Shown here in pieces: positions 1 through 45,106 of a stretch of 45,106 bases of DNA. This DNA is from a virus. Under the pieces are notes generated by a model. That model saw nothing but the letters and a program-made list of their open reading frames with translations, was not told where the DNA came from and made no database searches. Position 1 is the stretch's first letter; every line of letters begins with the position of its first letter. The DNA is taken from the IMG/VR virus record IMGVR_UViG_3300023174_000277, positions 1-45,106 of that record; one strand, 5' to 3'. Made by a program: the position numbers and the translations under genes.

Positions 1-91
1 GATTTAATATATAGTACAAATACTTGACATATTTATAGATAGACTTTGACATTTGTACTAAAGTATAACAATACTTTTTAGGACTATAAAT

Positions 92-250
92 ATGCAAGAC
101 CTACTAGCAGTTATCAATACACTTTGGCCAATAGCAGTAGGCTTTACTGCATTAGTATTTTGGCTAGCAAAGTCACATTCAGATATTGAACAATTAAAAG
201 AAAAAGTTAAAACTCTTTTTGAATTATTTAATGATAAGATAAAAGATTGA
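92..250 (+). CDS. Small single-span membrane protein at head of lysis cassette
   Basis: A 52-residue open frame beginning ATG at 92, with AGGA 8 nt upstream. Residues about 5-26 form one hydrophobic segment (LLAVINTLWPIAVGFTALVF), followed by a charged, heptad-like tail rich in Lys and Glu. This one-TM plus coiled-coil plan is common for small holin-associated or antiholin-like proteins encoded just ahead of a holin. The next gene downstream (271) is a holin-like protein and then an endolysin, which supports a lysis role. Function is inferred from position and topology only. Confidence 0.6.
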   Translation: MQDLLAVINTLWPIAVGFTALVFWLAKSHSDIEQLKEKVKTLFELFNDKIKD

Positions 251-270
251 CTTATTAATAGGATATTATA

Positions 271-756
271 ATGCTTACTTTATTATCAACACTTATTGGC
301 TTTTTATCTTCTGGTTTACCAAAGATTGTAGACTTTTTTCAAGATAAATCTGATAAAAAGCATGAATTAGAATTAATGCGTATACAAACTGAGCGTGATT
401 TAAAGCTAGCAGAAGCTGGTGCAATTGCTCAACAAAAAGTTGAAGAAATTAAATTAGAACAAACTCAAACTGAGGGTTATTATGCAGAACGTCAAAGCTT
501 ATACCAGCATGATATTGAAATTGGTAAAGGTGCGTCTCAATGGGTTACTAACATGCGTGCGATGGTTCGCCCAACAATTACGTTTGGTCTTTTTACGCTT
601 TTGGTAATTGTTGATATTGCTGGTATTTGGTATGCTTGGACACATGGCGCTGATTTTAAAGTTATGATGGATACAATTTGGGATGATGAAACTCAAGCAA
701 TTTGGTCATCTATCATTGCATTTTGGTTTGGATCTCAAGCATTTGGTAAAAAATGA
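271..756 (+). CDS. Holin-like membrane protein (GTA_holin_3TM-like)
   Basis: A 161-aa protein with an amphipathic N-terminal segment (residues 1-23), a long charged helix rich in Glu and Lys (about 28-75), and then a C-terminal membrane part: 'RPTITFGLFTLLVIVDI' (about 99-116), an aromatic segment, and the ending 'SSIIAFWFGSQAFGKK'. The 'RP-T...FWFGS..F' pattern is typical of the three-TM holin family found in phages and gene transfer agents. It would form inner-membrane lesions that release the endolysin. The stop overlaps the start of the lysozyme gene (ATGA at 753), so the two are translationally coupled. Family call is from memory of the motif. Confidence 0.75.
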   Translation: MLTLLSTLIGFLSSGLPKIVDFFQDKSDKKHELELMRIQTERDLKLAEAGAIAQQKVEEIKLEQTQTEGYYAERQSLYQHDIEIGKGASQWVTNMRAMVRPTITFGLFTLLVIVDIAGIWYAWTHGADFKVMMDTIWDDETQAIWSSIIAFWFGSQAFGKK

Positions 757-1196
757 AAGCCAGTAAAAAGTGTAAAGCATTAATTAAACATTATGAGGGT
801 GTTAGGTCAAAGCCATACAAATGTCCTGCTGGATTATATACGGTTGGGGTGGGCCATCTAATTGGTGATGGTAAAACTTTACCATGGCAATGGAATAGAC
901 TTTTTACAAATGAAGAAATTGATGAAATTCTTTCCCAAGATCTTATCAAATTTGAGCGAGGTGTATCTCGTCTTTGCCCTGGCCCTCTTACTCAGGGCCA
1001 GTTTGATGCATTGGTTTCATTTTCGTTTAATGTAGGTCTTGGTAATCTACAACGTAGTAGTATTCGTATGAAAACTAATCGTGGTGAAAAAGAAAGCGCG
1101 GCGCAAGAATTTATGAAATGGACAAAGGCCGCAGGTAAAGTTTTGCCTGGACTAGTTAAAAGAAGAAAAGATGAAACTGCATTATATTTAAGCTAA
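753..1196 (+). CDS. Endolysin, GH24 phage lysozyme (muramidase)
   Basis: 147 aa, close to T4-type lysozyme size. It cleaves the N-acetylmuramic acid/N-acetylglucosamine bond of peptidoglycan. The catalytic region is visible at residues 14-35: Glu15 in 'YEGVR', then Cys24 where T4 lysozyme has Asp20, then Thr30 in 'LYTVGVGH'. This gives an E-C-T triad rather than E-D-T, a variant known in other phage GH24 enzymes. The substrate-binding motif 'QFDALVSFSFNVG' lies at about 93-105. There is no signal peptide, so export should depend on the holin encoded immediately upstream (4-nt overlap). Confidence 0.95.
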   Translation: MKASKKCKALIKHYEGVRSKPYKCPAGLYTVGVGHLIGDGKTLPWQWNRLFTNEEIDEILSQDLIKFERGVSRLCPGPLTQGQFDALVSFSFNVGLGNLQRSSIRMKTNRGEKESAAQEFMKWTKAAGKVLPGLVKRRKDETALYLS

Positions 1197-1224
1197 AATA
1201 TTAAAAATATACTTTGTAGTACCA

Positions 1225-1232
1225 TATAAATA
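1225..1232 (+). promoter_or_regulatory. T4-type late promoter (TATAAATA)
   Basis: Exact TATAAATA octamer, 25 nt before the ATG at 1257 and in the only gap between the lysozyme and the fibre genes. It matches the -10 element used by gp55-type late sigma factors, and this window encodes such a sigma factor at 28473. Confidence 0.7.
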
Positions 1233-1256
1233 ATTTGATTAATACGAGGATTTGGT

Positions 1257-1598
1257 ATGGCTTCAATTGTTGACTTATATATTGATCAAGGTTCTGATTT
1301 TTATGCTGAACTTGTGCTTGAAAATGAAGATCGAAATATTATCGATTTAACTGGGTTTGAAATATATTCTCAGTTTAGAAAAAGTCCAGGCACACCTACG
1401 TATTATACATTTGAAACTGATATTGTTGATCAACCTGCTTTAGGAAAAATATCATTAAGTTTACCGGGAATGGTGTCAACTAATATTAAACCTGGAAGAT
1501 ATTTGTATGATGTTGAAATAGTTGATAGTATAAATAATATTAGATTAAGAGTGGTTGAAGGTGTAGTGATCGTTACACCAGAAATAACGCGTATTTGA
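1257..1598 (+). CDS. Putative virion protein, beta-rich (baseplate/fibre associated)
   Basis: 113 aa, no signal peptide or membrane segment. It begins 'ASIVDLYIDQGSDFYAEL' and continues with alternating hydrophobic residues and 'DLTGFEIYSQFRKS', a pattern frequent in small beta-sandwich proteins next to marine phage tail-fibre genes; it also recalls the N-terminal domain of baseplate upper proteins. It lies directly behind a late promoter and ahead of fibre genes. The exact role is unknown; a virion or fibre-attachment role is inferred from context. Confidence 0.55.
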   Translation: MASIVDLYIDQGSDFYAELVLENEDRNIIDLTGFEIYSQFRKSPGTPTYYTFETDIVDQPALGKISLSLPGMVSTNIKPGRYLYDVEIVDSINNIRLRVVEGVVIVTPEITRI

Positions 1599-1613
1599 CT
1601 GGGGTAGAGCTTC

Positions 1614-1958
1614 GTGAAAGTAAAAATCCAGAATCCTAAAGCAACACTTGTCACCGTCCCAGTAAGTGGTGGCACAGTTCCAACAACTATCCCCTCGGGT
1701 CAACCCGGTCAAGGTTCAGCGCAGGTAATATATAAGCGTTATGCGATTAGAACAACATCGCTCATATGGACAATCAGACATAACCAAAATACAGATAGAT
1801 TTGTCGCAGTTTTGCGCGACGAGTCTGGAAACCAATTCAATGCTTTAATCAAAACTTTGGATAATAAAACTATGCAAATAGTTTTGACTCAAGCAGCGAA
1901 AGGCTTTGTTGATGTAATTTTTGATATATCAAATGCACCAGTAATAGATATTGCTTAG
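1614..1958 (+). CDS. Putative fibre-associated protein with shared beta domain
   Basis: 114 aa, read from GTG at 1614; an alternative ATG start is not available nearby. Residues about 46-104 ('SLIWTIRHNQNTDRFVAVLR...') resemble the C-terminus of the 890-aa fibre (residues about 820-890) and the N-terminal region of the 1146-aa fibre (about 62-124): an aromatic or small residue, then 'I-x-H-N/G', followed by strands ending in '(V/L)T-(Q/S)A'. This suggests a small beta domain used three times in the fibre cluster, perhaps for attachment or tip formation. The preceding Gly/Pro/Thr-rich linker (15-35) is likely flexible. Confidence 0.55.
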   Translation: MKVKIQNPKATLVTVPVSGGTVPTTIPSGQPGQGSAQVIYKRYAIRTTSLIWTIRHNQNTDRFVAVLRDESGNQFNALIKTLDNKTMQIVLTQAAKGFVDVIFDISNAPVIDIA

Positions 1959-2017
1959 TAGTAGTGAAATTTACATAATAAATTCAATAGTTTAATTAAA
2001 CTCTTAAGGGAATAAAA

Positions 2018-4690
2018 ATGGCACAGTTTCCAATTTTCCACGGCATTTCAATGGCTGACAACAGCTGGATTGAGAATGTATATTTCGAACGTTTAACATC
2101 AGATCCAGTTCCAGTTCAACCAGGCCGTATATGGTATAACACCACACAAAAGGCATTAAAGTTTTCATCACTAGACGCTACCGGTGCAGTTGTTGTTTAT
2201 GCATTCACCGTTCCAGCTGATCTAGATCTAGTTCTAACAGATGCTAAGGATTACACCGACGCACAAATTACTGCTCTTATCAACAATGCTCCAGCCGTTC
2301 TAGATACTCTAAAGGAACTAGCTGATGCACTAGCAAGCGATCCAAACTTTGCAACAACCGTTGCAAACCAAATTGCTACTGCTAAGGCTCAAGTTGAAGC
2401 AGAAGTTAATGTTGTAGCTGCTGATCTAGCTGCTGAAGTTACCCGTGCTCAAGCTGCTGAAGCTGGTTTATCAACAGATATTACTACTGAAGTTACCCGT
2501 GCTCAAGCTGCTGAAGCTAGTCTTGATGCTCGTACTACAACACTAGAAGCATATTCAGTAACTGAAACTGCTGCACGTATTGCTGGTGATGCTACCAATG
2601 CTAGCGCTATTACTGCTGAAGTTACTCGTGCTACCGCTGCTGAAGCCACTTTAACATCATCAATTGCTGCTGAAGTTACCCGCGCTCAAGCTGCTGAAGC
2701 TACTCTAACATCAGATCTAGCAACAGAAACTGCTGCTCGTATTGCTGGTGATGCTACCAATGCAAATGCTATTACTGCAGAAGCTAACCGCGCAACTGCA
2801 GCAGAAGCTGCTATTGCCGCTGATTTAGCATCAGAAGTTACTCGTGCTACTGCAGCAGAAACAAGCTTAGGCAATGATATTTCAGCAGAAACAACACGTG
2901 CACAAACTGCAGAAACATCATTAAGCTCAGCAATTACTTCAGAGACATCACGTGCTCAAGCAGCTGAAGCTACATTAACATCATCAATCGCTGCTGAAGT
3001 TACCCGTGCTCAAGCTGCTGAAGCTACCCTAACATCAGACTTAGCTGCTGAAGTTACTGCACGTCAACAAGCTGTTTCAGCTGAAGCAACTGCTCGTGCT
3101 GCTGCTGATGCTGCTGAAACTTCAGCTCGTCAAGCCGCTGATGCTTCTTTATCATCAGATATTTCTGCTGAAACTGCTCGTGCTCAAGCTGCTGAAGCTA
3201 CATTAACATCAGATCTAGCATCAGAAGTTAGTCGTGCCCAAGCTGCTGAAGCAACATTAACATCAAACCTAGCTGCTGAAGTTACACGTGCTACTGGTGC
3301 TGAAGCAACATTAACAACAAACTTAGCTGCTGAAGTTACACGTGCCCAAGCTGCCGAAGCTACCCTAACATCAGATCTAGCAGCTGAAGTTATTCGTGCT
3401 ACTGCTGCAGAAGCTGCTCTAGATACACGTATCAATAATGTTCTATCAAATATTGATCCAGCTGCTATTGACAGTATTTCTGAAGTTCTTTCAGCATTCC
3501 AATCAGCAGATACAGACATTTATGCTGCAATTAACGCTCTAAGCACAAGTGCTACATCAGCTCTAGCAGCTGAAGTTACACGTGCTCAAGCGGCTGAAGC
3601 TAGCTTGTCAGCTGATATTACATCAGAAACAAATGCTCGTATTGCTGCTGTTTCAGCAGAAGAAGCTGCACGTATTGCTGGTGATGCTACTAATGCTAGC
3701 GCTATTACTGCAGAAACAACACGTGCTACTGCTGCTGAAACTAGCCTATCATCAGATATCACTGCTGAAGCAACTGCTCGTGCTGCCGCGGTTTCAGCCG
3801 AAGCAACTGCTCGTCAAGCTGCTGATACTGGTTTAGCTGCTGATATTGCTACAGAAACAACACGTGCTACTGCTGCAGAAGCAACTTTAACATCAGATCT
3901 AGCATCAGAAGTTACTCGTGCTACCGGTGCTGAAGCCACATTAACATCATCAATTTCTGCTGAAGTTACTCGTGCTACTGGTGCTGAAACAGCTCTAGAC
4001 GGCCGTGTTACAACAGTTGAAGCACAAGTTAATGGTAAGATTGGTGATCTAAACAGCTTAACCACAACTGTTAAGACAACCCTAGTTGCTGCTGTTAACG
4101 AAGTTGATGCTAACAATAAGGCTACACAAACAGCTCTAGACAATGAAGTTACACGTGCTACCGCTGCTGAAGCATCTGTACAAGCTGCTGCTGCTACCGA
4201 TGCAACAAACAAGGCTAATGCTGCTAAGGCTGAAGCTAAGACATATGCTGATGGTATCGTAACTGCTGAAACAAACCGTGCTACCGCTGCTGAAGCCCAA
4301 TTAACATCAGATCTAGCTGCTGAAGTTACACGTGCTACTGCTGCTGAAGCCCAATTAACATCAGACCTAGCTGCTGAAGTTACACGTGCTACTGGTGCTG
4401 AAGCTGGTCTAGCTTCTGATATTTCAACACTAAGAAGTGATGTTAATACTGCTTACAATGCTACAAATTATACATACCAAGCAGGTGTTGCTGCAACAAC
4501 CCACACAATTAACCATAATCTAGCTGCTGACTTTATTGTATTCACAGTTATGGTTGAGCGTGCTGATGGTACATATCATAATGATATCGTTGCTGTTGAA
4601 GAAATGGATAATAACTCCCTAAAGGTTTATCTAACTTCAGCATCAAAGATTAAGATTGCCGTCCACAAGATGTCAACTCTAGGTCTATAA
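2018..4690 (+). CDS. Long coiled-coil tail fibre protein
   Basis: 890 aa. The N-terminal about 75 residues are a compact domain ('GRIWYNTTQKALKFSS') common at the base of phage fibres. A conserved module 'APAVLDTLKELADALASDP' follows at about residues 91-111, and the 1146-aa fibre carries it three times. Residues about 130-815 are dominated by roughly 15-residue repeats such as 'AAEVTRAQAAEATLTSDL', with Ala/Val/Leu at heptad positions and no Pro, as expected of a trimeric parallel coiled-coil shaft. The last 70 residues form the shared beta domain. It likely recognises the host surface or forms a rigid fibre; receptor unknown. Strong translational codon preferences (AAG, CTA, TCA, GCT) match the capsid gene. 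Confidence 0.85.
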   Translation: MAQFPIFHGISMADNSWIENVYFERLTSDPVPVQPGRIWYNTTQKALKFSSLDATGAVVVYAFTVPADLDLVLTDAKDYTDAQITALINNAPAVLDTLKELADALASDPNFATTVANQIATAKAQVEAEVNVVAADLAAEVTRAQAAEAGLSTDITTEVTRAQAAEASLDARTTTLEAYSVTETAARIAGDATNASAITAEVTRATAAEATLTSSIAAEVTRAQAAEATLTSDLATETAARIAGDATNANAITAEANRATAAEAAIAADLASEVTRATAAETSLGNDISAETTRAQTAETSLSSAITSETSRAQAAEATLTSSIAAEVTRAQAAEATLTSDLAAEVTARQQAVSAEATARAAADAAETSARQAADASLSSDISAETARAQAAEATLTSDLASEVSRAQAAEATLTSNLAAEVTRATGAEATLTTNLAAEVTRAQAAEATLTSDLAAEVIRATAAEAALDTRINNVLSNIDPAAIDSISEVLSAFQSADTDIYAAINALSTSATSALAAEVTRAQAAEASLSADITSETNARIAAVSAEEAARIAGDATNASAITAETTRATAAETSLSSDITAEATARAAAVSAEATARQAADTGLAADIATETTRATAAEATLTSDLASEVTRATGAEATLTSSISAEVTRATGAETALDGRVTTVEAQVNGKIGDLNSLTTTVKTTLVAAVNEVDANNKATQTALDNEVTRATAAEASVQAAAATDATNKANAAKAEAKTYADGIVTAETNRATAAEAQLTSDLAAEVTRATAAEAQLTSDLAAEVTRATGAEAGLASDISTLRSDVNTAYNATNYTYQAGVAATTHTINHNLAADFIVFTVMVERADGTYHNDIVAVEEMDNNSLKVYLTSASKIKIAVHKMSTLGL
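2435..4425 (+). repeat. Degenerate tandem repeats coding the fibre shaft
   Basis: About 45-bp units around 'GAAGTTACCCGTGCTCAAGC' and 'GAAGCTACTCTAACATCAGA' recur dozens of times with silent changes. They code the coiled-coil shaft. Such repeats allow length change by slipped recombination. Confidence 0.85.
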
Positions 4691-4710
4691 TTTAAGGTTG
4701 TAATTTGATG

Positions 4711-4734
4711 TGGGTGGGGAGAAATCCCCACCCA
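4711..4734 (+). terminator. Hairpin terminator after the coiled-coil fibre gene
   Basis: Perfect 10-bp stem TGGGTGGGGA / TCCCCACCCA closed by a GAAA tetraloop, 20 nt after the fibre stop. The following ATTATAAG is only weakly T-rich, so it may act as a 3' stabiliser as well as, or instead of, a strong terminator. Confidence 0.65.
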
Positions 4735-4776
4735 ATTATAAGTATGTAATAATACGTATTAGTGAGATCTATAACT

Positions 4777-4983
4777 ATGAAGCCAATGCCGAATATATGG
4801 TTAGATACTATAACATCCTTTGATCAAGCAATTTTCCAAATTGAATCCTGTATAAATCTTTTAAAAGACAATGCTGATGCAGCAAACTTTTTTGAGCCAA
4901 ATACTAAAGAGCAGTATAAAAGAGATTTAATGTATATGAAACAGCTTTTTGAAAAGGCTGAAACTTTATCAAGGAATATGTGA
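4777..4983 (+). CDS. Hypothetical small helical protein
   Basis: 68 aa from ATG 4777 (a GTG at 4762 would add five residues). 'GTGAGA' at 4762-4767 is the only candidate ribosome site. The sequence is mostly helical ('FDQAIFQIESCINLLKDN', 'MYMKQLFEKAETLSRNM') with no membrane segment. It overlaps the next small gene (ATG 4980). The pair lies between two large fibre genes, where small fibre chaperones or assembly factors are often found; no specific family is recognised. Confidence 0.55.
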   Translation: MKPMPNIWLDTITSFDQAIFQIESCINLLKDNADAANFFEPNTKEQYKRDLMYMKQLFEKAETLSRNM

Positions 4984-5198
4984 TGCAACATAGACATTAT
5001 AACAAATATATTCATGGTTGGCTAGAAAAGATCGAAACTAATATCCAAACATATAAAGATAATAGTTCAAATTTGAGCAGTGAACAAAGAACAGAATTTA
5101 TTACGCACCAATATGAATTAATCATGTTGATACACAAAGCATTAAATAATAGAGTATTGTTTGCTGGTGCAAAAATGATTCCATCGCAACAATCTTAA
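4980..5198 (+). CDS. Hypothetical small helical protein
   Basis: 72 aa, ATG overlapping the stop of the previous gene (ATGTGATG). Predicted helical throughout ('YNKYIHGWLEKIETNIQTYK', 'ELIMLIHKALNNRVLF') and weakly similar in plan to its neighbour: both are about 70 aa, with two helices and no Pro-rich linker. Possibly a duplicated pair of fibre-assembly helpers. No family recognised. Confidence 0.55.
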   Translation: MMQHRHYNKYIHGWLEKIETNIQTYKDNSSNLSSEQRTEFITHQYELIMLIHKALNNRVLFAGAKMIPSQQS

Positions 5199-5215
5199 AT
5201 TAATTAGGAAAAAAC

Positions 5216-8200
5216 ATGAGTAATGTTAATCTCTTATCCAATTTATCGCTCTACGGGGCGTTAATTATGGAAGTAGATAACTCAGGATGGCCAGCCAATC
5301 CTAAGTTAGGTACTTTCATTATGAAGGATAGTAACCTTTATGGTTATCTAAGAATTGGCGGTCTAGAAACATGGTATCCATTTAGCCGCAATACAGTTTC
5401 ATATGTACATACACAAGGTTTACCATCAACAACCTGGATTGTTAACCATGGTTTGGGTACAACCGATTTGTGGATTCAAGTAAAGGACACCACTGGTAAT
5501 ATTATTGGTGTTGGTAAGGAAGATATTGATTCTAATTCTTTCCGTTTAACCTTTACTTCAGCTGTTACTGGTACAGTAATGGTTGTAGCTCCAGATTCAA
5601 TTGATGTTCCAGAAGTTAAGGCACAAGTATTAGATATCGGTAATGGTTCAGTATCAGTTAATTCTGGTGGTATTGATGTTACTGGTGGTGTTATTAGAGT
5701 AGATGGCAGTACAGTTCTTACTTCAGCAAATATTCAACCACAAATTGATTCATCTATTGCTGCTGTAGTTGGTGCTGCTCCTGCTGCACTTGATACTCTT
5801 AAGGAAATTGCTGATCAGTTAGCTTCTGATGAATCGGCTGTTGCTGCACTAACTACAACTGTAGCTGGTAAGGCAAATGCTGACTTATCAAATGTTACTA
5901 CTCTTCCAGCTAACGTTGTTGTTCAATTAAAGGGACAACAAGGTATTCAGGGTCCAAAGGGTGATACTGGTGCTACTGGTGCTACTGGTCCAAAGGGTGA
6001 CACTGGTGCTACTGGAGCACAGGGCGTAAAGGGCGATACTGGTGCTACCGGTGCTACTGGCCCACAAGGTCCAAAGGGTGATACTGGTGCTACTGGCCCA
6101 CAAGGTCCACAAGGTCCAAAGGGTGAAACAGGCGATACAGGTGCTACTGGCGCTACTGGTCCACAAGGTCCACAAGGCCTAAAGGGTGATACTGGTGCTA
6201 CTGGCCCACAAGGTCCACAAGGTCCAAAGGGTGATACTGGCGCAGCTGGTACTGATGCAACAGTTACTTCATCATCAATTGCTACAGCATTAGGTTATAC
6301 ACCATTAAATTCAGCAGCTACTGGCGATATTATGCCAGCTATATCTGGTGTTTCAAACATCGGTTCAGCTACTAAGAAGTTTAATGCTATCTATACCAAG
6401 GAAATGCACATTGATGCAAATACCTTGTACGTAGATGGTGTACCAGTTCTACAAACAAGTGCAAATACTATTCAGTTCCGTGCTGATCCTAATCAAGGTA
6501 TGCGCATTGCTACTACTGGTACTGGTGCTCTAACTCTAGATAGCCAAGCCTCAACCACAATTCAAACTAATGGTACTAATGCCGACGTAGTAGTTCAAGC
6601 TGTCGGTACTGGTTCACTAGTTCGCCTTACTGCACCAACACAAATTGTTTTAACTGCCCCAACAGTTACTGTTAGTGGCGATCAAGCAATTTCTGGTGGA
6701 TTAACTGTAACTGGTAACTTAACAGTTAATGGTACTACAACAACTGTTAATACTACAAACCTTGCAGTTAAAGACAATGTTATTACAGTTAATAAGGGTG
6801 AAAATGGTAGTGGTGTAACAGCACGCTATGCTGGTATTGATGTTGACCGCGGTGACTTAGCTCGTCAACGTTTAGTTTGGGATGAAACTGCTGGTAAGTG
6901 GAAAATTGGTGAAACCAATAATGAACTAGTTATTGCTACTGAAACATATGTTACTAATTCACTTAACTCTGCAACAACTGGCTTAGCCACAGTTGCAAGA
7001 TCAGGTTCATATAATGACTTAACCAATACGCCAACATTGTTCTCTGGTTCATATGCTGACTTAACCAATAAGCCATTATTATTCTCAGGTGAATATGCTG
7101 ACTTAATTAACAAGCCATCATTAGCTACTGTTGCAACATCAGGTTCATATGCTGACTTAGTTAATAAGCCAACATTGTTCTCAGGCTCATATGCTGACTT
7201 AACTGGTAAGCCAAGCATTCCAGCTAAAGTTAGTGATTTAACTAATGATAGTGGTTTCCAAACTGCATCAGACGTTTCAACTGCTATTAATAATGTTATT
7301 GGTGCTGCACCTGCTGGTTTAAGTACATTAGAAGAAATTGCAGCTCAACTACAAAGTGATGAATCTGCATTATTAGCACTAACTAGTACTGTATTTGGTC
7401 TAGCAACAGTTGCATCATCAGGCTCATATACAGATCTAATTAATACACCAACGTTGTTCTCTGGTTCATATACGGATCTAACTAATAAGCCATCATTAGC
7501 AACAGTTGCAACATCAGGTTCATATGCTGACTTAACCAATAAGCCATCATTATTTTCTGGTGCATATGCAGATCTAACTGGCAAGCCATCATTAGCAACA
7601 GTTGCAACATCAGGTTCATATGCTGACTTAACCAATAAGCCAAGCTTAGCAACAGTTGCAACATCAGGTTCATATGCTGACTTAACCAATAAGCCTACTA
7701 TACCAACTGTTCCTACTGCTATTTCAGCATTTACTAATGATTCAGGTTATCAAACCTTAACTCAGGTTAATACTGCAATTCAAGCTGTTGTTGGCGCTGC
7801 TCCAGCTGCACTTGATACATTAGCTGAAATTGCTGCACAATTAGCTTCTGATGAATCAGCTGTTGCTGCATTAACTACAACAGTATCAACAAAAGTACCA
7901 CAAACACGTACAGTTAATGGTAAGGGATTATCTGCAGATGTAACATTAAGTACATCAGATGTTAGTGAAGGTACTAATCTTTATTATACTAATGCTCGTG
8001 CTTCTGCTGCAGCTCCAGTACAATCAGTTGCGGGCAAAACTGGTACTGTAACATTAGTCAAGGGTGATGTTGGTCTAGGTAACGTTGATAATACATCTGA
8101 TGCTACTAAGTCTGTTGCTTCAGCTGCTATACTTACCACTGCCCGTACCATTGCTGGTGTATCATTTGATGGTTCAGCGAATATTAGTATTCCATTCTCT

Positions 8201-8656
8201 GGTCTATCATCAAAGCCAACATCTGTATCTGGTTATGGTATCACTGATGCTGCAACACTAACCGGTTCAGAAACTTTAACTAATAAGAGCTTAACATCAC
8301 CAACAGTTACTGGTACTGTTAATAATAATTCATTAATTTACGATACCACATTTAGTAATGCATCTGTTACTGCTGCTACTGCAGTTCATACATTTGCAAT
8401 TGCTACATATCGTTCTGCTGAATTTACATTCCAGATTACTAATGGTAGCTTCTATAAGTTAGTACGAGTTTTAGTTGTTCATAATGGTACAACTGTAACA
8501 ACATCAACAAACTTTGACGATACAAACGAAATTTCAACTGGTACTTCAAATACAACATATGCATTTGATATTACTGGTGGTAATCTTCGTCTAGTTATTA
8601 CTCCTAGCTCAGGCACTGCCTCAGTTAAGGGTATGGCTAGAATGTTTACCGTTTAA
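5216..8656 (+). CDS. Giant tail fibre with collagen-like segment
   Basis: 1146 aa. Residues 1-60 are a fibre base domain ('[20 protein letters not shown]'), and about 62-124 the shared beta domain. A module '[20 protein letters not shown]' at about 184-204 recurs near 700 and 860. Residues 240-345 are 35 uninterrupted Gly-X-Y triplets, so a collagen-like triple helix. A beta-rich part follows, then two blocks of '[10 protein letters not shown]' repeats (about 597-670 and 735-830), a motif widespread in phage fibre shafts. The C-terminal about 180 residues ('[20 protein letters not shown]...') end in a beta domain, presumably the tip. It would be a trimeric receptor-binding or adhesin fibre. 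A strong terminator follows. Confidence 0.88.
5933..6250 (+). repeat. Collagen-like coding repeat (35 GXY triplets)
   Basis: Codes 35 consecutive Gly-X-Y triplets, built from GPQ, GPK, GDT and GAT units. The 9-bp multiples make it prone to expansion and contraction. Pro is mostly at the X position, as in other phage and bacterial collagens without prolyl hydroxylation. Confidence 0.95.
7004..7710 (+). repeat. Tandem '[10 protein letters not shown]' fibre repeats
   Basis: Two blocks (about 7004-7220 and 7420-7710) of repeated units coding [10 protein letters not shown] with 'TLFS' or 'SLATVATS' linkers. At DNA level 'TCAGGTTCATATGCTGACTT' recurs nearly unchanged. Confidence 0.85.
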
Positions 8657-8670
8657 TTAAGTTGGATTAA

Positions 8671-8697
8671 GGGGGAGGGAAACCTCCCCCTTTTTCT
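8671..8697 (+). terminator. Strong intrinsic terminator after collagen fibre gene
   Basis: Perfect 8-bp stem GGGGGAGG / CCTCCCCC with a GAAA tetraloop, followed directly by TTTTTCTTTT. It closes the fibre transcription unit 15 nt after the stop codon. Confidence 0.9.
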
Positions 8698-8699
8698 TT

Positions 8700-8707
8700 T
8701 ATAAATA
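8700..8707 (+). promoter_or_regulatory. T4-type late promoter (TATAAATA) for the neck block
   Basis: Exact TATAAATA immediately after the terminator T-run and 31 nt before the gp13 ATG. The terminator-promoter abutment gives a clean transcription-unit boundary. Confidence 0.8.
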
Positions 8708-8737
8708 GATAATAAATCGGTTTTGTGGAAAAACTAT

Positions 8738-9700
8738 ATGGCAAATATTACTTCTAGACAACAATTAATTGATTATTGCTTAAGAGCTTTAGGCGAGCCT
8801 GTTGTCGAAATAAATGCCGATGATTCACAGCTTGAAGATCGTGTTGATGAAGCACTAGAGTTTTGGAGACAATACCATTGGGATGGTATTGAAAAGATTT
8901 ATTTAAAGGCTAGTATTCGTGCTTCTGAAATTAGATTAACAACTAATACCGCTAGGTCATTTCAATTACCAGAAAAGGTAATTGGACAAACTTCAGGTGC
9001 TATCGCAGAAGTTTGTCGCGAAACTAGTAGAGAATCAAATAATAATTTGTTATTAGTTAGAAATGTTGTTGGTACATTTCAAAATGGAGAAACTATAAAA
9101 GGTAATGCAACACAGCATACCGCGATAGTTTCATCTGTATCTTTAGGCGAATATGATAAGCGTTATTTAGAACTATCTGATTTAATTTATGGTGTTACTC
9201 GTGTAATTCCATTTAATAATGCTTCTTCATCAAAGAATATATTCGACTTACAATACCAATTAAGATTAAATGACTTATATGATTTGACATCAACATCAAT
9301 CATATATTATAAAACTGTAATGAATCACTTAGCACTATTAGATTTGGAATTGAATGGATACCCAATCTTCCGATTTAATAGAATGCAAAATAAACTTAGC
9401 TTAGATATTAATTGGGAATCTGATATTGCTCTTGGCGACTTTATTGTTGTTGAATGTTATCGAGCACTAGATCCAAATGAATATACTAAAGTTTGGGGAG
9501 AACCTTGGTTAAGACATTATGTCATTGCTTTATTTAAAAAGCAATGGGGACAAAATGGTAAAAAATTCCAAGGCATGGTTTTACCTGGTGGGGTATCAAT
9601 AGATTTCCAAGGTATGTATAATGAAGCTATCGAAGAAATTAAGCAACTTGAAGATGAGCTAATGAATAAATCTGCACCACTTGACTTTTTTGTAGGTTGA
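8738..9700 (+). CDS. 13: Neck protein gp13
   Basis: 320 aa from ATG 8738 (an in-frame TTG at 8723 is less likely). T4 gp13 is 309 aa. It starts 'MANITSRQQLIDYCLRALG', the usual start of gp13 in T4-like phages, with the 'DSQLEDRVDEALEFWRQYH' segment at about 28-46 and 'WGEPWLRHYVIALFKKQWG' towards the C-terminus, both strongly conserved family features. With gp14 it forms the neck that closes the filled head and joins it to the tail. It is followed after 1 nt by gp14. Confidence 0.9.
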   Translation: MANITSRQQLIDYCLRALGEPVVEINADDSQLEDRVDEALEFWRQYHWDGIEKIYLKASIRASEIRLTTNTARSFQLPEKVIGQTSGAIAEVCRETSRESNNNLLLVRNVVGTFQNGETIKGNATQHTAIVSSVSLGEYDKRYLELSDLIYGVTRVIPFNNASSSKNIFDLQYQLRLNDLYDLTSTSIIYYKTVMNHLALLDLELNGYPIFRFNRMQNKLSLDINWESDIALGDFIVVECYRALDPNEYTKVWGEPWLRHYVIALFKKQWGQNGKKFQGMVLPGGVSIDFQGMYNEAIEEIKQLEDELMNKSAPLDFFVG

Positions 9701-9701
9701 G

Positions 9702-10610
9702 ATGCCACGTAATACTTTCTTTTCACATGGAACTAAAGCAGAACAACTTTTCCATGAAGACTTAGTAATAGAATCTTTAAGCATTTATGGTTTGGAATTC
9801 TATTATATTCCAAGAGTGCTAGTTGCAAAAGATGAAATACTAGGTGAAGATCGCCTATCATACTTTGGTAGAGCCTTTAAAATCGAAATGTATTTAGAAA
9901 ATACTGATGGTTTTGAGGGTCAAGGTGCATTTATTCAAAAATTTGGTTTAATGATGGAACAATCTGCCACATTAGTTGTTTCCCGCAGGCGCTGGGAACA
10001 AATGATTGGTAGATATTCTGCTGCGCAATTATTAAATAGACCATGTGAAGGTGATTTAATTTACTTTCCATTAACTAAAGCTCTATTTGAAATTAAATTT
10101 GTGCAGCACCAAGATCCATTTTATCAATTAGGTAAATTATACGTTTATAAGCTTCAAGTAGAACTATTCCAATATTCATCAGAAAGATTGGATACCGGAG
10201 TTTACGATATTGATGCTATTGAAAATATTAAAACATTCTCAGTAGATACCGAAAGAAATGGTTCTGCTAGAGTTATATCAATTACTGTTCTTTCGGGTGG
10301 AACTGGTTACAATGTTGCGCCAGAAGTATCATTTGTATCTCCAACTGGAGATGGAGCAAAAGCTGTAGCAGTATTAGGTAATACGCCTCAAACTGCTACA
10401 CAAGTTGTTAGAGTTGATGTAACTGATGGCGGTTTTGGTTATGAAGTTGCACCAGATGTTGTCTTTACTGGATCAGGTTATGGTGCAGTTGCAAATGCCA
10501 TAATTGAAATTAATATTGATGAAAATGATTCATATGGTGATAATAACAAATTTATTGAACAATCTGACAATGTGTTTAATGAAGCAAATCCATTTGGAGA
10601 TATGTTGTAA
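9702..10610 (+). CDS. 14: Neck protein gp14
   Basis: 302 aa (T4 gp14 256 aa). Begins 'MPRNTFFSHGTKAEQLFHEDL', with 'YYIPRVLVAKDEILGED' at about 34-50; both are gp14 signatures in T4-like phages. The Gly/Val-rich part at about 185-265, with two 'GGTGYNVAPEVSF'-like units ('GGFGYEVAPDVVF'), is an internal beta repeat extending the protein beyond T4 length. Head-tail connector component acting with gp13. Its stop overlaps the start of gp15. Confidence 0.88.
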   Translation: MPRNTFFSHGTKAEQLFHEDLVIESLSIYGLEFYYIPRVLVAKDEILGEDRLSYFGRAFKIEMYLENTDGFEGQGAFIQKFGLMMEQSATLVVSRRRWEQMIGRYSAAQLLNRPCEGDLIYFPLTKALFEIKFVQHQDPFYQLGKLYVYKLQVELFQYSSERLDTGVYDIDAIENIKTFSVDTERNGSARVISITVLSGGTGYNVAPEVSFVSPTGDGAKAVAVLGNTPQTATQVVRVDVTDGGFGYEVAPDVVFTGSGYGAVANAIIEINIDENDSYGDNNKFIEQSDNVFNEANPFGDML

Positions 10611-11335
10611 TGTTAAGCGGACAGGTATTTTACCATGGCGTGATAAAAAAGACAATAGTAGCCTTTGGACGCCTATTTAGTAATCTTTATATTGACCGTA
10701 AATCTGGTGATAGCGTAACTGGTGATACAGTCCAACGCTTACAGGTTCCACTTGCATATTCACCAAAGGAAAAGTGGATAGTTCGTATTGATTCTGATCC
10801 AAAATTAGAAAATTATACATATACATCATTGCCTAGAATGGCATTTGAAATTACTGGGTATAATTATGATACTTCTAGAAAACTTGCAAAATTAAATAAA
10901 ATTACATGTGGTGTAAAGGATGACGAAAGATCCTATACATATGCACCTGTACCATATAATATTGATATTTCATTATATATTTTAACAAAAACACAGGAAG
11001 ATGCTCTTCAAATTATTGAGCAGATTCTTCCTACGTTTAATCCAGATTATACTATGTCTATTACTGCAGTACCAGATATGAACATTATTCAAGATGTTCC
11101 AGTTATTTTAAATAACATATCTGTTGTGGATGAATATGATGGTGATTTTCAAACAAGAAGATTTGTTACTCATACACTTAATTTTACATTAAAGGTTAAT
11201 CTATTTAACCCAGTAAATAGCAATGGTATAATTAAAACAGTTACTGCAACAATAACTGATCCAAATAGAGAATTTACTGCTACTCAAATTACTCCTACTA
11301 GTACTATTACTGAAGATTGGTCTGATTTTTTATAA
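10610..11335 (+). CDS. 15: Tail completion / sheath stabiliser protein gp15
   Basis: 241 aa (T4 gp15 272 aa). Starts 'MLSGQVFYHGVIKKTIVAFG', with 'LFSNLYIDR' and 'RLQVPLAYSPKEKW' following, typical of gp15. In T4 it forms the hexameric ring that caps the tail and docks to gp13/gp14. Located as in T4 between gp14 and the terminase, with start and stop overlaps on both sides. No small terminase (gp16) frame is present between it and gp17. Confidence 0.88.
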   Translation: MLSGQVFYHGVIKKTIVAFGRLFSNLYIDRKSGDSVTGDTVQRLQVPLAYSPKEKWIVRIDSDPKLENYTYTSLPRMAFEITGYNYDTSRKLAKLNKITCGVKDDERSYTYAPVPYNIDISLYILTKTQEDALQIIEQILPTFNPDYTMSITAVPDMNIIQDVPVILNNISVVDEYDGDFQTRRFVTHTLNFTLKVNLFNPVNSNGIIKTVTATITDPNREFTATQITPTSTITEDWSDFL

Positions 11336-12010
11336 ATGACGCAATTTTACTTATCTAATCCAGCGCTAAAGGCAGCTGGTGTCCAGATTCCTTTTACTGA
11401 AGATAATATCCAAGAATATCTTAAGTGTACAAAGGACCCATTATACTTTATTGAACATTATTGTAAAATTGTTTCACTTGATGATGGCGTAGTTCAATTT
11501 AAACCATTCCTATACCAAAAACGTATTATTGAAGCATTACATAATAATAAGAAAGTAATTGGTAAATTATTTCGTCAAAGCGGAAAATCAACTATTATTT
11601 CTGCTTATATCACTTGGTATGTTTTATTTAATGATAATAAAACTGCAGCAATTCTAGCAAATAAACAAGCAATTGCTAAGGAAATTTTCCTTAGAGTACA
11701 GTTTATGTATGAAAATCTTCCAAAGTGGCTCCAACAAGGGGTTATTGAATGGAATAAGACATCCTTTTCTCTTGAAAATGGATCTCGTTGTATTTGCGCT
11801 GCAACATCTGCATCGTCTATACGCGGGATGAGCATTAACTTTTTATTATGTGTAGAAGGTAATACAGAAATAACACTAAGAAATAAAAATACAGGTGAAA
11901 TAAAAGTTGTAAAAATATCAGAATTAGAAGAATATAAATGTATAAATAAAATATACGCAAATTCATCTAATAACAATGATATACTATATTGTTTACAAGA
12001 CAACAAATAA
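11336..12010 (+). CDS. 17: Terminase large subunit gp17, N-terminal part fused to N-intein
   Basis: 224 aa. Residues 1-171 are the N-extein: the ATPase domain of the packaging motor, with Walker A-like 'GKLFRQSGKST' (about 76-86). The reading runs into the Walker B strand 'SINFLL' and then into Cys172, the first residue of an intein ('CVEGNTEI', block A). The last 53 residues are the N-intein, ending at TAA 12008. The downstream half (12953-14401) is in the same frame but separated by an endonuclease gene, so the functional protein requires protein trans-splicing. Predicted spliced gp17: 171 + 374 = 545 aa (T4: 610). Confidence 0.9.
   Translation: MTQFYLSNPALKAAGVQIPFTEDNIQEYLKCTKDPLYFIEHYCKIVSLDDGVVQFKPFLYQKRIIEALHNNKKVIGKLFRQSGKSTIISAYITWYVLFNDNKTAAILANKQAIAKEIFLRVQFMYENLPKWLQQGVIEWNKTSFSLENGSRCICAATSASSIRGMSINFLLCVEGNTEITLRNKNTGEIKVVKISELEEYKCINKIYANSSNNNDILYCLQDNK
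11849..12007 (+). other. N-intein half of split TerL intein
   Basis: Starts at Cys (TGT 11849-11851) with the block A pattern C-x-x-G-(N/D)-T followed by 'EIKVVKISELEEY'. Only block A is on this half; block B (T-x-x-H) is on the other. The break is therefore much earlier than in canonical split inteins and matches the AceL-TerL type of atypically split terminase intein. The last 11-12 codons overlap the endonuclease gene in another frame and are probably dispensable tail. Confidence 0.88.
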
Positions 12011-12965
12011 GATTAATAATAAGATCTATATTGGTTTTCATAAAACAAAAGATTTAAATGACTCTTATTTAGGGTCTGGAACTCTTTTGTTAAAAGCTAT
12101 TGAAAAATATGGTAAGGAAAATTTTTCACGTAAAATATTAAAAATATTTGATACAAAAGAAGAAGCAGAAAAATATGAACAAGAATTAGTAAATAAAGAA
12201 TTTACTTTAAGAGAAGATACTTATAATGTTGTTATAGGCGGAAATGTTAGAATTGCTTATGGCAAAAATAATGGTTTTTATAAAAAAACTCATACTAATG
12301 AAACTAAGAAAAAAATATCAGAAAAAAATCTTAATAATAAAAGTTCTCCGCGCTATCCTATAACTAATGGTATTATTCTTTTTAATTCATATGATGAATT
12401 AGTTAATCATCTAAATATATCTGGAAATATTCGGCATAAAATTTTATTATTATGTGGTGGTGAATCTGAATATTATTTTGTTGATACTGAAAAACAAAAT
12501 CAAGCCAAAGAATATTATAATAATTGGAAAGAACGCAAAAAAAGACATTCCGAACTATTAGCTGAATTAGCAAAAAAAAGATTTACAAATTATGTTTGGT
12601 CTGCTGAAAGAAACAAAAAGTTAAGTGAATCATTAAAAGGTAAAAAAAGAAAGCAAGAACATATTGATAAAATAAATAAAAATCCTGAAAAAATAAGAAA
12701 AACAGCTGAAAAACATAGAGGTATGAAACGTTCAGAAGAATCTAAACTAAAAATGAGTCTTGCTAAAAAAGGTAAACCAGCAAGTAATTTAGGTAAAAGA
12801 TTAGTAGTTAATTTAGAAGGTAAAAGGGTCCAATACGATAAAGATAAGCCTTTACCAGATGGTTGGAGACTTGTTATTAGAAAATGGGCAATAGATAACA
12901 ATGGTAATAAGAAATTGTTTGATACACATTTTGAATTACCCGAAGGTTGGACATGGAAATATTAG
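11976..12965 (+). CDS. GIY-YIG homing endonuclease nested in the split terminase intein
   Basis: 329 aa. The N-terminal GIY-YIG nuclease domain has 'YYIVYKTTN' (residues 3-11) and 'KIYIGFH' (16-22), then 'YGKENFSRKIL' and 'AEKYEQELV', whose Glu is likely the metal ligand. DNA-binding modules follow: NUMOD3-like 'HRGMKRSEESKLKMSLAKKG' near 247-266 and a basic linker. It sits in a different frame between the intein halves, overlapping the N-half by 35 nt and the C-half by 13 nt, so all three are translationally linked. No Shine-Dalgarno is visible, and translation probably relies on coupling. It would promote homing of the intein locus into intact gene 17. Confidence 0.88.
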   Translation: MIYYIVYKTTNKINNKIYIGFHKTKDLNDSYLGSGTLLLKAIEKYGKENFSRKILKIFDTKEEAEKYEQELVNKEFTLREDTYNVVIGGNVRIAYGKNNGFYKKTHTNETKKKISEKNLNNKSSPRYPITNGIILFNSYDELVNHLNISGNIRHKILLLCGGESEYYFVDTEKQNQAKEYYNNWKERKKRHSELLAELAKKRFTNYVWSAERNKKLSESLKGKKRKQEHIDKINKNPEKIRKTAEKHRGMKRSEESKLKMSLAKKGKPASNLGKRLVVNLEGKRVQYDKDKPLPDGWRLVIRKWAIDNNGNKKLFDTHFELPEGWTWKY

Positions 12966-13276
12966 AAAATGAATGGGAAGTCCTAACTGATGAAGGTTGG
13001 TCCGACTTTTCTGCACTTAAAATTTCTGAAACTGGTAGTTTAATTGAATTAAAATTAGAAGATAGCACTTTACAGTGTACTATTGGTCATAGAGTCATGA
13101 CTAATGTAGGATGGAAAGAAGTTCAACAGTTAAAGCCTAAAGACAAATGTATTACATATAATGGCATTAAACGTGTTATAAGTGTATCATTAGTTGAAAA
13201 AACATGTAAAGTTTATGACTTAGTTGGAGTAAAAAAGAATTCTAGATATTTTACAAATAATGTTTTATCACATAAT
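12953..13276 (+). other. C-intein half of split TerL intein
   Basis: 108 codons. 'EVLTDEGWSDFSALK' opens the fold, then block B 'CTIGHRVM' (T-x-x-H), then 'VYDLVGVKKNSRYFTNNVLSHN' split over blocks F and G, with His-Asn at the junction (AAT 13274-13276) followed by Cys+1 of the extein. All catalytic residues for splicing are present: Cys1 on the N half, block B Thr and His, the terminal Asn and Cys+1. Confidence 0.9.
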
Positions 13277-14401
13277 TGTGATGAATTCGGTCATCTTAAA
13301 CCAAATCTAGCAGAAGAATTTATTGCATCAGTATTTCCAACAATATCATCTTCTGAATCATCAAAACTAGCAATTATATCTACACCGAATGGCTTAAACC
13401 ATTTTCATAAACTTTGGTGTGATGCAGAAAATAGTAATAATGACTTTGTTCCTGTGACTGGACATTGGACAGAACATCCAAAGCGAAATCAAGAATGGGC
13501 AGATAATCAACTAAAAACACTTGGTGAAATTAAATTTCGTCAAGAAATTCTTGTAACATTTGAAGGTTCATCTTATACACTTATTGATGGAGCCAAATTA
13601 GCTTCAATACCAACAATTATTCCATTATTTCAAAAAGATAAGTTAGAAATCTTCAAACAACCAGAAAAAAATCATTCATATTCTATAACAGTTGATGTTT
13701 CACGTGGAAGACACCAAGACTATTCAGCATTTAGTGTAATTGATATTACTAAGATGCCATATGAAGTTGTTGCAACATTTAAAGATAACACTATAACTAC
13801 TCTTGAGTTTCCTCACCTTATATACAATATTGCTAGACAATATAATAATGCATTTATTTTAGTTGAAATAAATGATCTCGGTGAAGAAGTGTCAAATACT
13901 CTTTGGCATGATTATGAATATGAAAATTTATATTTTACAAGTGGAAATGAATTATCACAATTAAGAGGTTATCCTGGTATTAGAACAACATCTAAAGTTA
14001 AATCATTAGGATGTTCTGTATTAAAAGATTTAGTTGAAAAAGATCAGTTAATTATTAATTCACATCGGATTATTGAAGAATTAGGTATATTTGTTTTAAC
14101 CCGAAAGACATATGCTGCAGATAATTCAGATATAAATGATGATTTATGTACAACATTATGGTTATTTGCTTGGTTAACTAAACAAGGAATATTTCAAGAT
14201 ATAACTAATAATGATTTACGACTAGCTCTTACTGAAAAGAAACAAGAATATATAGATTCAACGATGACTCCATTTGGTTTTTATGATGACGGGCAAAATA
14301 TAATTGATAAACAAAAGTTAGATATGGAAGAAAATAAAATGATTCCAGAAAAAGATAAATATTATTTAACTTCTGATCAAATAGAATTGTTAAATCTTTA
14401 A
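12953..14401 (+). CDS. 17: Terminase large subunit gp17, C-intein fused to C-terminal part
   Basis: ATG 12953 is chosen (GAAGG 6 nt upstream; an in-frame TTG at 12947 adds two residues). Residues 1-108 are the C-intein. The 374-aa C-extein begins with Cys of 'CDEFGHLKPN', which completes the Walker B motif broken upstream. It then carries the RNase H-like headful nuclease ('SITVDVSRGRHQDYSAFSVI', later 'VEINDLGEEVSNTLW' and 'DINDDLCTTLWLFAWL'). After trans-splicing with the 11336 product it would package DNA at the portal (gp20) and cut concatemers. Confidence 0.9.
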   Translation: MEILENEWEVLTDEGWSDFSALKISETGSLIELKLEDSTLQCTIGHRVMTNVGWKEVQQLKPKDKCITYNGIKRVISVSLVEKTCKVYDLVGVKKNSRYFTNNVLSHNCDEFGHLKPNLAEEFIASVFPTISSSESSKLAIISTPNGLNHFHKLWCDAENSNNDFVPVTGHWTEHPKRNQEWADNQLKTLGEIKFRQEILVTFEGSSYTLIDGAKLASIPTIIPLFQKDKLEIFKQPEKNHSYSITVDVSRGRHQDYSAFSVIDITKMPYEVVATFKDNTITTLEFPHLIYNIARQYNNAFILVEINDLGEEVSNTLWHDYEYENLYFTSGNELSQLRGYPGIRTTSKVKSLGCSVLKDLVEKDQLIINSHRIIEELGIFVLTRKTYAADNSDINDDLCTTLWLFAWLTKQGIFQDITNNDLRLALTEKKQEYIDSTMTPFGFYDDGQNIIDKQKLDMEENKMIPEKDKYYLTSDQIELLNL

Positions 14402-14404
14402 AAT

Positions 14405-14412
14405 TATAAATA
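14405..14412 (+). promoter_or_regulatory. T4-type late promoter (TATAAATA) for sheath gene
   Basis: Exact octamer 4 nt after the gp17 stop and 78 nt before gp18. The leader also holds a small TTGTTA/TAACAA hairpin near 14451-14468 and a clear AAGGAG ribosome site at 14479-14484. Confidence 0.75.
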
Positions 14413-14489
14413 TAAAAGTACTAGCCCGTTCATATAAAAGAACACGTTTGTTATCACAGTAACAAGTATAATGTAATAAGGAGATTACG

Positions 14490-16142
14490 ATGCCATTTCA
14501 ATTGTCACCTGGCGTTTCAGTAGTAGAAAAAGATTTTTCATCAATTGTGCCTGCCGTTTCTACATCAACAGGTGCTTTTGCTGGCGTCTTCACTTGGGGT
14601 CCAGTGCTAGATCCAGTAGCAATTACTTCAGAAAATAATTTAGTTCAGCGTTTTGGCAAGCCAACCGATGATACTGCACAATCATTCTTTACTGCAGCTA
14701 ATTTCTTAGCTTATGCTAATAATCTATTAACTGTTCGCGTCGATACAGTTAATCACAGAAATGCTGTTTCTAGCGGTACTGCCGTTAAGATTAATAATAC
14801 AAATGACTATTTGCAAAATTATTCAAATGGTCAAGGCACCGTTGGTGAATGGGCTGCCAAGTATCCAGGCGCCCGTGGAAATGGTATCACTGTTTCTATG
14901 GCTGACTCAGCATCATTTTCAGCTTGGACTTATAAGAATTTATTTGATACAGCACCAGGTACATCATCAATGGCAAATGCTGTTGGTGGTTCAAATGATG
15001 AATTACACGTTGTTGTTGTTGATTCTGATGGTACTACATTAGAAAAGTTTGCTTATGTTTCAAAGGCAAATGATAATCGTAAATCAGATGGCACAAATAA
15101 CTATTACAAGAATGTAATTAATTCACGTTCACAATATATTTGGTGGATGGATCATACTACTGATGGTACCAATTGGGGTTCAGTTTCCTCAACCGCCTTT
15201 ATTACTATTTCAGCAGCAGTTACAAAAGTTTTATCAGGTGGTGTTGATGACTTAACAGCAACTGATGGTCAAATACAAACTGCATATTCAATTTTTGCTA
15301 ATGATGAACTTTATGATATTTCATTAATTCCAGTTGGTAAGACATCAGCTGCTACTGCAACATTTATTATTAATAATGTTGCTGAAGTTCGTAAGGATTG
15401 CGTAGTATTTGTTTCACCAGAAAGCGTTAGCGGTGATGTTATTATTGGCACAGGTGATTCAGCCATTAATGACATTAATGAATATCGTAATAGTTTACCA
15501 AGCACATCATATGCAGTAATGGATTCAGGTTATAAGTACCAATACGACCGTTATGCTGATAAGTATCGTTGGGTTCCATTAAATGGTGACGTTGCTGGTC
15601 TATGTGCTCGTACTGATTATACAAATGATCCATGGTTCTCACCAGGTGGTTTAAATCGTGGTCAAATTAAAAATGTAATTAAGTTAGCAGTTAACCCATC
15701 TAAGACAGACCGCGATAACCTATATAAGAATGGTGTTAATCCAGTAGTTTCTTTCCCAGGTCAAGGTACAGTTCTTTTTGGTGATAAGACTCTATTGGCT
15801 TCACCAAGTGCGTTTGATCGTATCAATGTCCGCCGTCTATTCATTGTATTGGAAAAGGCAATTGCTACTGCAGCTAAGTTCCAATTATTTGAATTCAATG
15901 ATCCATTTACACGTGCACAATTCCTAAATCTAGTTGAACCATTCTTACGCGATGTACAAGGTCGCCGTGGTGTTACTGATTTCCGCGTTAAATGCGATGA
16001 TACAAACAATACATCACAAGTAATTGATTCAAACCAATTCGTTGCTGATATCTTTATTAAGCCATCTAGAAGTATTAATTTCATCAGCCTAAATTTCATT
16101 GCTGCACGCTCAGGTGTGTCATTCACTGAAATTGGTGGTTAA
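14490..16142 (+). CDS. 18: Tail sheath protein gp18
   Basis: 550 aa (T4 659). Begins 'MPFQLSPGVSVVEKDFSSIVP' and continues 'STGAFAGVFTWGPV', the standard contractile sheath N-terminus. The C-terminal region has 'NVRRLFIVLEKAIATAAKFQLFEFND', 'FVADIFIKPSRSINFISLNFIA' and 'SGVSFTE', the conserved C-terminal sheath domain that makes the handshake between subunits. The shorter length reflects loss of one of T4's outer domains. Strong SD (AAGGAG) and highly biased codons indicate high late expression. Confidence 0.95.
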   Translation: MPFQLSPGVSVVEKDFSSIVPAVSTSTGAFAGVFTWGPVLDPVAITSENNLVQRFGKPTDDTAQSFFTAANFLAYANNLLTVRVDTVNHRNAVSSGTAVKINNTNDYLQNYSNGQGTVGEWAAKYPGARGNGITVSMADSASFSAWTYKNLFDTAPGTSSMANAVGGSNDELHVVVVDSDGTTLEKFAYVSKANDNRKSDGTNNYYKNVINSRSQYIWWMDHTTDGTNWGSVSSTAFITISAAVTKVLSGGVDDLTATDGQIQTAYSIFANDELYDISLIPVGKTSAATATFIINNVAEVRKDCVVFVSPESVSGDVIIGTGDSAINDINEYRNSLPSTSYAVMDSGYKYQYDRYADKYRWVPLNGDVAGLCARTDYTNDPWFSPGGLNRGQIKNVIKLAVNPSKTDRDNLYKNGVNPVVSFPGQGTVLFGDKTLLASPSAFDRINVRRLFIVLEKAIATAAKFQLFEFNDPFTRAQFLNLVEPFLRDVQGRRGVTDFRVKCDDTNNTSQVIDSNQFVADIFIKPSRSINFISLNFIAARSGVSFTEIGG

Positions 16143-16144
16143 TT

Positions 16145-16152
16145 AATAAATA
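16145..16152 (+). promoter_or_regulatory. Possible variant late promoter (AATAAATAGAT)
   Basis: AATAAATA differs by the first base from TATAAATA and shares the following GAT with the motif at 8700. It lies 13 nt before the endonuclease ATG, so any transcript would start inside or just at that gene and mainly serve gp19 downstream. Confidence 0.35.
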
Positions 16153-16164
16153 GATAATTCAATA

Positions 16165-16776
16165 ATGACTACCCCTTATACATATCTTATAAAGCATATA
16201 CCAACAAATATGTATTATTATGGTGTTAGATATGCTAAGGGGTGTCATCCATCTGAATTTTGGATAACCTATAAAACCAGTTCTAAACATATTGCTCAAT
16301 TAATAAATGAATTTGGAGTAGATTCCTTTATATTTGAAATTAGAAAAATATTTAATAATATAGATTCAGCAAGATTTTGGGAAAGTAAAGTTTTAAAAAG
16401 AATTAATGCTGCTAATAGAAAAGACTTTATAAATCGTACAGATAATATTTCTATAAGTCATGAAGCTGCCGAAAGGGGTCGAAAAAATAGAGTATCATCT
16501 GAAGCGCATAAATTAGCTGTTTCAAAAGTTGGTAAAGCTAATCGTGGATTAAAGAGATCTGCTGAAACAAAAATTAAAATTATTAATGGGCTTATTGGAA
16601 ATAAATATAGAAAAGGCAAAAAAGATTCAGATGAAGCTAGAGAAAAGAAGCGTTTATCACATACAGGTAAAAGTTCTGGAATGCTAGGTAAAAAACAACC
16701 GAGATGTTCATGCATAATATGCAAGCATAATACAACTACTTTTGCTTTAGAACGTCATTTTAAATATCATCATTAG
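16165..16776 (+). CDS. GIY-YIG family homing endonuclease between sheath and tube genes
   Basis: 203 aa. N-terminal GIY-YIG-like core with 'YTYLIKHIP' (about 4-12) and 'YYYGVRYAKG' (about 17-26), then 'FGVDSFIFEIRKIF' and 'SARFWESKVL', whose Glu is the likely metal ligand. A basic NUMOD3-type region ('KVGKANRGLKRSAETKIKI', 'GKSSGMLGKKQPR') follows, and then a C-terminal Cys/His cluster C-x-C-x-x-C-x10-H-x4-H ('CSCIICKH...ERHFKYHH'), likely a zinc finger. A free-standing mobile gene inserted between gp18 and gp19. Confidence 0.85.
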   Translation: MTTPYTYLIKHIPTNMYYYGVRYAKGCHPSEFWITYKTSSKHIAQLINEFGVDSFIFEIRKIFNNIDSARFWESKVLKRINAANRKDFINRTDNISISHEAAERGRKNRVSSEAHKLAVSKVGKANRGLKRSAETKIKIINGLIGNKYRKGKKDSDEAREKKRLSHTGKSSGMLGKKQPRCSCIICKHNTTTFALERHFKYHH

Positions 16777-16796
16777 AAAGAAAAGAGGAACCCAAA

Positions 16797-17393
16797 ATTG
16801 CTAATATCTCCGATTTTAAAAGTCAGTTAATTGGCGGCGGCGCCCGTCCTAATCAGTTTCGTGTTGAACTAACATTCCCAACATTCGTTGGTATTGGCGG
16901 TTTAGTTGGTTTAAATGCTCAGTTTCTATGTAAGGCTGCTCAATTACCAGCATCAACTATTAATAATATTGAAACATTTTACCGGGGTCGCCCAGTAAAT
17001 TTTGCAGGCGAAAGAACATTCTCACCATGGGCTGTTTCAATTTATAATGATACCACATTCTCCATTAGAAATGCTATGGAAGTTTGGTCTGACGGTGTTA
17101 TTAATAATTCACGTACAAATGGTATTACTAATCCACGCGATTATCAAGTTGATATGTTAGTTCATCAACTAGATCGTAATGGCGCAATTGTTAAGACATA
17201 CAAGTTTGTTGATGCATATCCAACAAATATTGGTGCAATTGGTCTTGATTATGAATCAAATAATCAAATTGAAATTTTTGACGTTGAGTTTACATATAAC
17301 TACTGGACATCAAATACATCATCAGGCGGATCTGGTTTTGGTATTACAACAACCGTTAATACTCCACTAGGTTCATTCCCATTAAATATCTAA
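16797..17393 (+). CDS. 19: Tail tube protein gp19, apparently with an ATT start
   Basis: 198 aa (T4 gp19 163 aa), read from ATT 16797. The frame is open back to a TAA at 16761 but has no ATG, GTG, TTG or CTG before the conserved N-terminus 'ANISDFKSQLIGGGARPNQF', which should follow Met directly. AGAGGAA at 16784-16790 lies 6 nt before ATT. Later motifs 'ELTFPTF', 'RGRPVNFAGERTFSPWAVSI' and 'GLDYESNNQIEIFDVEFTYNYW' are typical of T4-type tubes. It builds the inner tube inside the gp18 sheath. Using the first ATG (17076) would lose half the fold, so ATT initiation, or a sequence error of ATG, is the sensible reading. Confidence 0.88.
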   Translation: MANISDFKSQLIGGGARPNQFRVELTFPTFVGIGGLVGLNAQFLCKAAQLPASTINNIETFYRGRPVNFAGERTFSPWAVSIYNDTTFSIRNAMEVWSDGVINNSRTNGITNPRDYQVDMLVHQLDRNGAIVKTYKFVDAYPTNIGAIGLDYESNNQIEIFDVEFTYNYWTSNTSSGGSGFGITTTVNTPLGSFPLNI

Positions 17394-17399
17394 TAAATA
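17392..17399 (+). promoter_or_regulatory. Possible variant late promoter (AATAAATAGAT) before portal gene
   Basis: AATAAATA followed by GAT overlaps the gp19 stop and lies 28 nt before the gp20 ATG. Same variant as at 16145; first base departs from the consensus. Confidence 0.4.
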
Positions 17400-17427
17400 G
17401 ATATCTAGTGGCTTAGGAAATAATATT

Positions 17428-18951
17428 ATGGCTGGTATCGAATTATTTGGTTTTGAGATTAAGAAGAAACAAGAGAAAGAAATCGGGAGTGTGGTAACAC
17501 CCACTCCCGATGATGGCTCAACTGTTGTATCATCTGCAGCATCTGCTTCATATTATGGTATTGTAGTAGACCTTGAAGGCGTTGTTAAAAATGAAAATGA
17601 TTTAATCAAACGCTATCGAGAAGTTGCTCAATATCCTGATTGTGATTCAGCAATTGAAGATATAATTAATGAAGCAGTTGTAGTAGATGATACTACATCA
17701 CCTATTAAAATTAAGCTTGATGAGCTAAATGTTTCTGAACCTATAAAGAAAAAAATTCGTGATGAATTTAAAGAAATATTAAAGCTTTATAAGTTCGATA
17801 TGAAAGGCCATGAAATTTTTAGGTCATGGTATGTTGATGGTAGAATATATTACCATATTCTACTTGATGAATCACGCCCAAAAGATGGTATAAAAGAATT
17901 ACGTTATATTGATCCACGTAAAATTCGTAAGATCAAAAACATTAAAAAGAAGAAAAACGAAAAGGGTGTTGAAGTAGTTGAAAATGTAGAACAATATTAC
18001 CTATATAATGATAAAGGCATTAATGAAAATGCTAATTCCGGTGTTAAAATGTCTTTAGATTCTATTATCTATTGTGGTTCTGGTTTAGTTGATGCAAATA
18101 CAAATATGATGTTAAGTTATTTGCACAAAGCAATTAAGCCAGTTAATCAACTTAAAATGATAGAAGATTCATTGGTAATTTATCGCATTTCTAGAGCACC
18201 TGAACGTAGAATTTTCTATATTGATGTCGGTAATTTGCCAAAAGTTAAAGCCGAGCAGTATGTTAATGATATCATGAACAAGTATAGAAATAAAATTGTT
18301 TATGATGCTGCTACTGGTGAGATTCGTGATAATCGTAAACATATGTCAATGCTTGAAGATTTTTGGATGCCCCGTAGAGAAGGTGGTAAGGGCACAGAAA
18401 TTACAACATTGAATGGCGGTCAAAACTTAGGTGATATTAAAGATATTGAATATTTTCAAACTAAACTTTATCAATCACTTAATGTTCCAATCACTAGACT
18501 ACAACCACAACAAGGGTTTACACTAGGTAGATCTGTTGAAATTAGTCGTGATGAAATTAAGTTTAATAAGTTTATTAATAGACTTCGTAAAAAGTTTTCA
18601 ACAATATTTTTTGAAGCCCTTCGCGTACAATTAATTGCAAAGGGAATTATCAGAGCTGATGAATGGGATGAAATTTCTGAAAACATTGAATTCGATTATC
18701 AAGAAGATAATCATTTCAGTGAATTAAAGAATAATGAAATTTTACAGCAAAGAATTAATGCATTGCAATTAATTGAACCATATGTTGGCAAATATTATTC
18801 AATGGATTGGGTACGCAAGAATGTATTAATTCAAACTGAAGATGAAATGAAAGAAATTGATAAGCAAATAGAACAAGAAAAAGAAATAATGATACAGCAT
18901 GCCCAAAATCAAGCAGAATTACAAGCTATTCAACAAGGAGAACAAGAATGA
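17428..18951 (+). CDS. 20: Portal protein gp20
   Basis: 507 aa (T4 524). Hallmarks: 'YREVAQYPDCDSAIEDIINEAVV' (about 62-84), 'RYIDPRKIRKIKNI' and 'APERRIFYIDVGNLPKVKAEQYV', then 'NKIVYDAATGEIRDNRKHMSMLEDFW' and 'TTLNGGQNLGDI', among the most conserved stretches of T4-like portals. The dodecamer at the head vertex nucleates assembly and is the DNA channel for gp17. The C-terminus is Gln/Glu-rich. The stop overlaps the next gene (ATGA). Confidence 0.96.
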   Translation: MAGIELFGFEIKKKQEKEIGSVVTPTPDDGSTVVSSAASASYYGIVVDLEGVVKNENDLIKRYREVAQYPDCDSAIEDIINEAVVVDDTTSPIKIKLDELNVSEPIKKKIRDEFKEILKLYKFDMKGHEIFRSWYVDGRIYYHILLDESRPKDGIKELRYIDPRKIRKIKNIKKKKNEKGVEVVENVEQYYLYNDKGINENANSGVKMSLDSIIYCGSGLVDANTNMMLSYLHKAIKPVNQLKMIEDSLVIYRISRAPERRIFYIDVGNLPKVKAEQYVNDIMNKYRNKIVYDAATGEIRDNRKHMSMLEDFWMPRREGGKGTEITTLNGGQNLGDIKDIEYFQTKLYQSLNVPITRLQPQQGFTLGRSVEISRDEIKFNKFINRLRKKFSTIFFEALRVQLIAKGIIRADEWDEISENIEFDYQEDNHFSELKNNEILQQRINALQLIEPYVGKYYSMDWVRKNVLIQTEDEMKEIDKQIEQEKEIMIQHAQNQAELQAIQQGEQE

Positions 18952-19484
18952 GTGAAGGCGTAAGAAATTTAATTGATGCTATTATTAATGGCGATTCAAT
19001 TCAAATTGATCAATCATTTAATCATGAAATGGCAGAACGTATTTCAACTCGTTTAGATTCAATGCGTGTTGAAGTAGCTAAGAATATGTTTAATGAACAA
19101 GTTGAAGAACTAGAAGAAGAACTAGAAGAAGAACTAGACGAAGAGCAACTTGATAAAATGATCAATGAAGTTTTATCAAAGGATGCTACTGCTGGTGAAT
19201 GGATTGATGATTTTGTTCATTCAAAGGATCCAAAGTTTGCTGGTAAGTCAAAAGAAAAGCGTAAGCAAATGGCTCTAGCTGCATATTATGCTAAGCAACG
19301 TAATGAATCAGTTGAAGATCTAGATGAAGAGCAACTAGATGAGCTATCAAAGGATACATTAAAGAGTTATATTGATAAAGCTGCTACTCGTTTAGTTAGC
19401 GGTGACAAGTATAAGGGTATGGATAGATATAATAGAGTTGATGGTATTAAAAAAGCAACTTCTAAGCTTGTTAAACAAAAATAA
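18948..19484 (+). CDS. Putative prohead core protein (gp67/68 position)
   Basis: 178 aa, acidic and helical, with a Glu-rich stretch built on 'EELEEELEEELDEEQLD' (about 51-67) and a second 'LDEEQLDE' at about 124-131. The central 'IDDFVHSKDPKFAGKSKEKR' and 'QMALAAYYAKQ' motif occurs in many myovirus virion proteins. Position between portal and prohead protease is where T4 has core genes 67 and 68. Likely an internal scaffold component cleaved during maturation; the assignment rests on place and composition. Confidence 0.65.
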   Translation: MSEGVRNLIDAIINGDSIQIDQSFNHEMAERISTRLDSMRVEVAKNMFNEQVEELEEELEEELDEEQLDKMINEVLSKDATAGEWIDDFVHSKDPKFAGKSKEKRKQMALAAYYAKQRNESVEDLDEEQLDELSKDTLKSYIDKAATRLVSGDKYKGMDRYNRVDGIKKATSKLVKQK

Positions 19485-19510
19485 GTAGAACTAAATTAAC
19501 AAAGTAATAT

Positions 19511-20068
19511 ATGTACTTTAAACAGTTTTCTCAAAAGTTATCTGAAGATTTATTGGGTGATGTAATCATTGCCCAATCATATGCTTATGGACATCTCATA
19601 GAGAAAACTATTGATGGTGTAATCTTAGTAGACCATATTAAATCTGAATTTAATAGTTTAGAAGAAGCTAGAAATTTCATTAAGCAAGAATATTATATTA
19701 ATACTCTTGAAGAAGAAATTGCAAAAGAAATATATGAAGAAATTTCTGATACTAAAATAGCAGATATTATTAAAGAACATCATAATGTTAAAGTAACTGA
19801 TACTTTAATTGAATCATATAAAGAATTAGCTTCTTCTAAACAATTTACACTTGATCCTGTGGCTCAAATGATTCGGAACTTAAATTCATTTGATAAGATT
19901 ATTGAAAATAAGATTGATTATATCTTAAACGATGGAACTATAGTTGCAATTAATAAAGATACTCAAACTATTATAAATAATCTGTTACGTGATGAAAAAG
20001 CTATAGTTGATTACATGAAGGAAAGTAAAGATAATTTCTTATCTGTAATCGAACAAATAAAGGAATAA
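19511..20068 (+). CDS. Hypothetical protein in prohead block
   Basis: 185 aa, helical and Glu/Lys/Ile-rich, with no membrane segment. It begins 'MYFKQFSQKLSEDLLGDV', and an N-terminal 'F-x-x-F-x-x-x-L' peptide like this is reminiscent of leader segments in head-core proteins of related phages. It lies between the putative core protein and a small gene ahead of gp21, so a second core protein (gp68-like role) is possible. No family recognised. Confidence 0.55.
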   Translation: MYFKQFSQKLSEDLLGDVIIAQSYAYGHLIEKTIDGVILVDHIKSEFNSLEEARNFIKQEYYINTLEEEIAKEIYEEISDTKIADIIKEHHNVKVTDTLIESYKELASSKQFTLDPVAQMIRNLNSFDKIIENKIDYILNDGTIVAINKDTQTIINNLLRDEKAIVDYMKESKDNFLSVIEQIKE

Positions 20069-20070
20069 AC

Positions 20071-20496
20071 ATGGCAGTCGAAAAGTATATTCTAAAGAAT
20101 ACATTGCAAGAATCTGTTGTAAAGGTTGTAGGAAAATCAGGTTCAGCAACAATTTCTTTAAATTCAGATTTAATAGCCGATAAACAATTTATTTCTGGCG
20201 ACACACAGACAGTAAATATTGTATGTGTAAATTGGTCTGGTTTGCCAAATTCTACAATTACTATTAAAAGAAATAATAAACTAATTCTACCAATTTCAGC
20301 AGATCAAGCCGAAGTTATGGATCTTTCTGGTGAAGGTTATGTTGATAGTGTTGAAAACACATCAGATATCGTAGTAGAAATGGGATCAGTTGATGCTGCT
20401 GTATATTTAACTTTACGTAAAGTTTCTGGTTATACTTCATCAGTTGAAAATGCTCAGTTTGGAGCACACGATAACCCAGATTTAGTAGGATCATAA
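20071..20496 (+). CDS. Hypothetical small virion protein (beta-rich)
   Basis: 141 aa, starts 2 nt after the previous stop and overlaps the gp21 start. Composition (alternating Val/Ile/Thr, few charged helices) suggests a beta-sandwich: 'SGSATISLNSDL', 'TQTVNIVCVNWSGLPNSTITIKR', 'SDIVVEMGSVDAAVYLTLRK'. Embedded in the capsid operon, so capsid decoration or head-related function is plausible. No precise homologue recalled. Confidence 0.55.
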   Translation: MAVEKYILKNTLQESVVKVVGKSGSATISLNSDLIADKQFISGDTQTVNIVCVNWSGLPNSTITIKRNNKLILPISADQAEVMDLSGEGYVDSVENTSDIVVEMGSVDAAVYLTLRKVSGYTSSVENAQFGAHDNPDLVGS

Positions 20497-21149
20497 TGAA
20501 ACTAATTAGAGAAGTCTACGAAACAGTTAATCTTGTTACTGAGTCAAAACTCGGTAAGGGAAAACAACATTTTATTGAAGGTGTTTTCCTTCAATCAGAA
20601 CTAAAAAATAGAAATGGCCGAGTATATCCAGAATCAGTAATGGATAGAGAAGTTGCTCGTTATCAAAAAGAATATATTGATAAAAATCGAGCTTATGGCG
20701 AACTTGGTCATCCAGATACACCGTCTATTAATTTAGAACGCGTATCACATATAGTAACATCTTTAAATAAAGATGGTACAAATTATATTGGTAAGGCAAA
20801 GCTTTTAGATACACCAATGGGTAAAATTGCAATTGGTTTACTTGAAGGTGGTGCTAATTTAGGAGTTTCAAGTAGAGCACTTGGTTCATTGAAAATGAAT
20901 AAAGAAGGTGTTCAAGTAGTACAAGATGACTTTATGTTATCTACTGCTGCTGACATTGTTGCTGATCCATCTGCTCCTGATGCTTTTGTGAGAGGCATTA
21001 TGGAATCTAAAGAGTGGGTTATGGTTGATGGAAAATTTGTGGAAAAGAATCTAGAAGAAGCACAACGAATTATTAAAAAGACGTCAATGCATCATCTAGA
21101 AGAACAAAAACTTAAGTTATTTAATGATTTTCTACAGAAAATCCGTTAA
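20496..21149 (+). CDS. 21: Prohead maturation protease gp21
   Basis: 217 aa (T4 212). Herpesvirus-protease fold with catalytic His72 in 'YGELGHPDTPSINLERVSH' and the nucleophile Ser in 'LGVSSRALG' (Ser125/126). 'KNRNGRVYPESVMDREVARY' is the conserved substrate-channel segment. It cleaves scaffold and capsid proteins during head maturation and then itself. Gene order gp20-core-gp21-gp22-gp23 is as in T4. Confidence 0.95.
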   Translation: MKLIREVYETVNLVTESKLGKGKQHFIEGVFLQSELKNRNGRVYPESVMDREVARYQKEYIDKNRAYGELGHPDTPSINLERVSHIVTSLNKDGTNYIGKAKLLDTPMGKIAIGLLEGGANLGVSSRALGSLKMNKEGVQVVQDDFMLSTAADIVADPSAPDAFVRGIMESKEWVMVDGKFVEKNLEEAQRIIKKTSMHHLEEQKLKLFNDFLQKIR

Positions 21150-21150
21150 G

Positions 21151-21158
21151 TATAAATA
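21151..21158 (+). promoter_or_regulatory. T4-type late promoter (TATAAATA) for scaffold and capsid genes
   Basis: Exact octamer starting 2 nt after the gp21 stop, 48 nt before the gp22 ATG. It gives separate, presumably strong, expression of gp22 and gp23. Confidence 0.8.
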
Positions 21159-21206
21159 ATACATAACCAATATCTTATGAAAAGATATTAAAATAGGAGA
21201 TTAATA

Positions 21207-22190
21207 ATGAGTATCGAACAAAAGATCGCCGAGATGCTTGCTGAGTCAAAAGCTGCTGCACAGTTTGAAGAAGAAAATCTAGATGAAGAAGTTGAAGGTC
21301 TAGATGAAGAATCTGATATGAAAGATCCTTCTGATGGCTGTGAAGAGAATCCAGATTCTAAGCGCAATAATGTTGATAAGCAAGAAATTGGCGGCAAGTC
21401 AAAGGTAGCCAATGTTGTTACTAAGGGTGCATCAACACCTGAAGAATCACATTTAGAAGGCATGAAGAGCGTTAAAGAAGATGTTGAAGCTCTTGTCAAT
21501 GGCGAAGATCTTTCAGAAGAATTTAAACAAAAGGCTGCTACAATTTTTGAAGCAGCTGTTGTAACACGAGTCAAGCAAGAAGTTGCTCGTCTTGAAGAAG
21601 AATTCCAAGCGCAGTTAGATGAAGCTGTTGCTGAAGAATATGAGGGTTTGGTTGAAAAAGTTGATGGATATCTCAATTATATTGTTGAGTCGTGGATAGC
21701 ACAAAATGAAATTGCCCTTGAGCGTGGTATGAAGTCTGAAATCCTTGAGAATTTTGTTTCAGGTCTTAAGTCATTATTCCAGGAAAATTATATTGATGTT
21801 CCTGAAGAAAAGTATGACTTAATTGGTGACATGGAACAAACTATTATTGATTTGCAAGATAAACTTAATGAACAACTTGAAGCCAATGTAGAGATGTTTA
21901 ACATTATCTCTGAATCTAAGCGTATTGAAATTATCAAAGATGCTTGTGATGGCTTAACCGATACTGAAGTTGAGAAGTTTACTGCACTAGCTGAAGAATT
22001 ATCATATGAAGATAGTGATTCTTTTGCTACTAAGGTTCAGACAATCCGTGAAAATTATTTCACAAACAAGGTGTCAAATAATGTAATCGTTGAATCTATT
22101 GTTACAGATGAACCAGTTACATTAAATGAAGAAGTATATGTAGAACCAAAAATGAGAAGCTATTTAAGCGCACTCAACACTTTAAAGTAA
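21207..22190 (+). CDS. 22: Prohead scaffold protein gp22
   Basis: 327 aa (T4 269), acidic and almost wholly helical. Starts 'MSIEQKIAEMLAESKAAAQF'; 'SWIAQNEIALERGMKSEILENFVSGLKSLFQENYIDVPEEKYD' spans the most conserved part of T4-like scaffolds. The extra acidic N-terminal part (25-90) has short Glu/Asp runs likely cut by gp21. It forms the core inside which gp23 assembles. Confidence 0.93.
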   Translation: MSIEQKIAEMLAESKAAAQFEEENLDEEVEGLDEESDMKDPSDGCEENPDSKRNNVDKQEIGGKSKVANVVTKGASTPEESHLEGMKSVKEDVEALVNGEDLSEEFKQKAATIFEAAVVTRVKQEVARLEEEFQAQLDEAVAEEYEGLVEKVDGYLNYIVESWIAQNEIALERGMKSEILENFVSGLKSLFQENYIDVPEEKYDLIGDMEQTIIDLQDKLNEQLEANVEMFNIISESKRIEIIKDACDGLTDTEVEKFTALAEELSYEDSDSFATKVQTIRENYFTNKVSNNVIVESIVTDEPVTLNEEVYVEPKMRSYLSALNTLK

Positions 22191-22203
22191 GAGGAAAAAT
22201 TAA

Positions 22204-23508
22204 ATGTCACGTCAAGACTTAATCAAAAAGTGGGCTCCAATTCTAGAGCACACATCACTACCAGAAATCAAGGATAACTACCGTAAGGAAGTTACCGCTG
22301 TTCTTCTAGAAAACCAAGAACGCGAAATGGCTAAGCAACAAGAAGCACTATTTGAAACTGCTCCAGCTAATGCTGGCGGTACAGGTATTGCTCTAGGTGG
22401 TGCTGGTGCTTCAACTGGTACTGTTTCAGGTTTCGATCCAGTTCTAATCAGCCTAGTTCGTCGCGCTATGCCACAAATGATCGCTTATGACGTTTGCGGT
22501 GTTCAGCCAATGACCCAACCAACTGGTCTAATCTTCGCAATGAAGAGCAAGTACACATCACAAAATGGTACAGAAGCTCTATTCAACGAAGCTGATTCAG
22601 ACTTTGCTGGTACAGGCACCCACGCTGGTTCAAACCCAGTTGATGGTACATACACAACTGGTACTGGTCTAACCACATCAGCAGCTGAAGCCCTAGGCCA
22701 AGGCGGTGTTGGTGACGGTAGCTTTGCCCAGATGGCTTTCTCAATCGAGCGTAAGTCAGTTACAGCACAAACCCGTGCTCTAAAGGCTGAATACTCAGTT
22801 GAACTAGCACAAGATCTAAAGGCTGTTCATGGTCTAGATGCTGAATCAGAATTAAGCAACATCCTTTCAACAGAAATCCTAGCTGAAATCAACCGCGAAG
22901 TTATCCGCACTATCTACAAGACCGCTAAGGTCGGTGCTCAAGTCGGTACTGCTACAGCTGGTGTATTTGATCTAGACGTTGATTCAAACGGTCGTTGGTC
23001 AGTTGAAAAGTTCAAGGGCTTACTATTCCAAATCGAACGCGAAGCTAACGCAATTGCTCAGCAAACACGTCGTGGTCGTGGTAACTTCATCATCTGTTCA
23101 TCAGACGTTGCTTCAGCTCTAGCAATGGCCGGTGTTCTAGATTACGCACCAGCGCTTTCAACTGGTCTAAATGTTGATGAAGCTTCAACCACATTCGCTG
23201 GTGTTCTAAATGGTAAGTATCGTGTCTTCGTTGACCCATACTCAGCTAACCAATCTTCAACACAGTTCTTCACTGTTGGTTATAAGGGTACTTCAGCATT
23301 TGATGCTGGTTTATTCTACTGCCCATACGTTCCACTACAAATGGTTCGTGCTATTGATCCAAATAGCTTCCAACCAAAGATTGGTTTCAAGACACGCTAC
23401 GGTATGGTCGCGAATCCATTCGTTTCACTAGATGGTGGTACTGATGATCTAACTGTTGCAAACAAGAATTACTATTATCGTAAGGTTGCAGTTCAGAACC
23501 TAATGTAG
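22204..23508 (+). CDS. 23: Major capsid protein gp23
   Basis: 434 aa (T4 521). Contains 'VLLENQEREMAKQQEALFE' then 'PVLISLVRRAMPQMIAYDVCGVQPM', 'AFSIERKSVTAQTRALKAEYSVELAQDLKAVHGLDAE', 'RGRGNFIICSSDVASALAMAG' and 'VYKG..AFDAGLFYCPYVPLQM'-type segments, all signatures of T4 gp23; the shorter length lacks the T4 insertion domain. The gp21 cleavage site is probably near residue 55-65. Codon use is strongly biased (CTA, TCA, AAG, GTT, AAC). Followed by a strong terminator. Confidence 0.97.
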   Translation: MSRQDLIKKWAPILEHTSLPEIKDNYRKEVTAVLLENQEREMAKQQEALFETAPANAGGTGIALGGAGASTGTVSGFDPVLISLVRRAMPQMIAYDVCGVQPMTQPTGLIFAMKSKYTSQNGTEALFNEADSDFAGTGTHAGSNPVDGTYTTGTGLTTSAAEALGQGGVGDGSFAQMAFSIERKSVTAQTRALKAEYSVELAQDLKAVHGLDAESELSNILSTEILAEINREVIRTIYKTAKVGAQVGTATAGVFDLDVDSNGRWSVEKFKGLLFQIEREANAIAQQTRRGRGNFIICSSDVASALAMAGVLDYAPALSTGLNVDEASTTFAGVLNGKYRVFVDPYSANQSSTQFFTVGYKGTSAFDAGLFYCPYVPLQMVRAIDPNSFQPKIGFKTRYGMVANPFVSLDGGTDDLTVANKNYYYRKVAVQNLM

Positions 23509-23541
23509 TAAAATCAATAAGTTATAGAAGTTTATAACTAG

Positions 23542-23570
23542 GAAAGGGAGCTTCGGCTCCCTTTCTTTTT
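23542..23570 (+). terminator. Strong intrinsic terminator after capsid gene
   Basis: Perfect 10-bp stem GAAAGGGAGC / GCTCCCTTTC with a TTCG tetraloop, followed by TTTTT. It lies between gp23 and the convergent endonuclease gene and, being nearly symmetric (A-run before, T-run after), may stop transcription from both sides. Confidence 0.92.
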
Positions 23571-25290
23571 AACTGAATTTATAATTACCGCAGTCCCAAA
23601 TTAAATCATATTTGTTATCAAACATATTTTCTTTTGCGGTTTTAGTATCATCATAATTAAACATTGTCATAAGTTTCTGCTTTGTATATGATAAACGATG
23701 TTTAACGTCTGAAGTACCTTGTTTAAAGCCCCACCAAGTAGGACCTAGCACTTCTCGGTTAATAAAAAAGTTACTATAACTAACATCAGCTCCAGCAAGA
23801 CGTCGATCGGCATAACTAACCAAATTAGTACGATCTACTTTTGATAGTAATTTACTTAAACCACCAATAATTTGAGTATTTAGCCTGCAAGCATATCTAT
23901 GAATTTCAGTTTCAATTGGATTAAATCTAGATTTACCAATACTCATAACTGATACTAATTCATTGTCATAAAATAATCCAATATGTCTTGATGATCCAAC
24001 AAAACCTGACAAGTGATTTTCTTCAAGAAATGATCTTGCTAATGCTACATCAATATCGATAACTTTACATTTTCTTGCGTAATATCTATAGTCGTATAAA
24101 CCTAATTTTGATTTAATAATAGACTTCCAGATATTTTGTTTTACTTGATCATCCCATTCATACTCAAAGATATGTAGTAATTGAATACCTTTACTTTCAG
24201 CAAGATTAGTTTTATCAACATGATAATATTTGTCTTTACCCCCAGTGAATTCTGAATGATAATATAAACCATTAAATTCAATAGCTAAATTAGATTCTGG
24301 TATAAGAATATCAAGTTCTTTACCTTCTAGTATAGTTCTATCTTTTAATTTAAATTTAATGCCTAATGAATTAATAAAATTAATAAGTTCTTTTTCTTTA
24401 TATGATGAACCATGTGAATGATTTAAATACTCATTAGCCATATCACAAGCTCTAAATAATGCGTTTAACCATGATTGTGAAATACCAATATGGTCAGCAA
24501 TTTCTTTTCTAAAGGTTAAACCCAAACTATCGATATAAGTTTTAAACTGTTCTGGGTGATTTAATAGTATATCTTTAAATTCATCATCTATGTTAGATGT
24601 TTTTAGTAATCGATTAATGCGTGATAATCTAGCAATTTCTGGATTTTTCATACTATTTTTTGAAGATAAAACTAGTCTACCTTCAGATGTTTTTGACCAA
24701 GAATCTACACCATATTTCTGAATATTGGCTCGTTTAATCTTTTCAACATCTTGAAATGTATTGGTATATTTACCATTACTATTTTTTAATATAGTTTCAG
24801 TGCGCTTTTTAAGATATTCCTCGGTTTTTGAGTAATGATCAACACCATATTTTTCATTATATGTTTTTGTAATTTTTTGTTTGAAATCAATCTTTTTTTG
24901 ATCATCCCATTTTTGGGATAAAACTTTCTTACCTTCAGTTGATTTAGCCCATGAATCAGTACCATATCGATCAATCATAGTTTGTTTACGACGATCTAGT
25001 ACTGATTTTGATTTTTGCATACAAGCTCTAGAGCAAAATTCTAACCATCCACCAAATGGAGTTGAATGGATTAAATTTATTTTTCTTTTACCTTGAAATT
25101 CTAAATCTGAACCACATTCACACTTTGGCATATATCCAAGAATAACTGCTGCAGCTTTTTGATTTAAAGGTAAGTATACATACTCTGGATAATCAAGCAA
25201 ATCTTGCTTTAAACCGGTATCATAAATAGTAGTACCCCAAGTATTTTTATTTTTAACTTTATAATCAATTAATCGATCGCGTAGTGACAT
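23569..25290 (-). CDS. Large Vsr/EDxHD-like homing endonuclease with GNAT/Mom-like C-terminus
   Basis: 573 aa, the only minus-strand gene here. The N-terminal part has a Cys cluster ('CECG...CSRAC', zinc-binding) followed by three copies of a DNA-binding repeat: 'RYGTDSWAKSTEGKKV', 'KYGVDHYSKTEEYLKK', 'KYGVDSWSKTSEGRLV'. The nuclease core at about residues 295-385 carries 'KELDILIPESNLAIEFNGLY' and 'YHVDKTNLAESKGIQLLHIF', the pattern of Vsr-like EDxHD homing enzymes. The C-terminal about 170 residues ('ALARSFLEENHLSGF', 'GLFYDNELVSVMSIG') look like the acetyltransferase-like fold seen in Mom-type phage proteins. Inserted between gp23 and a tube-like gene. Confidence 0.82.
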   Translation of the reverse strand: MSLRDRLIDYKVKNKNTWGTTIYDTGLKQDLLDYPEYVYLPLNQKAAAVILGYMPKCECGSDLEFQGKRKINLIHSTPFGGWLEFCSRACMQKSKSVLDRRKQTMIDRYGTDSWAKSTEGKKVLSQKWDDQKKIDFKQKITKTYNEKYGVDHYSKTEEYLKKRTETILKNSNGKYTNTFQDVEKIKRANIQKYGVDSWSKTSEGRLVLSSKNSMKNPEIARLSRINRLLKTSNIDDEFKDILLNHPEQFKTYIDSLGLTFRKEIADHIGISQSWLNALFRACDMANEYLNHSHGSSYKEKELINFINSLGIKFKLKDRTILEGKELDILIPESNLAIEFNGLYYHSEFTGGKDKYYHVDKTNLAESKGIQLLHIFEYEWDDQVKQNIWKSIIKSKLGLYDYRYYARKCKVIDIDVALARSFLEENHLSGFVGSSRHIGLFYDNELVSVMSIGKSRFNPIETEIHRYACRLNTQIIGGLSKLLSKVDRTNLVSYADRRLAGADVSYSNFFINREVLGPTWWGFKQGTSDVKHRLSYTKQKLMTMFNYDDTKTAKENMFDNKYDLIWDCGNYKFS

Positions 25291-25356
25291 TGGATTTAAG
25301 ATTTAATATGGGATATAACTATATATCATATTAAATTATTCTGATAATAACTGTAT

Positions 25357-25364
25357 TATAAATA
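25357..25364 (+). promoter_or_regulatory. T4-type late promoter (TATAAATA)
   Basis: Exact octamer 26 nt before the ATG at 25391. It also marks the boundary with the reverse-strand endonuclease, whose 5' end is at 25290. Confidence 0.75.
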
Positions 25365-25390
25365 AAATATATCATATCATAGTTACATTT

Positions 25391-25924
25391 ATGGCCACTA
25401 TTTCTTGCCCATTTCCAAGTAATATTAATCCTTTATCACCAAATGGATTTATGTTTAATATTACTAAATTACCACAAGTAAGCTTTTTCTGTCAACAAGT
25501 TAATCTTCCTGGGATTATGCTTGGTGCCCCAGAATTTGGTAACCCATTTGTTACTCAACCTATTCCAGGTGAATCACTTACATATGAGTCACTTGAAGTG
25601 CAGTTTTTAATTGATGAGGATATGACAAATTATAAATCAATTTATGACTGGATTATTGCACTAGGTTTTCCACAAAACTATGGGCAATATATAAAGTTTA
25701 TCAATGAAGATCAACGCGGTTTAATTGCAGAATTAGCAAAGAACTATTCTGATGGTGTATTACAAATACTAAATAGTAATAATAATCCAATTAGAACTAT
25801 TCAATTTAAAGATATGTTTCCTATTGCGTTAAATTCAATAGTTTTAGCATCAACTAATAATGATGTTCAATATTTAGTTGGAAATGCAACATTTAAGTTT
25901 GGATACTACGATTTTTTGAGTTGA
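25391..25924 (+). CDS. Tail-tube-fold structural protein (second gp19-like)
   Basis: 177 aa. 'GFMFNITKLPQVSFFCQQVNLPGIMLG' and 'PFVTQPIPGESLTYESLEVQFLIDEDMTNYKSIYDWI' show the tube-protein plan also seen in the gp19 gene (hydrophobic strand, 'A/QLPG', then 'P-G-E/R-x-(L/F)-x-(Y/F)' and a long helix). It ends 'VGNATFKFGYYDF', again tube-like. Probably a tube-initiator or tail-terminator paralogue rather than the main tube subunit. Driven by its own late promoter and separated from the baseplate genes, which are not in this window. Exact T4 equivalent not established. Confidence 0.65.
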   Translation: MATISCPFPSNINPLSPNGFMFNITKLPQVSFFCQQVNLPGIMLGAPEFGNPFVTQPIPGESLTYESLEVQFLIDEDMTNYKSIYDWIIALGFPQNYGQYIKFINEDQRGLIAELAKNYSDGVLQILNSNNNPIRTIQFKDMFPIALNSIVLASTNNDVQYLVGNATFKFGYYDFLS

Positions 25925-25955
25925 TATATAGAATATAGTATTTTTTGAGGTTATT

Positions 25956-26393
25956 ATGAAGCTTGATGAAATCCAAAGTATGTGGGAAAATGATTGCAAT
26001 ATTGATGATAATCATCTAGGCGAAGAAGCAATCAAATCGCCAAAACTACATTCAAAGTATATTGGTATTTTAATGGGTACTAAGCTAAAGTACTCAAAGC
26101 TTAGTCATGATCTAAATACCCTAAAGCGACTAAAGTTCCGCTATTATCGGGGTGAAATGGGTCGTGATGAATTAGCTGAACTTGAATGGTCACAATATCA
26201 AGGTGTTAAGCCACTTAAAAATGAATTAGAACAACTTCTTGATGGTGATCAAGATGTAATTTCATTAAAGCTTAAATTAGAATATCTTGAAGCAATTATG
26301 TATTTGCTTGAATCAATCCTGAATCAAATTAAATCACGTGATTGGGAAATTAAAACTGCAGTTGACTGGAAAAAATTTCTTGCTGGTGTATGA
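25956..26393 (+). CDS. uvsY: Recombination mediator UvsY
   Basis: 145 aa (T4 137). N-terminal 'MKLDEIQSMWENDCNIDDNHLG' and 'LHSKYIGILMGTKLKYSKL' are conserved UvsY segments, and the rest is helical and charged. In T4 it loads UvsX recombinase onto gp32-coated single strands. Overlaps uvsW by 4 nt (ATGA), as in T4 where uvsY and uvsW are adjacent. UvsX is not in this window. Confidence 0.9.
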   Translation: MKLDEIQSMWENDCNIDDNHLGEEAIKSPKLHSKYIGILMGTKLKYSKLSHDLNTLKRLKFRYYRGEMGRDELAELEWSQYQGVKPLKNELEQLLDGDQDVISLKLKLEYLEAIMYLLESILNQIKSRDWEIKTAVDWKKFLAGV

Positions 26394-27868
26394 TTAACGT
26401 AGAAAAGATCAATGAAGTTTTTATTCGTGTTTATGCTGATCATGATATAGAATACGAATTATCAGAATACTTCACATTTGAAATTCCTGGTGCAAAATTT
26501 ATGCCAGCATATAAGGCAGGAATTTTTGATGGTAAAATTCGATTATATAATCTTCATACTAAAACTTTATATCTTGGCTTATTAGATTATCTTCGAGTAT
26601 TTGCTGAACGTAATCAATATCAAATTGAATATATTAATGAAGTAGAACTTAATAATGTAATTGAACAAGAAGAAGTAGAACGGTTTGCTAATGATCTTGA
26701 ATTACATGGAAAAAATGGTAAGATTGAGATTCGTGATTACCAAATTGAAGCAATTCATACTGCAATCAAGAAAAACCGCACAATTCTTGTTTCACCAACT
26801 GGTTCAGGTAAGAGTCTAATCATTTATACTTTGATTAGATGGTATCTAGAAGAAGGTAAAAAATGTATGATTGTTGTACCTTCTACTTCGTTAGTTGAAC
26901 AGCTTTATGCTGACTTTGAAGACTATTCAAAACTCAATAGTTGGTCAGTATCTGATAATACTCAAAAGCTTTATTCTGGTTTTACCAGAGAATTTACAAG
27001 AAATGTATTAATTACTACATGGCAATCAATTGTTAGACAACCTAAAGATTGGTTTGGACAATTTGATGTTTTAATTGGTGATGAGGCGCATACTTTCAAA
27101 GCAAAATCACTTACTTCTATTATGGAAAAACTGGTTAATACCAAGATCAAAATTGGTACTACCGGAACGCTCTCTAACGATAAAATAAATACTTTAGTAT
27201 TACAAGGAGTATTTGGTCCAGCACATCGCGTTACAACAACAAAAGCTCTTATGGATAATAAGAAGCTAGCTGAACTAAAGATAACCTCTTTGATTTTAAA
27301 ATACGATGAAGAATTGAGAAAGAATTTTAAGAATATGACATATCAGCAGGAAATGGATTTGCTTGTTTCAAATGAAAAAAGAAATAAGTTTATCCGTAAT
27401 TTAACATTAAAATGTAGTGGCAATACTTTATTATTATTTCAATACGTTGAAAAGCATGGCAAAATCCTTAATGAAATGATTGCAGCAAAAGTAACAGAAA
27501 ACAGAAAAGTATTCTTTATTCATGGTGGAACACATGTATCAGATCGTGAAGCTATCCGTAAGATTGTAGCACAAGAATCTGATGCTATTATTATCGCTTC
27601 ATTTGGTGTTTATTCTGCAGGTATTGATGTGCCATCTATTGAAAATATAATCTTTGGTAGTCCTTCAAAATCTAAAATACGTAATTTACAATCAATTGGT
27701 AGAGGACTTAGATTAAAGGAAGGTAAAACTCATTGTAATCTTTATGATATAGCAGATGATCTTTCGTATAAATCATGGAAAAATCATACACTTAAACATG
27801 CAGCAGAAAGATACAAATTATACACTGAAGAACAGTTTTCAATTAAATTAGTGGAGATACCAATATGA
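26390..27868 (+). CDS. uvsW: RNA-DNA/branched-DNA helicase UvsW
   Basis: 492 aa (T4 503). An N-terminal DNA-binding domain (1-110) precedes 'IEIRDYQIEAIHTAI' (Q-like motif), Walker A 'SPTGSGKS' (135-142), DEAH (231-234), motif III 'GTTGTLS', and the helicase C-terminal part with 'SAGIDVPSIENIIFGSPSKSK' and 'QSIGRGLR'. In T4 it unwinds R-loops and branched DNA, shutting off origin replication in favour of recombination-dependent replication. Overlaps the next gene by 4 nt. Confidence 0.95.
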   Translation: MINVEKINEVFIRVYADHDIEYELSEYFTFEIPGAKFMPAYKAGIFDGKIRLYNLHTKTLYLGLLDYLRVFAERNQYQIEYINEVELNNVIEQEEVERFANDLELHGKNGKIEIRDYQIEAIHTAIKKNRTILVSPTGSGKSLIIYTLIRWYLEEGKKCMIVVPSTSLVEQLYADFEDYSKLNSWSVSDNTQKLYSGFTREFTRNVLITTWQSIVRQPKDWFGQFDVLIGDEAHTFKAKSLTSIMEKLVNTKIKIGTTGTLSNDKINTLVLQGVFGPAHRVTTTKALMDNKKLAELKITSLILKYDEELRKNFKNMTYQQEMDLLVSNEKRNKFIRNLTLKCSGNTLLLFQYVEKHGKILNEMIAAKVTENRKVFFIHGGTHVSDREAIRKIVAQESDAIIIASFGVYSAGIDVPSIENIIFGSPSKSKIRNLQSIGRGLRLKEGKTHCNLYDIADDLSYKSWKNHTLKHAAERYKLYTEEQFSIKLVEIPI

Positions 27869-28332
27869 GTTCTGAATCAGCAAAGAACTACGTAGTAACA
27901 CTTAAATTAGTAAATAATGAAGAAATTATAGCATTATTAGTAGGAGAAGATGATACTAATATTAAGATTGATTATCCATTTTGTGTAAGATTTGATCTTA
28001 TTAATTCATCATATTCTATTTCGCCATGGTCAGGTTTAAGTGCTGATACTACATTCACAATAAATAAAGATAAAGTTGTTTATATGATATCTGCGTCTAA
28101 CTACATTGCAGATTATTATTTGTCTGTTTTAGATTCGATGAATGAAGATGAATCTGATTTACACGTTGCTTCTATTAACACCGAAGAGGTGGACACAGTA
28201 GATGCAATTAAATCAGTTGAAGACTTAGATAAATTAGTAGATATGTTAGACAATCTATTGAGAAAGGGTAAACAAGACTTAAAGTATGAAGGTTTAGGAA
28301 TGTATTTTCCTGGTACCAATACTAAACAGTAA
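27865..28332 (+). CDS. Hypothetical protein with Sm-like N-terminal region
   Basis: 155 aa. Residues about 8-70 ('YVVTLKLVNNEEIIALLVGEDDTNIKIDYPFCV') follow the Sm/LSm strand pattern: a hydrophobic strand, 'N-x-E-x-I', 'G-x-x' and a long second strand. The C-terminal half is acidic and helical with a Leu-rich segment ('DLDKLVDMLDNLLRKG'). Similar proteins are often found near uvsW in aquatic T4-like phages, by recollection. Its link to RNA or DNA binding is inference. Translationally coupled to uvsW. Confidence 0.55.
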   Translation: MSSESAKNYVVTLKLVNNEEIIALLVGEDDTNIKIDYPFCVRFDLINSSYSISPWSGLSADTTFTINKDKVVYMISASNYIADYYLSVLDSMNEDESDLHVASINTEEVDTVDAIKSVEDLDKLVDMLDNLLRKGKQDLKYEGLGMYFPGTNTKQ

Positions 28333-28363
28333 TTAATATATTACTGAAAACCCCGATAAGAGA

Positions 28364-28443
28364 ATACTAACACTCTCTGGAATTAATGTACAATTAATTT
28401 TAATAATATAAAATTGTACATTAAATCATATACATGATACTAT
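28364..28443. promoter_or_regulatory. Divergent middle promoters on a 13-bp inverted repeat
   Basis: TTAATGTACAATT (28383-28395) and its exact reverse complement AATTGTACATTAA (28412-28424) are 16 nt apart. The right arm holds GTACAT (28416-28421), 16 nt, TACTAT (28438-28443), reading towards gp55. The left arm, on the minus strand, holds GTACAT (28386-28391), 16 nt, TAGTAT (28364-28369), reading leftward into the 3' end of the upstream gene. Both match the promoter family seen elsewhere in the window. Confidence 0.6.
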
Positions 28444-28472
28444 CTCTTGTTATTAATTCATAGGATAAACCT

Positions 28473-29009
28473 ATGTCACATTATGTAGATAATCAGAAGT
28501 TCTTAGAAGCATTAAAGCAACGTAAATTACTAGTCCTTGAAGCAGAAAATCAAGGAAATGAAAAGCCACAAGTAAGTAACTATCTTGGTGAATGCATTTA
28601 TAAGATTGCTAATCACTTATCATATAAAGCAAACTTCATTAACTATTCATATCGTGATGAAATGGTTGCAGATGGTATTGAAACAAGTTTGCGGTATATA
28701 GATAACTTTGATCCAGAAAAGTCTTCAAACCCATTTGCCTACTTTACACAAATTATTTACTTTGCATTTCTAAGACGGCTAACAAAGGAAAAGAAGCAAT
28801 CTTATATAAAGAATAAGATTTTGATTGAAAATCATTTTGATTCATTTGAACTACAAGAACATGATGAAGATGGTATGTATGATGTAACATATTCTGATAT
28901 ACTACAAACAAGTGAAGATTTTGTAGAAGAATATGAATCAAACATACAAAAGAAAAAGAAAAAGAAACAACAGAAGGAATTCCAATTAGATGAATTTCTA
29001 GAGGAATAA
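28473..29009 (+). CDS. 55: Late-transcription sigma factor gp55
   Basis: 178 aa (T4 185). 'NYLGECIYKIANHLSYKANFINYSYRDEMVADGIETSLRYIDNFDPEKSSNPFAYFTQIIYFAFLRR' is the sigma region 2-like core of gp55, with the -10-recognising 'NPFAYFTQI' segment. The C-terminus is Lys-rich, then ends in acidic/hydrophobic 'FQLDEFLEE', which resembles the clamp-binding tail gp55 uses to contact gp45. It would direct host polymerase to the TATAAATA sites listed here. One nt separates it from gp47. Confidence 0.92.
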   Translation: MSHYVDNQKFLEALKQRKLLVLEAENQGNEKPQVSNYLGECIYKIANHLSYKANFINYSYRDEMVADGIETSLRYIDNFDPEKSSNPFAYFTQIIYFAFLRRLTKEKKQSYIKNKILIENHFDSFELQEHDEDGMYDVTYSDILQTSEDFVEEYESNIQKKKKKKQQKEFQLDEFLEE

Positions 29010-29010
29010 T

Positions 29011-30060
29011 ATGAAAATCGCAATTCTTGGAGATGTGCATCTTGGTGTTCGTGGTGATGCAAAGATTTTTCATGATTATTTTGCAAAGTTTTATACACAG
29101 ATCTTCTTCCCCTATCTAGAAGAACATGGTATTAATATCGTATTCCAATTAGGAGATCTGTTTGATAAACGTAAATCAATCAATTTCTATTCATTAGCTG
29201 AATCAAAGCGTTATTTCTTTGGACCTCTTGAAGAAAATAACATTCATTTATATACTCTTGTTGGCAATCATGATATTTATTGGCGTGAAAGCCTTGAAGT
29301 CAATGCTTCAGAATTACTTTTAGCAGAATATGCAAATATTAATGTTATAAGTCAACCAAAGACCATTACAGTTGATGGTACATCATTTGACATTATTCCT
29401 TGGGTATGTGAAGAAAACCAAACTGAAATCATGAACTTTATTGCAAAAAGTAAATCAGATATTTGTTTAGGTCATTGGGAAATCGCAGGTTTTGCAATGT
29501 ATAAGGGCATGGAATCACATGAAGGCCTGAGTATGGATATGTTTAGTAAATATGAACAAGTTTGGTCTGGTCATTACCATACACGGTCACAAAAAGGTAA
29601 TATTACCTATGTTGGTACTCCTGCTGAAATGACATGGCAAGACTATAATGATCCTAAAGGCTTTCATATTTTTGATACTGAAACCCGAGAATTAACATTT
29701 ATTAAAAATAATTTTACAATATTTCATCGTATAGAGTATAATGATCAATCTATATTGCCAGATCTAGATGCACTAGATCTTAAAGATTGTTATGTTAAGG
29801 TTGTTGTAACAAATAAGACTGATTTCTATAAGTTTGATAACTTTATTAATAAGCTTTATCAAAAAGGTTGTTATGACATTAAGATTGTTGAAGATCTTGC
29901 TGCCTTCAATGAAGGAGAAGTTTCAGATCAAATCAATCTCGAGGATACCGTATCAGTACTATCACATTATATCGATAGTGTAGAAACTAATCAAGATAAA
30001 GATAAGATTAAACACTATATGACTACACTTTACGTTGAAGCCTTAAATATTACTGATTAA
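29011..30060 (+). CDS. 47: Recombination nuclease subunit gp47 (Mre11-like)
   Basis: 349 aa (T4 339). Calcineurin-like phosphoesterase with all metal motifs visible: 'GDVHLG' (7-12), 'QLGDLFDKR', 'LVGNHDIYW' and 'WSGHYHTRS'. With gp46 it makes the nuclease that resects DNA ends for recombination and for degradation of host DNA. Stop and start overlap with gp46 (TAATG). Confidence 0.96.
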   Translation: MKIAILGDVHLGVRGDAKIFHDYFAKFYTQIFFPYLEEHGINIVFQLGDLFDKRKSINFYSLAESKRYFFGPLEENNIHLYTLVGNHDIYWRESLEVNASELLLAEYANINVISQPKTITVDGTSFDIIPWVCEENQTEIMNFIAKSKSDICLGHWEIAGFAMYKGMESHEGLSMDMFSKYEQVWSGHYHTRSQKGNITYVGTPAEMTWQDYNDPKGFHIFDTETRELTFIKNNFTIFHRIEYNDQSILPDLDALDLKDCYVKVVVTNKTDFYKFDNFINKLYQKGCYDIKIVEDLAAFNEGEVSDQINLEDTVSVLSHYIDSVETNQDKDKIKHYMTTLYVEALNITD

Positions 30061-31775
30061 TGATTACATTCCATTCTGTATCTTGGCGTAACTTCCTATC
30101 AACTGGGAATGTTCCAAATTCAATTCGTTTAGATCAAAATCCAGCTACACTTATTATTGGTAAAAATGGGTGTGGCAAAAGTACAGTTCTAGATGCTTTA
30201 ACTTTTGGGTTATTTGGAAAACCTTTTAGAAACATTAATAAGCCCAATTTGATCAATTCAATTAATAACAAGAATTGTTATGTTGAGGTTGAATTTTCTG
30301 CTGCTGGAAAACAATATAAAGTAAGCCGAGGTATTAAGCCAGGTATCTTTGAAATTATTTGTGATGGTGAATTAGTTAATAAAGATGCTGCACTTAAGGA
30401 TTATCAAAAGGTATTAGAGCAACAAATCCTTCGTTTAAACTATAAAACATTTACACAAGTTGTTATTCTTGGTTCAGCATCGTTTGTGCCATTTATGCAG
30501 CTTATTCCTGGTCAGCGGCGAGAAGTTATTGAGGATATTCTCGATATTCGAGTCTTTTCTTCTATGAATACAATTCTAAAGGAAAAGATAGCAGAAACAA
30601 AAGCTGAACTTGCTCTAATAGATTCTACCCTTGCAGTAACAAAAGCAAAAGTTGATGGCCAAAAGTCATTGATTCAAACTCTTGAAACAAATAAAAAAGA
30701 TATTGTCAATAATCTTAAAACTAAAATTGATGAAAATACTTTAGAAATTAGTAATGCCTTAACCCAAATTTCTACTTTTCAGCAAAAAGTAGAAAATCTA
30801 TCAGCTCATTCAAAGAAAGAACTTAACGTAAGAACTGATATTGAAAAGGGAAAGGAACTTCAAACTAAGTATAATTCAAAGATCGAAGCATGTAAGCATA
30901 ATATTGCATTCTTTAGTAAGAATGATGTATGTCCTTCTTGTACACAAACAATTCAAGAACAACACCGCGCAGGTGCTATTGCGTCATTAGAAGAAGAAGT
31001 TAATCAAAACCAAAAGCACCATAACGAATTACAAGTAGTTTTACAAAAGTTTTATGATAAGCTAGATGAAATCAATAAGTGTAATGACCAAATTACAGAA
31101 TTGAATGCTAGTATTTTTGCATTAAACAATACAATTAATCTTCTTACACGTAAGAACTCTGAGCTTACACAAGAAATTGAAGCTGCAAATCAAAATCATG
31201 GTGATATTAGAGATGAAAAAGCAAAGCTAAAAGCCATGGCCAATGAGGCTATTGAGCTTGTTAAGCGTCGCAATGAACTTCTTGAAGAAAAGAGCTTACA
31301 AGATTCCGCATACTTTTTACTTAAAGATACTGGAATTAAGACTGCAATTATTAAAGAATATTTGCCAGTTATGAATAAGCTTATTAATAAGTATCTAGCA
31401 GCAATGGATTTCTTTGTACATTTTGAGCTTGATGAATCCTTTAATGAAGTAATTAAGTCACGTCATCGCGATGAGTTTACATATGCAAATTTCTCAGAAG
31501 GTGAAAAGAAGCGTATTGATATTGCTTTGCTTCTTGCTTGGCGAACAATTGCTAAGATGAAGAACTCAGTTAATACTAATCTACTTCTTTTAGATGAAGT
31601 ACTTGATTCTGCTCTTGATGCATCAGGTATTGATTATTTCCTAAGTATTATGAATGACTTTGATGAAAAGTCTAATGTGTTTATCATCTCTCATCGAGGA
31701 GATTCTGTTATGGAAAGATTTGAACATACAATTAAATTTGAAAAGAGAAACGATTTTTCAACTATTTGTACATAA
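30060..31775 (+). CDS. 46: Recombination nuclease subunit gp46 (Rad50-like)
   Basis: 571 aa (T4 560). Walker A 'GKNGCGKS' at 34-41, a long coiled coil interrupted by a zinc hook 'CPSC' (291-294), then ABC signature 'YANFSEGEKKRIDIALLLAW' and Walker B 'LLLLDEVLDSALD', with the H-loop 'FIISHRGD'. Partner ATPase of gp47. The upstream overlap indicates a coupled operon with gp55. Confidence 0.96.
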   Translation: MITFHSVSWRNFLSTGNVPNSIRLDQNPATLIIGKNGCGKSTVLDALTFGLFGKPFRNINKPNLINSINNKNCYVEVEFSAAGKQYKVSRGIKPGIFEIICDGELVNKDAALKDYQKVLEQQILRLNYKTFTQVVILGSASFVPFMQLIPGQRREVIEDILDIRVFSSMNTILKEKIAETKAELALIDSTLAVTKAKVDGQKSLIQTLETNKKDIVNNLKTKIDENTLEISNALTQISTFQQKVENLSAHSKKELNVRTDIEKGKELQTKYNSKIEACKHNIAFFSKNDVCPSCTQTIQEQHRAGAIASLEEEVNQNQKHHNELQVVLQKFYDKLDEINKCNDQITELNASIFALNNTINLLTRKNSELTQEIEAANQNHGDIRDEKAKLKAMANEAIELVKRRNELLEEKSLQDSAYFLLKDTGIKTAIIKEYLPVMNKLINKYLAAMDFFVHFELDESFNEVIKSRHRDEFTYANFSEGEKKRIDIALLLAWRTIAKMKNSVNTNLLLLDEVLDSALDASGIDYFLSIMNDFDEKSNVFIISHRGDSVMERFEHTIKFEKRNDFSTICT

Positions 31776-31780
31776 GTGAT

Positions 31781-31808
31781 GTACATTAATTTGCATTTGT
31801 TATACAAT
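31781..31808 (+). promoter_or_regulatory. Middle-type promoter GTACAT-16-TACAAT
   Basis: GTACAT 31781-31786, 16 nt, TACAAT 31803-31808, about 26 nt before the ATG at 31835. One of a recurrent set with identical spacing. Confidence 0.6.
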
Positions 31809-31834
31809 GACTCTATAGATGAGGAATTGAGAAT

Positions 31835-33991
31835 ATGCAAAACACAACTGAACTTATTGCAAAGTTACTTGCTAATGAAAATCTTCGAGTTGAGCAAGCT
31901 GCAGTATCTACTGCATTCTTTAATCTTAAAGATCGAGTATTAGTTCTTCCGCAATGGAAGAATATGACCCCAGCAATTGAAGAAATGCTAGTAGGCCATG
32001 AAGTTGGCCATGCCCTATATACAACTGAAGACTATATTCATGCAATTGATCGGAAAATTCCAATTAAAGATCGCCGCTTGAATTTCCGCGGTGCTCATGG
32101 TTACATGAATGTCTTGGAAGATGTACGAATTGAGCGGTTAATGAAGCTTCGGTATCCTGGTCTTCGTAAAGCTTTTACACAAGGCTATAAAGAACTAAAT
32201 GATCGGGATTTCTTTGGTGTTACTGGTCGTAATCTTAATACTCTTCTTTTAATTGATCGGATTAATCTATACTTTAAAGCTGGTTTTGCCTGTGGAGTTA
32301 AATTTACTCCAGAAGAAAAAGTCTTCATTGACCAAGCTCAACGCACTGAAACAATTGAAGATGTAATTGAACTTGCTGCAGCAATTTATGAATTTTCTGC
32401 TACTCAAGCAAAAGAAGAACAACAACAGCAGCAAAATAATCAAGACACTAAAGAAACTGATGATACTAATGATGATATTAGTTTTGGCGACGATGAAGAA
32501 GATCTTGATGAAAATCAAGACTTTAGTGATGTAGATGATAATTATGATGAAGATGAAGAAGATCTTGATGAAAATCAAGACTTTAGTGATGTAAATGATA
32601 ATTATGATGAAGATGATAGTTTTGACTCTGCAAATGATGAATTTGATCTAGAATCAGAGACTGAATCAACTTTTACAAAGAAGATTGAAGAACTCGCTGA
32701 CACTTCAACCGTCTATAACTATTATATGATTGAAAAGTTTGACTATAATCCAATTATTGATTATAAGACTATTCTAAATAATGTAACTACTCCAGAAAAC
32801 ATTATGGAGACTATTAATATTCATAATGATATTGAATTTAAACTAGATCGATTCTTATCTGAGAATAATAGTACAGTAAACTTTCTTGCAAAAGAATTTG
32901 AAATGCGTAAAGCTGCAACTGCTTATCGCCGTACTAGCCAAGCAAAAACTGGTCAACTTGATATGCGGAAGTTGTATGCATATAAAATGAAGGATGATTT
33001 GTTTAAACGAATTTCAATTACAAAAACTGAGAAGAACCATGGTATGGTTCTTCTCCTTGATTGGTCTGGTTCAATGAATGAACATTTGGGACAAACTATT
33101 GAACAGATGATTAATCTTGTATTGTTTTGCAGAAAGGTACAAATTCCATTTCAAGTTCTTGCATTTACAGATAAGCTACCAATTAATGAAGCTCAAGATC
33201 TTCTTGCACAGCAAGATAAAAAACAAATTCATAAGAATGATAAAAACAAGCTTGATGCTACTAAATCAAATATGCATTTGTTAGAACTTTATAATCATAA
33301 GATGTCTTTGTCTGAAACAAATCAAATGCATACTGCACTGATGAAGAATTATGTTATGAATAAGTATAGTCTTAACTCTACACCTCTGAATCAAGCAATG
33401 GCATATCTTCGTGAATACTTGCCAAAGTTTAAAGCTAAGAATAATGTTGAAAAGATTACTGTTGTTACTTTAACTGACGGTCATTCAAATGATGTACATT
33501 ATACAGATTTTAAAACAAAAGTATATTCAATAGAAAAAGTTATTCAACATAAGCACTTCATTGTAAGTGAACACACAAAGAAAAACTATCAATTTAATAC
33601 TGTTAAAAGCTGTTCTTTAACAAATTGCTTGGCTCAAATTATTACTGATGAACAAGGTGTAACTATGATTGGGTTTCATGTTACTGGAACGTCAATGTAT
33701 AATATGAGAGATAGTATTCAAAGCCATATTGAATTAAATCCTGTAGCAGTGCAGCGTGTTGCTGATCATCTTCGCCCATCAATGCGTAAAGAAAGTTTTG
33801 CTGCGCTTGTAACACCTGGATTTAGTAAGTTTTTTCTAATTGCTAAAAAGAAAGAAGTTGAAAATCAAAACTTTTCATCACTAGATGGAAATGCATCAGC
33901 TTCTTCACTTGCAAAACAAATGACTAAGATTATGAATACAAATAAGACGTCACGCGTTTTATTAAATAATATGATTGATTTTATTGCCTAA
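31835..33991 (+). CDS. CobT-like VWA-domain protein with HExxH motif
   Basis: 718 aa. N-terminal 'VGHEVGHALYTT' with HEVGH at 55-59 is a zinc-metalloprotease-like motif. An acidic Asp/Glu-rich region (about 200-285) contains a 20-residue tandem duplication. The C-terminal VWA domain has the MIDAS 'LLLDWSGSMNEH' (DWSGS at 409-413) and 'VVTLTDGHSND'. This plan resembles CobT-type VWA partners of MoxR/CobS ATPases. The adjacent downstream gene is a CobS-like AAA+, so the two likely form a chelatase-like or remodelling machine. Whether it acts on cobalamin or on virion/host proteins cannot be told from sequence. Confidence 0.82.
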   Translation: MQNTTELIAKLLANENLRVEQAAVSTAFFNLKDRVLVLPQWKNMTPAIEEMLVGHEVGHALYTTEDYIHAIDRKIPIKDRRLNFRGAHGYMNVLEDVRIERLMKLRYPGLRKAFTQGYKELNDRDFFGVTGRNLNTLLLIDRINLYFKAGFACGVKFTPEEKVFIDQAQRTETIEDVIELAAAIYEFSATQAKEEQQQQQNNQDTKETDDTNDDISFGDDEEDLDENQDFSDVDDNYDEDEEDLDENQDFSDVNDNYDEDDSFDSANDEFDLESETESTFTKKIEELADTSTVYNYYMIEKFDYNPIIDYKTILNNVTTPENIMETINIHNDIEFKLDRFLSENNSTVNFLAKEFEMRKAATAYRRTSQAKTGQLDMRKLYAYKMKDDLFKRISITKTEKNHGMVLLLDWSGSMNEHLGQTIEQMINLVLFCRKVQIPFQVLAFTDKLPINEAQDLLAQQDKKQIHKNDKNKLDATKSNMHLLELYNHKMSLSETNQMHTALMKNYVMNKYSLNSTPLNQAMAYLREYLPKFKAKNNVEKITVVTLTDGHSNDVHYTDFKTKVYSIEKVIQHKHFIVSEHTKKNYQFNTVKSCSLTNCLAQIITDEQGVTMIGFHVTGTSMYNMRDSIQSHIELNPVAVQRVADHLRPSMRKESFAALVTPGFSKFFLIAKKKEVENQNFSSLDGNASASSLAKQMTKIMNTNKTSRVLLNNMIDFIA
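32493..32612 (+). repeat. 60-bp tandem duplication inside the CobT-like gene
   Basis: Two 60-bp copies (32493-32552, 32553-32612) differing essentially at one site (GTAGAT against GTAAAT). They code an acidic 20-residue unit containing 'DLDENQDFSDV'. Near-identity implies a recent duplication. Confidence 0.9.
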
Positions 33992-33996
33992 CATAT

Positions 33997-34024
33997 GTAC
34001 TTTAATTAATGATAAGTATATAAT
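33997..34024 (+). promoter_or_regulatory. Middle-type promoter GTACTT-16-TATAAT
   Basis: GTACTT 33997-34002, 16 nt, consensus TATAAT 34019-34024, about 36 nt before the CobS-like ATG at 34061. Confidence 0.65.
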
Positions 34025-34060
34025 GTATTTACTGTAATACACTTGAGGAAATTATATATT

Positions 34061-35203
34061 ATGAAAGTAGCACAAATGAATGATTTTATGAATGCAGTTT
34101 ATGCAAAGTTTCCCGATGTCAAGGCAAATGGTATTGTCACGCGTAAACAACTTCTCCAAGTCATGGAAGAAACTAATACAACTAAGTGGCCAGCTCTAAT
34201 GCTTACTAAATCTGTTGGTCGTGGTATGTATGCTATTAAAGGTGGAGTTGCTGACCATGAACCAAAAACGCAAAATGAACTGAAAGTTGCAATGGACGTA
34301 ACTAATCGCGAATCCCTAATTCCTGCTGTTGATTCTTGCTTTGTGCCGTTTGGCAATTATAATGATGTTCAACAAATTATTAAGACTGATTTGTTTTACC
34401 CAATTTATATTACTGGTCCTACTGGTAATGGTAAGTCAACAATGGTTGAACAAATTTGTGCAAAGAATAAGAAGCCCATGATTCGGGTAAACCTTAATGC
34501 TATGAGTGATGAAGATCAACTCATCGGCTCAAAGACGCTTGAAGATGGCAATGTCAAGATTGTATATGGGCCAGTCATTCTTGCAATGAAACTTGGTTGC
34601 CCATTGCTACTTGATGAAATTGATGCTGGTTCTTCAAATAGTCTACTTTGCCTACAACCTATCCTTGAAGGCAAACCGTATTACTTTAAGCTTAATAATG
34701 AAATTATTCATCCTGCAAAAGGATTCAATATTATTGCCACAGCAAATACTAAGGGTAAAGGCTCTGATGATGGCCGTTATATTGGCACAAATCTACTTAA
34801 TGAAGCATTCCTTGAGCGTTTTGCAGTAACCTTTGAACAAGAATATCCAAGCTCTAATACAGAGCTTAAGATTATTTCAAAACTAATGGAACAGTATGGA
34901 TGTGTTGATGAACCATTTGCAGAGCTTTTAGTTAAATGGGCTGATGCAATTCGTCGTACATTTGAAGATGGTGGTGTTGATGAAAATATCACTACTCGTC
35001 GAATGATCCATGTCATTAAGGCATATTCAATCTTTAAGAATCGTAATAAGGCAATTGAACTTTGTTGCAATCGGTTTGATCGTGCAACTAAGACTGCATT
35101 TATTGATTTGTTTGAAAAGATCTCTGATCCAACTGAACAACCACTAGAAACTAATATGATTCATGATCCATCAACCCTTGAAAAAGATGATATTCCATTC
35201 TAA
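34061..35203 (+). CDS. cobS: CobS-like AAA+ ATPase (MoxR type)
   Basis: 380 aa from ATG 34061 (TTG at 34043 lies in the ribosome site TGAGGA, so it is rejected). Walker A 'GPTGNGKST' at 119-127, Walker B 'PLLLDEIDAGSSNSLL', sensor 'NIIATANTKGKGSDDGRY', and an arginine-finger region 'NEAFLERFAVTFE'. Matches the CobS-like ATPases widespread in T4-like cyanophages and other aquatic phages. It presumably works with the VWA protein upstream. Real cobaltochelatase function would need host CobN; a protein-remodelling role is equally possible. Confidence 0.85.
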   Translation: MKVAQMNDFMNAVYAKFPDVKANGIVTRKQLLQVMEETNTTKWPALMLTKSVGRGMYAIKGGVADHEPKTQNELKVAMDVTNRESLIPAVDSCFVPFGNYNDVQQIIKTDLFYPIYITGPTGNGKSTMVEQICAKNKKPMIRVNLNAMSDEDQLIGSKTLEDGNVKIVYGPVILAMKLGCPLLLDEIDAGSSNSLLCLQPILEGKPYYFKLNNEIIHPAKGFNIIATANTKGKGSDDGRYIGTNLLNEAFLERFAVTFEQEYPSSNTELKIISKLMEQYGCVDEPFAELLVKWADAIRRTFEDGGVDENITTRRMIHVIKAYSIFKNRNKAIELCCNRFDRATKTAFIDLFEKISDPTEQPLETNMIHDPSTLEKDDIPF

Positions 35204-35205
35204 TT

Positions 35206-35233
35206 TTACAAGAATATTAATTTAAGATATAAT
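35206..35233 (+). promoter_or_regulatory. Middle-type promoter TTACAA-16-TATAAT
   Basis: TTACAA 35206-35211, 16 nt, TATAAT 35228-35233, 26 nt before the ATG at 35260. Confidence 0.65.
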
Positions 35234-35259
35234 AGCATTCTTGAATTATAGGAATTAAA

Positions 35260-35613
35260 ATGGTAAAACGTCAAAATTCAAAACAAGAAGTTGAACAATC
35301 TCAACTCGAAACTTGTGTTGCTGGTCGTAAATTTGATGCGGGAAAGTTACAATTCAATCTTCTACCACCCTTAGCAATAGAAGAAACTATTCGCGTATTG
35401 CAATTTGGTGCACAAAAATATGAAGTAGGAAATTGGAAACTAGTACCAAATGCAAATGAACGTTATTTCAATGCAGCAATGCGCCATTTATGGGAATTCC
35501 ATAAAGGTGAAGTTTTAGATCCTGAAACTGGATATTCACATATTGCACATGCGATTTGTTGTCTAATGTTTTTAGAAGATCTTCAACAAGAAAATTGTAC
35601 AAAAACAAAGTAA
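35260..35613 (+). CDS. dATP/dGTP diphosphohydrolase-like (MazG-related) protein
   Basis: 117 aa. 'GRKFDAGKLQFNLLPPLAIEETIRVLQFGAQKY' followed by 'NWKLVPNANERYFNAAMRHLWEFHKGEVLDPETGYSHIAHAICCLMFL' is the pattern of the N-terminal dATP/dGTP diphosphohydrolase domain seen in many phages, with 'E-E-x-x-x...H-x-x-H' residues likely binding metal and nucleotide. Members hydrolyse dNTPs to dNMPs and adjust pools. Own promoter; precedes the sliding-clamp gene. Activity is inferred from family similarity. Confidence 0.7.
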   Translation: MVKRQNSKQEVEQSQLETCVAGRKFDAGKLQFNLLPPLAIEETIRVLQFGAQKYEVGNWKLVPNANERYFNAAMRHLWEFHKGEVLDPETGYSHIAHAICCLMFLEDLQQENCTKTK

Positions 35614-35624
35614 TAGTGTATAGT
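35597..35624 (+). promoter_or_regulatory. Middle-type promoter GTACAA-16-TATAGT
   Basis: GTACAA 35597-35602 lies inside the end of the previous gene; 16 nt; TATAGT 35619-35624; 28 nt before the gp45 ATG at 35653. Confidence 0.6.
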
Positions 35625-35652
35625 AATTTACTTAATGTAAAAGGGAGTAAAC

Positions 35653-36324
35653 ATGCAACTGTCAAAAGAAACGCTTAATAAGCTAAAGAACTATTCTGAA
35701 ATTAATCAGAATATTCTAATTCGAAATGGTTCAGTGCTAAGTACTGTTGATTCTGCTAAGTCAACTACATTTTTTGCAAACACAACTGTATCTGAAACAT
35801 TTGTAGTTGGCGAAGATGGTTTTGGTATTTATGACCTTTCAGAATTTCTAAGCATGATGAGCTTATTTGAAACCCCAAATCTAGAATTTTCAGATAAGTA
35901 TGTAACTATTTCTGAAGGTGATACAAGCATTAAGTACTTTAAGGCAAATAAGGCAATTCTAGATTATTCTGATCGAGAAGTAAAGTTTCCAGAACCAGAT
36001 ATTAGTTTTAATTTGACTGCTGCACAACTTAATACTCTTCGTAAGGTATCAGCAATTCTTAAGACAAATGATATTTGTGTAATTGGTGATGGTGAAGAAA
36101 TTTCAGTAGAAGTTGGTGATACTAAAAATGCAACAGCTAATCGTTATTCGGCTAAGGTTGGTACTACTGATAAGGAATTTAAGATTATTCTTTCTGCAAC
36201 AAAGTTTAAGTTCCTTCCAGGAGATTATACTGTAGAAGTTGCAGCAAAAAAGATTTGTCGATTTTCAAATCAAGATGTAACTTATTGTTTTGGTATTGAA
36301 GCTACATCAACATTCTCCTTTTAA
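35653..36324 (+). CDS. 45: Sliding clamp gp45
   Basis: 223 aa (T4 228). 'LSKETLNKLKNYSEINQNILIRNGSVLST' and 'FGIYDLSEFLSMMSLF' are the typical start of T4-type clamps, and the end 'KICRFSNQDVTYCFGIEATSTF' matches the family. It makes the trimeric ring that tethers gp43 polymerase and also activates late transcription through gp55. First gene of the replication block gp45-gp44-orf-gp62-regA. Confidence 0.94.
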   Translation: MQLSKETLNKLKNYSEINQNILIRNGSVLSTVDSAKSTTFFANTTVSETFVVGEDGFGIYDLSEFLSMMSLFETPNLEFSDKYVTISEGDTSIKYFKANKAILDYSDREVKFPEPDISFNLTAAQLNTLRKVSAILKTNDICVIGDGEEISVEVGDTKNATANRYSAKVGTTDKEFKIILSATKFKFLPGDYTVEVAAKKICRFSNQDVTYCFGIEATSTFSF

Positions 36325-36338
36325 GTTAAAAATATATT

Positions 36339-37292
36339 ATGATTGAAAGTGATCCTACAGAATTTCTTTGGGTTGAGCGATATCGACCCAGAGTAATTAA
36401 TGATTGTATTTTGTCGCCTTCTTTAAAGGAAACTTTTAAATCGATTGCAGCACAGGCTGAATTGCCAAACTTGCTACTTTCTGGTTCTGCTGGTGTTGGT
36501 AAGACTACTATAGCAAAAGCATTGTGTAATGAAATTGGAGCAGAATATCTATTCATTAATGGATCTGATGAAGGTCGTTCTATTGATGTATTGAGAACTA
36601 GTATTAAAAGCTTTGCTTCAACTGTTTCTCTTACCGATGCAAAAAAGGTAGTAATTATCGATGAAGCGGAATTTATGAATGCTCAAACCATTCAGCCTGC
36701 CCTTCGGTCATTTATTGAAGAATTTTCTAATAATTGTAGGTTTATTTTTACATGTAATTTTAAAAATCGTATTATTGAACCACTCCATAGTCGTTGTTCA
36801 GTAATTGATTTTAAAATTGAAGGTTCTAGTAAGCAAAAAGTAGCAGCAGATCTTTTTAAAAGAGTTACTGAAATCCTTAAGATTGAAAATGTAGAATTTG
36901 ATCCTAAGGCAGTAGCAAAACTTATTGAGATTCATTTCCCAGATTTTAGGCGTGTTCTTAATGAACTACAACGATATTCTGTATCTGGAAGAATTGATAC
37001 TGGTGTACTTGTTAATCTAGCAAATGAATCATTTAAAGAATTAATCAAATCATTTAAAGAAAAGAATTTTACTGAAGTTAGAAAGTGGGTTAGTAAAAAC
37101 TCAGATATTGATTCTACATTCTTATTTAGAACTTTATATGATTCAGCAAATGAAGTTTTGGAAAAGCCTACGATTCCAGCTTTAGTTTTGATTCTTGCTG
37201 AGTATCAACATCGAGCAGCATTTGTTGCTGATCAAGAAATAAATGTTATGGCATGCTTTACTGAAATTATGAAGGAATGTAAGTTTTTATGA
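36339..37292 (+). CDS. 44: Clamp loader large subunit gp44
   Basis: 317 aa (T4 319). AAA+ with 'FLWVERYRPRVINDCILSPSLKE' at the start, Walker A 'GSAGVGKT' (49-56), Walker B 'VVIIDEAEF', sensor 1 'FIFTCNFKNRI' and the arginine finger 'LHSRC'. Four copies assemble with gp62 to open and load gp45. Overlaps the next gene by 4 nt. Confidence 0.95.
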   Translation: MIESDPTEFLWVERYRPRVINDCILSPSLKETFKSIAAQAELPNLLLSGSAGVGKTTIAKALCNEIGAEYLFINGSDEGRSIDVLRTSIKSFASTVSLTDAKKVVIIDEAEFMNAQTIQPALRSFIEEFSNNCRFIFTCNFKNRIIEPLHSRCSVIDFKIEGSSKQKVAADLFKRVTEILKIENVEFDPKAVAKLIEIHFPDFRRVLNELQRYSVSGRIDTGVLVNLANESFKELIKSFKEKNFTEVRKWVSKNSDIDSTFLFRTLYDSANEVLEKPTIPALVLILAEYQHRAAFVADQEINVMACFTEIMKECKFL

Positions 37293-37606
37293 TTACTATT
37301 ACTGTTGCATTTATTTTCCTAGTAATAGGTTTCAAGTGGGGTGCATTTGTCCAAAAGCGAGCTATTTTAGATGAGCTTAAAAAGCTAGAAGGTATGGCTC
37401 AGTCTATTGCTGGTATTGATGAAAAAACTATTCAAGTTAAAATTGAAAAGATAGAAGATACATTTTATCTTTATGATACAAAAACTGATAAGTTTATTGC
37501 TCAAGGTAAATCAAAAGAAGAAATTGCAGAATATTTGCAAAAATATTATCCAGATTATGTAGTTTTAGCTGAACATGAAAGTGCAACCAGGACTAACTTT
37601 AAATGA
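37289..37606 (+). CDS. Hypothetical membrane-anchored protein within clamp-loader operon
   Basis: 105 aa. Residues 1-20 ('MITITVAFIFLVIGFKWGAF') form one membrane segment; the rest is a soluble domain with 'DTFYLYDTKTDKFIAQGKSK' and 'AEYLQKYYPDY', resembling a small beta-hairpin plus helix unit. It is coupled by overlaps to gp44 and gp62, a place where T4 has nothing. It could anchor replication components to the membrane, which is pure inference. No family recognised. Confidence 0.6.
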   Translation: MITITVAFIFLVIGFKWGAFVQKRAILDELKKLEGMAQSIAGIDEKTIQVKIEKIEDTFYLYDTKTDKFIAQGKSKEEIAEYLQKYYPDYVVLAEHESATRTNFK

Positions 37607-37989
37607 AAGTTTTTGAGTTTATTAATGCAATTAATGATACTAAGGTTGACTTATTTGCTGACCCTCAAGCAAAAAAGGATTATAATGCATTTATTGTAAA
37701 TCGTGGCTTGTCGTATTTTCCAGATACAATTTTCTACTCTAATGAGATGAATAAATTTAATCAATTAGATGTAGATATGCAATTTGATTTTTTATTAAAC
37801 TCTATACCTAAAAAGAAGCGTTTTAGTAAATGGAATAAAAAAGAAACTTCCACTGAAGATCTTTTTCTAATTATGCAAATGTATAAATACAATTATGCAA
37901 AAGCTTTGGACGCGTTGCGCATATTAAATGCTGAGCAGCTTTCAATAATTAGAAAAAGATTTACTAAAGGTGGAAAGAATGACGATTGA
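37603..37989 (+). CDS. 62: Clamp loader small subunit gp62
   Basis: 128 aa (T4 187, so a short version). 'FEFINAINDTKVDLFADPQAKKDYNAFIVNRGLSYFPDTIFYSNEMN' and 'LDVDMQFDFLLNSIPKKKRFSKW' match gp62 of T4-like phages, and the short form is usual in aquatic relatives. Single non-ATPase subunit of the clamp loader. Overlaps regA. Confidence 0.9.
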   Translation: MKVFEFINAINDTKVDLFADPQAKKDYNAFIVNRGLSYFPDTIFYSNEMNKFNQLDVDMQFDFLLNSIPKKKRFSKWNKKETSTEDLFLIMQMYKYNYAKALDALRILNAEQLSIIRKRFTKGGKNDD

Positions 37990-38401
37990 ACCAATTTACT
38001 ATGACTGGACTCCTGCATCAATGCTTGAAGTTTCTTTACCTGAACCTGATAATTTTCTAAAGGTTCGCGAGACATTAACTCGTATTGGTATTGCTTCACG
38101 CAAGGATAAAAAATTATACCAATCTTGCCATATTTTACATAAACAAGGTCGGTATTTTATAGTTCATTTTAAAGAACTATTTGCTTTAGACGGTAAAGAA
38201 AGTGATATTACTCAATCAGATATTGAACGTAGAAATGCAATTGCAGTTTTACTTCAAGATTGGGATTTATTGAAGATTATTTCTCCAATTTCATCGGATC
38301 CATCTTCAATGCTTTCTCAAATTAAGATTGTCTCCTATAAGGAGAAGATGGAATGGGAACTTATCCCAAAGTATAATATTGGTCAAAATCGTAAAAAATA
38401 A
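37979..38401 (+). CDS. regA: Translational repressor RegA
   Basis: 140 aa from ATG 37979 (GTG 37970 lies in the ribosome site; T4 RegA is 122 aa). The stretch 'DNFLKVRETLTRIGIASRKDKKLYQSCHILHKQGRYFIVHFKELFALDG' aligns closely with T4 RegA, as does 'KIVSYKEKMEWELIPKYNIG'. It binds start regions of early mRNAs and blocks their translation. The extra N-terminal about 12 residues are not in T4. In T4 gene 43 follows; here about 6 kb of other genes intervene. Confidence 0.93.
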   Translation: MTIEPIYYDWTPASMLEVSLPEPDNFLKVRETLTRIGIASRKDKKLYQSCHILHKQGRYFIVHFKELFALDGKESDITQSDIERRNAIAVLLQDWDLLKIISPISSDPSSMLSQIKIVSYKEKMEWELIPKYNIGQNRKK

Positions 38402-38420
38402 TTTTATATTAGGAGTTGTT

Positions 38421-38594
38421 ATGAATTTGAATATTGAATTGACACTTGATGAAGTTAACACCATTCTACGTAGCCTAGGCAAACATCCATTTGATGAAAT
38501 TGCTAGCTTAATTGCAAAGATTAAGCAACAAGGCGAGCAACAAATTGCGGCACAAAATGCTACAGCAGCTGAAGCCGAACCGTCTGCAGAATAA
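38421..38594 (+). CDS. Conserved small phage protein
   Basis: 57 aa from ATG 38421 with AGGAG at 38411-38415. 'IELTLDEVNTILRSLGKHPFDEIASLIAKIKQQ' is a widespread short phage motif (two helices, 'L-x-x-L-G-x-x-P-(F/Y)'), followed by an Ala/Glu-rich tail. Its function is not known. Longer in-frame starts upstream overlap regA and lack a ribosome site. Confidence 0.75.
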   Translation: MNLNIELTLDEVNTILRSLGKHPFDEIASLIAKIKQQGEQQIAAQNATAAEAEPSAE

Positions 38595-38599
38595 TTTAG

Positions 38600-38705
38600 T
38601 ATAATACACATACTACCTTTGTTTAATACTTTTAATTAAACAAATTATAATCTTTTATTGATAAGTAGTTATGGGAATCTTCCCAATATCATTTAGGAGA
38701 TTAAT
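38600..38705 (+). promoter_or_regulatory. Leader region of pqqA with promoter-like box and hairpins
   Basis: Contains TATAAT at 38600-38605 and again at 38646-38651, a 7-bp inverted repeat GTTTAAT/ATTAAAC (38621-38627, 38635-38641), and a compact hairpin TGGGAA/TTCCCA (38672-38685), then AGGAGA (38695-38700) 5 nt before the pqqA ATG. No good -35 at 16 nt is seen. The hairpin could stabilise the short mRNA or regulate it. Confidence 0.4.
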
Positions 38706-38777
38706 ATGTGGACTAAGCCAATTGCACAAGATATGCGTTTCGGTTTTGAAGTTACCGCTTACATCGCTGCACGTTAA
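38706..38777 (+). CDS. pqqA: PqqA-type precursor peptide for pyrroloquinoline quinone
   Basis: A 23-residue gene from ATG 38706 to TAA 38777 with a strong AGGAGA site. It has the PqqA signature in full: Met1-Trp2-x-Lys4-Pro5, Asp9-x-Arg11-x-Gly13-Phe14-Glu15-Val16-Thr17-x-Tyr19 and a terminal Arg23. Glu15 and Tyr19, spaced E-x3-Y, are the residues that PqqE/PqqD and later enzymes crosslink and excise to make PQQ. No pqqB-E genes are in this window, so host enzymes would process it. PQQ serves periplasmic methanol and other alcohol/sugar dehydrogenases. It lies in an accessory island with redox and stress genes. A phage-borne pqqA reads as an auxiliary metabolic gene; the role in infection is inferred. 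Confidence 0.9.
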   Translation: MWTKPIAQDMRFGFEVTAYIAAR

Positions 38778-38798
38778 GAATTAGTATAATAGATATGC

Positions 38799-38835
38799 CC
38801 AAGACCTCTGCGAAAGTACGTCTTGGCTTTCTTTT
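38799..38835 (+). terminator. Hairpin with T-run between pqqA and rubrerythrin
   Basis: CCAAGAC (38799-38805) pairs with GTCTTGG (38820-38826), 14-nt loop, followed by CTTTCTTTT. Also preceded by TATAAT at 38785-38790, so it could instead be a short RNA whose 5' end begins at about 38797. Terminates the pqqA transcript or forms a 5' structure of the rubrerythrin mRNA. Confidence 0.6.
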
Positions 38836-38851
38836 GAAATGAGGATATAAA

Positions 38852-39286
38852 ATGAATCTAAAAGGTACAAAAACAGCAGAATGCTTGAAAGAAGCTTTTG
38901 CCGGTGAATCAATGGCCAATCGCCGTTATCTCTATTTTGCAAATATGGCTGATATTGAAGGCGCACCTGAAGTAGCCTCGGTGTTTCGTAATACAGCAGA
39001 AGGCGAAACTGGCCATGCACATGGTCATATGGAATATTTGCTAAAGGGCGGTGCTGGTGATCCTGGCACTGGGGAACCGGTTAATTCAGTAGAAGAAGCT
39101 TTGCATTCTGCTATTGAAGGTGAAACGCATGAATATACAGATATGTATCCAGGCATGGCAAAGACTGCACGAGATGAAGGTTTTGATGAAATTGCCGATT
39201 GGTTTGAAACTCTAGCCAAGGCTGAACGGTCTCATGCTGGTAAGTTTAAGCGAACATTAGAAGCATATCAAGCCGATAAAAATTAA
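38852..39286 (+). CDS. Rubrerythrin (erythrin-type, no rubredoxin domain)
   Basis: 144 aa, a four-helix diiron protein. Metal ligands are visible: Glu19 ('AGES'), Glu52/His55 ('EGETGH'), Glu91 with Glu94 ('EGETHEYT') and Glu125/His128 ('KAERSH'). The C-terminal rubredoxin Cys4 domain of classic rubrerythrin is absent. Family members reduce hydrogen peroxide in the cytoplasm and need an electron donor; a small Bfd-like [2Fe-2S] gene 0.6 kb downstream could be that donor (inference). Good SD (GAGGA). Likely acquired from a bacterial host. Confidence 0.92.
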
Positions 39287-39293
39287 ATCTTGG

Positions 39294-39301
39294 TATAAAT
39301 A
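39294..39301 (+). promoter_or_regulatory. T4-type late promoter (TATAAATA)
   Basis: Exact octamer 7 nt after the rubrerythrin stop and 64 nt before the next ATG. It partly overlaps the zone of a middle-type promoter (39305-39332), so the unit may be read at both stages. Confidence 0.6.
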
Positions 39302-39304
39302 AGT

Positions 39305-39332
39305 TTACATTATTTAGTACATTTGATAGTAT
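39305..39332 (+). promoter_or_regulatory. Middle-type promoter TTACAT-16-TAGTAT
   Basis: TTACAT 39305-39310, 16 nt, TAGTAT 39327-39332; an alternative TATAGT at 39330-39335 overlaps. 34 nt before the ATG at 39366. Confidence 0.55.
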
Positions 39333-39365
39333 AGTAAGTTCTTATTACACACACGGAGAAGTACT

Positions 39366-39536
39366 ATGTTTTTAATTATACCAATAGTTTTTATTGCTTT
39401 AGCGTCAGGAGAAAAAAATACTCCAACTACTACTTCAGTAGTTAAGGTATCTCCTCCACTTATTATGAAAGAAGAGTTGGTATTAAAGCAATATACAGTA
39501 TTGCCGCCACCAACACCTGTTTCTTTTACACACTAA
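39366..39536 (+). CDS. Small protein with N-terminal hydrophobic segment
   Basis: 56 aa, ATG 39366 with GGAG 9 nt upstream. 'MFLIIPIVFIALASGE' is a membrane anchor or signal; the rest is Pro/Thr/Val-rich and extended ('TPTTTSVVKVSPP', 'VLPPPTPVSFTH'), like a periplasm-spanning spacer. No lipobox Cys. Could be an envelope or spanin-like small protein; function unknown. Confidence 0.6.
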   Translation: MFLIIPIVFIALASGEKNTPTTTSVVKVSPPLIMKEELVLKQYTVLPPPTPVSFTH

Positions 39537-39552
39537 CATACGGAGAATTATT

Positions 39553-39813
39553 ATGTCACTAGAACTACCAAAGATGCCAGAAGTTAAGTTTAACAAGAAT
39601 GGTTACGAAATTCGTACTGATATTCTTGACATGGCAAAGGACCTTCTCACCCAAGAATTTCAATTTAAGTTCTCAGGTTGGGAAATGAGTGCAAAGCGCG
39701 ATGAAACAACTAATCAAATTGTATCAACAGTTGGCATGCCAGAATTTCCAGGCTTAGAAAAAGTCCTAGAAACAGCAGAAAAGATGTATTCTTTTGTAAA
39801 TAAGCAAAAGTAA
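39553..39813 (+). CDS. Conserved phage protein of unknown function
   Basis: 86 aa. 'FNKNGYEIRTDILDMAKDLLTQEFQFKFSGWEMSA' and 'PEFPGLEKVLETAEKMYSFVN' form a pattern seen in many T4-like phages of aquatic bacteria, often annotated hypothetical. One long helix, a strand and a C-terminal helix; no catalytic motif visible. Ends 8 nt before a terminator hairpin. Confidence 0.75.
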   Translation: MSLELPKMPEVKFNKNGYEIRTDILDMAKDLLTQEFQFKFSGWEMSAKRDETTNQIVSTVGMPEFPGLEKVLETAEKMYSFVNKQK

Positions 39814-39821
39814 TATCTATT

Positions 39822-39849
39822 AGAGCCGAGGTAATACTCGGCTCTTTTA
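39822..39849 (+). terminator. Intrinsic terminator
   Basis: Perfect 9-bp stem AGAGCCGAG / CTCGGCTCT with a 6-nt loop (GTAATA), followed by TTTAA. It closes the unit of the two preceding small genes. Confidence 0.8.
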
Positions 39850-39852
39850 AAT

Positions 39853-40011
39853 ATGATTGTATGTATTTGTAGAAATATTAAAACTTCAGAATACACTTCT
39901 GAAGAAGAAGTAAAGAATCGTATTATGCAAAACGATTTTGTTTGTGGTTTATGCCAATTACAATACTTAAATAATCAAGAAATTAAAGAAGAAGATAAAA
40001 CAACTTCTTGA
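39853..40011 (+). CDS. Bfd-like [2Fe-2S] mini-protein
   Basis: 52 aa from ATG 39853. Four Cys in the order of bacterioferritin-associated ferredoxin: C4-x-C6 ('IVCICRNI') and C31-x-x-C34 ('VCGLC'), with a helical linker between. Bfd has 31-32 residues between the pairs; here there are 24, so the linker helix is shorter. Bfd-type domains bind a [2Fe-2S] cluster and donate electrons, in bacterioferritin for iron release. With rubrerythrin in the same island, an iron/peroxide redox role is plausible. Confidence 0.65.
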   Translation: MIVCICRNIKTSEYTSEEEVKNRIMQNDFVCGLCQLQYLNNQEIKEEDKTTS

Positions 40012-40034
40012 CATTACTTTAAAGGCATATTAAA

Positions 40035-40166
40035 ATGAAAGTTAAAGAACTAATTAAAAATCTTTATATTGCAATTCGTGAAGGCAATAAGGAATTGCAA
40101 AAGAAGCTTTATGAGCAAATTACAAAAAAGAGTTTAAAGAAGAAGAAAACTCAAGCTGTTCAATAA
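40035..40166 (+). CDS. Small basic helical protein
   Basis: 43 aa, ATG 40035, with weak AAAGG 12 nt upstream. Lys-rich (14 of 43) amphipathic helix 'LIKNLYIAIREGNKELQKKLYEQI' followed by a basic tail 'KKSLKKKKTQ'. Nucleic-acid or ribosome association would be possible. It ends just upstream of the tmRNA acceptor piece. Coding status moderately supported. Confidence 0.45.
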   Translation: MKVKELIKNLYIAIREGNKELQKKLYEQITKKSLKKKKTQAVQ

Positions 40167-40183
40167 GATAAATATTAGTATTG

Positions 40184-40428
40184 CTGTATGAAGTAGAAGG
40201 AAAGGTGTTCTGGACGCGGGTTCGATTCCCGCCATCTCCAAAACAGGGGGGGATGTCAAGGTTTCGACAGGGCAATGAGTACAGATATGGACAGCCCGTC
40301 AGGCGATCGACGTAAATGAAGCAAAACTAGTAAATGCAAATGATAGCAATTACACCTTGGCTCTTGCTGCTTAAACAGTAAGAATACGGAGTTTTGGTAC
40401 TTTTTCTTGGCAACAGAAAAAAGTACCA
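40184..40428 (+). ncRNA. ssrA: Circularly permuted (two-piece) tmRNA
   Basis: The 3' (acceptor) piece precedes the 5' (coding) piece. Acceptor piece: P2 strand CTGTAT (40184-40189), 'TGGAC', T-stem GCGGG/CCCGC with loop TTCGATT (40216-40232), then CATCTCC (40233-40239) and discriminator A 40240; CCA is not encoded. An 8-nt linker (40241-40248) leads to the coding piece: GGGGATG (40249-40255) pairs with CATCTCC, keeping the G3-U pair that alanyl-tRNA synthetase recognises. Then 'GGTTTCGACAGGG', P2 strand GTACAG (40279-40284), and a tag frame from GCA 40336 to TAA 40372-40374 coding ANDSNYTLALAA. A hairpin TGGTAC.../...GTACCA (40395-40428) ends it. It rescues stalled ribosomes and tags products for ClpXP-type proteolysis. 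Outer ends are approximate. Confidence 0.92.
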
Positions 40429-40449
40429 CACTAACTTAGGAGAATAATT

Positions 40450-40563
40450 ATGTTTGATGCAATTTTTTGGTTTATAGTTGGTGCATTAGTTGGTTGGAAT
40501 TTACCACAACCAGTTTGGGCTAAAGATTTAGTAGAAAAAGTTAAGTCAGTATTAGTAAAGTAA
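40450..40563 (+). CDS. Very small membrane protein
   Basis: 37 aa, ATG 40450 with AGGAG 10 nt upstream. 'AIFWFIVGALVGWNLPQPVWA' is a single membrane span with a Gly-x3-Gly packing motif; the short C-terminus is basic ('KDLVEKVKSVLVK'). Ends directly at a late promoter and hairpin. Unknown function. Confidence 0.6.
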   Translation: MFDAIFWFIVGALVGWNLPQPVWAKDLVEKVKSVLVK

Positions 40564-40571
40564 TATAAATA
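40564..40571 (+). promoter_or_regulatory. T4-type late promoter (TATAAATA) for hsp20
   Basis: Exact octamer immediately after the stop of the small membrane protein, 82 nt before the Hsp20 ATG. Confidence 0.65.
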
Positions 40572-40599
40572 ATTATACCAACATGGTGTTGGTATAATT
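40571..40599 (+). terminator. Long perfect hairpin upstream of hsp20
   Basis: 13-bp perfect stem AATTATACCAACA / TGTTGGTATAATT with a 3-nt loop, then TATTTG. It could terminate upstream transcripts. A late transcript starting about 10 nt after the TATAAATA box would begin inside it and so not form it, giving a possible switch. Confidence 0.55.
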
Positions 40600-40652
40600 T
40601 ATTTGTCTTGCCGAAAGGGAGACATTAATTTCTTGCTTAAAAGGAGAAAAGT

Positions 40653-41117
40653 ATGACACAAGTAGGACGCATTTCATTTGGAAATCTATATCCAACAACA
40701 CTAGGGTTTGACGAAATCTTTCGTCATCTTGAAAGAACTCTAGAACAACCAGTATCACAATCATTCCCACCACATAATATCATCAAGCTTGATGATAATA
40801 AGTATGTAGTTGAATTAGCTGTTGCTGGATTCTCAAAAGAAGATATTGATATTACTATTGAAGATAATCAATTGATTATTACTGGTAATAAAATAACTTC
40901 AGAAGAAACCGTAACGTACCTTCATAAGGGAATCGGTACACGATCTTTTACTAAGACAATTCGTGTTCTTGACACTATTGAAGTTCGTGGCGCAGAATTT
41001 AAGGATGGAATTCTTCGTGTAGGTTTGGAAAATATTATTCCTGATCATAAGAAGCCAAGGAAGGTGGAAATCAGTGGAGAGTTGACGTTTGAACAACCAC
41101 AACTTCTAACTGAATAA
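40653..41117 (+). CDS. hsp20: Small heat-shock protein Hsp20
   Basis: 154 aa. Alpha-crystallin domain at about 38-133 with 'YVVELAVAGFSKEDIDITIEDNQLIITGNK' and 'FTKTIRVLDTIEVRGAEFKDGILRVGLE' (the conserved 'GILRV' strand). ATP-independent chaperone that holds unfolded protein, common in T4-like phages of aquatic bacteria and thought to help virion protein folding. Strong SD (AGGAG), own late promoter. Confidence 0.93.
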   Translation: MTQVGRISFGNLYPTTLGFDEIFRHLERTLEQPVSQSFPPHNIIKLDDNKYVVELAVAGFSKEDIDITIEDNQLIITGNKITSEETVTYLHKGIGTRSFTKTIRVLDTIEVRGAEFKDGILRVGLENIIPDHKKPRKVEISGELTFEQPQLLTE

Positions 41118-41123
41118 AAAAAT

Positions 41124-41141
41124 GTGGGGCTTCGGCCCCAC
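41124..41141 (+). terminator. TTCG-tetraloop hairpin after hsp20
   Basis: GTGGGGC TTCG GCCCCAC directly after the stop codon, preceded by an A-run but not followed by a T-run. Possible terminator or 3' stabiliser; the A-run would make it a better terminator for leftward transcripts. Confidence 0.55.
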
Positions 41142-41169
41142 TGAATCATATTGATGAATATATAATATT

Positions 41170-41379
41170 ATGAAAACAAAAAACTCAAAAATGTTAATAA
41201 CTTTCCATACTATTAGGCGTGGAGATTGGCACATCAAAACATCGATGATCCAATTTCAACAAATTCTAATAGTAGCTAAACACATTACGTCTGGAGAAGT
41301 TGTTATTAGATGTTTTATTGATGAACTATCAGCATCAAATTTTATTGAGTTTATTGTTGAAAAAGGTACAATTTATTAG
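41170..41379 (+). CDS. Hypothetical protein
   Basis: 69 aa, begins 'MKTKNSKMLITFHTIRRGDWH', with strands 'QILIVAKH' and 'GEVVIRCFIDE' and a C-terminal helix. Beta-rich small fold; no motif recognised. No clear Shine-Dalgarno; TATAAT at 41160 lies too near the start to serve it. Confidence 0.5.
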   Translation: MKTKNSKMLITFHTIRRGDWHIKTSMIQFQQILIVAKHITSGEVVIRCFIDELSASNFIEFIVEKGTIY

Positions 41380-41380
41380 T

Positions 41381-41408
41381 GTACATTAATTGTGTATTGT
41401 GGTATTAT
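41381..41408 (+). promoter_or_regulatory. Middle-type promoter GTACAT-16-TATTAT
   Basis: GTACAT 41381-41386 directly after the previous stop, 16 nt, TATTAT 41403-41408, 45 nt before the deaminase-like ATG. Confidence 0.65.
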
Positions 41409-41452
41409 TATCATATAAATTCAATATTTTGAAACAAGTGATTTAATATAGC

Positions 41453-41764
41453 ATGAGTGCACAAAAGCAAAATATTACCGCATTAATTTATGACCGCAAA
41501 GGTAGATTGATTAGTGCTGGTAAAAATAGTTATCATAAAACTCATCCACTTCAAGCAAAATTTGCTAAGCAAGTTGGGCTGCATCAAAAAATTTATCTTC
41601 ATGCTGAAGTTGATGCACTAGTTCGTCTCAAAGATTGGTCAAAAGCTTATAAAATTGTAGTAACCCGGCTAACTCGCGATGGTCAACCAGCGCTAGCTAA
41701 GCCTTGTCCCGTGTGTCAGCATATCATTAATATTTCTGGCATTAAAGTAATTGAACATACCTAA
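41453..41764 (+). CDS. Cytidine deaminase-fold protein
   Basis: 103 aa. Zinc-site motifs in order: H50-A-E52 in 'YLHAEVDALVRL' and P84-C85-P-V-C88 in 'KPCPVCQHII'. These are the H-A-E and P-C-x-x-C signatures of the cytidine/deoxycytidylate deaminase superfamily. It is shorter than T4 dCMP deaminase (193 aa), so it could act on free nucleotide, nucleic acid or another amine; substrate unknown. Preceded by a middle-type promoter, consistent with nucleotide metabolism. Confidence 0.8.
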   Translation: MSAQKQNITALIYDRKGRLISAGKNSYHKTHPLQAKFAKQVGLHQKIYLHAEVDALVRLKDWSKAYKIVVTRLTRDGQPALAKPCPVCQHIINISGIKVIEHT

Positions 41765-41777
41765 ACTATACTAAATT

Positions 41778-42011
41778 ATGACTACTAAAACCTTTGAACT
41801 CTCCCGTCGTAACAAGCGTTTGTTTGATGTTAATAGCGAAATTGATATTGAACTATACCGTGAATATCTAATTAATAATGGTTGGGGTAAGGGTGGGTGT
41901 CCATTCATTATTGAATATCCATTTAATGGTGTACCAGAAATGATTAATTTTAAGCTTATCCGAAAATTTCTGGGAGTTAAAGATAAAACTGTTAGTGAAG
42001 GTGCAGCTTGA
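41778..42011 (+). CDS. Hypothetical protein
   Basis: 77 aa. Begins 'MTTKTFELSRRNKRLFDVNS' and contains 'YREYLINNGWGKGGCPFIIEYPFNGVPEMI', a compact Gly/Pro-rich middle followed by a helix. Related-looking small proteins occur in other T4-like phages but no function is known to me. The stop (TGA) overlaps a possible TTG start of a 30-aa frame. Confidence 0.55.
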   Translation: MTTKTFELSRRNKRLFDVNSEIDIELYREYLINNGWGKGGCPFIIEYPFNGVPEMINFKLIRKFLGVKDKTVSEGAA

Positions 42012-42100
42012 ATAAGTGTATTGCTAGTATTAAACTAAATGAAAAGAAGTTTGAAACTTTTGTGACTATTATTAAGGAATATTATAATGAAGCTCAATAA
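42008..42100 (+). CDS. Possible 30-aa peptide with TTG start
   Basis: TTG 42008 overlaps the previous stop (TTGA) with GAAGG 7 nt upstream; the 30-residue frame is Lys/Glu-rich and helical ('KFETFVTIIKEYYNEAQ') and runs 14 nt into the protease gene. Could be a coupling peptide for the next gene or chance. Confidence 0.3.
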   Translation: MNKCIASIKLNEKKFETFVTIIKEYYNEAQ

Positions 42101-44129
42101 ACTTTTTATTGCTATTACTGCCGCATTTTCTACTTCGGCATATGCTGCAGGAACTACCTCAGCAGTTGAAAAATCATTCTCTGTATCAGCATATTCAATT
42201 GGTGTACAATCAGCTTATACACTAAATGCTACCGGCTCTGGTATCCGTGTTGGTGTTATTGACACTGGTCTTACTGATTTTACTAAGCAACTTACTGGTA
42301 GGATTTATGCTCCATATGACGTAACAACTAAAAGTAGTGATGTTACTGATAAGTTACTTCACGGCACAAAGGTTGTTGGTATTATTGGTGCAGCTATGGA
42401 TGGTGTTGGTATTTCTGGAGTTGCTCCAGATGTAACAATTATTCCAGTTAAGGTATTTTCTCCTTCGGGTCTTGCTACAAATCAAAATATTTTTGATGGT
42501 GTTAATTATGCACTTCAAAACGGCGCACGGATTATTAATTTATCATTAGAATCTGTTGGAACAACTGCTCCTGATACATATGTTCGTCAAGCAGTAAATT
42601 CAAATGCATTAGTTGTTATTGCTGCAGGAAATAATGGATTAACTAATCCTTCTGCTGTTGCGTCATTTGCAAATCAAACTTGGGCAAATGGCCAAGTAAT
42701 TGTTGTTGGTGCAGTTGATTCAAATAACACAATTATGTCATGGTCAAATAAGGCAGGTGCACAAAAGAATTTTTATCTAGTTGCACCTGGTAATAATGTA
42801 ATTACTACTTGTACAACTGGATATTGTTTTGGTACAGGCACTTCATTTGCTGCACCATTTGTTTCAGGTGCAGCTGCATCAGTGATGAGTAATTGGAAGT
42901 ATTTAACTGCTAATCAAACCGCAGATATTCTATTTAAGACTGCAACTGATCTAGGCGCACCGGGCACAGATGAAGTATATGGCCGCGGTATGGTTAACCT
43001 TGCTAAGGCATTACAACCAATTGGTGATCTTAAGGTTGTAACTGGAACATCATCTTCTCCATCATCAGTTAAAGTTGCAAGTATTTCTACTGCAGTTAGT
43101 CCAGCACTAATGAATAGCCTTAGTACACAACAAATTAAAGTATCAGCATTTGATGATTATGGCCGAAATTATAATGTAAATCTATCAAATAGTTTCCATT
43201 CATATCGATCAACATATACACAAAAGATGTTCTCATCAAATGATATCATTGATTCAAATGGATTCAGTGTAGGTAATATTAAGTTTAATTCTGTGTCTTC
43301 ATATAATGCTGAAACAAAATCAACAAATATTCTTGCTGCATCACTAATTCAAAGTAATGATAACTCAACTTATGCAATGGGTTTTGGTGGAACATCTAAT
43401 CAGTTTTTTGGACTAAATATGCCAATGCTATCTGAAGTTACATCAAATTCATACGTTTCAAATTTGATCCCAAATCATTCTTATATGGGTTATTCGTATA
43501 ATCTTAATGGTGCTAACTTTAAGATTGGATATGTAACAACTGCAGCATCAAATGTTCCAAATGCACAATCAAATGCTATCATGACAGAAATTGCATATAA
43601 GATGGATAATCTAAATACAGTATTTAGCTATGCTCAACTAAATGAATCTGGTGCACTTGGTAGCACTGGAAATATTTTTGGTAATACTGCAACATCAACA
43701 TATGGTATTTCAACTGCATATAATCTAAATGATTATACATTTGCTGCTAATTATGGGATTGGGTATAGTACTGGAAATAATTCAAATATTCTATCAGTTT
43801 CAGATGTAAAAACAGTAACTTGGGGTTTGGGTGTAGCTAAGTCAAAGATTATGTCTGATTTTGATTCAGTATCATTTTCAGTATATCAACCAATGGCAGT
43901 CACATCTGGTAACTTTAATGTAAATGCTAGTGTAGGTGTAACAGATAATGGAACACCAATTGTGCAAAATCGTTCATATAATCTAAGTACATTTGCTCCA
44001 GTAAATACTGAACTTAAATATACAAATCGATTAACTGATGCTTCAAATCTAACCGTAAGTTTAATTAATCAACAATCATCGGGTTTTACTGATAAGGCCG
44101 CTGTTGTTAAGTATAATCTAAAGTTTTAA
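42087..44129 (+). CDS. Secreted subtilisin-family (S8) autotransporter-like protease
   Basis: 680 aa. Residues 1-20 are a classic signal peptide (Lys-rich start, 'LFIAITAAFSTSAYA'), cleavage likely after Ala20. The S8 domain spans about 50-315: Asp59 in 'GVIDTGL', His92 in 'LLHGTKVVGII', oxyanion Asn182 in 'AAGNNG', Ser253 in 'GTGTSFAAPFVSG'. All catalytic residues are intact. Residues about 330-680 are Ser/Asn/Thr-rich with regular alternating strands and end in 'VVKYNLKF', a terminal aromatic as in outer-membrane barrels, so an autotransporter-type translocator is likely. It would be exported by host Sec and placed at the cell surface. Very unusual beside T4 replication genes; a host-derived gene is likely. 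Function (surface shaving, superinfection exclusion, release) is inference. Confidence 0.85.
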   Translation: MKLNKLFIAITAAFSTSAYAAGTTSAVEKSFSVSAYSIGVQSAYTLNATGSGIRVGVIDTGLTDFTKQLTGRIYAPYDVTTKSSDVTDKLLHGTKVVGIIGAAMDGVGISGVAPDVTIIPVKVFSPSGLATNQNIFDGVNYALQNGARIINLSLESVGTTAPDTYVRQAVNSNALVVIAAGNNGLTNPSAVASFANQTWANGQVIVVGAVDSNNTIMSWSNKAGAQKNFYLVAPGNNVITTCTTGYCFGTGTSFAAPFVSGAAASVMSNWKYLTANQTADILFKTATDLGAPGTDEVYGRGMVNLAKALQPIGDLKVVTGTSSSPSSVKVASISTAVSPALMNSLSTQQIKVSAFDDYGRNYNVNLSNSFHSYRSTYTQKMFSSNDIIDSNGFSVGNIKFNSVSSYNAETKSTNILAASLIQSNDNSTYAMGFGGTSNQFFGLNMPMLSEVTSNSYVSNLIPNHSYMGYSYNLNGANFKIGYVTTAASNVPNAQSNAIMTEIAYKMDNLNTVFSYAQLNESGALGSTGNIFGNTATSTYGISTAYNLNDYTFAANYGIGYSTGNNSNILSVSDVKTVTWGLGVAKSKIMSDFDSVSFSVYQPMAVTSGNFNVNASVGVTDNGTPIVQNRSYNLSTFAPVNTELKYTNRLTDASNLTVSLINQQSSGFTDKAAVVKYNLKF

Positions 44130-44138
44130 GGTGAAAAT

Positions 44139-44513
44139 ATGGAACGCGTAATTCGTGATGGTAAGGTTGCAGTATTGTATTCTCCTGGTTGGGGTTCTGG
44201 TTGGTTTACCTGGAATCATAATGAAGAACTTTTATATGATCCTATCATTGTAGAAATGGTTGAATCACGAGCAAGGCTTTTGCCACCAGAAGACGTAGAA
44301 AATCTTAATTCATTTTGGAATGAAGAAAATGAATGGACATCAAAGATTATTGATTATTGTCGTGAGAAATATACTAATGATAATTACTACTTTGGTGGAG
44401 CAAATGACTTAGAAATCAAATGGATTCCAGTTGGAACTCGCTTTAGAATTGAAGAACACGATGGGAATGAGGTGATTGTTCTAGAAGGTGAAGATCAATG
44501 GATGGTTGCATAA
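44139..44513 (+). CDS. Conserved hypothetical phage protein
   Basis: 124 aa. 'VAVLYSPGWGSGWFTWN' followed by 'LLYDPIIVEMVES' and later 'NDLEIKWIPVGTRFRIEEHDGNEVIVLE' is a pattern seen in small hypothetical proteins of various phages. Trp-rich start, acidic middle and a C-terminal beta domain. No known activity. Starts 9 nt after the protease stop (GGTG upstream), probably cotranscribed. Confidence 0.65.
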   Translation: MERVIRDGKVAVLYSPGWGSGWFTWNHNEELLYDPIIVEMVESRARLLPPEDVENLNSFWNEENEWTSKIIDYCREKYTNDNYYFGGANDLEIKWIPVGTRFRIEEHDGNEVIVLEGEDQWMVA

Positions 44514-44520
44514 ATTTATT

Positions 44521-44548
44521 TCAACTTAATTCAAAAATATGTTATTAT
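44521..44548 (+). promoter_or_regulatory. Possible middle-type promoter before gene 43
   Basis: TCAACT 44521-44526, 16 nt, TATTAT 44543-44548, 29 nt before the polymerase ATG. The -10 and spacing fit the set; the -35 is a weak match. Confidence 0.4.
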
Positions 44549-44577
44549 ATGGTAAGTTAAAATTTTGATTGGATAAG

Positions 44578-45106
44578 ATGTATACTAATGTTATTAGGTA
44601 TGGAAACAAAATGCTCGTCCGTGGATATAATCATGGACGAGCATTTCTTCGCAAAGATGATTTTAAACCTACACTATTTGTAGATGGAAAAAAATATTCA
44701 AATATTGAATCAAAGTATAAAACTTTGAGTGGTAAAACTGTATATCCTATTAATCCAGGGTCAATGCGTGATTGCAAAGATTTTATGGAACAATATGAAA
44801 ATGTTGAAGGATTTGGTATTTATGGCTTGACTCAATATGAATATCAATATATTTCAGAAGAATATCCAAATGAAATTGAATTCGATCCTAAGCTAATTAA
44901 GATTGTTACTATTGATATTGAAACTGCAACAGAAAACGGATTTCCAAACGTTAAAACTGCAAATGAAGAAATTCTTTTGATATCCATTATGGATAATACT
45001 ACAAAGAATCGTATTACATTTGGTTGTGGTGAATTTGAATCTACTGATGATAAAGTCAAATACATTAAATGTAATGATGAAATGCATTTAATTAAAAGAT
45101 TTTTAA
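44578..45106 (+). CDS. 43: DNA polymerase gp43 (family B), 5' part
   Basis: 176 complete codons, open to the window edge, so partial. Begins 'MYTNVIRYGNKMLVRGYN', an N-terminal domain typical of T4-like polymerases of aquatic phages. 'IKIVTIDIETATENGFP' carries the Exo I motif D-I-E of the 3'-5' proofreading exonuclease at about residues 110-112. The rest (palm, fingers) lies beyond the window. It would work with gp45, gp44/62 and RegA encoded about 6-9 kb upstream. Confidence 0.92.
   Translation, partial: MYTNVIRYGNKMLVRGYNHGRAFLRKDDFKPTLFVDGKKYSNIESKYKTLSGKTVYPINPGSMRDCKDFMEQYENVEGFGIYGLTQYEYQYISEEYPNEIEFDPKLIKIVTIDIETATENGFPNVKTANEEILLISIMDNTTKNRITFGCGEFESTDDKVKYIKCNDEMHLIKRFL

Follow-up and report, generated by a model that had tools for sequence, protein, structure and literature searches.

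The window analysed here, meaning the whole stretch of DNA, is a 45.1 kb virus record from a T4-like phage that carries genes for gp23, gp44, and HSP20. At positions 38706..38777 on the + strand it contains pqqA, a 72-nt gene whose translation is the 23-residue PQQ precursor peptide MWTKPIAQDMRFGFEVTAYIAAR. Its ribosome-binding site, AGGAG, can be read directly at 38695..38699 (+), 6 nt 5' of the ATG. On its 3' side a hairpin (CCAAGAC...GTCTTGG) with a T-rich tail at 38799..38835 (+) is a likely intrinsic terminator, with a fold z-score of -2.87 and equal stability in only 2/200 shuffles. The upstream neighbour is the T4-like translational repressor gene regA (37970..38401, +; Pfam PF01818, E 2.4e-47; phrog_242), and the downstream neighbour is a rubrerythrin gene (38852..39286, +; Pfam PF02915, E 3.8e-26), which is a separate gene outside PQQ synthesis. 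The T4 late-promoter box TATAAATA was not enriched in the window, as its count was reached by 11/100 shuffles, and none was found directly 5' of pqqA.

Further downstream, the window encodes a permuted (two-piece) tmRNA (40120-40465, +; Rfam RF04321) with the tag ANDSNYTLALAA, and this region also scores with the betaproteobacterial tmRNA model. The closest gp23 to that of the window belongs to Melnitz, which infects the marine methylotroph clade OM43 (63.5% identical). The likeliest host is a PQQ-making betaproteobacterium, most likely a methylotroph. Neither a methanol dehydrogenase nor any other dehydrogenase was recognised in the window. Rubrerythrin is rare in phage records (eight with a match); Pelagibacter phage Mosig, a T4-like SAR11 phage, carries one at 2998-3423 that is 72% identical to the window's, while no PqqA frame was found in that record.

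The peptide was matched over their full lengths by two PqqA profiles, Pfam PF08042 (E 9.6e-10, 38.6 bits against a curated cut-off of 21.1 bits, profile positions 1-19 of 19) and NCBIfam TIGR02107 (E 2.5e-9, 36.7 bits against a curated cut-off of 20 bits, profile positions 1-21 of 21). It keeps Trp2, Lys4-Pro5, Gly13-Phe14-Glu15-Val16-Thr17, and Tyr19, and departs from the usual residues only in having Ala18 instead of Met. The window contains one match to a strict PqqA DNA pattern, while 100 dinucleotide-preserving shuffles gave none. No PHROG matched the gene in the PHROG comparison, which is consistent with gene callers missing genes this short. The window variant is identical to none of the Methylophilaceae peptides that were fetched. 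With a full-length profile match, the Glu-x-x-x-Tyr spacing, and a small gene of about 23-24 codons with its own ribosome-binding site, 38706-38777 is confirmed at the level of sequence as a genuine PqqA gene, and the best explanation is that it would encode a functional PqqA precursor. The original prediction, which had described a 72-nt PqqA gene with a strong ribosome site, was exact in its coordinates, frame, and 23-residue peptide; the strong site is the AGGAG, every residue it had named as part of a complete PqqA pattern is present, and the profile search it had proposed returned two matches above cut-off.

Relatives were sought in IMG/VR with degenerate DNA patterns, and at least 120 loci were found. 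All of the 119 loci that were read start with ATG and are 23-25 codons long. When IMG/VR loci, phage records, and the window are taken together, a ribosome-binding site precedes 126 of 127 viral pqqA genes, whereas 12% of ATGs picked at random from this DNA have one. Proteins in common with cultured methylophages or the window are present at 95 of the 120 IMG/VR loci listed, and PHROG matches, among them portal, primase, and exonuclease, were obtained for most of the remaining loci tested. There is a second viral PqqA peptide type, and the one protein from its contigs that was tested matched cyanophages weakly. Radical SAM genes were seen in four viral contigs, and three large viral records with pqqA (L046, L069, and L077; 356, 166, and 148 kb) have 9-10 radical SAM matches each.

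A link to methanol dehydrogenase within viral contigs was considered and dropped. A dehydrogenase was present in only 1 of 48 viral records tested, and that single match lies on a probable host contig (L065/L343, IMGVR_UViG_3300025120_009955). This 72 kb record encodes a XoxF 87.5% identical to that of OM43, a formate dehydrogenase-like subunit, SoxYZ, and curli genes; it is probably host chromosome misclassified as virus and was left out of the evidence.

Glu15 and Tyr19 are the residues of PqqA that are turned into PQQ. Substitutions at these two positions in relatives, which the original prediction had named as counting against it, were sought with the same IMG/VR pattern, in which position 15 was set to every codon class except Glu, or position 19 to every class except Tyr, and no genuine one was found for any alternative codon class. 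Two non-Glu15 matches were rejected as one unrelated sequence seen twice that has no start codon, and the single non-Tyr19 match appears to be an assembly join after GFEVT. By comparison, positions 6 to 10 and 12 of the viral peptides are variable. For the codons that the search pattern left free, dN/dS was ~0.21 for all sequences and ~0.13 for the main group, values that are rough as synonymous sites are near-saturated. Mutants of PqqA with Glu changed to Asp or Tyr changed to Phe abolish PQQ production (PMC2294125).

The frame recurs in relatives of the window, whereas its absence there was an outcome that the original prediction had named as counting against it, and gene order, which it had proposed to compare, is conserved in part. 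Of the 80 nearest IMG/VR relatives of regA, 17, all from the closer part of the set, are followed on the same strand by pqqA at a distance of 106-660 nt. The fetched flanks of 26 of the 80 nearest rubrerythrin relatives include pqqA, which in 16 of these 26 lies directly upstream of rubrerythrin (start to start ≤195 nt). One locus, L355, has the exact window order regA-pqqA-rubrerythrin and a near-identical peptide, MWTKPIAQDMRYGFEVTAYISVR. The pqqA gene is antisense to both neighbours in 42 of 104 viral loci, and a terminator-like hairpin lies just 3' of 49 of 124 viral genes, compared with 0-4 at random places. From this antisense placement and the downstream terminators, pqqA appears in many cases to be transcribed as a separate unit.

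When 50,697 phage records were searched with three divergent PqqA queries, each query gave the same 12 records. Nine of these are phages of Methylophilales/Methylophilaceae (Melnitz ×4, Venkman, MEP301, MEP401, MEP402, and P19250A), and the remaining three are an environmental podovirus and two 'Acinetobacter phage' contigs. The Acinetobacter matches were rejected as misfiled chromosome, since the region inspected carries pqqABCDE and ppk; 'Acinetobacter phage MD-2021a' (CAKLQF020000010.1) is such a bacterial contig, with chromosomal ppk and pqqABCDE, in a phage collection. The opposite kind of misfiling probably affects CAIYXB010000030.1, a contig assigned to a bacterial MAG: several of its proteins match those of P19250A-like viral contigs at up to 97% identity, and it is probably a phage contig binned with a host. 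The PqqA frame is unnamed in the phage records that were inspected, being either unannotated or beneath an antisense hypothetical ORF. In Melnitz EXVC044M, pqqA lies at 5001-5066 beneath the annotated antisense ORF MelnitzEXVC044M_152, which is probably spurious.

The isolates that carry pqqA belong to largely unrelated lineages, with few or no proteins in common between lineages. As a control, no PqqA match came from any of >2,500 further phage records that have a gp23 relative, Melnitz excepted, and so pqqA follows the host rather than the type of phage.

The enzymes that act on PqqA are found with the likely hosts. No methylophage record matched PqqC or PqqE, none of pqqB-E was found beside pqqA at any viral locus, and phage records, the misfiled Acinetobacter contigs aside, match PqqE weakly (<30% identity among the matches listed). 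Conversely, 29 bacterial genomes with this PqqA type, nearly all of them Methylophilaceae, encode PqqC in 26 cases and full PqqE in 27, and each has 1-12 copies of pqqA. Multiple pqqA copies alongside a single pqqB-E set have been described for Methylophilaceae (PMC4109929). These results support the expectation, made from the window alone, that the phage would rely on host enzymes.

Phage PqqA frequently matches host PqqA residue for residue: MWTTPAATEMRFGFEVTMYVMNK is the most frequent peptide in both groups, and at the DNA level five 54-nt cores occur unchanged in viral and host loci alike. Judged from these shared sequences, the simplest origin of the viral gene would be transfer from Methylophilaceae-like hosts. 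In origin and location, viral pqqA fits the description of an auxiliary metabolic gene, being of bacterial origin, located in a phage genome (here in T4-like surroundings), and outside replication and structure.

I consider it probable that the phage contributes the PQQ precursor alone, which is consumed stoichiometrically, and relies on host enzymes for the rest. The gene, its conservation, its solitary state, and the host enzymes in the likely host families are observed. Expression, processing, a limiting supply, and a benefit to the phage would complete the picture as follows. The phage would make PqqA while infecting a PQQ-making betaproteobacterium, most likely a methylotroph; PqqE and PqqD of the host would cross-link Glu15 to Tyr19 of the phage peptide, and a host protease, PqqB, and PqqC would complete PQQ. 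One PqqA is destroyed per cofactor while the enzymes, being catalytic, persist, and PqqA supply would then be the first to fail once the phage shuts down host expression. As PqqA is used 1:1 and PqqB-E are catalysts, a phage that halts host expression would need to replace PqqA only. Methanol dehydrogenase and the other enzymes that use PQQ would thereby continue to receive their cofactor, and a phage that carries the consumable part alone would parallel its hosts, with their several stand-alone pqqA copies and one enzyme set.

PQQ is bound in stable enzymes, which speaks against this best explanation to the extent that additional cofactor might be of use only during synthesis of new dehydrogenase. 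When Acetobacter was engineered with pqqAB alone, PQQ rose by 29%, compared with eightfold for pqqABCDE (PMC7936290), and hence PqqA supply can matter without always being the bottleneck.

Other readings of the same data were weighed. A neutral pqqA, acquired from hosts with many dispersed copies and carried without being used, is quite unlikely: the shared commonest peptide and the five identical 54-nt cores do imply that transfer happens, but an unused gene sits poorly with the low dN/dS at codons unfixed by the search, the near-universal ribosome-binding site, the strict Glu15 and Tyr19, the spread over largely unrelated lineages, and the position kept beside regA or rubrerythrin. Unlikely as well is a peptide that acts as decoy or regulator, tying up PqqD/PqqE or serving some other peptide function and thereby lowering or redirecting host PQQ. 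Saturating PqqD would suffice for this, and as no enzyme accompanies the gene, the direction of the effect is not readable from sequence alone; yet a decoy need not retain the cross-linked pair, at which no substitution was found, and exact matches between phage peptides and host PqqA are frequent.

That the viral matches are host DNA mistaken for virus is very improbable overall, and for the window and the isolates the present data refute it. Such errors do occur, as with the probable host chromosome L065/L343 and the Acinetobacter 'phage' contigs with chromosomal pqqABCDE, but pqqA in the window is surrounded by gp23, regA, and gp44, cultured phages have it in their complete genomes, most IMG/VR loci encode proteins shared with those phages or the window, and PHROG matches cover most of the others tested.

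Supply of the precursor by the phage is thus preferred, and the presence of the same gene in unrelated methylophage lineages suggests that these viruses feed host PQQ synthesis with its one consumable part. A broader claim, that methylotroph phages took up pqqA alone repeatedly and independently, is held with somewhat less assurance but is still favoured; pqqA would then be a general, overlooked strategy, present in all nine methylophage records found, and a marker of host type.

The closest known counterparts are bacterial PqqA peptides, especially the stand-alone copies of Methylophilaceae (PMC4109929), which have the same length, whole-profile match, and Glu-x-x-x-Tyr as the window's. In these hosts, too, pqqA away from pqqB-E is normal, and exact host counterparts exist for several phage peptides; the window peptide differs in being phage-borne and in its Ala18 and IAAR end. 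Among phages, the Lake Baikal population VP_266 was reported with PqqA and methanol dehydrogenase, and its PqqA was read as an auxiliary metabolic gene (Coutinho 2020, PMC7678222). Its predicted host is a member of Methylophilaceae and, like the window, it is T4-like and has a PqqA gene, but it is one population in which PqqA occurs together with methanol dehydrogenase, and prevalence in isolates was not noted there. In the original prediction PqqA is not known as a standard phage auxiliary metabolic gene; a phage PqqA had been reported before, in VP_266.

Melnitz, the T4-like OM43 phage, resembles the window in its gp23, its unannotated pqqA, and its HSP20, and a split (two-piece) tmRNA has been reported for it (PMC9004378); it differs in that pqqA is elsewhere, before a tRNA-Leu gene and beneath the spurious antisense ORF. 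PqqA is unmentioned in the papers on Melnitz (PMC9004378), MEP301, and MEP401/402. Although a 2026 list of viral genes includes pqqA (PMC13188868), no report of it in cultured methylophages, or as a stand-alone widespread gene, was found in the open-access journal papers searched. A PqqA-bearing methylotroph phage has therefore been known since 2020, and what appears to be new is how widespread, stand-alone, and overlooked the gene is, including in published isolates.

Cyanophage psbA likewise supplies only the fast-consumed part of a host machine, but it encodes a protein subunit that turns over, whereas each PqqA is spent as the substrate for a single cofactor. If the proposed role is true, a virus supplies the substrate peptide of a ribosomally made cofactor and not an enzyme. 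As the gene sits unnamed in published isolate genomes, the idea is testable with phages and hosts already cultured, and the gene will escape surveys in which very short genes are discarded. OM43- and Methylopumilus-type methylotrophs are abundant methanol consumers in seas and lakes, and if viruses routinely sustain PQQ synthesis in them, methanol oxidation may differ between infected and healthy cells.

Follow-up and report, generated by a model that had tools for sequence, protein, structure and literature searches.

The window, i.e. the whole 45,106-nucleotide stretch of DNA that we analysed, carries a permuted (two-piece) tmRNA of a T4-like bacterial virus. tmRNAs free stalled ribosomes and tag unfinished proteins. 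We estimate a probability of roughly 85% that this gene is a functional, phage-owned and circularly permuted ssrA that would be transcribed late from a NATAAATA promoter box, processed by the host, charged and used in ribosome rescue with tagging. This reading builds on the observed anatomy, family membership, P2 covariation, tag constraint and conserved locus of the gene.

Identity and anatomy of the permuted tmRNA

With ARAGORN, a single gene was called in the window, a permuted tmRNA (tmRNA*) with the tag ANDSNYTLALAA. RF04321, which is Rfam's merged permuted-tmRNA model, matches at full length (model 1–213, window 40182–40374) with 136.4 bits (cut-off 47, E-value 9e-27). A first-pass annotation had proposed a permuted tmRNA at this position and is thus confirmed by both programs. 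The alpha_tmRNA (RF01849) and beta_tmRNA (RF01850) models that it suggested for comparison also score above their cut-offs, with 64.5 bits (cut-off 50) and 96.2 bits (cut-off 84), respectively. These matches far exceed chance expectation. The model of the one-piece tmRNA in standard order (RF00023) gave only two hits, both partial (26 and 25 bits) and below its cut-off of 47. The beta model outscores the alpha model, yet the 3' hairpin contains the alpha-type GGCAACAGAA; as both models pass, the Rfam class is ambiguous as a lineage marker.

The acceptor half precedes the coding half, in the permuted order that had been described before, and the pairings P1 and P2 join the two halves (Table 1). 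The acceptor stem consists of seven pairs, and the alanine-identity G3-U pair reported in the first pass can be read in the sequence as G40251-U40237. The constancy of this pair and of the acceptor bases among relatives is partly fixed by the search pattern and is not independent evidence. Concerning the boundaries, the proposed 3' end (40428) coincides with the end of the terminal hairpin, whereas the proposed 5' end (40184) should be extended to take in 40183 or a few bases more.

Table 1. Features of the permuted tmRNA locus in window coordinates.
Feature	Position	Strand	Basis and remarks
T4-type late-promoter box GATAAATA (NATAAATA motif)	40167–40174	+	sequence; 8 nt before P2; putative promoter activity
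T-arm/acceptor half	40183–40240	+	upstream of coding half
P2 5' strand GCTGT	40183–40187	+	covariation; close to the 5' end of the acceptor piece
T-arm GCGGG TTCGATT CCCGC	40216–40232	+	RF04321 alignment; pairs kept in 20/20 sequences
3' acceptor strand CATCTCC (40233–40239) and discriminator A40240	40233–40240	+	sequence, RF04321 alignment; no CCA after
Linker (intervening sequence) AAACAGGG, 8 nt	40241–40248	+	sequence; presumably excised; 70 nt with CCA and hairpin in L233
Coding half	40249–40374	+	downstream of acceptor half
5' acceptor strand GGGGATG	40249–40255	+	sequence, RF04321 alignment; G3 (40251) opposite U40237
P2 3' strand ACAGC	40291–40295	+	covariation
Tag reading frame ANDSNYTLALAA (40336–40371) and stop (40372–40374)	40336–40374	+	ARAGORN; comparison with L233 indicates purifying selection
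Hairpin around tag stop codon (TCTTGCTG / CAGTAAGA)	40362–40383	+	fold; hairpin of different sequence at same place in L233
Terminal hairpin with GGCAACAGAA in loop region	40395–40428	+	fold; GGCAACAGAA also in L233 and alpha_tmRNA consensus

P2 had been assigned to the strands GTACAG (40279–40284) and CTGTAT (40184–40189). To compare pairings, we aligned 18 viral and two bacterial permuted tmRNAs (n=20), each with its acceptor half joined to its coding half; this alignment was built by sequence and fitted to neither structure. In these 20 sequences, GTACAG/CTGTAT is paired in 57.5% of cells, barely over shuffles. GCTGT/ACAGC is instead paired in 94.2% of cells, including the outer position, whose columns were picked after viewing the alignment; it shows 25 double-sided changes compared to 7.8 in shuffles, and the signal is lost on sliding by one column. 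We thus conclude that P2 is formed by GCTGT and ACAGC. Its one extra outer position is unpaired in the window.

The genomic context agrees with the earlier description of a T4-like phage. The portal, major head, scaffold, sheath, clamp and clamp loader proteins match phage families so named, and the best match of the portal to an isolate is Methylophilales phage Melnitz (59%). The window further encodes a 680-aa protein with a subtilase (Peptidase_S8) domain (42087–44129). SmpB was not found among the proteins searched; the source record is a 45-kb virus fragment. When searching bacterial genomes for the host with a near-exact tmRNA pattern, no match was found. A BLAST search of the tmRNA in 398 genomes from a single phylum gave as its top match the Accumulibacter genome used as centre, and this match covers the conserved tRNA-like part only.

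Linker and tag in a syntenic ortholog

We identified a syntenic ortholog of the window tmRNA on an 11-kb IMG/VR contig (3300022752_004856; locus L233). Both loci have the same gene order, with ORFs of 56, 86, 52 and 43 aa, the tmRNA and then Hsp20. The L233 tmRNA scores 109 bits with RF04321, which is over the cut-off, and was missed by ARAGORN. Its linker is 70 nt long, begins with CCA and forms a long hairpin (−23.2 kcal/mol, z −4.9), whereas the window linker has 8 nt without an encoded CCA, as the first-pass annotation had read it. L233 also differs in having an additional stretch between P2 and the tag and in lacking a 37-aa ORF ahead of Hsp20. This ORF, which has a weak match to phrog_20849, lies in the window between the tmRNA and Hsp20 (40450–40599) together with a TATAAATA box and a terminator-like hairpin, all absent in L233. 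The shared 52-aa ORF (39853–40011 in the window) starts with MIVCICRNIK, has a CGLC motif later and resembles a small ferredoxin of the Bfd kind; it has no Pfam or PHROG match.

L088, L114 and L091, the relatives that rank next in similarity, also have long linkers with CCA, and because of this a deletion in the window lineage is the likeliest direction of change; the window linker has thus probably collapsed. The first-pass annotation had implied that the short linker is peculiar, which is not supported by the comparison with other loci. Linkers of 4–8 nt occur in 38 of 90 distinct viral permuted loci, 31 of the 38 without CCA, and linkers of at most 8 nt in 37 of 57 loci of the bacterial sample, every one with CCA, where both samples are biased by search patterns that limited linker length and the proportions are indicative only. 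The bacterial sample, which is rich in Rhodocyclaceae, has mostly 7-nt linkers, with CCA. Linkers of 4–8 nt are frequent among the viral loci sampled, and we rejected the linker as an unusual feature; in phages, 8-nt linkers that lack CCA are clearly no rarity.

The window tag ends in LALAA, as noted before, and this end is hydrophobic and of the degradation type. Compared to the L233 tag (ANDSNYDLALAA), it has nine base changes that result in one residue change (T to D), so that 11 of 12 residues are kept. In a simple random-substitution simulation of these two sequences, the p-value for this constraint is about 3e-5, which indicates that the tag stayed under purifying selection. The stop-codon hairpin and the terminal GGCAACAGAA hairpin are common to both loci, with changed stem bases.

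These comparisons bear on the possibility that the gene is a decaying remnant, in which the deletion of CCA and linker hairpin and the altered promoter box reflect a loss of function. Relative to L233, the linker is indeed shortened and the first base of the late box is non-consensus; however, acceptor stem, T-arm and P2 are intact, the 3' hairpins are retained and short linkers without CCA are common among other phage copies. The purifying selection on the tag also argues against decay, though the comparison with L233 cannot date it to after the deletion. We consider decay unlikely. The phage RNA could also be a decoy or inhibitor that competes for SmpB, ribosomes or synthetase with the tmRNA of the host and thereby blocks rescue, and PMC11915505 mentions a tag-less tmRNA form of phage DS6A as an inhibitor of the endogenous E. 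coli tmRNA; a decoy would need no tag, whereas a conserved frame ending in LALAA is present here, and we regard this role as very unlikely. That the phage carries host DNA, i.e. an ssrA copy from an integration-site scar or a misassembly, is hardly credible: although ssrA is a common integration site and acquisition via a prophage has been raised (PMC9004378), a complete gene is present, it is flanked by phage genes, and the independent contig of L233 has it at the same place, which largely refutes this origin.

A late-promoter box ahead of the acceptor half

In L233, a TATAAATA box is found at the same place as the window box, 8 nt before P2; the window box is one base off TATAAATA, at its first position. 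NATAAATA has been reported as the late-promoter motif of the T4-like cyanophage S-PM2 and of cyanomyoviruses (PMC2984593). Among the 90 viral loci, which form 41 rough clusters, seven have NATAAATA 40–59 nt before the T-arm, and none of the other 20-nt bins, taken up to 400 nt upstream, has it in more than two clusters; the clustering is crude and counts the window and L233 separately although they are orthologs. TAAATA alone shows the same peak. In T4, late transcription starts a few bases downstream of the box, and therefore the transcript would begin near the P2 strand at loci of this kind, including the window and L233. The position of the box thus suggests late expression with a start near the mature 5' end, which is a correlation and not a proof. 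Early read-through from a sigma70-like TTGACA-17-TAAAAT in the window (40008–40036) is possible.

Like the window region, Melnitz (L427, MZ577097) has an upstream box, with TATAAATA located 58 nt before the T-arm and overlapping a sigma70-like TTGACA-17-TATAAA. In this TTGACA-17-TATAAATA arrangement directly 5' of the tmRNA (45977–46010), the −10 element of a sigma70-like promoter doubles as a late box; the authors of the Melnitz study describe only an early promoter for its tmRNA (PMC9004378). In six other loci (L140, L149, L177, L127, L195 and L208), whose tags are GEQVELAMAA-like, ATATTTATA, i.e. the late box on the opposite strand, is present at a constant position ahead of the acceptor half.

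A tentative generalization, which we would not yet favour, is that the permuted tmRNA is a late gene in several T4-like phages, where the late promoter abuts P2 and transcription initiation itself defines where the acceptor piece begins. In this reading, some phage copies would also have lost both the hairpin of the linker and the CCA, giving a streamlined maturation for late, not early, ribosome rescue.

Proposed function and comparison with known phage tmRNAs

For expression timing, processing, charging and rescue, we infer the following from established tmRNA biology. The precursor is probably transcribed late from the NATAAATA box, with the RNA starting a few bases ahead of the P2 strand. 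With so short a loop and no encoded CCA, the precursor would need further enzymes to mature: host tRNA-processing enzymes would cut out the 8-nt loop and the host CCA-adding enzyme would complete the acceptor piece, and both steps would be equally necessary in many short-linker relatives. Alanyl-tRNA synthetase would charge the RNA via the G3-U pair, while P1 and P2 would hold both pieces together. During infection, the tmRNA would act with host SmpB to rescue ribosomes that have stalled on broken mRNAs, and it would add ANDSNYTLALAA to the stalled products, leading to their degradation by host proteases.

Two-piece tmRNAs of phages have already been published, many of them in aquatic phages, and the window adds another member at a conserved locus. 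Of 133 distinct phage tmRNAs counted previously, 53 were two-piece, 50 of these from marine or aquatic samples (PMC9004378), and a further study comprised 79 phage tmRNA sequences and introduced RF04321 (PMC11915505). New here are the comparison of linker and tag with L233 and the late box 8 nt before P2. The ortholog pair appears to capture the collapse of the linker and the loss of the encoded CCA, and the spacing of the late promoter makes the timing of phage trans-translation testable and differs from the early role proposed for Melnitz.

The Melnitz tmRNA (tag ANDNYVPVDYALAA), which has been proposed to keep hijacked translation going or to tag host proteins (PMC9004378), is likewise a permuted ssrA of a T4-like aquatic phage. 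The putative roles named in the first-pass annotation, ribosome recycling and redirected tagging, resemble these earlier proposals. In contrast to the window, it is located elsewhere in the genome, before the late-transcription coactivator, has a long linker with encoded CCA and has been described as alphaproteobacterial type with a glutamine riboswitch (PMC9004378). Permuted tmRNAs with AND-type tags (ANDDSFAPMAIAA and ANDNVFGAKTLAA) and tRNA-like halves similar to those of the window are also present, unannotated in the records, in Stenotrophomonas phage DLP6 (L429, 1976–2319) and Acinetobacter phage BUCT628 (L430, 1478–1811); their linkers differ, with 34 and 29 nt, respectively, and CCA at the start, and the late box is absent from the 120 nt upstream of both. 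The cyanophages S-CAM1 and S-SSM7 resemble the window in their permuted ssrA and 5-nt linkers without CCA, whereas they have long AANNIVAFSR-type tags and no late box at that place, and S-CAM1 has a sigma70-like sequence upstream of the tmRNA.
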